The notes under the pieces are model-generated. The model was given only the letters and a program-made list of their open reading frames with translations, had not been told where the DNA came from and ran no database searches. The position numbers and the translations under genes were made by a program. This document shows positions 1 to 25,546 of a stretch of DNA of 25,546 nt, piece after piece (positions within the stretch are counted from its first letter, which is position 1; each line of letters starts with the position of its first letter). This DNA comes from a virus: positions 1 through 25,546 of the IMG/VR virus record IMGVR_UViG_3300044630_003256; one strand, written 5' to 3'.

Positions 1-1
1 T

Positions 2-970
2 AAGAGATTAGACGACGAGAGTGGACGCATAGCGTTATGTACACTGGGATCTATCAACTGGGGAGCGTTCCGGAACCCAGAGGATATGCGTAGAGCCTGC
101 AGGATTCTACAGCGTAGCCTGTGTAACATTCTTGATTATCAAGACTTCTTGTCGATACAGAGTAAACTCAGTAACGACGAGATACAACCACTAGGCATTG
201 GTATTACCAATCTAGCCTACTGGCACGCCAAGCGTAGCTTAAAGTATGGTGAGAAGGATGCACTGACAGAAGTCAAGACCTGGATGGAACATCAGGCCTA
301 CTATCTAACAGAAGCCACAGTGGAGCTGGCCAAAGAGCGCGGCCCTTGTACTGAGAGTGCCAAAACACGTTACGGACAAGGTGTGTTTCCCTGGGAACTA
401 CGGGCTAAGGGAGTCAACGAACTAGCAGACTTTACGCCTGAACTTGATTGGGAAACACTACGTACGAATATGAAAGAACACGGTGTTCGCAATGCCACAC
501 TGATGGCTGTTGCACCTGTTGAATCTAGCTCAGTGGTAATTGATTCAACTAACGGCATTGAAATGCCAATGAGCTTGATCAGCACTAAAGAATCAAAGGC
601 AGGATCGTTTACGCAGGTTGTTCCGGAGTACAACAGATTGAAAAATAAATATCAACTGATGTGGGAACAAAAGGACTGTGATGGTTATTTGAAAACTGCG
701 GCAGTTATTGCTGCCTACGTTGATCAAAGTATTTCAACTAATACTTTTTATAATCCTGCACATTTTCTAGAACGTAAAGTGCCCACAACATTGATTGCTA
801 AAAATTTAATGCAAGCTCATGTTTGGGGATTAAAGACATTTTACTACAGTCTAATCAACAAGGCTGGAAGCAAAATGCAAGAAGACCAATTAACAGTACA
901 AGTAAACGGACACACAAGTTCTGTAAATGGATATGAAATAGAAGAGGACTGCGAGGCCTGTAAATTATGA
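2..970 (+). CDS. nrdA: Ribonucleoside-diphosphate reductase alpha subunit, C-terminal part (5' truncated by window edge)
   Basis: The frame is open from base 2, so the gene starts upstream of the window. The product is the catalytic large subunit of class I ribonucleotide reductase, which makes deoxyribonucleotides. Visible landmarks are RIALCTLGSIN, whose Cys matches the second active-site thiol (E. coli Cys462), the LGIGITNLAYW core helix, TNGIEMP, the radical-relay tyrosine pair in LKTFYYS, and the C-terminal tail CEACKL, whose CxxC shuttles electrons from glutaredoxin or thioredoxin. The catalytic NxCxE segment lies outside the window. An ATGA overlap links its stop to the next small ORF, and nrdB and a glutaredoxin follow, as in T4-like phages. 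Family assignment is firm. The host cell's own copy would also be expected to look similar, so phage origin rests on context. Confidence 0.95.
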   Translation, partial: KRLDDESGRIALCTLGSINWGAFRNPEDMRRACRILQRSLCNILDYQDFLSIQSKLSNDEIQPLGIGITNLAYWHAKRSLKYGEKDALTEVKTWMEHQAYYLTEATVELAKERGPCTESAKTRYGQGVFPWELRAKGVNELADFTPELDWETLRTNMKEHGVRNATLMAVAPVESSSVVIDSTNGIEMPMSLISTKESKAGSFTQVVPEYNRLKNKYQLMWEQKDCDGYLKTAAVIAAYVDQSISTNTFYNPAHFLERKVPTTLIAKNLMQAHVWGLKTFYYSLINKAGSKMQEDQLTVQVNGHTSSVNGYEIEEDCEACKL

Positions 971-1176
971 CAACACAAAATATCGGACAACAAATAGAAA
1001 ACATTAAAGAAGCTGTAGAAACAATAAATTCTTTAATGGCTGAACTCCACAGTAATGATGTTGAGATTAGAATTAATTATAAGGAACCTTCCGCTGGCGA
1101 ACCTCCAATGTTAAATCTTTGGAGAGCTGTAGCACACGTGGATTATTTAAAATGTCAAAACAACAATATAACCTAA
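967..1176 (+). CDS. Small hypothetical protein between nrdA and nrdB (69 aa)
   Basis: The start codon overlaps the nrdA stop as ATGA and the 3' end overlaps the likely nrdB start by 25 nt, a pattern that suggests translational coupling within one operon. The product has an amphipathic N-terminal helix (residues about 5-30), followed by a short strand-like segment (DVEIRINY) and a Pro/Gly turn before a LWRAVAHVDYL helix. No motif that I recognise identifies a function. Its position makes a role connected with ribonucleotide reductase possible, but nothing in the sequence proves it. It could also simply be one of the many small accessory proteins of T4-like phages. Confidence 0.6.
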   Translation: MTTQNIGQQIENIKEAVETINSLMAELHSNDVEIRINYKEPSAGEPPMLNLWRAVAHVDYLKCQNNNIT

Positions 1177-2252
1177 ACACAAAAACAGACTATCTTAATC
1201 GTAAGATGTTTCTAGACCCTGCAGGTCCAGTTACTATTCAACGTTTTGAAGAAGTAAAATATAAAAAGATTGCAGACTTCGAAGCTACAGCACGTGGCTT
1301 CTTCTGGCAACCAGAAGAAATTAGTCTTACTAAAGATTCAAATGACTTCAAAGATGCCAGTGATGCTGTCAAACATATCTTTACCAGTAACTTGCTAAGA
1401 CAAACAGCATTGGACAGTTTACAAGGCCGCGGGCCAAGCCAAATCTTTATGCCTGTTGTATCACTGCCAGAACTAGAAGCACTTGTCTATAACTGGACAT
1501 TCTTTGAAACTAACATTCACAGCAAGAGCTACAGTCACATCATTCGCAACATCTACAATGTACCCAAAGATGTTTTCAACACAATTCACGATACCAAAGA
1601 GATTATTGACATGGCGAGCAGTGTAGGCAACTACTATGAAGCACTTCACGTTATCAATTGTCGTAAACAGCTAGGCGAGATAGTTACAGAGAAAGAACAC
1701 GTCAAAGCAATATGGATGGCCTTACACGCAAGTTATGCTCTTGAGGCATTCCGCTTTATGGTATCGTTTGCCACAAGTTTAGCAATGGTAGAGAATAAGA
1801 TATTCATGGGTAATGGCAATATTATTCAATTGATTCTACAAGACGAGTTGCTACACAAAGGATGGACTGCCTATTTGATCAACCAAGTGGTCAAAGAGGA
1901 CACACGGTTTGTTGAAGCCAAACAAGAATGCGAAGCAGAAGTGTATCAATTATACATGGATGTGATACGTGAAGAAAAAGATTGGGCCACATACTTGTTC
2001 AAGATGGGACCAGTTATTGGACTGAACGCAAATATTCTGCGTGATTTTGTAGACTACACTGCCGTGGATGCATTAAAGCAAATTGGTATCAAGTATCAAG
2101 CGGCAGCGCCTAAGTCAACACCAATCCCTTGGTTTAATAAGCACACTGATACTAGCAAGAAACAAACAGCACTACAAGAAAGTGAAAGCACAAATTATGT
2201 TATTGGCATAATGGGAGAAAGCCTAGATTACGATGAGCTACCGGCCATCTAG
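1152..2252 (+). CDS. nrdB: Ribonucleoside-diphosphate reductase beta subunit (diiron-tyrosyl radical)
   Basis: This is the radical-generating small subunit of class Ia-like ribonucleotide reductase and works with the NrdA encoded just upstream. The open frame extends back to a TTG at 1119, but the ATG at 1152 (MSKQQYNLN) is the more natural start; it gives 366 aa, close to E. coli NrdB (about 375). Diiron ligands and the radical tyrosine are recognisable: Asp88 in LDSLQGRGP, Glu119 and His123 in FETNIHSKSY, Tyr127, Glu in YALEAFRF, and Glu/His in the DELLH helix. The C-terminus ends in acidic residues and DELPAI, the kind of tail that docks onto NrdA. One oddity is that Glu119 and His123 are four residues apart (ExxxH), where E. 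coli has ExxH, through a one-residue insertion. Identity is secure. Confidence 0.95.
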   Translation: MSKQQYNLNTKTDYLNRKMFLDPAGPVTIQRFEEVKYKKIADFEATARGFFWQPEEISLTKDSNDFKDASDAVKHIFTSNLLRQTALDSLQGRGPSQIFMPVVSLPELEALVYNWTFFETNIHSKSYSHIIRNIYNVPKDVFNTIHDTKEIIDMASSVGNYYEALHVINCRKQLGEIVTEKEHVKAIWMALHASYALEAFRFMVSFATSLAMVENKIFMGNGNIIQLILQDELLHKGWTAYLINQVVKEDTRFVEAKQECEAEVYQLYMDVIREEKDWATYLFKMGPVIGLNANILRDFVDYTAVDALKQIGIKYQAAAPKSTPIPWFNKHTDTSKKQTALQESESTNYVIGIMGESLDYDELPAI

Positions 2253-2262
2253 GAATATATAT

Positions 2263-2430
2263 ATGTACAAGGTACAATTTAAAAGTAAAAGTCCTTTTGA
2301 ATCTTGGAATTCTATAGGCGGTGCTGGCACTGAATCGCAGGCCATTTCTATGGCATTGGCTAAAAAAGCCAAAGGTGCCATATTGGTCAGAGTTCTTGAT
2401 AAAAAAGGCAGAGTCATATATTCAAGTTAA
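2263..2430 (+). CDS. Small hypothetical protein (55 aa) between nrdB and glutaredoxin
   Basis: The open frame reaches back to an ATG at 2233 inside nrdB. The ATG at 2263 is preferred because the nrdB stop codon region supplies an AGGA ribosome-binding site about 8 nt upstream. The product (MYKVQFKSKS...) is short and basic, with a beta-alpha-beta look: a strand (YKVQFKSK), an Ala/Lys-rich helix (QAISMALAKKAKGA), and a final strand pair (ILVRVLDKKGRVIYSS). No known motif is visible. It sits between nrdB and the glutaredoxin gene in the same operon, so co-expression with deoxynucleotide synthesis is likely. The function is unknown. Confidence 0.6.
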   Translation: MYKVQFKSKSPFESWNSIGGAGTESQAISMALAKKAKGAILVRVLDKKGRVIYSS

Positions 2431-2440
2431 AGGAAATAGA

Positions 2441-2668
2441 ATGAAAGCAACAGTATGGTCAAAGTACCATTGCCCTTATTGCGATCAAGCAAAGGCATTG
2501 TTAAAACAACGAGGTATAGCGTTTGAAGAAAAGAAAATCGGAGACGGCTATACTCGAGAAGAACTATTAGAAGCTGTACCTGATGCTAGGACAGTACCAC
2601 AAATTTTTGTCGATGAACAACTTATTGGCGGATTTACAGAACTTAAAACATTTTTAGAAAAGGTATAA
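2441..2668 (+). CDS. nrdC: Glutaredoxin (CPYC type)
   Basis: A 75-residue dithiol glutaredoxin, the electron donor expected to reduce the C-terminal CxxC of NrdA. The ATG at 2441 follows an AAAGGAA ribosome-binding site; the longer open frame starting at 2321 runs through the previous gene and is not supported. The active site C11-P-Y-C14 lies after the first strand, the cis-proline motif TVPQIF is at residues 51-56 (Pro53), and a GG pair at 63-64 falls where glutathione is bound. The length is typical of bacterial and phage glutaredoxins (75-85 aa). The symbol follows T4 usage for the phage glutaredoxin/thioredoxin gene; grxC would be the bacterial equivalent. Being in the nrdAB operon supports a role in ribonucleotide reduction. 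Confidence 0.93.
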   Translation: MKATVWSKYHCPYCDQAKALLKQRGIAFEEKKIGDGYTREELLEAVPDARTVPQIFVDEQLIGGFTELKTFLEKV

Positions 2669-2669
2669 T

Positions 2670-2960
2670 ATGTTAATTAATAAAGGCGTATCAGTAGGCG
2701 AAGTGATCACACTTAAACTCACAAGTGGTGAAGAAATTGTTGCCAAGTTAGTAGAAGACGGTGCAGTTTATTATAAACTAAAAAATCCGCAAGTAATTGG
2801 TATGGGGCCAAAAGGTCCAGGGCTAATGCCCTACCTGTTTACAGTTAACCCGGATACCGAAATCAAACTACAAAAATCAACGGTTACTGTAGCTGAAGCA
2901 ACAGACGCACAGTTTGCCAAACAGTTTCTTGAATCAACCACTGGTATTGCACTATCATAA
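2670..2960 (+). CDS. Hypothetical protein, possibly Sm-like beta fold (96 aa)
   Basis: Starts 2 nt after the glutaredoxin stop. The N-terminal half alternates strands in a pattern like small beta-barrel (Sm/SH3-like) proteins: VGEVITLKLTSGEEIVAKLVE, then AVYYKLKNPQVIGM. The phrase 'SGEEIVAKL' resembles the strand-2 turn of LSm-type folds. The C-terminal third (about residues 70-90) is likely helical. I do not recognise a catalytic motif. Proteins of this look are common among T4-like marine and freshwater phages as conserved hypotheticals, so it is probably real, but any RNA-binding role is only a structural guess. Confidence 0.65.
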   Translation: MLINKGVSVGEVITLKLTSGEEIVAKLVEDGAVYYKLKNPQVIGMGPKGPGLMPYLFTVNPDTEIKLQKSTVTVAEATDAQFAKQFLESTTGIALS

Positions 2961-2981
2961 ATATTAGTTTAGAGAATATAC

Positions 2982-3293
2982 ATGGCAATAACAGCAATAT
3001 CACAATCAGTTTCTATTACATCAGCAAATACAGACACGGCAGTAGGTGCTGCTATTGCTGCCGATGCAAAAATTAATATCTACATTGTAAACAAAACAGG
3101 TTCTACAGGAACTTTTAGATTAGCAATCTGTCCATTAACACCTGCCGGCGGGGAATATTTGTATTATAACTTTTCATTAGCCAGTAATACTACATTTGTA
3201 GCTGCTGATGTTTATGCAAAAGCTACTGATAAGGTTTGGATCTATTCACCATCGGGCTGGAGTGCTAGAGTTGACGGAGCAACATTATTATGA
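2982..3293 (+). CDS. Small beta-rich protein, possibly virion-associated (103 aa)
   Basis: The product is rich in Thr, Ser, Ala and alternating hydrophobic residues, with no signal peptide. The sequence reads as a small beta-sandwich: INIYIVNKTG, TFRLAICPL, a turn, then NTTFVAADVYAKATDKVWIYSPSGWSARVDG. The closing pattern 'tTFvaaDvyakAtDkVwIYSpsG' is the sort seen in small phage head or tail accessory proteins. A CATAAATA box (one mismatch to the T4-type late promoter) lies 19 nt before the start, consistent with late structural expression. The next gene overlaps by 4 nt (ATGA), so the two are probably made together. The function is inferred from style only. Confidence 0.6.
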   Translation: MAITAISQSVSITSANTDTAVGAAIAADAKINIYIVNKTGSTGTFRLAICPLTPAGGEYLYYNFSLASNTTFVAADVYAKATDKVWIYSPSGWSARVDGATLL

Positions 3294-3763
3294 GTAGATA
3301 TTTTATTGCGCCTGAACCGGCTGCTGAATCTACACCTACATATAATTACGGCAGTGTTTACGGTAACATATCAACATATCTAAATCAAGTTAGAGAAGAG
3401 TTGGCTGATATCAACGTTGACACTACTGCCTCGGCGGCAAGCCTTGGCATAATGGCCACTAATTCAACAACAATGGCCACTAATTCAACAACAATGGCCA
3501 CTAACATTGCTACTATTGCTACTAAACTAACAGCAATCGAAACTTATCAAAAGAAGATGAAAGAACTAGGCGAAGGCCCTGGCATCCATGTAATAGGTCC
3601 TTATGAAGTGTTTAGTATGATTTCAATCTATAAATTGTTAATTGAGCAAGCAAAGATCTTAGACTCTGCAGAGTCTGCCTCTGCAAGTCAAATACAGGCC
3701 GCATTGTCAGAGGCAACTAGGTTGTCAGAACGAATAAAAAACAATATTCCTAAAGATTTCTAA
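3290..3763 (+). CDS. Hypothetical, possibly structural, protein with MATNSTT tandem repeats (157 aa)
   Basis: Overlaps the previous gene by 4 nt (ATGA). Three parts can be seen: a Pro/Tyr-rich N-terminus (residues 1-25), a helical segment with a short tandem repeat in the middle (MATNSTT twice, then MATNIAT, residues about 55-75), and a long helical C-terminus rich in Ala, Glu, Lys and Gln (SAESASASQIQAALSEA). Heptad-like spacing through the repeat suggests a coiled coil. There is no signal peptide and no enzymatic motif. Its place just before a PAAR protein and after a beta-rich small protein suggests a particle-associated role, for example a fibre or spike accessory, but this is inference. 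Confidence 0.55.
   Translation: MSRYFIAPEPAAESTPTYNYGSVYGNISTYLNQVREELADINVDTTASAASLGIMATNSTTMATNSTTMATNIATIATKLTAIETYQKKMKELGEGPGIHVIGPYEVFSMISIYKLLIEQAKILDSAESASASQIQAALSEATRLSERIKNNIPKDF
3452..3505 (+). repeat. 21-bp in-frame tandem repeat encoding MATNSTT
   Basis: A 21-bp unit beginning ATGGCCACTAATTC occurs twice in full (3452-3472 and 3473-3493) and again in part from 3494. It is in frame with the surrounding gene, so copy-number change would add or remove seven residues from a probable coiled coil without a frameshift. Confidence 0.9.
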
Positions 3764-3764
3764 T

Positions 3765-4028
3765 ATGCCAGGTATAGCAAGAGATGCAGGAACTGACGTA
3801 GCCGGCGGAGCCATTATACAAGGATCCGGCAATGTATTTGCTAATAGTCAGCCGGTAGTACGAATTGGTGATGCTGTTGCAGGACACGGCCGCGGCCCGC
3901 ATAGAAGCCCTGTGATGGCAGCAGGAAGCGGTAATGTATTTGCCAACGGCATCGCAGTTTGCCGAGCAGGGGATCCAGCCACTTGTGGACATCCAGCTAG
4001 CGGTTCAGGCAACGTATTTGCTAATTAA
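3765..4028 (+). CDS. PAAR-motif protein (phage tail-spike tip, gp5.4-like)
   Basis: An 87-residue PAAR protein, the small cone that caps the membrane-piercing spike of contractile tails and type VI secretion systems. The sequence begins MPGIARDAGTDVAGGAII and carries three copies of a GSGNVFAN turn (residues about 20-27, 54-61 and 80-87), each followed by a strand in the first two cases (SQPVVRIGD, GIAVCRAGD). The candidate metal ligands are His residues in AGHGRGPH and the Cys/His of ATCGHP, matching the zinc site near the PAAR tip. Length and layout fit the single-domain T4 gp5.4 type with no effector extension. It starts 1 nt after the upstream stop. This is one of the clearest indicators of a contractile-tailed phage. 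Confidence 0.9.
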   Translation: MPGIARDAGTDVAGGAIIQGSGNVFANSQPVVRIGDAVAGHGRGPHRSPVMAAGSGNVFANGIAVCRAGDPATCGHPASGSGNVFAN

Positions 4029-4033
4029 ATAAT

Positions 4034-4453
4034 ATGATTAAATTAAAAAAAGCGTTCTTTTTTGTTCTAGGATGTCTTTGCCTGATAATGGCATACATAG
4101 GAGTTATAACTCCGGGCATTCCTTATAGTCCTTTTGTGGTTGCAAGTGCTTTTTGTTTTGCAAGAAGTTCAGAGCGTATGCATAACTGGATTATGAATCA
4201 CAAACTGTTTGGTCCGTTCTTACGCAACTGGAGTGAGAAGCGTGTATTCCCACAAAAAATGAAATACCTTATGATTGGTATGATGTCATTAAGTTTGATC
4301 TTAATGAGTGTTGGTTCAGTACCGTTACGTGGTGTTATCTATACAGGTATCTTTATGGCCCTTGTGGCTGTATGGGCCTGGAGATATCCCAGCACACCAG
4401 AAGAATATGATAGAAGAAAAGCTGCCGGAGAAAAAATAGCATGGCTAAAATAA
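4034..4453 (+). CDS. YbaN/DUF454-family inner-membrane protein
   Basis: A 139-residue integral membrane protein. The N-terminal helix (residues 5-25, AFFFVLGCLCLIMAYIGVI) runs into TPGIPYSPFVVASAFCFARSSERMHNWIMNH, which closely follows the hallmark of the DUF454 (YbaN) family: a Gly-rich helix, a Pro-x-x-Pro turn, 'fllaaFcFaRSS.r.h.Wl..h..fG..lr.W'. Two further hydrophobic helices follow (about 78-118), then a basic C-terminus (DRRKAAGEK). The biochemical role of YbaN is not established. Host-type membrane genes of this kind are uncommon in phages. The next ORF begins inside its last codons (ATGGCTAAA). Confidence 0.82.
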   Translation: MIKLKKAFFFVLGCLCLIMAYIGVITPGIPYSPFVVASAFCFARSSERMHNWIMNHKLFGPFLRNWSEKRVFPQKMKYLMIGMMSLSLILMSVGSVPLRGVIYTGIFMALVAVWAWRYPSTPEEYDRRKAAGEKIAWLK

Positions 4454-4692
4454 CCCTCGATGAACTTGTAGACATTGCCTTTGCTCACGAAGAAGGAGAT
4501 CCGTTTGACTGGGGAGTATTTTCCAAAGGCCAAGAACAGACCATGCGAATGATCGGATCCAGTATCCTAGAACAGTTTGACAAAGAAACGATCACAGATG
4601 CAGATAGATTGATCATGTTGGCCACTATCACTAAACTGGTCACTGAAAATATGATCTTGCACACTAAACTGATGAAACAAAATGAAATGTGA
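4441..4692 (+). CDS. Hypothetical protein (83 aa)
   Basis: Begins inside the end of the DUF454 gene (13-nt overlap) and overlaps the following gene by 11 nt, so the three appear to be translationally coupled. The product is acidic and mostly helical: LDELVDIAFAHEEGDPFDWG at the start, then MRMIGSSILEQFDKETITDADRLIMLATITKLVTENMILHTKLMKQN. No transmembrane segment and no motif I can name. It reads like the small soluble conserved proteins of T4-like phages. No function is proposed. Confidence 0.65.
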   Translation: MAKITLDELVDIAFAHEEGDPFDWGVFSKGQEQTMRMIGSSILEQFDKETITDADRLIMLATITKLVTENMILHTKLMKQNEM

Positions 4693-4990
4693 ACAAGGCG
4701 ACCTTGCCAAAATTATCATGAGCATCCGGCCTACAAACATAGGTAAAACTGTGTTGGTAGAGGAGTATGTGGGACATTTTACGCAAGGTGAAGAATTCCA
4801 GTTTAGAGGAATTGCCTGTAAGGCTGCTATCACAGATCACTTTTGGTGGATAGCTACAGAATTTGGATTGAGTAATATGTACGGAGATACTCCAAAGGCC
4901 TATATTCCGGATACTTGGTTGGAACCTATTCGTCCTATGAAAGAAGTCCAAAAGCAACAAGAAGACATTGACTTAACTGTCAAAATGTAG
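4682..4990 (+). CDS. Hypothetical protein (102 aa), SH3-like beta fold possible
   Basis: Overlaps the previous gene by 11 nt. The sequence begins MKCEQGDLAKIIMS, then TNIGKTVLVEEYVGHFTQGEEFQFRGIACKAAITDHFWWIATEFGL, and PKAYIPDTWLEPIRP. The pattern of a Gly-Asp-leading strand, a long loop, a 'FWWIATE' strand and a 'ipDtWLePI' closure resembles small conserved phage proteins that look like a Tudor/SH3-type barrel. The C-terminal tail is a charged helix (MKEVQKQQEDIDL). No catalytic residues are evident. It is probably a real gene because the coding style matches its neighbours, but the function is unknown. Confidence 0.65.
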   Translation: MKCEQGDLAKIIMSIRPTNIGKTVLVEEYVGHFTQGEEFQFRGIACKAAITDHFWWIATEFGLSNMYGDTPKAYIPDTWLEPIRPMKEVQKQQEDIDLTVKM

Positions 4991-4997
4991 TTAAGTT

Positions 4998-5564
4998 ATG
5001 AACAGCGAAGACTATTTTTATAACTTAAAAACAAAAAGTGTAATATCGGATCAATTATTAAGTTATGCTAGAAGTATAAAAGACTGGCGACCTCAACACT
5101 TAGAAAAGTGGCTAACCTTTCAACAAGTTGAAATACCCGAATACTTAATAGATGCTGACCCGGTATTAAGAAAATTAAAAGATTTAGAATGGTCTAGTTT
5201 TAGAATTTTTAAAAATTATACCAATTCTTGGTATATGTGGCATAATGATAGAGCTAATCGACCTGCTGCTATTAATATGGTATTAGGGACACCTAACGCA
5301 CATACTCTTTTTAAAGGTAATTTATTATGGACAAATCAGTTCGAAATATTAGAAGCAGACTATCAACTAAATACCTATATGTTGTTTAATACAAGTAAAC
5401 AGCATTCTGTACTTAATTTAAGTGGAGAACGGTACATTTTTTCAGTAAGTGTGCCAAAAAGATATGTTGTAGACGTTGATCAAGAGAAAGGAATACCATC
5501 AACTAAAACGTCTTCCGATGCTTATAACGAAATATTAAAAGACTTTAAAGAACAAAACTTATAA
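4998..5564 (+). CDS. 2-oxoglutarate/Fe(II) oxygenase-like (aspartyl hydroxylase-type) protein
   Basis: A 188-residue soluble protein. The metal-binding signature of the double-stranded beta-helix oxygenases appears in order: His82-Asn-Asp84 (WHNDR), then about 52 residues later His136 (SKQHSVLNL) and Arg145 (SGERYIFSV), the expected spacing for the distal iron His and the 2-oxoglutarate-binding Arg. Strands around AAINMVLG and YMLFNT fit that fold. The substrate cannot be read from the sequence; in phages such enzymes have been linked to nucleic-acid or protein hydroxylation. A second protein with similar layout is encoded on the opposite strand at 9433-10137. It ends just before the tmRNA gene. 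Confidence 0.65.
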   Translation: MNSEDYFYNLKTKSVISDQLLSYARSIKDWRPQHLEKWLTFQQVEIPEYLIDADPVLRKLKDLEWSSFRIFKNYTNSWYMWHNDRANRPAAINMVLGTPNAHTLFKGNLLWTNQFEILEADYQLNTYMLFNTSKQHSVLNLSGERYIFSVSVPKRYVVDVDQEKGIPSTKTSSDAYNEILKDFKEQNL

Positions 5565-5580
5565 TAAGATAAAATATAGC

Positions 5581-5845
5581 TGTATGAAGCGATGTAAAAT
5601 AAGTTCAAGACGCGGGGGCAGTGCCCGCCATCTCCACCTAAGTGTATGCAGTATATTTAGGTGGGGATGACACAGGATCGATTGGGCAAAGAGTAACAGA
5701 GTGGACAGCTCGGCAATGTAGAAGCCGTTAGGATTGGGGAGACCCGGTCGAAGAAGCAAAACAAAGTAACCGCAAACGACTCAAAGTTCGCATTAGCTGC
5801 CTAAACTCAGCTTAGGGTAGGAAATACCTCGTAACAGAAACTACC
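5581..5845 (+). ncRNA. ssrA: Circularly permuted (two-piece) tmRNA
   Basis: The order is acceptor piece first, coding piece second. The acceptor piece has the T-arm-like hairpin GCGGG-GGCAGTG-CCCGC (about 5612-5628) and ends CATCTCC-A-CC at 5638. The coding piece starts at 5663 with GGGGATGACACAGGATCGAT, resembling the 5' end of normal tmRNA. GGGGATG (5663-5669) pairs with CATCTCC for the 7-bp acceptor stem, and the intervening segment extends this helix (CACCTAA against TTTAGGTG) with a loop at about 5641-5653 that processing would remove. TTGGGC (5682-5687) can pair with GTTCAA (5603-5608) as helix H2, joining the pieces. The tag ORF at 5772-5804 reads ANDSKFALAA-stop. The exact 5' and 3' ends are estimates. 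Tagged proteins would go to ClpXP/ClpAP. Confidence 0.93.
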
Positions 5846-5870
5846 AAACCCGCTTCGGCGGGTTTCTTTT
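5846..5870 (+). terminator. Rho-independent terminator of the tmRNA gene
   Basis: A perfect 8-bp stem AAACCCGC / GCGGGTTT with a TTCG tetraloop, followed by CTTTT. It ends the tmRNA transcript. Confidence 0.93.
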
Positions 5871-5901
5871 GGATATTATATCTAACATATCGTCTCAAAG
5901 T

Positions 5902-5917
5902 TGTGCGTGTACGCACA
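5902..5917. promoter_or_regulatory. Inverted repeat, possible operator
   Basis: TGTGCG-TGTA-CGCACA, a 6-bp inverted repeat, lies directly upstream of a TATAAT box at 5939 and abuts the place where a -35 box would be. It could be a protein-binding site. There is no T-tract, so it is not an obvious terminator. Confidence 0.4.
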
Positions 5918-5938
5918 TGTTTTGTTTGATATTTTGTG

Positions 5939-5944
5939 TATAAT
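5939..5944 (+). promoter_or_regulatory. Probable -10 box for the DUF4214-like gene
   Basis: TATAAT in an AT-rich stretch 55 nt before the start of the gene at 5999. No good -35 box stands 16-18 bp upstream, so it may depend on an activator or be weak. The strong terminator just upstream means the gene needs its own promoter. Confidence 0.45.
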
Positions 5945-5998
5945 GGTAGTATAAACCACTAATTAAGTTTATGACTCATATTATTAAAAAGGAAAATT

Positions 5999-6895
5999 AT
6001 GACAACAACAATTACAATTAAAGACAAGGCAATAAATGCTACTTACCAAAATGTTACTGGCTTAACAGGTGGCGCAGGCGTTGACGCAACATTTGATGTT
6101 ACTAAGACAGACGGAGTATATTCTGTTGTGCTAGACAGCCTGGCAGCAAGTGCAGGCACAGGATACGTTGCAGGCGATACAATTACTCTTGCTGGCACAG
6201 CATTAGGTGGTACAGTGGCTAACAACTTGATCGTTACAGTAGCCACAGTTGGTACTGCTGGTAAGATTGCTACCTTTGGTGTAGTGGGTACAGGCCGTGC
6301 AGGTGATGGCACAGTAGATATTACTGTGGATGTTACAGGTACTACTGGCGTTGACACCTACACTATGGGTGGTGCTAGTACAGAGTTCACAACAACTAAA
6401 ACCGCTGACAATGTAAAGCTAGCCAGCACGTTAGTTAGCAACATGGAGTTTAATCTTGCTAACCACGAGCGTGTGGTGTTCACGGATAAGGCCATTGCCT
6501 ATGATGCCACAGGTCGTGCAGGTGATGTCTATGCCCTGTTAGCAGCCGCACTTGGTACTGCCGATGTTACTAACGCATACAAAGGCATTGGCATTGATCT
6601 AGCCGACAAAGGTTGGACAAACAAACAACTAGCAGAGGCATTACTATCTACAGATGTTTACAAAACAGATGCCGGTGGTGTCAGCAATGAAACATTCATC
6701 AAGCACGTTTACAAGAACGTTTATGGCACAGATGCTACATTGACACAGGTCACAGACTACACAGCTTGGATGACCAACAACAAGTTGAGTCAGGCTGATG
6801 TACTGGTTGCCGCTAGTGAGTTAGCAGCGTTTGAAACTACTATTGGTTTGGTGGGTTTGGCAACAACTGGTATTGAATATACTCCAGTAGTTTAA
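5999..6895 (+). CDS. DUF4214-like beta-rich surface or virion protein
   Basis: A 298-residue protein with an AAGGA ribosome-binding site. The N-terminal half (residues 1-140) is Gly/Thr/Val-rich and beta-like, with phrases such as SAGTGYVAGDTITLAG and GTGRAGDGTVDITVDVTG, a style found in phage structural proteins and bacterial adhesins. The C-terminal part (about 175-280) is helical and resembles the DUF4214 domain: TFIKHVYKNVYGTDA, then DYTAWMTNNKLSQADVLVAASELAAFE, matching 'fv..lY.nvlgR..d..g...W...l..g.ls...vl..f..s.Ef'. No signal peptide is seen, so it is more likely virion-associated, or exported by a type I route, than Sec-secreted. It stands as a single-gene unit between two terminators, suggesting strong independent expression. 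Confidence 0.65.
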   Translation: MTTTITIKDKAINATYQNVTGLTGGAGVDATFDVTKTDGVYSVVLDSLAASAGTGYVAGDTITLAGTALGGTVANNLIVTVATVGTAGKIATFGVVGTGRAGDGTVDITVDVTGTTGVDTYTMGGASTEFTTTKTADNVKLASTLVSNMEFNLANHERVVFTDKAIAYDATGRAGDVYALLAAALGTADVTNAYKGIGIDLADKGWTNKQLAEALLSTDVYKTDAGGVSNETFIKHVYKNVYGTDATLTQVTDYTAWMTNNKLSQADVLVAASELAAFETTIGLVGLATTGIEYTPVV

Positions 6896-6912
6896 TTCTT
6901 TAAAGAATCAAT

Positions 6913-6935
6913 AAAGGCTCTTCGGGGCCTTTTCT
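6913..6935 (+). terminator. Rho-independent terminator after the DUF4214-like gene
   Basis: AAAGGCTC - TTCG - GGGCCTTT (8 bp, one G-T pair) followed by TCTATT. It closes the single-gene unit 5999-6895. Confidence 0.88.
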
Positions 6936-7057
6936 ATTATTGATTTTTCCTATTGCTGCCATTAAAAAATATTAGGCAAAACTAATGGAAAACCATTGAT
7001 CTATAGGATATATAAATGTACAATAAGTATTGTTTCATTCACACACAAGGAGATATT

Positions 7058-7597
7058 ATGAAAACAGTTGGTAATAAATTAGCCCCATTCGCAGTCACAG
7101 GTGTTAAACCAGGACAACCAGAAGATGCTTTCTATACGATTACAGAAGAATCGTTTGAAGGCAAGTGGAAAGTAATCGTATACTATCCAAAAGACTTTAC
7201 ATTCGTTTGCCCTACAGAAATCGTGGCCTACGACAAGCTGACACAAGACTTTGCTGACCGTGATGCAGTATTGCTCACAGGATCAACAGACAATGAGTTC
7301 TGTAAAGTAGCATGGCAGACAGCACACAGTGATCTAAAGAAAATCACACACCACCAGTTTGCTGATACACAGCGTGGTGAGTTGAGCTTGATCGAACAGT
7401 TGGGTGTATTCTATGCTCCAGCAGGTGCCGCACTTCGTGCAACATTCATTGTTGATCCAAGTAATGAGATCCAACACGTGACTGTGAACAACTTGAACGT
7501 GGGTCGCTCACCAGAAGAAACTCTGCGTGTATTGGACGCTCTACAGACTGGCGAACTATGTGCCTGTAACCGCATAGTTGGTGGTGAGACGCTGTAA
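7058..7597 (+). CDS. ahpC: AhpC-type 2-Cys peroxiredoxin
   Basis: A 179-residue alkyl hydroperoxide reductase that reduces H2O2 and organic peroxides. The ATG at 7058 has an AAGGAG site 7 nt upstream; an in-frame ATG at 7016 lacks one. The peroxidatic Cys51 sits in FTFVCPTE with the upstream Pro and Thr of the PxxxTxxC motif; TFIVDPSNEIQ and LRVLDALQ are typical; the resolving cysteines are in the C-terminal GELCACNR (Cys168/Cys170). The CxC tail resembles the AhpC that is recycled by the adaptor AhpD rather than by AhpF, and an AhpD gene is present at 8920. The pairing strongly suggests an intact peroxide-detoxifying system carried by the phage. TATAAATG at 7011 may be part of a late-type promoter. 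Confidence 0.94.
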   Translation: MKTVGNKLAPFAVTGVKPGQPEDAFYTITEESFEGKWKVIVYYPKDFTFVCPTEIVAYDKLTQDFADRDAVLLTGSTDNEFCKVAWQTAHSDLKKITHHQFADTQRGELSLIEQLGVFYAPAGAALRATFIVDPSNEIQHVTVNNLNVGRSPEETLRVLDALQTGELCACNRIVGGETL

Positions 7598-7605
7598 TTT
7601 GGCAC

Positions 7606-7633
7606 TTGACACACAATCAAAAGATGCTATAAT
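7606..7633 (+). promoter_or_regulatory. Sigma70-type promoter
   Basis: TTGACA (7606-7611), a 16-bp spacer, and TATAAT (7628-7633): perfect boxes. It drives the membrane-protein and aldolase/AhpD genes from 7688. Confidence 0.88.
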
Positions 7634-7643
7634 ACTAGTTCGT

Positions 7644-7660
7644 GCAGGCACCGTGTCTGC
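7644..7660 (+). other. 5' leader hairpin
   Basis: GCAGGC-ACCGT-GTCTGC, a 6-bp stem with one G-T pair, begins only a few nucleotides after the predicted transcription start from the 7606-7633 promoter. A stem at the extreme 5' end often protects mRNA from decay; this role is inferred. Confidence 0.5.
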
Positions 7661-7687
7661 TAAATATTTCTTTTTAATAGGACTCGT

Positions 7688-8116
7688 ATGTTTAGTGTAC
7701 TCAAATTCTTTTGGTTGGTGTCTCGTTCCTCGTGGAACATCATGAATCCAAACCTAAATCCTCTGCGTCACGCACCTGTGTACGTCAAATACTTTCTTAG
7801 CATCTTGTTGGGCTGTTTTTGGAGTCTGGCGTTTGGAATTTACGTCGGTGAACTGCTGACCATTGGTTACAACATGATTGGCCATATTGCCATTATCAGC
7901 ATGGTGTTTGCTACTTGGGCTGTGTTTCGTTCAGTAGAGAATACCTATAAGCCACGCACAGGTGTTAACTGGTTACGAGCTCCGGATTACAGTAGTCGTT
8001 GTGATGAACTCACTGAACAAGAACGTCTTGCTAAAATCCAGGAATGGAATCGTCGTAATGTTTGGAATGATCCAAAACTGTCTGAAAAAGATAAAGAAAC
8101 TTATTACAGGGCATAA
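7688..8116 (+). CDS. Hypothetical membrane protein (142 aa)
   Basis: The first gene after the sigma70-type promoter at 7606-7633, preceded by an AGGA site. Two hydrophobic segments are clear: about residues 33-53 (VKYFLSILLGCFWSLAFGIYVG) and 60-82 (YNMIGHIAIISMVFATWAVF). The C-terminal 55 residues are charged and soluble (SVENTYKPRTGVNWLRAPDY, then LTEQERLAKIQEWNRRN) and probably face the cytoplasm. No family motif is recognised. Similar two-helix proteins with a charged tail are frequent in T4-like phages. Its role is unknown. Confidence 0.7.
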   Translation: MFSVLKFFWLVSRSSWNIMNPNLNPLRHAPVYVKYFLSILLGCFWSLAFGIYVGELLTIGYNMIGHIAIISMVFATWAVFRSVENTYKPRTGVNWLRAPDYSSRCDELTEQERLAKIQEWNRRNVWNDPKLSEKDKETYYRA

Positions 8117-8118
8117 CC

Positions 8119-8235
8119 ATGACCGTTAATGAAATTATTGCCGTAGTGCTCATGATAGCTGTAGTAGGAATAGTACTATGGGATATACACAAGAATGGAA
8201 TAGGTGAAGAAGATGGAAATGATCATTTTTATTGA
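8119..8235 (+). CDS. Small single-span membrane protein (38 aa)
   Basis: Begins 2 nt after the previous stop. The product MTVNEIIAVVLMIAVVGIVL is a single transmembrane helix (residues 5-22), followed by a short polar, acidic tail (WDIHKNGIGEEDGNDHFY). Short proteins with one helix and a charged tail often modulate membrane complexes or act in lysis, but no such claim can be read here. The tight spacing on both sides is the main evidence that it is a real gene. Confidence 0.55.
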   Translation: MTVNEIIAVVLMIAVVGIVLWDIHKNGIGEEDGNDHFY

Positions 8236-8267
8236 ATGACTATGATAGATATTTTAAGGAACGGATA

Positions 8268-8918
8268 ATGTTAGAAACAATTTGCGATACATTAGTTGAA
8301 GCATATAGACGCAACTGGATCACCAGTCGTGATGGCAATGTTTCAATTCGTCACCACGACCGTGATCACTTTTATATCACACCCAGCGGCGTCCGTAAAC
8401 AGACCATGCAACCTGATCAGTTTAAAAAGATTGGCATTGAGAAAGGTTACTATGACCAACCTCCTCGACTGTATCATGCAATCAAAGAGTTAGAGTACAC
8501 TGAGATCAGTGCTAATCTAAAGCCCAGTGGAGAACTACCATTACATTTTGGCTTACAAAAAATGATGGGACAACATCACAATGAAGTGAGAGTTGTGGTT
8601 CATTTACATCCAACCTATTGTATTGCTGCTATGCATGCCGGAATTGATTTGAGTAAGGTAAGTGCGGCTTTTCCAGAACTCAATCGTTATACCAAGGTAG
8701 CACCTAACGTAGGAGATGTGCCTCCTATCAGTCAAGAACTTGCTGATCGTTGTCATGAGAACTTGCAGTTAGACAATGCAGGTAATATTGCCTACGACAT
8801 TGTAGGCATCAAAGGTCACGGAGTTGTTGCCATTGACACAAGTCCGTGGAGGGCGTTTGAACATATAGAGCGATTGGAACACATTTGCCAGATCGTATTA
8901 GCATCAGGAAAATATTAA
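8268..8918 (+). CDS. Class II aldolase/adducin-family protein
   Basis: A 216-residue zinc-dependent class II aldolase-like enzyme. ATG 8268 follows an AAGGA site; an alternative TTG at 8232 would overlap the previous gene. The catalytic layout matches L-fuculose-1-phosphate aldolase: phosphate-binding GNVS (23-26) and TPSG (38-41), catalytic Glu89 in KPSGELPLH, zinc ligands His112 and His114 in VHLHPT, and His184 in IKGHGVVA. The family also holds ribulose-phosphate epimerases and methylthioribulose-1-phosphate dehydratases, and sequence alone does not separate them here. It lies between a small membrane gene and ahpD, ending 1 nt before ahpD, so the two are co-transcribed. A sugar-phosphate enzyme in a phage suggests an auxiliary metabolic role; the substrate is unknown. 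Confidence 0.87.
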   Translation: MLETICDTLVEAYRRNWITSRDGNVSIRHHDRDHFYITPSGVRKQTMQPDQFKKIGIEKGYYDQPPRLYHAIKELEYTEISANLKPSGELPLHFGLQKMMGQHHNEVRVVVHLHPTYCIAAMHAGIDLSKVSAAFPELNRYTKVAPNVGDVPPISQELADRCHENLQLDNAGNIAYDIVGIKGHGVVAIDTSPWRAFEHIERLEHICQIVLASGKY

Positions 8919-8919
8919 A

Positions 8920-9426
8920 ATGAATTTTATTGAATCAGTAAAAGGTGCGTTACCAGACTACGCTAAGGATACAAAATTAAATCTGGATGCCGTGTTACTA
9001 CGTAGCACATTAGATGCTGATGTTGCTATAGGTTGTGCCGTGGCTGCTTTGGCCGCAACAGGCAATGGCAAGATCTTATCTGTTATTCTAGCAGATACTC
9101 CTGTTCACGCAGAGTCAGCAATGACTGCCGCTAGTATTATGGCACAGAACAATGTATGGTATCCATATGTTGAGATGGCTGATGATCCAGCATTGAAAGG
9201 TTTACCTGCCCAACTACGTATGAATGCAATTGTCAGTCACGGCGGAACTACCAAGAGCAACTTTGAAGCGTTCAGTTTGGCCGCAAGTATTGTTGGCAAG
9301 TGCCACTTCTGTGTGAAAGCACATTACGAAACACTCAAGCAAGAAGGCTACACAGTAGAAAACTTGCGTGACATCGGTCGTATTGCCAGTGTAATGAATT
9401 CAGTGGCTAAGGTGTTAAACAGCTAA
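8920..9426 (+). CDS. ahpD: Alkyl hydroperoxidase AhpD (CxxC adaptor)
   Basis: A 168-residue all-helical protein. It begins like mycobacterial AhpD (LPDYAKDTKLNL), carries AASIMAQNNVWYPYVEM and RMNAIVSHGGTTKSNFEAFSLAASIVGKCHFCVKAHYETL, with the active-site Cys128-x-x-Cys131 and His135 plus the conserved Glu116. In the known system AhpD passes electrons to AhpC and has weak peroxidase activity itself. An AhpC whose tail suits AhpD lies upstream at 7058. AhpD needs a lipoyl-dehydrogenase system from the host for reducing power, so the phage supplies only the last two steps. Length and motif order match the family well. Confidence 0.93.
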   Translation: MNFIESVKGALPDYAKDTKLNLDAVLLRSTLDADVAIGCAVAALAATGNGKILSVILADTPVHAESAMTAASIMAQNNVWYPYVEMADDPALKGLPAQLRMNAIVSHGGTTKSNFEAFSLAASIVGKCHFCVKAHYETLKQEGYTVENLRDIGRIASVMNSVAKVLNS

Positions 9427-9432
9427 CACTGT

Positions 9433-10137
9433 TCATTTATGTTTTAATCGTGTTAAAACTTTTAGAACGTTAGGCCATGTTTTTCGAACATTCCATACTA
9501 TCATAGTCGATCCATGACTCCATGACGATAGTCTATGCATTTTTCTGGTATCAACATAGTAGGTAGTATTTGGTAAAAATGTTTTAATGTTACCTTCTAC
9601 TTCCCATTCTAATTGATCACTTGAGTTGCCTAAAAAAGTAATAAGTCTAAATGTTTCACGATTAATTAAGAAGTGATCTCGGTGTCTTGGATAAAAGCCG
9701 CCGGCATTTAATCTTATGATAAAACTACGACACATGGGAGAGAAGAACTCTATAATTTCTTGGCAGGAATGTAGCAGAGGAACCGCATCAGTTGGATAGA
9801 TAAATTCAGCTTCTCTTGGAAAACGACCTAATTTTGCATGAACGTGCGATAAGCCTGTTGGACTGGTTGCAGTATCACCATTTAAGCCAAACAATAAAAT
9901 TGAATCTCTATCATTAGTTATGTCTTCTCTTGGCTGAAATGGCCTCCATAAGCCGTTAAGTCTGCCCTTGTCGTTTTCCCAAATTGACTGATCAATTAAA
10001 AAGTCTAAGGGTTCCCAGCAGCCTATTGCACTTAATTGCATCTCGCACATTAAATGTTCAGTTGATACAGTTATATTTGATAAAGCTGCGAAGTCACTTG
10101 GTTTATTAGGAATAGCAAATTTAGGATCAGCGGACAT
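9433..10137 (-). CDS. 2OG-Fe(II) oxygenase / aspartyl-asparaginyl hydroxylase-like protein
   Basis: The only convincing minus-strand gene. The longer reading frame overlaps the divergent gene on the other strand; the ATG at 10137 (MSADPKFAIP) gives 234 aa and removes the overlap. The likely iron site is His152-Arg-Asp154 in YPRHRDHF, followed by a strand-rich core (RLITFLGN, LEWEVEGN, TYYVDTRK) and a second His201 in KMHRLSSWSHG, the order seen in aspartyl/asparaginyl beta-hydroxylase-type folds. The substrate is unknown. The divergent arrangement with the QueC-like gene, only 25 nt apart, suggests shared control and perhaps a joint modification pathway. It is likely unrelated in fine detail to the 4998 gene, although both show an HxD core. 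Confidence 0.7.
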   Translation of the reverse strand: MSADPKFAIPNKPSDFAALSNITVSTEHLMCEMQLSAIGCWEPLDFLIDQSIWENDKGRLNGLWRPFQPREDITNDRDSILLFGLNGDTATSPTGLSHVHAKLGRFPREAEFIYPTDAVPLLHSCQEIIEFFSPMCRSFIIRLNAGGFYPRHRDHFLINRETFRLITFLGNSSDQLEWEVEGNIKTFLPNTTYYVDTRKMHRLSSWSHGSTMIVWNVRKTWPNVLKVLTRLKHK

Positions 10138-10162
10138 TCTGTATTTAATAAATAATTGTTGT

Positions 10163-10807
10163 ATGAAAATAAAAATTGGCCCAAAACACCTAGAACGTGA
10201 GTTCATTTTTACTATTCCAGAAGTAGATAATATTGGAATTTTTATGTCTGGGGGACTAGACTCATCTGCAATGTTGTCTTTAATTTTAAAAGAATTAGCC
10301 GAAACTAATCGATTAAAAACAGTAGCCTTAACAGCCTTTACGCTAGAAAAACCAACAGGCGAGCCAGTATATGCGACTCGTATTTTAAAAAAGTTTGAAG
10401 ATCATTTTCAAGTTAACATATCACACGTAAACAATATTCCTAATACTGAAGAGGCAATTCGGCTAGGAAGAATGAACTCTGATGTTATTGTTGAAACTTG
10501 CAGGAATTTTAACGGCCGAATTTATCTTAGCGGAAATAACATGCCATCATCAGCTATTAAAAAATTCAAAGGCAACTTAGACTTTGTCTACAAATATAAT
10601 CCCTTGTATGTACAACCTTTTTTGCATCTGCTTAAACCACAGATGACTGACATACTGTACAAATTAGGAACGGATTTCATAATACCTTATACACATTCAT
10701 GTGCCCGTCAGTTTAAGGGAAAATGTAATCTCTGTTATTCCTGCGAAGAAAGAAGTTGGGGTTTTGAAGAATTGGCATTGGTAGATCCCGAAACTATAGA
10801 TTTGTAA
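10163..10807 (+). CDS. QueC-like PP-loop ATPase with C-terminal zinc cluster
   Basis: A 214-residue N-type ATP pyrophosphatase. The PP-loop SGGLDS (residues 29-34) binds ATP pyrophosphate. The C-terminus carries Cys180, then GKCNLCYSCEERSWGF with Cys188, Cys191 and Cys194, ending FEELALVDPE, which matches the zinc site and tail of 7-cyano-7-deazaguanine synthase (QueC). QueC converts carboxy-deazaguanine to preQ0 in queuosine and 7-deazaguanine DNA-modification pathways. Between the two motifs the sequence is divergent (for example LEKPTGEPVYATRIL), so the substrate may differ. It faces the oxygenase-like gene across a short AT-rich region containing AATAAATA, a weak late-promoter-like box. 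Confidence 0.75.
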   Translation: MKIKIGPKHLEREFIFTIPEVDNIGIFMSGGLDSSAMLSLILKELAETNRLKTVALTAFTLEKPTGEPVYATRILKKFEDHFQVNISHVNNIPNTEEAIRLGRMNSDVIVETCRNFNGRIYLSGNNMPSSAIKKFKGNLDFVYKYNPLYVQPFLHLLKPQMTDILYKLGTDFIIPYTHSCARQFKGKCNLCYSCEERSWGFEELALVDPETIDL

Positions 10808-10816
10808 AATTGGGTA

Positions 10817-10845
10817 TTGACAACCTCCAAACAATCTGTTATACT
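10817..10845 (+). promoter_or_regulatory. Sigma70-type promoter
   Basis: TTGACA (10817-10822), 17-bp spacer, TATACT (10840-10845). The expected start at about 10852 gives a leader with GGAGG before the gene at 10879. Confidence 0.88.
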
Positions 10846-10874
10846 AGTTGTACAGTTTAACAAGTTTGGAGGTT
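10822..10874 (+). terminator. Terminator-like inverted repeat with a promoter in its loop
   Basis: AACCTCCAAAC (10822-10832) and GTTTGGAGGTT (10864-10874) form a perfect 11-bp inverted repeat, followed by TCTTTT. RNA reading through from the QueC-like gene would form a terminator-like hairpin whose 3' arm holds the GGAGG ribosome-binding site. RNA starting at about 10852 from the promoter above lacks the 5' arm, leaving that site free. The 31-nt loop is unusually long. Confidence 0.6.
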
Positions 10875-10878
10875 TCTT

Positions 10879-11274
10879 TTGACAATGCACTTAGAAGGTC
10901 CGTGGCTTAGTACCACAGGCAAACGCAAAGGCAAGCAGAAGTTTGCATCTGCTGAACACGCAAGAAAGGCTAGAGAATTGGACGAAAGTTGGAAAGAGCT
11001 ACAAAAGAAATGGGCTGTGGAGATTGAAGATAAGAAACGTCAGCGTGGTTTGGCAGCAGAGTCTTTGAGCAAATCATATTCGCTGAAGATTCCCGAAGGT
11101 CGCAACACTACTGCACATATCAAAAGTGTAGATACAGGCGGCAATGCTGTGTTGAAAGCTAGTCCAATCTATACCGGAACCAAAGTCAAAGGCATTGCTA
11201 CAATGCACAAGAGCAACGCTGTGCCTGTGTTCAGTGACGAAGAAGCACAAGATATCTCCAAAATGCGTCGATAA
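10879..11274 (+). CDS. Basic hypothetical phage protein (131 aa)
   Basis: GGAGG at 10868-10872 is spaced 6 nt from a TTG start at 10879; an ATG at 10885 (MHLEGPW) is a fallback with longer spacing. The product begins HLEGPWLSTTGKRKGKQKF, then a charged helix (EHARKARELDESWKELQKKW) and a disordered-looking middle, and ends PVFSDEEAQDISKMRR. The N-terminal 'HLEGPWLSTtGkrkGk.kf' and C-terminal 'PVFs...a.dis.MRR' patterns are familiar from conserved hypothetical proteins of large phages, but no function is known to me. It has its own strong promoter and sits directly before the structured RNA region. Confidence 0.75.
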   Translation: MTMHLEGPWLSTTGKRKGKQKFASAEHARKARELDESWKELQKKWAVEIEDKKRQRGLAAESLSKSYSLKIPEGRNTTAHIKSVDTGGNAVLKASPIYTGTKVKGIATMHKSNAVPVFSDEEAQDISKMRR

Positions 11275-11287
11275 TCACCAGTTTCTC

Positions 11288-11544
11288 GGGAGATTTAGTA
11301 TCTATGGGGTATATATTAAACGTTTCGCAAAGAAACTAAGATAGTTGACATGATAGAGATACCATCAAAATCATGTCCGCGGGTCTTGGCCAATGAGAAA
11401 CCCGTATTTTCGGGATGCCAAGGGTCGCCAAAGGTACTAAGCGTTATGAACTTAGTGGCTAATGGAGACAACTACACGAAAGTAGGGTTCTGTCAGAGCC
11501 TCGTGAAGTTAACTCCCTTTATGTAATGTTGTAGTAATACAACA
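11288..11544 (+). ncRNA. Unassigned structured RNA region (non-coding, 290-nt gap)
   Basis: No convincing ORF. A series of clear helices is present: GTTTC/GAAAC (11322-11336), possibly closed by TATCT/AGATA; GACATGAT/ATCATGTC (11347-11354 with 11370-11377, 8 bp perfect); CTTGGC/GCCAAG (11385-11422) enclosing CCCG/CGGG; ACTAAG/CTTAGT (11436-11456); a long stem from GGAG (11464) to CTCC (11516) that includes AACT/AGTT, CACGA/TCGTG and an apical GGTTCT/AGAGCC; and TGTTGT/ACAACA (11527-11544). It may be a free RNA or the leader of the SleB-like gene at 11564. It does not match tmRNA, RNase P, a group I core or any riboswitch I can recognise. Confidence 0.6.
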
Positions 11545-11563
11545 CCAAGTCAAAGGAGGACTT

Positions 11564-12118
11564 ATGGAAAAGTTATTTAAATTTACAGCCTATTTAATGG
11601 GCTTGGTTGCAGTGGCCTTTTTGGTTCAAAATGTTACACAAACCAAAATGGAAAAGCTACGTGAGGGTCAGATGTTATCATCGCCCGATATAGTGTCAAT
11701 TAAAACGAGAGAACGACAACTAGAATGTCTAGCGATGAATATCTATCGCGAAGCAGGACACGAAAATTTTGAAGGCAAGGTAGCAGTAGCACAGGTCACG
11801 ATGAACAGGGCGGCTCATCCCTCGTTTCCAAAAGATGTCTGTGCAGTTGTTTTTCAAAAGTCAGTATTTGTAGACAAAGTTATTTGCCAATTCTCATGGT
11901 ACTGTGACACTGCCCACAAAGCTAGACCTGTTAACCAATCAGCTTACAATGAAAGTATGGCTGTGGCCAAAAAAGTATTGTTGGAAGGTTTTAGACTTGA
12001 CGTAATGAAAGAAGCCCTGTACTATCATGCAAACTATGTCAATCCACGTTGGCCTCTAGAAAAAATTGGATCAATCGGTAATCATATCTTTTACAAAGGA
12101 AAGAAAACAAATGGCTAA
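11564..12118 (+). CDS. SleB/Hydrolase_2-family cell-wall hydrolase, membrane anchored
   Basis: A 184-residue protein with a perfect AAAGGAGG ribosome-binding site. An N-terminal hydrophobic anchor (residues 8-25, TAYLMGLVAVAFLVQNV) is followed by a charged linker and the SleB-like domain: LECLAMNIYREAGHENFEGKVAVAQVTMNR, with catalytic Glu63 expected in YREAGHE, then HPSFPKDVCAVVFQK, CQFSWYCD, and ALYYHANYVNPRW. Enzymes of this family cut the glycan strands of peptidoglycan. In phages they may serve in host lysis or entry; the anchor suggests a signal-arrest endolysin or a periplasmic tethered hydrolase. The next gene begins within its last codons (ATGGCTAA). Upstream lies the structured RNA region. 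Confidence 0.88.
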   Translation: MEKLFKFTAYLMGLVAVAFLVQNVTQTKMEKLREGQMLSSPDIVSIKTRERQLECLAMNIYREAGHENFEGKVAVAQVTMNRAAHPSFPKDVCAVVFQKSVFVDKVICQFSWYCDTAHKARPVNQSAYNESMAVAKKVLLEGFRLDVMKEALYYHANYVNPRWPLEKIGSIGNHIFYKGKKTNG

Positions 12119-12446
12119 TCTAGATAAATTTAATCCGTTGCCCCATTTTGAAAATCTTCAAGAGTTTAAAACTTGGGCCACGGCCAAGGTCAGTCATATC
12201 TCGGCAGAAACATTCGGTTGGTTAGCAGTTATTGTACTACACGCTGCCACTGTTCCTAGTCTGTTTGCAGTGATGAGCGGATTAACCGACAAGATGCCCG
12301 CAGTGGATCTTGTACTCTTATGCTGGGGTGGCCTAACCTTGTTGTTTGTCAAGGCCACAGTACAAAAAGACATGCTCAATGTAGTTACTATCGGATTGGG
12401 ATTTATTGTCCAAGCAGTAATGATGGCATTGATATTCTTTAAATAA
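12111..12446 (+). CDS. Hypothetical three-helix membrane protein, possibly holin-like (111 aa)
   Basis: The start ATG at 12111 overlaps the hydrolase stop by 8 nt; an earlier in-frame ATG at 12066 lies inside that gene and is not supported. Residues 1-30 are polar (MANLDKFNPLPHFENLQEFK); three hydrophobic helices follow: about 35-56 (FGWLAVIVLHAATVPSLFAV), 64-82 (AVDLVLLCWGGLTLLFV) and 88-110 (MLNVVTIGLGFIVQAVMMAL). A small three-helix membrane protein directly after a peptidoglycan hydrolase is where a holin would be expected, but the sequence itself does not prove holin function. Confidence 0.7.
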   Translation: MANLDKFNPLPHFENLQEFKTWATAKVSHISAETFGWLAVIVLHAATVPSLFAVMSGLTDKMPAVDLVLLCWGGLTLLFVKATVQKDMLNVVTIGLGFIVQAVMMALIFFK

Positions 12447-12494
12447 ATTTAGTATAGTTTTTAACTTTACTAAAGGCCGGTAAATACTAGCTCA

Positions 12495-13958
12495 ATGAAA
12501 ATAAATCTAAGTGATAAAATCATAGCCTGGTTGGCTCTCCTAAGTGGACTAACTATATCTGCTGTGGCAATTTGGTATAGTGTAGCTGGCCTTGTTTCAA
12601 TCTTTGCGGCCGCAGTGATACCCATTATTGTTATGGGTGTGGTGTTAGAGGTTAGCAAATTAATTGCCACGGTATGGCTTAAGATAAATTGGACCCGTGC
12701 TCCTGTTTTTATTAGATCGTATCTAATTGCAGCCATTGCTATTCTAATGCTCATTACCAGTATGGGTATCTTTGGATTCTTAAGTAAAGCGCACAGTGAT
12801 GCTGGACTAGTCTCGGGAGATGTACAGGCTAAGATTGCAGTATATGATGAGAAGATTAAAACTGAACGAGAAAACATAGATGCTGCTCGTAAAGCACTTA
12901 CTCAAATGGATTCTCAAGTTAACGAAAGGCTCAGTCGCAGTACCGACGACAAAGGTGCAGAGCGAGCCGTTCAAATCCGTAGACAACAACAAGCAGAAAG
13001 AACTAGACTGCAAAACGATATTGCTAAGTCACAGGGTGCTATTGCTAAACTTAACGAAGAACGAGCTCCTATTGCCGCTGAAGTCCGAAAAGTTGAAGCC
13101 GAAGTCGGCCCAATAAAATATATTGCTAATTTTATCTACGGTGATAATCCCGAAGCCAACGTATTAGAAAAAGCTGTCACCTGGGTAATTATAATTATTG
13201 TTGTGGTGTTTGATCCATTAGCGGTTATTTTGTTGTTGGCAAGTCAATACAGCTTTCAATGGTTCCGAACTGCTCGAGAAGAAGACGACGAGCTAGCAGT
13301 AAAAGAATGGTTTGAACAAGGTAAAGACCGTGCTCGTCAATTAGATCAAGAAGTCGAGGAGCAAGATGCTGAAATAAAAGCAGAACCTTTTATTCCGGCC
13401 AGCAGTCCGTTATGGCCATTCCCGGTTCAAGGACCAACACCAGCAGTTGAAGACAGAGAATTAGGTATTTTTGAAAAACATCCTTATCTTTTGAAACCGT
13501 GGGTAAGTCAAGTACCGGAAGAATTTCGAGTTGCTCCACAGGTTTATAAAACTGAAGAATCGGCAGAAGAAGAAGAACACAATGATCAAGCTGAATTAGC
13601 ACAAGCGTCTGAAAGTGAAGCATCTGCAATGACACAGTGGAAAGCTGATCATCCTGACAGCAGTCTAAAACTTCAGAGAAAACTTTTTGAACGTGGTGTT
13701 ATCAAAGAACTTCCCTGGGAATCTTATCTAAAGCCGCAGCCCGATCACGTGGATGATGCTGCCAGCGAAGCTGCCAAATGGATAGAAGAACAACGGGTTC
13801 TTGCAGACGAATCTAAAAAAAAAGACAGTGACTTGGGTGGAGAAACAAGGGACGCAGCAGATCAAGAAAACCAAGGAAATGTAAGTTATGTTCAAAATGC
13901 TGAACAGACAGGTTCTACTCTTTGGCAACGTGTAAAAGCAAAAAAAGATGAACAGTAA
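12495..13958 (+). CDS. Membrane protein with coiled coil (487 aa)
   Basis: A large integral membrane protein. Hydrophobic helices are at about residues 8-30, 32-52, 72-97 and 228-250 (the last containing VVVFDPLAVILLLAS). Residues 115-205 form a long charged coiled coil (IKTERENIDAARKALTQM, then RRQQQAERTRLQNDI). The C-terminal 235 residues are soluble, acidic and repeat-poor (EEDDELAVKEWFEQ, AEEEEHNDQ), with a proline-rich stretch. The pattern of early helices, a coiled coil and a 'fDPLAV.LLLA' helix recurs in uncharacterised membrane proteins of T4-like environmental phages, which I recall only in outline. The function is unknown; superinfection exclusion or membrane remodelling are possibilities with no direct support. 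It overlaps the next ORF by 11 nt. Confidence 0.8.
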   Translation: MKINLSDKIIAWLALLSGLTISAVAIWYSVAGLVSIFAAAVIPIIVMGVVLEVSKLIATVWLKINWTRAPVFIRSYLIAAIAILMLITSMGIFGFLSKAHSDAGLVSGDVQAKIAVYDEKIKTERENIDAARKALTQMDSQVNERLSRSTDDKGAERAVQIRRQQQAERTRLQNDIAKSQGAIAKLNEERAPIAAEVRKVEAEVGPIKYIANFIYGDNPEANVLEKAVTWVIIIIVVVFDPLAVILLLASQYSFQWFRTAREEDDELAVKEWFEQGKDRARQLDQEVEEQDAEIKAEPFIPASSPLWPFPVQGPTPAVEDRELGIFEKHPYLLKPWVSQVPEEFRVAPQVYKTEESAEEEEHNDQAELAQASESEASAMTQWKADHPDSSLKLQRKLFERGVIKELPWESYLKPQPDHVDDAASEAAKWIEEQRVLADESKKKDSDLGGETRDAADQENQGNVSYVQNAEQTGSTLWQRVKAKKDEQ

Positions 13959-14334
13959 AGTAATTTTGGTTACTGATCCCGATGACGTAGCTTACGACGG
14001 TGTGAGATTGTTGCTGGTCAATCTTACTACTGATCAGACACAATTATTATCCACTGCACTGTCAAAAATCAATAATTTACCAATAATTATTCTTTATATT
14101 TGGGATAACAGTAGTTTAGATTGGTTGTTTGATAAAAAACACAAGAGTCACTATATAATCTTTAATGCAGAACATCAAAATGAGTTAATTACTGGTTATA
14201 TGTCTGCACAACGTAATTCATCGTATTTTGGAATACTAAAAAACCTAGCTAAGGTCAATACAAAGGCTATATATAGTATTGATGACTGCATCAAATTATT
14301 AGAAACCGTAATAGGAACTTATGAACAACAATAA
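13948..14334 (+). CDS. Conserved hypothetical protein of T4-like phages (128 aa)
   Basis: Overlaps the membrane-protein gene by 11 nt. The sequence has an alpha/beta, Rossmann-like order: strand [22 protein letters not shown], a helix, [12 protein letters not shown], a helix ([11 protein letters not shown]), strand HYIIFNAEH, helix [11 protein letters not shown], and [17 protein letters not shown]. The opening '[11 protein letters not shown]..DGvR' and 'FDkK.ks..IIFNAe' read like a conserved hypothetical protein that recurs in T4-like marine phages. No catalytic motif is recognised. It overlaps the bS21 gene by 14 nt, so the two are coupled. Confidence 0.72.
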
Positions 14335-14563
14335 TACAGCTAGAGCCAATGGTAGCACAGTTTATGTCAAAGAGAATGAAAACATTAATCAAGCTCTAAG
14401 AAGATTCAAAAAGAAAATAGACGATAGTGGACTTTTGGAAGAGCTACGTGCCCGTGAATTTTATGAAAAGCCGACCACTGAGCGCAAACGCAAAGCCGGC
14501 GCTGCCAAAGCACGTTGGAATAAAAAGCTCAGAGAACAACAACTTCCTAAAAAAATGTTTTAA
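14321..14563 (+). CDS. rpsU: Small-subunit ribosomal protein bS21
   Basis: An 80-residue basic protein carrying the full bS21 signature: [20 protein letters not shown], then [23 protein letters not shown] and a basic C-terminus ([12 protein letters not shown]). bS21 sits on the 30S platform near the anti-Shine-Dalgarno sequence and aids initiation. Phage copies are known from large phages and pelagiphages and are thought to replace or supplement the host protein and steer initiation towards phage mRNAs. The N-terminal extension ([12 protein letters not shown]) is longer than in E. coli (71 aa). It overlaps the previous gene by 14 nt. Identity is clear; the effect on initiation is inference. 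Confidence 0.93.
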
Positions 14564-14567
14564 TCTA

Positions 14568-14596
14568 TTGACCATTGGTCAGAAAGGTAGTATAAT
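14568..14596 (+). promoter_or_regulatory. Sigma70-type promoter of the DexA-like gene
   Basis: TTGACC (14568-14573), 17-bp spacer, TATAAT (14591-14596). The expected start falls at or within 1-2 nt of the ATG at 14603, implying a leaderless mRNA. Confidence 0.82.
14569..14581. promoter_or_regulatory. Palindrome over the -35 box, possible operator
   Basis: TGACCA-T-TGGTCA is a perfect 6-1-6 palindrome covering most of the -35 box and entering the spacer of the DexA-like gene's promoter. A repressor bound here would block transcription. The protein that might bind is not identified. Confidence 0.5.
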
Positions 14597-14602
14597 AACT
14601 GT

Positions 14603-15184
14603 ATGAATACAGATATTATGATTGACTTAGAAACGCTAGACGTTCTCCCCACTGCAACTATTCTCACCATCGGAGCAGTTAAATTTGATCCGTTCGGTGA
14701 TGATGTTAATGAAAATAAATGCGAGAAATTTTATGTCCGTGTTGACGTTGATAGTTGTGATAGGATTGGTTCTACGGTTTCGCAGGCTACCTTAGACTGG
14801 TGGGCTAACCAAAGCCAAGAAGCTCAGAACGAAGCATTTGATCCCGCAAATAGAGTTTCCATCGAAGAAGCAATAACACAACTGTACAAGTTTTGTTGGG
14901 GTGCTAAACGTGTATGGAGTCACGGTGCCGGCTTTGATGTCACTATTCTAGAATGGTATTTCCGTAAAATTGGTAAAGCCATTCCTTGGAGTTTCTGGGA
15001 AGTTCGCGATACTCGTACCATATTCGACATTGGAATAAATCCCAATCGTCCTCCTGTACTAAAACATCACGCCCTTGAAGATGCTTGGAATCAAGCAGTA
15101 GGTGTTCAGAATGTTTATAAAAAATTACGAACTGCTAGTAGTATCAACGGTGAACTTTTTCAACCGTTGGCACATCAAAGATAA
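14603..15184 (+). CDS. dexA: DexA-like 3'-5' exonuclease (DEDDh)
   Basis: A 193-residue RNase-T/DnaQ-fold exonuclease like T4 DexA. Exo I motif MIDLETL supplies Asp8 and Glu10; Exo II is HGAGFDVTIL with Asp112; Exo III is HHALEDA with His155 and Asp160, defining the DEDDh class. The gene ends 80 nt before dnaK. Its sigma70-type promoter places the start point at the ATG, and there is no ribosome-binding site, so initiation is probably leaderless. DexA degrades DNA from 3' ends in T4 and is dispensable; proofreading or RNA processing are alternatives in other family members. The symbol rests on similarity in layout to T4 DexA. Confidence 0.87.
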   Translation: MNTDIMIDLETLDVLPTATILTIGAVKFDPFGDDVNENKCEKFYVRVDVDSCDRIGSTVSQATLDWWANQSQEAQNEAFDPANRVSIEEAITQLYKFCWGAKRVWSHGAGFDVTILEWYFRKIGKAIPWSFWEVRDTRTIFDIGINPNRPPVLKHHALEDAWNQAVGVQNVYKKLRTASSINGELFQPLAHQR

Positions 15185-15187
15185 ATA
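15180..15187 (+). promoter_or_regulatory. Late-promoter-like box in the 80-nt gap before dnaK
   Basis: GATAAATA overlaps the dexA-like stop codon and has one mismatch to the T4 late consensus TATAAATA. A small hairpin GAGCA-TAG-TGCTC (15221-15233) lies in the leader. No heat-shock-type (sigma32) boxes are evident. Such boxes arise often by chance in AT-rich DNA. Confidence 0.3.
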
Positions 15188-15264
15188 AAATCGTAAATTG
15201 TACCAATAGGGCAGTTTATAGAGCATAGTGCTCACAAATTAGATCTTACTTTTAAGGAGATATT

Positions 15265-17166
15265 ATGTCTAAGATCATCGGTATTGACCTCGGCACCACA
15301 AATTCTTGCGTGGCTATCGTCGAAAATGGAATTCCCAAAGTTATTGAGAATTCAGAAGGTGCTAGAACTACACCCAGTGTGGTTGCCTACACCAACAATG
15401 AAATTCTAGTTGGTGCTAGCGCAAAACGCCAGGCAGTAACAAATCCCAAAAACACCATCTATGCTGCCAAGCGATTAATTGGTCGTAAATTCACTGAGGA
15501 TGCAGTTCAAAAGGACATCGACCTGATGCCTTATGAAATTATCCAAAACGGTAATGGTGATGCTTGGGTTAAGGCCGGAGAACAACGCCTTGCACCTCCG
15601 CAGATTTCAGCTGAAGTTCTGCGTAAAATGAAAAAGACAGCGGAGGATTATTTAGGACATGAAGTTACCCAAGCAGTTATCACAGTTCCTGCGTACTTTA
15701 ACGACAGCCAAAGACAAGCTACTAAGGATGCGGGACAGATCGCAGGCTTAGAGGTACTCCGTATTATCAATGAGCCTACTGCGGCAGCTCTTAGTTATGG
15801 CGTTGATAAGTCTGATAAAGCTGACAGGAAGATTGCTGTTTATGACCTCGGCGGCGGCACTTTCGACGTATCGATCATTGAGATCGCGAATGTGGAAGGC
15901 GACAAACAAATCGAAGTACTAAGCACCAACGGTGACACCTTTCTAGGTGGTGAAGATTTTGATCAACGCATTATGGAATTCCTTGTTGATGAATTCAAGA
16001 AAGATTCCGGAATCGATCTCAAGAAAGATATGCTTGCACTACAGCGTTTAAAAGATGCTGCTGAAAAAGCCAAGATTGAATTATCTAGTAGTGCTCAGAC
16101 AGAAGTCAATCTTCCATACGTTACGGCTGATGCAAGTGGTCCTAAACACCTAGTGGTTAAAATTAGTCGTGCTAAATTAGAAAATCTAGTTGCAGATCTA
16201 ATCGAACGTAGTCTAACACCTTGCCGCACTGCTATGAAAGATGCAGGCGTTACTGCCGCTGACATTGACGAAGTTATTCTAGTCGGCGGACAAACACGTA
16301 TGCCTAAAGTACAAGAAGCTGTTGAACAGTTGTTTGGTAAAGCACCACGTAAAGATGTCAACCCAGACGAAGCAGTTGCCGCAGGTGCTGCTATTCAAGG
16401 TGCAGTTCTAGGTGGTGATCGCAATGACGTTCTATTGTTAGATGTTACTCCCCTAAGTGTAGGCATCGAAACAATGGGTGGTATTATGACCAAGTTGGTT
16501 CAAAAGAACACAACTATTCCGACCAAGGCAAGTCAAACATTCTCAACAGCAGAAGACAATCAAGCTGCGGTTACGATCAAAGCCTACCAGGGAGAGCGTG
16601 AACTTGTACAATATAACAAGTTGTTGGGCGAGTTTAACCTAGAAGGTATTGCACCAGCACGTAGAGGACAGCCGCAGATTGAAGTAAGTTTTGACATCGA
16701 CGCCAATGGAATTATGCACGTCAGTGCCAAAGACAAAAACACCGGCAAAGAAAACAAAATCACTATTAAATCAGATAGTGGATTGAGCAAAGAAGAAATC
16801 GAGCGTATGGTTCAAGATGCTGAAGTTAATGCAGACGCAGATAAGAAACAACGAACATTAATCGAAACACGCAATGGTGCCGAAGCACAGATGCACGAAG
16901 TACGTAAAGATCTAGAAGAGTTCCGTTCAGAACTTTCTGAAACAGAAATCACTGAGTTAGAAACAGTGATCAAAGCAGTAGAAGAAGCTAACAAAGGCAC
17001 AGACCCTGAAAAGATCACTGAAGAACTCAACAAGGTTTATCCGGCAATGAAAACATTGTTGGATAAAAAACAGGCCAAAGAACAGGCAGCTCAGGCGCCT
17101 CAACCAGAAGCCAAAGCAGATGACAATGTGGTAGACGCTACGTTTACTGAAACCAAGTCTAGCTAA
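15265..17166 (+). CDS. dnaK: Full-length chaperone DnaK (Hsp70)
   Basis: A complete 633-residue Hsp70 with an AAGGAG site 7 nt upstream. ATP-binding signatures are in order: [14 protein letters not shown] (5-18), [44 protein letters not shown] and [11 protein letters not shown]. The linker [19 protein letters not shown] and the substrate-binding domain follow, then a helical lid and a tail ending NVVDATFTE, close to the DVVDAEFEE of bacterial DnaK. All parts needed for activity appear present. DnaJ and GrpE are not in the window, so host co-chaperones would be needed. Full-length DnaK is rare in phages, so transfer from a host is likely. Hsp20 and ClpS follow, suggesting a protein-quality-control group. 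Confidence 0.97.
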
Positions 17167-17173
17167 TTGTTAA

Positions 17174-17194
17174 AGGGGTACTTTCGAGGCCCCT
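17174..17194 (+). terminator. Probable terminator between dnaK and hsp20
   Basis: AGGGG-TA-CT-TTCG-AG-G-CCCCT hairpin followed by ATTGTTCTTAC. The T-tract is broken, so it may only partly terminate, leaving some co-expression of hsp20. Confidence 0.6.
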
Positions 17195-17222
17195 ATTGTT
17201 CTTACTTTATAAGGAGACTATT

Positions 17223-17660
17223 ATGAACAACAATCAACTATCGAGATTAGACACACTGAGCAGAGCACTTGTGGGATTTGACACAATGTTTGATCAAATG
17301 GAACGCAGATTTGCCAACCAAGTATCTAACAACTATCCTCCATTTAATATCCTTAAATGGAATGAAGACCAGTACGAAATTCAAATTGCAATTACTGGAT
17401 TTGAAAAAGAAGAAATTCGAGTAGAAGTTGAACGCAATCAATTGAGTGTGTTTGGCGAATCTAAAGAAATGTCTTTGGGAGATGCCATGTATCTTCACCG
17501 TGGACTTGCTACACGAGACTTTGAAAAAACGTTTACTCTAGCAGAACACATGGAAGTCAAGTTGGCCGAGATCAGAAACGGTATGTTGAGAATTCAACTT
17601 TTCCGTAACGTTCCGGAATCCGAAAAACCACGTATCATTGATATTGTGGAAATTAAGTAA
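17223..17660 (+). CDS. Small heat-shock protein Hsp20/IbpA family
   Basis: A 145-residue small heat-shock protein with an AAGGAG site; the ATG at 17223 is used, since an ATG at 17196 lacks a ribosome-binding site. The N-terminal arm (MNNNQLSRLDTLSRALVGFD) is IbpA-like, and the alpha-crystallin domain (residues about 40-130) shows PPFNILKWNEDQYEIQIAITGF, RVEVERNQLSVFGES, LATRDFEKTFTLAEHMEV and NGMLRIQLFRN. The tail has a short IDI motif for oligomer contacts. These proteins hold unfolding polypeptides for later refolding by DnaK, which is encoded directly upstream. Hsp20 genes are common in T4-like cyanophages. The identity is clear. Confidence 0.93.
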   Translation: MNNNQLSRLDTLSRALVGFDTMFDQMERRFANQVSNNYPPFNILKWNEDQYEIQIAITGFEKEEIRVEVERNQLSVFGESKEMSLGDAMYLHRGLATRDFEKTFTLAEHMEVKLAEIRNGMLRIQLFRNVPESEKPRIIDIVEIK

Positions 17661-17662
17661 TT

Positions 17663-17689
17663 AATTAGGGGAGCTCGTCTCTCCTAATT
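17663..17689 (+). terminator. Hairpin after hsp20
   Basis: AATTAGGGGAG - CTCGT - CTCTCCTAATT, 11 bp with one G-T pair, directly after the hsp20 stop. There is no clear T-tract behind it, so it may terminate weakly or protect the 3' end. The ribosome-binding site of clpS (GGAGC) follows immediately. Confidence 0.6.
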
Positions 17690-17705
17690 TGGAGCAAATA
17701 AAAAT

Positions 17706-18008
17706 ATGTCCACTGATTTAAAAATTGATGAAAAAATCACAGTTTCCTTACAGCCCCCAAAGCTATGGAAAGTTGTGTTGCTGAACGATGATAAAACTCC
17801 TATGGAGTTTGTGATCGAAGTGTTGACTGGTATATTCAAACACGCACAGGAACGAGCCAAAGACATTACCTTAGAAATACATAACACCGGTAGTGCGGTG
17901 GCAGGAATCTACACACACGAAATTGCCGAACAAAAAGGCATAGACTCTACTCAGGCTGCAAGACAAAATGGATTTCCTTTAGTGGTTACTATTGAACCAG
18001 ATGCATGA
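17706..18008 (+). CDS. clpS: ClpS, N-degron adaptor for ClpAP
   Basis: A 100-residue ClpS. The peptide-binding residues align with E. coli ClpS with a constant offset of seven: Asn27-Asp28 (N34, D35), Thr31 (T38), the gatekeeper Met33 (M40) and His59 (H66), within WKVVLLNDDKTPMEFVIEVL and EIHNTGSAVAGIYTHEIAE. The flexible N-terminal arm (residues 1-18) is present; it is needed to engage ClpA. ClpS delivers N-degron proteins to ClpAP and lowers ClpAP degradation of ssrA-tagged proteins. A phage that also carries tmRNA could thus shift proteolysis. No clpA is in the window. The stop overlaps the next start as ATGA. Confidence 0.94.
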   Translation: MSTDLKIDEKITVSLQPPKLWKVVLLNDDKTPMEFVIEVLTGIFKHAQERAKDITLEIHNTGSAVAGIYTHEIAEQKGIDSTQAARQNGFPLVVTIEPDA

Positions 18009-18274
18009 ATCAAGAAGATATAAGAGTTATAAAATACACTGATCTTGGCACAAAGAGATTTCAATATTGGCTAACTCTTTTTGATTGTAGAAGTGGCAAT
18101 CAAACTTCTGGAAAAAAAGGAAAAAGAACCTTGATAAAATATCTAGAAAGTTTGTTTGGGCCGTTAGGAGAGAGATGGCATTTCCAAAGACAAAATGAAC
18201 AGATATATACTGTTAAATTAAATCAGGAGAAGGATCTCCTGATTTTTCTTTTGAAGTTCAAATTAAAGAATTAA
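18005..18274 (+). CDS. Hypothetical protein (89 aa) whose 3' end holds a terminator
   Basis: Coupled to clpS by an ATGA overlap. The product starts MNQEDIRVIKYTDLGTKRFQ and ends ERWHFQRQNEQ, IYTVKLNQEKDLLIFLLKFK; the strands and the final 'dLLiFLLKFKLKN' look like a genuine protein end. The middle is basic (SGKKGKRTLIKYLESLFGPLG). I do not recognise the family. The striking point is that codons for NQEKDLLIF form a perfect 10-bp terminator hairpin (18220-18245) with a T-tract, ending about 20 nt before the stop codon. If it terminates, the mRNA lacks a stop. Function unknown. Confidence 0.7.
   Translation: MNQEDIRVIKYTDLGTKRFQYWLTLFDCRSGNQTSGKKGKRTLIKYLESLFGPLGERWHFQRQNEQIYTVKLNQEKDLLIFLLKFKLKN
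18220..18252 (+). terminator. Rho-independent terminator inside the 3' end of the 18005 ORF
   Basis: AAATCAGGAG - AAGGAT - CTCCTGATTT, a perfect 10-bp stem with a 6-nt loop, followed by TTCTTTT. The stop codon of the ORF is at 18272-18274, downstream of the expected end of the RNA. Confidence 0.82.
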
Positions 18275-18285
18275 ATATACATATT

Positions 18286-18831
18286 ATGAGCCTACGAGAA
18301 ATCACACACGATCTGCACGAAGAAGCAGAAAAAACAATCTTCGCAAAGAAATTGGTCAGCGGATCTTTTACCGCAGAAGAATATGCTAATTATCTTTGGC
18401 AAATGGTGCTGGTCTACAACGGTATTGAAACTGCCTGTAAAAGCCAAGGAATGCTAACCAATCTAAAAGATATTGAACGAACACACAAGATCTATCAAGA
18501 TTGTATAGAACTAGTTGGGCCGCACCATAGATTATTTTGGTTGCCGGTTACTATCGAGTACTATCAATATCTTCTAGAACTCAATATGAATCCCGAAAGA
18601 AAGCATTTGGTAAAAGCCCATATGTACTGTCGGCATATGGGGGACTTGTTCGGCGGACAGATCATTAAAAAGAAAGCACCAGGTCAGGGAAGATTCTATG
18701 ACTTTGACGATGCACATAATTTAAAAGCAGCTATCCGTGCTGAACTCACTGATGACCTAGGACCCGAAGCTCGAGTGGCCTTTGAATGGGCTATCAAGAT
18801 AATGAAGGCTCTAAACAATGAAGGTCGCTAA
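18286..18831 (+). CDS. Heme oxygenase
   Basis: A 181-residue biliverdin-producing heme oxygenase. The proximal heme ligand is His11 in ITHDLHEEAEKT, matching the 'LkeaTkevHtqaE' start of the family, and the distal-helix glycines are in HMGDLFGGQII (Gly119, Asp120, Gly123, Gly124), matching GDLSGGQ. The enzyme opens heme to biliverdin, CO and iron using reduced ferredoxin or a similar donor. A bilin reductase begins at its stop (TAATG overlap), so the product goes straight to the next step. Because of the terminator just upstream, a promoter between 18252 and 18286 is probably needed; no canonical one is visible. Such pairs occur in cyanophages, but this window shows no photosystem genes. Confidence 0.94.
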   Translation: MSLREITHDLHEEAEKTIFAKKLVSGSFTAEEYANYLWQMVLVYNGIETACKSQGMLTNLKDIERTHKIYQDCIELVGPHHRLFWLPVTIEYYQYLLELNMNPERKHLVKAHMYCRHMGDLFGGQIIKKKAPGQGRFYDFDDAHNLKAAIRAELTDDLGPEARVAFEWAIKIMKALNNEGR

Positions 18832-19511
18832 TGAGCCAAGTTTGGGACACACTTGTTGAGATCCAACATTTGTTGGAAAATAACTTCAGCCGCACGGGTC
18901 AAGAAGTTAATGAATCCGGAATGGAAAGATTTAATCAGCCAGGCTGGGTCAATCGCGTCTGGACTAGCGATCGTTATCGTCGTGCTCACATTGATGTTGT
19001 AGACGCTAGGGAAAGTAAAGGGCTATGGATGATGCACTGCTGTGTGTTTCCACATACACATAACCCTGCTCCTATTTTTGGCTTTGATGTAATAGCAGGT
19101 AAGAATAAGATTACCGGTTGTTTTATTGATTACAGTCCTACAGGAGATTTTGATCATCCAATGATTGAATATTTTGGTGAAGAAGTAGGTCGTTACGAAT
19201 GGAACAAAAAACGCAAGTTGCCAGAGTGGGCGGAACGCATTTTCAGCGAACATATGGTAGCTGCGGGCAATGTAAGCGATGAAAGTGAATTAAAACAACT
19301 TATAAGCCTAGCACATATTCTAGTTAATCACTATACAGAATGTGTAGGAGAAACTAACAATACCTCAGAAAGTACTAAAGATCAGCAGAATTACTATGCT
19401 CAAAACCAGAAACAAAACCCACATACACCTAAAGTAATGGTTAGTTTAGGTCTAAGCGAAGAAGATGTCCAAATGTTCATTCAGGACTGCCTTTTTCCTG
19501 AATTAAAATAA
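18831..19511 (+). CDS. Ferredoxin-dependent bilin reductase (PcyX/PcyA-like)
   Basis: A 226-residue protein of the ferredoxin-dependent bilin reductase family. The core reads GLWMMHCCVFPHTHNPAPIF then GFDVIAGKNKITGCFIDYSP. His69 and Asp86 are 17 residues apart, exactly the spacing of catalytic His88 and Asp105 in PcyA; the position of PcyA Glu76 is taken by Asp55 in RAHIDVV with a two-residue insertion. Length and context fit the phage type PcyX, reported from uncultured oceanic phages and shown to make phycoerythrobilin; PcyA would make phycocyanobilin. Which pigment forms here cannot be read from the sequence. Start and stop are coupled to heme oxygenase through TAATG. The C-terminal segment (about 175-226) is more divergent. 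Confidence 0.88.
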   Translation: MSQVWDTLVEIQHLLENNFSRTGQEVNESGMERFNQPGWVNRVWTSDRYRRAHIDVVDARESKGLWMMHCCVFPHTHNPAPIFGFDVIAGKNKITGCFIDYSPTGDFDHPMIEYFGEEVGRYEWNKKRKLPEWAERIFSEHMVAAGNVSDESELKQLISLAHILVNHYTECVGETNNTSESTKDQQNYYAQNQKQNPHTPKVMVSLGLSEEDVQMFIQDCLFPELK

Positions 19512-19520
19512 ATTCAGCTA

Positions 19521-19528
19521 TATAAATA
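19521..19528 (+). promoter_or_regulatory. T4-type late promoter box
   Basis: TATAAATA, identical to the T4 late consensus, ends 6 nt before the ATG at 19535, so transcription would start at about the start codon. Other one-mismatch boxes: 2956-2963, 7011-7018, 10147-10154 and 15180-15187. Confidence 0.55.
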
Positions 19529-19534
19529 GCTAAC

Positions 19535-19903
19535 ATGGAAATTCTTGTACTTTTACTATTGTTCCAAATCAAGCACTGGTATGCTGATTTTAAAATTCAA
19601 ACCTATATGCAGACTGTTAAAAAGGGTGTATGGTTAGATCCTGTTGGCATTAGTCATACACTAGACCATGTCTGGGGAACATTAGTATTATTATTGATTT
19701 TTAGTTTCTTTCATCCCATTAGTGCTATTACAATAATAGCGGTAGCAGTTATTGAAGGTGTATACCACTATGTAATAGATTACACCAAGGTAAAATATGG
19801 TTGTAAAGACAATACCAAACCCCTGTTTTGGAATCAATTTGGCCTAGACCAACTAGCGCATCAAACATCTTACTTGGTCATTGCGGCTGTCATCTGTCTT
19901 TAG
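19535..19903 (+). CDS. DUF3307-like membrane protein (122 aa)
   Basis: A 122-residue membrane protein. It opens MEILVLLLLFQIKHWYADFKIQTYMQ, where the 'KHW.aDf.lQ' phrase is typical of DUF3307 proteins; helices follow at about 45-63 (VWGTLVLLLIFSFFHPI) and 66-86 (AITIIAVAVIEGVYHYVID). It then has DYTKVKYG and FWNQFGLDQLAHQTSYLVIAAV, where 'DQ..H' is the other conserved patch. Family members are small inner-membrane proteins of unknown role. Transcription appears to begin at the start codon from a TATAAATA box, which would make the mRNA leaderless. It precedes the curli-like locus and may belong with it or be separate. Confidence 0.68.
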   Translation: MEILVLLLLFQIKHWYADFKIQTYMQTVKKGVWLDPVGISHTLDHVWGTLVLLLIFSFFHPISAITIIAVAVIEGVYHYVIDYTKVKYGCKDNTKPLFWNQFGLDQLAHQTSYLVIAAVICL

Positions 19904-19930
19904 ATAACTCATAGTTTAATCTAGAGTAAG

Positions 19931-19957
19931 TTCCGGTAAATACACTACGTAACCGGG
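19931..19957 (+). promoter_or_regulatory. Leader hairpin before csgF
   Basis: TTCCGGT (19931-19937) can pair with ACCGGGA (19952-19958; one G-T pair) across a 14-nt loop. It abuts the GGGAG ribosome-binding site of csgF, so it could modulate translation. The CCGGTAAATAC part also occurs at 12477-12487, upstream of another gene; both lie in short leaders. Confidence 0.35.
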
Positions 19958-19966
19958 AGCGAACCG

Positions 19967-20446
19967 ATGAAAAAAATCTTAGTAATACTAAGTCTATGCG
20001 TGTCTGCGACAGCATCGCAGGCCGAACTAGTCCATCAATTTAAAAATCCAGCATTCAGTGGCATTGGATTTAGCAGTCACGTCTTAACAATCGACAGCAT
20101 TGAAAAGAGCCGTCGTGACGCTATCGAAGCAGACAAAAAAGCAGTCATTGCCAAAGCAGAAGCAGAACTACTAAACACACCGTTGAATAGATTTATGAGT
20201 CTATTCCAAAGTCAGGTATATGCTCAACTTGCAACACAGTTAAGCAATAACCTATTCACAAACAAATGTTCAGCCGCAGATGGCACAGCAATTCCAGGTT
20301 GTGTGAATCCAACAACGGGTAATTTTGTCCTTGACGGCAACACTGTTACCTGGGCCAAGGCCAATGACAAGGTCACGCTGACAGTGGTAGATGCCAAAGG
20401 AACTGTAACCACTGTGATAGTTCCAATTGCTAGTTTTAGTTTTTAA
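19967..20446 (+). CDS. csgF: CsgF, curli assembly partner of CsgG
   Basis: A 159-residue exported protein. A signal peptide (MKKILVILSLCVSATASQA) is followed by ELVHQFKNPAFSGIGFSSHVL, which parallels the start of mature E. coli CsgF (FQFRNPNFGG), the part that plugs into the CsgG pore and narrows it. Downstream, LFQSQVYAQLATQLSNNLF matches the CsgF helix and a C-terminal strand region follows (TVTWAKANDKVTLTVVDAKG). E. coli CsgF is 138 residues; this one has a longer middle (DSIEKSRRDAIEADKKAVIA) and a pair of cysteines (KCSAADGTAIPGC). It is the first gene of the csgF-csgG-curlin-FecR run, with a GGGAG site. In curli, CsgF couples secretion to nucleation at the cell surface. Confidence 0.85.
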   Translation: MKKILVILSLCVSATASQAELVHQFKNPAFSGIGFSSHVLTIDSIEKSRRDAIEADKKAVIAKAEAELLNTPLNRFMSLFQSQVYAQLATQLSNNLFTNKCSAADGTAIPGCVNPTTGNFVLDGNTVTWAKANDKVTLTVVDAKGTVTTVIVPIASFSF

Positions 20447-20455
20447 GGAGAAAAT

Positions 20456-21394
20456 ATGAAAGCAATCAAACTATCCTTAATCACACTAGCCGTAGTAGCC
20501 CTAGCGGGTTGCTCAACTGTACGTCCTTGGGGCAGCACACAGATCAAAGAAGAAGCTAAAGTTAGTGAAACAATCAATAAAAGTTTTACAGCAGTTCCGG
20601 CGCCAGCAGGTCCAGCAGTCACAGTAGCAGTATATGGATTTAAAGATCTAACAGGACAGCGTAAGCCTAGCTCAACACTCAGCTTGTTCAGTACAGCAGT
20701 TACACAGGGTGCTGAAGCATACCTGATGAAGAGTCTACAAGAAGTTGGCAATCGTCAATGGTTCACAGTGGTTGAGCGTGTTGGCCTTGACAACTTGTTG
20801 AAAGAGCGTCAGATGATCAAACAGACACGTGAGATCTATGAAGGTGCCAATGCTAAACCTTTACCTCCACTACAGATGGCAGGTGTTATTCTAGAAGGTG
20901 GCATCATTGATTATAACTCAAATACCTTAACGGGCGGCACAGGCGCACGTTGGTTGGGTATTGGAACATCTACAGCCTACACTCAAGACGTAGTAGTTAT
21001 TAGCCTACGTTTGGTGAGTGTTCAAACTGGCGAAGTCCTAACTACTGTAACAGTAGAAAAGAACTTGCTCAGCACCGCCGATGGCGCCACTGCGTTGAAG
21101 TTTTTCAACCAGGCAACCCAGGCATTTGAATTTGATTCAAGCCAGACATTTAACGAGCCAGGTAACTATGCCCTACGTTCAGCAATCGAAACAGCAGTTA
21201 TTGAGTTAATCAAGAAAGGCGAACGTAATGGTTTATGGCAATTCAAGGAGAAGTCCAATGAGTTGGTTCAAACACAAACCAAGACTAAAGACGCAGCCAA
21301 AGCTGCACCCACACCACAGCAGTCCGATAGCGGAAAAGGTGCTGAAGGAAGCAAAGAAAAAAGTATCTGGGGAAGAATCCAGTTCTGGAAATAA
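20456..21394 (+). CDS. csgG: CsgG, outer-membrane curli secretion pore
   Basis: A 312-residue lipoprotein. The lipobox LAGC places Cys19 at the mature N-terminus. The CsgG fold is clear: PAVTVAVYGFKDLTGQRKPS, FSTAVTQGAEAYLMKSLQE, WFTVVERVGLDNLLKERQMI, AGVILEGGIIDYNSNT, GGTGARWLGIG and LRLVSVQTGEVLTTVTVEK, each matching its E. coli counterpart. It forms a nonameric barrel exporting unfolded curlin. At the constriction, Phe78 equals E. coli Phe56, but the equivalents of Tyr51 and Asn55 read Ser/Thr and Leu, with one extra residue. The C-terminus has about 35 added polar residues (KTKDAAKAAPTPQQSDSGKG). An AAGGAG site overlaps the csgF stop, so the two are made together. Confidence 0.93.
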   Translation: MKAIKLSLITLAVVALAGCSTVRPWGSTQIKEEAKVSETINKSFTAVPAPAGPAVTVAVYGFKDLTGQRKPSSTLSLFSTAVTQGAEAYLMKSLQEVGNRQWFTVVERVGLDNLLKERQMIKQTREIYEGANAKPLPPLQMAGVILEGGIIDYNSNTLTGGTGARWLGIGTSTAYTQDVVVISLRLVSVQTGEVLTTVTVEKNLLSTADGATALKFFNQATQAFEFDSSQTFNEPGNYALRSAIETAVIELIKKGERNGLWQFKEKSNELVQTQTKTKDAAKAAPTPQQSDSGKGAEGSKEKSIWGRIQFWK

Positions 21395-21427
21395 TAACAA
21401 CATTGGCACTAAGCCAGGAGAAATATA

Positions 21428-22216
21428 ATGAAACAAGTACTACTAATATTAGCATTACTAACAGCGTTCCCAGCAATGTCACAGACAGCAGTCACAGCCC
21501 CAAGTGCGCCTGTGATTCCAAACATGGTCACAGTTAGCCCCAACGCAACTGCTGCATTAGCTATTGCCACAACCAATCGTATCTTCATTGATCAAAGTGG
21601 TGACAATCCCAATGTCAACATGACACAAGATGGTACTGGTAATGCTGCCGGAAGTGGCGGCCGTCCTATATACCTACGCGGTATCGATCAAATCATTGTT
21701 ACTCGTCAGATAGGTGTTAGTAATGACATCAGTCTAGAAGCAGTTAATGATACAACAGGCACCGGCAAAGGTGTTAATATCACTATTCAACAGATTGGCG
21801 ACAGCAATCGAGTTGACGCTGCCTGCGGATATGGCACAGCTTCAACAGGTGGTACAGCCCTAACAGGTTGTAATGCCGCTGACTTCAATTGGAAGTTCAC
21901 TGGCGACAGCAACGACTTTCAATTCCGTGGTACCGGCGATGACCTAAAGAGCGCAGTTGATGTATCAGGTGACAGCAATATATTCCGTGTTGACGCAATT
22001 GGTGACAAACACAGTCAAACTATCAAAGTAGCAGGCGATACCAATACATTTGATATCAACCAACGCTCAACAGGTGCTACTGGATCTAGCGTCTGGATAG
22101 ACCTTACAGGCAACAGCAATACTTTTACCATAAGTCAAACTGGTACTATTGACAATGTTGTTAATATCAAGAGTGTGTCCAACAGCGGCATGTTCAATAT
22201 AACGCAAAAAAATTAA
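21428..22216 (+). CDS. Secreted curlin-repeat protein (CsgA/CsgB-like candidate)
   Basis: A 262-residue exported protein with a signal peptide (MKQVLLILALLTAFPAMSQ) and an AGGAG site. From residue about 50 it consists of strand-turn units built around Gly-Asp/Asn-Ser-Asn and Gln/Gly ladders: IFIDQSGDNPNVNMTQDG, VNITIQQIGDSNRVD, FKFTGDSNDFQF, VDVSGDSNIFRVDAIG, IKVAGDTNTFDINQ, IDLTGNSNTFTISQTG and VNIKSVSNSGMFNITQ. The roughly 20-residue period with 'Q.G..N' is like curlin repeats that stack into an amyloid beta-solenoid, though many glutamines are replaced. A Cys pair near residues 137-152 interrupts the ladder. The neighbouring CsgG/CsgF would export it. Whether it is a major (CsgA-like) or nucleator (CsgB-like) subunit cannot be told. 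Confidence 0.75.
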   Translation: MKQVLLILALLTAFPAMSQTAVTAPSAPVIPNMVTVSPNATAALAIATTNRIFIDQSGDNPNVNMTQDGTGNAAGSGGRPIYLRGIDQIIVTRQIGVSNDISLEAVNDTTGTGKGVNITIQQIGDSNRVDAACGYGTASTGGTALTGCNAADFNWKFTGDSNDFQFRGTGDDLKSAVDVSGDSNIFRVDAIGDKHSQTIKVAGDTNTFDINQRSTGATGSSVWIDLTGNSNTFTISQTGTIDNVVNIKSVSNSGMFNITQKN

Positions 22217-22225
22217 GGGGGCGAC

Positions 22226-23398
22226 ATGAGAGTTGCTGCTCTTATAGTGGGCTTGATGATAGCCAGTTCAGCTTGGGCGGATATTGGATCCGTTACAGAA
22301 GCCACTGGCACCGCTATCATCAAACGTGGTAAGGACACAATTCAAATCGTCAAAGGCACTGAAATCAAGACCAACGACAAGATTGAAACCAAGAATGGAA
22401 AAGTCAAAATCGTTTTTAAAGATGATACAAATGTTACTGTTACTGAGTCGAGTAGTCTTGTTATTGACGATTTCGTATATGATCCTAAAAGCGGGTCAGG
22501 CCGGCTAGGACTCAAAGCAGCCGCTGGCACAGTGCGTTATGTGTCAGGTAGTATAGCCAAAGATCCAAAGAATGTAAAAATTAACACACCCACAGCAGCC
22601 ATTGCTGTTCGTGGCACTGACTTTGTGATGGCTGTTAGCGAAACAGGTGGCAGTATGATCATGTTGATGCCTACTTGTGAAATAGAACAAAATGTAAACC
22701 TAAAAGGTCTAACCTGTGGCAGTGGTGCTATTGATGTAGAAACACCTGCAGGCATAGTCAAGCTAACTCGCCCTTATCAAGCTACCTTAGTTGAAACACT
22801 AAATGGAATTCCTAGTCCTGCTGTTATAGTTGCTCTTAATGGCATGGCCATTGGCAACAACCTAATGGTTAACCCTCCAAGAACAACTACAGGTATGAAT
22901 GTAATTGCTGCCGCTCGTGCAGCCGCAGTGGCCACTGGCGATGCTAAGAAAGGTGATAACAAAGACAAGAAAGACGAAAAAGACGATAAGGACGATGCTC
23001 GAGAAGAACAACAAAATACTGCCAAAGAAGGTGGTAGTGCTCGCGCATCCAAGCAGGGCCGCAGTGCCAATGAGGGCGATGAAGATCCTGAGAATAGAAC
23101 TAAAGTTGGCTTAGACACTAAAGAATCAAATAAAGATGCATTGGCCAATGAAGTAGCCGCAGTCAGTGAAACTGAAAATCCCTATGTTAAAAAATTATGG
23201 AAAGACAAGAGCGAAACACAGCAGGTTGGTTGGCAGTATGAAAGTCTAAGCCCTAACAGTCGCAACTATGCTAATGTGGTAATGCCGATAGATACCAAAG
23301 TGCAGGTAATTGTAACGCAGGATATGCAGACCAACAGTTGGAACTTTAGCAGTGGTAAAGCAGTGGGGCAGATTGTTATCAATCAGAATTTTAGATAA
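22226..23398 (+). CDS. Exported FecR-domain protein
   Basis: A 390-residue protein with a signal peptide (MRVAALIVGLMIASSAWA) and a GGGGG-type ribosome-binding site. The FecR domain spans about residues 25-135: GTAIIKRGKDTIQIVKGTEI, NDKIETKNGKVKIVFKDDTN, LVIDDFVYDPKSG, then GTVRYVSGSIAK and INTPTAAIAVRGTDFV, the classic FecR order. Residues about 235-265 are an extreme Lys/Asp run (KKGDNKDKKDEKDDKDD), followed by a low-complexity linker and a C-terminal part (KVQVIVTQDMQTNSWNFSSG). FecR domains outside siderophore systems appear in surface or periplasmic assemblies. It sits between the curlin-repeat gene and the large curlin-like adhesin, so it may organise or anchor these fibres. This role is inference. 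Confidence 0.82.
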   Translation: MRVAALIVGLMIASSAWADIGSVTEATGTAIIKRGKDTIQIVKGTEIKTNDKIETKNGKVKIVFKDDTNVTVTESSSLVIDDFVYDPKSGSGRLGLKAAAGTVRYVSGSIAKDPKNVKINTPTAAIAVRGTDFVMAVSETGGSMIMLMPTCEIEQNVNLKGLTCGSGAIDVETPAGIVKLTRPYQATLVETLNGIPSPAVIVALNGMAIGNNLMVNPPRTTTGMNVIAAARAAAVATGDAKKGDNKDKKDEKDDKDDAREEQQNTAKEGGSARASKQGRSANEGDEDPENRTKVGLDTKESNKDALANEVAAVSETENPYVKKLWKDKSETQQVGWQYESLSPNSRNYANVVMPIDTKVQVIVTQDMQTNSWNFSSGKAVGQIVINQNFR

Positions 23399-23402
23399 TG
23401 TT

Positions 23403-23489
23403 ATGAATCAAGAACAAATTTATGAATTGGTTTGTGGTGCGTTAATAGTAGTAGCACTAATCGGGTTTGCCTTTTACTTTATTTTATAA
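23403..23489 (+). CDS. Very small single-span membrane peptide (28 aa)
   Basis: An ATG at 23403 begins 4 nt after the FecR-gene stop and the stop at 23487-23489 lies 1 nt before the next ATG. The product MNQEQIYELVCGALIVVALI-GFAFYFIL is a short polar start and one transmembrane helix (residues about 9-28), with no tail. Exact fit between two genes favours a real gene. Possible roles include a small regulator of membrane assembly or a lysis-related peptide; none can be shown. Confidence 0.5.
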   Translation: MNQEQIYELVCGALIVVALIGFAFYFIL

Positions 23490-23490
23490 G

Positions 23491-25546
23491 ATGAAAAAGA
23501 TATTTTTATTGTTATTGTTAGTATGTTCAAATGCTTTTGGACAGGTAGGGTTTGAAACAGGCAACTTAAATGGCTGGACTACTTCTGGCAGTGATGCTAC
23601 TGCCAGTCAATCAGTGGTAAACCTTTGTACAGGTGGTGGCAAATGTTGGACCATCAATCCCTATGGCTCTTGGATGGGTAAATTGTATCCGACAAGTGTT
23701 GTTCAATTCAATGCTGCTACAACAAGTCTGGGTTTAACTTCTGTAGAAAATAATGCTATTAGACAGTTTATGACGGCAAATGCCGGCGGCGGCAATCCGA
23801 CACCAACTGATGCAAGTTGGATGAAAAGGTCAATAACACTAACAGCAGGAACAACATATTCTTTTGCCTGGAACTATGTAAGCACAGACTATACTCCGTT
23901 CAATGACGGATCTATGGTCACTTTGGTTCACTCCACAAATGCCAGTATTACTCCTACTCTGAACAACAGTCAACAGCGTTACGGCTTGTTGGGATTTACC
24001 AATCCGGGTACAGGTAACTATGCCACTGACAGTTATGGATCAACTGGATGGCAAAAGGTTGTATTCACTGTTCCCCAAACAGGTGACTATGTATTAGGCT
24101 TTGCCACATTTAACCTAGGTGACACAGCACTGAGTCCTATACTGTTTGTTGATGAGATACAAGGTACAACATTATTAAACGGTACATCATTTGCCCCTAT
24201 TGCTCCTAACCCTGGATCAACTGCTCCTTCTGCTACCACTCCGACACCGACAGCACCCAACTGGCAGACTATCAAAACAAACAGTACTCCTGTTGTAATC
24301 AGCAACATCTATCCTACCAGCAACAACAGTCCCAGCAATGAAGGTGCCGCCAATGCCTTTGACGGTAATCCTAACACCAAGTACCTAAACTTTGATAAAC
24401 AAAACGCAGGTGTTACTGTTAAATTAAACCAAGGACGTGTGGTGAAGAAATTTACAATTACCACTGCCAATGATGCGGTTGAACGTGATCCTGCCAGTTA
24501 TAAACTATACGGATCAAACGATGGTGTCAATTGGGTTTTGCTATCAGAAGGACCATTAAGTTTGTCTAACAATAGATTTGCTGTCAGCGATGAAATTGCT
24601 GTGGCTAATACCAATGCCTATGTTTATTATTTTATAAAGTTTCCTAGTATTAAAAATGACAGTGGCAACAGCGTACAGGTCTCCGAAGTAACCTATTACT
24701 ATGATCTAGATGACGGTGTAACCAGCACCGATTCAGGCACAGGCGGTACACCTAGTAATCCAGGCCAAGCAGGCAGTGTCTGTGCTGACTGTGCTCCGAG
24801 TTGGCCAGCAACCAGCGATATATCAATAGCACAAACTGCACAGCGTAATTCGGCCAAGACTCGTGTGGCCAACATAGTTCTAGGCAATCATTTATATCTT
24901 GAACAGAAGATTGGCAGCAGTGGTAATGCAGTAACTATAGAACAAACTGGCAACTACAACAAAATAGCAGGACTAGGTGGTGACACTTATGCTGTCATAG
25001 ACGGGGACAACAACACGGTCAACATCAAGCAAGGTGACACACTGGGCAAGAACTTGATTGAGTTTAGTGTTACGGGCAACACAAATAACATTACACTATG
25101 GCAGGCTCGTAATCCCACAACTGGCTTACAAGACGGACAAGAAAGTGGTGGACACTATATGGGCCTAAACATAAATGGCAGCACCAACACACTGAGCCTA
25201 AAACAAAGCAATGACGGCGGCACCACAAGCGGACACTTTGCCTATGTTGATGTCACTGGTAATAACAATCAGGGAACGCTAAAGCAAATGGCTAATGGTG
25301 AGAAAACATTCTTTGGCATTGTCAATGGTAATACCAATGTGTTCGACGTTACCCAACAGGGTTCAGGCAGTTATTTTGATTTGGCACTAACTGGCAACGG
25401 ACACTCAGTAACAGCCAACCAAAAAGATGCAGGCAGTCACAAAGCCACAGTCAACTTGACCAATAATGGTGGTGCTAGCACAGTTACTCTAATTCAACAG
25501 GGTAGCACAGCGCAGAATATCAATATTACACAACAGTGTGCTACAT
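23491..25546 (+). CDS. Large secreted protein: discoidin-like domain plus curlin-like repeats (3' end outside window)
   Basis: The frame is open for 685 codons from ATG 23491 to the window edge. After a signal peptide (MKKIFLLLLLVCSNAFGQ) comes an N-terminal domain of about 215 residues beginning GFETGNLNGWTTSGS, similar in style to bacterial exported beta-sandwiches. A Pro/Thr linker (about 240-260) leads to a discoidin/F5-F8-type-C-like domain (about 270-410): NEGAANAFDGNPNTKYLNF, VVKKFTITTANDA, YKLYGSNDGVNWVLL and QVSEVTYYYD. Then, from about residue 440, curlin-like units (VTIEQTGNYNK, VNIKQGDT, VTGNTNNITLWQ, INGSTNTLSLKQ, VTGNNNQGTLKQ, LTGNGHSVTANQ) run to the end. Discoidin domains often bind carbohydrate, so this could be an adhesive fibre tip. 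It is expected to be a CsgG substrate. Confidence 0.78.
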   Translation, partial: MKKIFLLLLLVCSNAFGQVGFETGNLNGWTTSGSDATASQSVVNLCTGGGKCWTINPYGSWMGKLYPTSVVQFNAATTSLGLTSVENNAIRQFMTANAGGGNPTPTDASWMKRSITLTAGTTYSFAWNYVSTDYTPFNDGSMVTLVHSTNASITPTLNNSQQRYGLLGFTNPGTGNYATDSYGSTGWQKVVFTVPQTGDYVLGFATFNLGDTALSPILFVDEIQGTTLLNGTSFAPIAPNPGSTAPSATTPTPTAPNWQTIKTNSTPVVISNIYPTSNNSPSNEGAANAFDGNPNTKYLNFDKQNAGVTVKLNQGRVVKKFTITTANDAVERDPASYKLYGSNDGVNWVLLSEGPLSLSNNRFAVSDEIAVANTNAYVYYFIKFPSIKNDSGNSVQVSEVTYYYDLDDGVTSTDSGTGGTPSNPGQAGSVCADCAPSWPATSDISIAQTAQRNSAKTRVANIVLGNHLYLEQKIGSSGNAVTIEQTGNYNKIAGLGGDTYAVIDGDNNTVNIKQGDTLGKNLIEFSVTGNTNNITLWQARNPTTGLQDGQESGGHYMGLNINGSTNTLSLKQSNDGGTTSGHFAYVDVTGNNNQGTLKQMANGEKTFFGIVNGNTNVFDVTQQGSGSYFDLALTGNGHSVTANQKDAGSHKATVNLTNNGGASTVTLIQQGSTAQNINITQQCAT

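Follow-up and report, generated by a model that had tools for sequence, protein, structure and literature searches.

The virus record analysed here (the window: the whole stretch of DNA studied, 25.5 kb) encodes at positions 19967-25546 a curli block of five co-oriented genes, whose products are CsgF, CsgG, a curlin, a FecR protein and a fusion of an F5/8C domain with a curlin. As judged from sequence, it is rather likely that this block acts as a phage-run type VIII secretion unit by which infected cells become covered in curli that display variable modules of glycan-binding type. The genes are conserved together and in their order among relatives and are under purifying selection, and the N-terminal modules of the second curlin are exchanged.

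The initial annotation had named the same five products, and their identities, backed by Pfam and NCBIfam profile searches, are nearly certain. It had also counted six co-directional genes; the common direction is correct, whereas the number is not, as there are five from position 19967 on and the gene directly upstream of csgF (19535-19903) is a DUF3307 gene, not a curli gene according to Pfam. All five products open with export signals. The first, CsgF (19967-20446, forward strand like all features below; 159 aa, signal peptide; PF10614, 7.7e-13), is the cap or chaperone of the CsgG pore. It is followed by CsgG (20456-21394; 312 aa; PF03783, 2.8e-51), the outer-membrane lipoprotein pore of type VIII secretion, by curlin 1 (21428-22216; 262 aa; PF07012, 4.5e-5), which is exported and carries curlin repeats, and by the exported FecR-domain protein (22226-23398; 390 aa; PF04773, 5.5e-10), which ends in GQIVINQ. 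The last gene encodes the modular curlin 2 (23488-25546; PF00754, 3e-10), with a signal peptide and most likely starting at the ATG at 23488; its reading frame is truncated by the window end, where it is still open, and its closest homologue, in locus L014, has 697 aa. The dN/dS ratios are about 0.04-0.15 for the pore, the curlins and FecR wherever they could be computed. Elsewhere the window encodes ribonucleotide reductase, a PAAR protein, an exonuclease, DnaK, Hsp20, ClpS, heme oxygenase and bilin reductase.

Searching IMG/VR with CsgG yielded 58 loci, including a few near-duplicates or paired ends of one record. The window's block was found again in more than 40 further viral contigs, which come from many different metagenomes and of which the longest measure 250-383 kb. 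Phage genes flank it on both sides, and the longest records carry terminase and capsid genes, which bears out the phage origin assumed at first; since the same neighbourhood recurs in so many viral contigs, an assembly artefact joining phage and bacterial DNA has a negligible probability. In most loci the chaperone, bilin and curli genes follow one another as they do in the window, and three loci from different metagenomes (L005-L007) match most of its upstream proteins at 94-99%. Of the loci with sufficient sequence, 56/56 retain CsgF, always adjacent to csgG, 53/53 curlin 1, 48/48 FecR and 41/41 a second curlin, so the pore and its candidate substrates do occur together in phages, as had been proposed. 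A cyclase gene was found in 28/32; four loci have no detected cyclase nearby, and in the deep relatives L057 and L058 no curlin follows immediately after FecR.

The window DNA has no near match among named phages. By its terminase, the 383-kb record comes closest to Pseudomonas PA5oct-like phages (56%), followed by Sinorhizobium phage Phosso (50%) and GAP32/CBB-like jumbo phages (43%), and from such relatives the window's own phage would be a jumbo, T4-like phage. The same record has csgG at both ends, and these ends show no exact overlap, leaving circularity unsupported. DnaK of the window is 66-73% identical to that of Burkholderiales (77% in one partial match), slightly more than for the other groups compared, which hints weakly at a betaproteobacterial host.

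The CsgG protein matches the solved E. coli CsgG structures (9.7e-46), and its lipobox Cys19 is invariant in 21 phage sequences. Thus a lipobox-bearing CsgG, an adjoining CsgF and an exported substrate with curlin repeats are all present, as in type VIII secretion. Assignment of this CsgG-family member to HfaB of the holdfast anchor HfaABD was rejected: the protein scores 29.9 bits with the HfaB model (cut-off 300) and 172.7 bits with the NCBIfam CsgG model (cut-off 505, likewise not reached). CsgE, which the initial annotation had not seen in the window, was also absent from the 13 records searched with PF10627 (the E. coli control being positive), records that may be incomplete, the window's own phage being a fragment. 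As CsgE is the periplasmic gate, the CsgG pore may stay open in its absence. This would fit an explanation in which the pore comes first: CsgG and CsgF would form an open or gated pore for nutrient uptake or for depolarisation and the timing of lysis, with the curlins secondary or serving as plugs. A pore role was proposed for Melnitz and the pelagimyophages (PMC9004378, PMC7029224), and the window encodes a cell-wall hydrolase (11564-12118). However, both curlins are present at every locus with enough sequence and are under purifying selection, and a pure pore leaves the exchangeable surface modules of curlin 2 unexplained; this explanation is therefore considered unlikely.

The PF07012 match of curlin 1 lies above the curated Pfam cut-off, and its N, Q and G positions are invariant in 33 sequences with identities down to 26%. 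Its sequence profile matches solved curlins (8c50, 9.5e-9; 8enq, 0.0017) as well as the CsgB/CsgA models. Structure models of the repeat proteins, which the initial annotation had called for, gave a beta-solenoid for curlin 1 (pLDDT 80) and a CBM32-like domain with a beta-solenoid C-terminus for curlin 2, the latter at a moderate overall pLDDT of 68. By fold, the curlin 1 model has many beta-helix proteins as neighbours, including phage tailspikes, so the fold alone is no proof of a curlin; solved curlins were missing among the neighbours listed, a listing that cannot show their absence. Curlin 1 is probably the body of the fibre.

Curlin 2 consists of a conserved C-terminal curlin domain preceded by varying N-terminal modules. 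In the window the signal peptide is followed by module M2 (about 23545-24228), a CBM32-like F5/8C module (about 24250-24762) and, from about 24859, the curlin domain. The Pfam curlin model does not detect this C-terminal part in the window protein; it matches the same part in 17/40 homologues (best 7.6e-15), and the pattern Nx(hydrophobic)x(hydrophobic)x(Q/N) occurs in it 6 times, compared with 0.8 in shuffled sequences (0/5000 reaching the observed count). Module profiles distinguished 15 architectures in 40 proteins, a count made with the linker-like profile X29 merged with the curlin domain and including two rows truncated by contig ends. The discoidin-curlin fusion noticed at first is thus real and is one of many exchangeable architectures. 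Module types include M1, M2, F5/8C, PA14 and a weakly CBM4/9-like module, among others. A true PA14 module is found in curlin 2 of L052 and of phage HTVC008M, where the second curlin is annotated as hypothetical; the L038-type module is not recognised as PA14 by Pfam and bears at most a weak likeness to CBM4/9. The modelled F5/8C part aligns with galactose-binding CBM32 domains (Z about 12, 124-130 residues, rmsd 2.4-2.8), and several of the modules appear to be of glycan-binding type, that is, putative carbohydrate binders. Sequence searches gave no solved relative of M1 or M2 and no protein match to them among named phages, and M2 resembles the exported family NF038132 at 6e-9, below the cut-off. 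Five module profiles gave no match in the curlins of 17 Caulobacterales loci, whose large curlins have repeats at both ends.

The repeat proteins could instead belong to the virion, as tail or fibre proteins that merely resemble curlins, given the tailspikes among the neighbours of the curlin 1 model and a weak PHROG tail-protein match of the F5/8C module (6.8e-6). Against this, the sequence profile of curlin 1 points to solved curlins, both curlins carry signal peptides and always lie near csgG, a bacterial operon with equivalent parts exists (L089), and M1, M2 and F5/8C occur once per record, in curlin 2, with none elsewhere in 17 phage records, many of them fragments. A virion role is accordingly quite improbable.

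The modules move independently of the phage backbone, as is evident from comparisons of identity and dS. For most upstream proteins the window and L005 are 94-99% identical (DnaK 98%, dS 0.35), and CsgG and the curlin domain reach 96% and 90%, whereas the F5/8C modules of the two are only 71% identical with saturated dS and the first modules of curlin 2 are unrelated. The opposite is seen with L014, where M2 is 94% identical (dS 0.56) while dS for DnaK is 2.05. Such exchange suggests selection for binding varied surfaces and, as the pore and the fibre domain stay conserved beneath it, points towards a role in surface binding rather than a mere pore. The fibres might alternatively act as a shield of the infected cell, in superinfection exclusion or defence against grazing, with the modules anchoring the coat to the cell's own polysaccharide. 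This was partly proposed in PMC9599517, and modules of glycan-binding type could equally bind the envelope of the producer; we give it a low probability. In the secretion reading that we prefer, the modules would most plausibly hold infected cells to neighbours or particles, or shield them from rival phages.

The FecR protein offers a further link to the curli. A curlin-like strand at its C-terminus (GQIVINQ in the window) was found in 53/54 distinct sequences, against 2.6 expected; in 48 of them another strand of this kind precedes it by 14-30 residues (0.4 expected), figures that overstate independence because the shuffles ignore shared ancestry. The terminal strand persists in a Caulobacteraceae operon and in divergent phages. 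As a control, 2/13 bacterial FecR-domain frames had such ends, one of them from a curli operon; the control is weak, some frames looking mispicked. The curlin-like end suggests a possible physical tie, and FecR probably makes contact with curlin, either at the pore or in the periplasm. An adenylate cyclase with CHASE2 and class III catalytic domains lies directly past curlin 2 in L014 and other relatives, a position beyond the window end. A fuller version, in which infected cells build curli with exchangeable receptor-binding-like modules while FecR and the CHASE2 cyclase sense curlin export via the FecR strand, can be put forward only tentatively.

A TAAATA box (19937-19942) lies about 30 bases upstream of csgF. 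The motif occurs within 70 bases upstream of csgF at 51/57 loci (5.8 expected) and before csgG, FecR and curlin 2 at 0/57, 0/54 and 0/44, respectively, suggesting that the curli genes form one transcription unit. It is possibly a T4-late-like promoter element. No TAAATA was present directly upstream of the major capsid gene in two relatives, promoter and terminator consensus scans remained at chance level, and the exact TATAAATA was not enriched in the window.

In the proposed scheme, an infected cell would assemble a pore of CsgG in its outer membrane, capped by CsgF, perhaps late if TAAATA is a late promoter, and both curlins would, by homology, be exported through this pore. Curlin 1 may then form a beta-solenoid fibre body, which curlin 2 would join via its C-terminal curlin domain, displaying its N-terminal modules, while FecR might cap or nucleate curlin or report export to the cyclase. 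The displayed modules could tether infected cells to particles or neighbours, bringing progeny into contact with hosts, or could shield these cells from rival phages. Display of fibres by infected cells is itself inferred, and the proposal has against it the absence of CsgE from the 13 records, the four loci without a detected cyclase, the missing curlin after FecR in L057 and L058, and the lack of clumping in cultures with Melnitz, a carrier of this operon. If the proposal is true, the phage programs a fast-evolving extracellular adhesin, and the modules of curlin 2 provide concrete domains for testing.

Why phages carry curli genes has been asked in the literature since 2020. The novelty implied for the locus at first does not hold, since csgF-csgG was already known in pelagimyophages (PMC7029224), in phage Melnitz (PMC9004378) and in podo- and myo-type pelagiphages (PMC9599517). 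The last of these studies also described the curlin, FecR, second curlin and cyclase, and discussed aggregation, superinfection defence and uptake as roles; for Melnitz, a role in lysis was proposed and clumping was not seen in OM43 cultures (PMC9004378). The discoidin-curlin fusion flagged at first is not discussed in these three papers. Occurrence in jumbo phages, modularity and exchange of curlin 2 and the terminal strand of FecR were not reported in the open-access literature searched, which is no proof of novelty; apparently new here are the jumbo-phage CsgG clade, the modular curlin 2, the FecR end strand and the TAAATA box. The range of curli operons is thereby widened from marine pelagiphages to large T4-like phages.

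In the CsgG tree, the window lineage forms its own clade (100/100), which groups with Melnitz, HTVC008M and Caulobacteraceae L089/L090 in a wider clade (99/97) where FecR and cyclase recur. Several long branches make the deeper branching order, and hence the donor, unsure. FecR and cyclase as general parts of Caulobacterales curli loci were rejected, as 17 other loci have neither recognised beside csgG; these fall outside the wider clade.

The closest known system is the type VIII secretion module of pelagiphages, which shares the order csgF-csgG-curlin-FecR-curlin, with cyclase next in relatives (the full set is present in Melnitz and HTVC008M), and the absence of CsgE. The window lineage differs in its jumbo T4-like character, its own CsgG clade (CsgG 40-43% identical) and the other, more varied modules of its curlin 2; podovirus pelagiphages have a histidine kinase before csgF, where the window has DUF3307. 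The curli system of Enterobacteria (csgBAC/csgDEFG) has the CsgG pore, CsgF and curlin repeats in common with the window; it also has CsgE, which raises secretion in E. coli and was not found here, while FecR, cyclase and the adhesin-type modules on one curlin are extra in the phages. The operon of Caulobacteraceae MAGs (L089/L090; CsgG about 44% identical) presents csgF-csgG-curlin-curlin-FecR-CHASE2 cyclase in a bacterial setting with a curlin-like FecR end, but both its curlins (223 and 247 aa) precede FecR and have no added modules. Finally, the swapping of modules resembles that in the receptor-binding tips of phage tail fibres, where the terminal binding parts change and the shaft is conserved; curlin 2, however, is exported and adjoins a secretion pore, and nothing observed here marks it as a virion gene.

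Three consecutive phage genes of the window (15265-18008), encoding DnaK (633 aa), Hsp20 and ClpS, lie directly 5' of the bilin and curli genes, and this row is retained in most relatives. A DUF4214 protein, rich in repeats, is encoded farther upstream (5999-6895), and its counterpart in the related locus L002 (19090-19986) is 92% identical. Because the gene is placed upstream of the curli genes in the window and downstream of them in L002, it is, judging by these positions, a mobile gene.

Past the CHASE2 adenylate cyclase gene, most of the relatives read share two small predicted membrane proteins on the opposite strand, which may be holin-like candidates; those of L014 (18924-19271 and 20458-20733, both on the minus strand, 3' of the cyclase) matched no Pfam family.

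The longest relative, a record of 383,411 bases, carries csgG at each end (L041 and L042). The two copies are similar, but their sequences are not identical, and therefore the ends may derive from two strains. Several curli loci (L086, L087, L091, L093-L099 and L105) came from Planctomycete, Bacteroidota, Synechococcus and Pelagibacter MAGs, and look like misbinned phage contigs; the gene order of L086 is Hsp20-ClpS-heme oxygenase-bilin reductase-csgF-csgG.

In the window, heme oxygenase is followed by a ferredoxin-dependent bilin reductase (18286-19511). The relatives carry at least two kinds of the reductase at the same position (about 40-44% or 68-94% identical). An association of phage HemO and bilin reductase genes with curli neighbours was not found in PMC11480375; HemO and PcyX/PcyA are already known from phages (PMC11480375).
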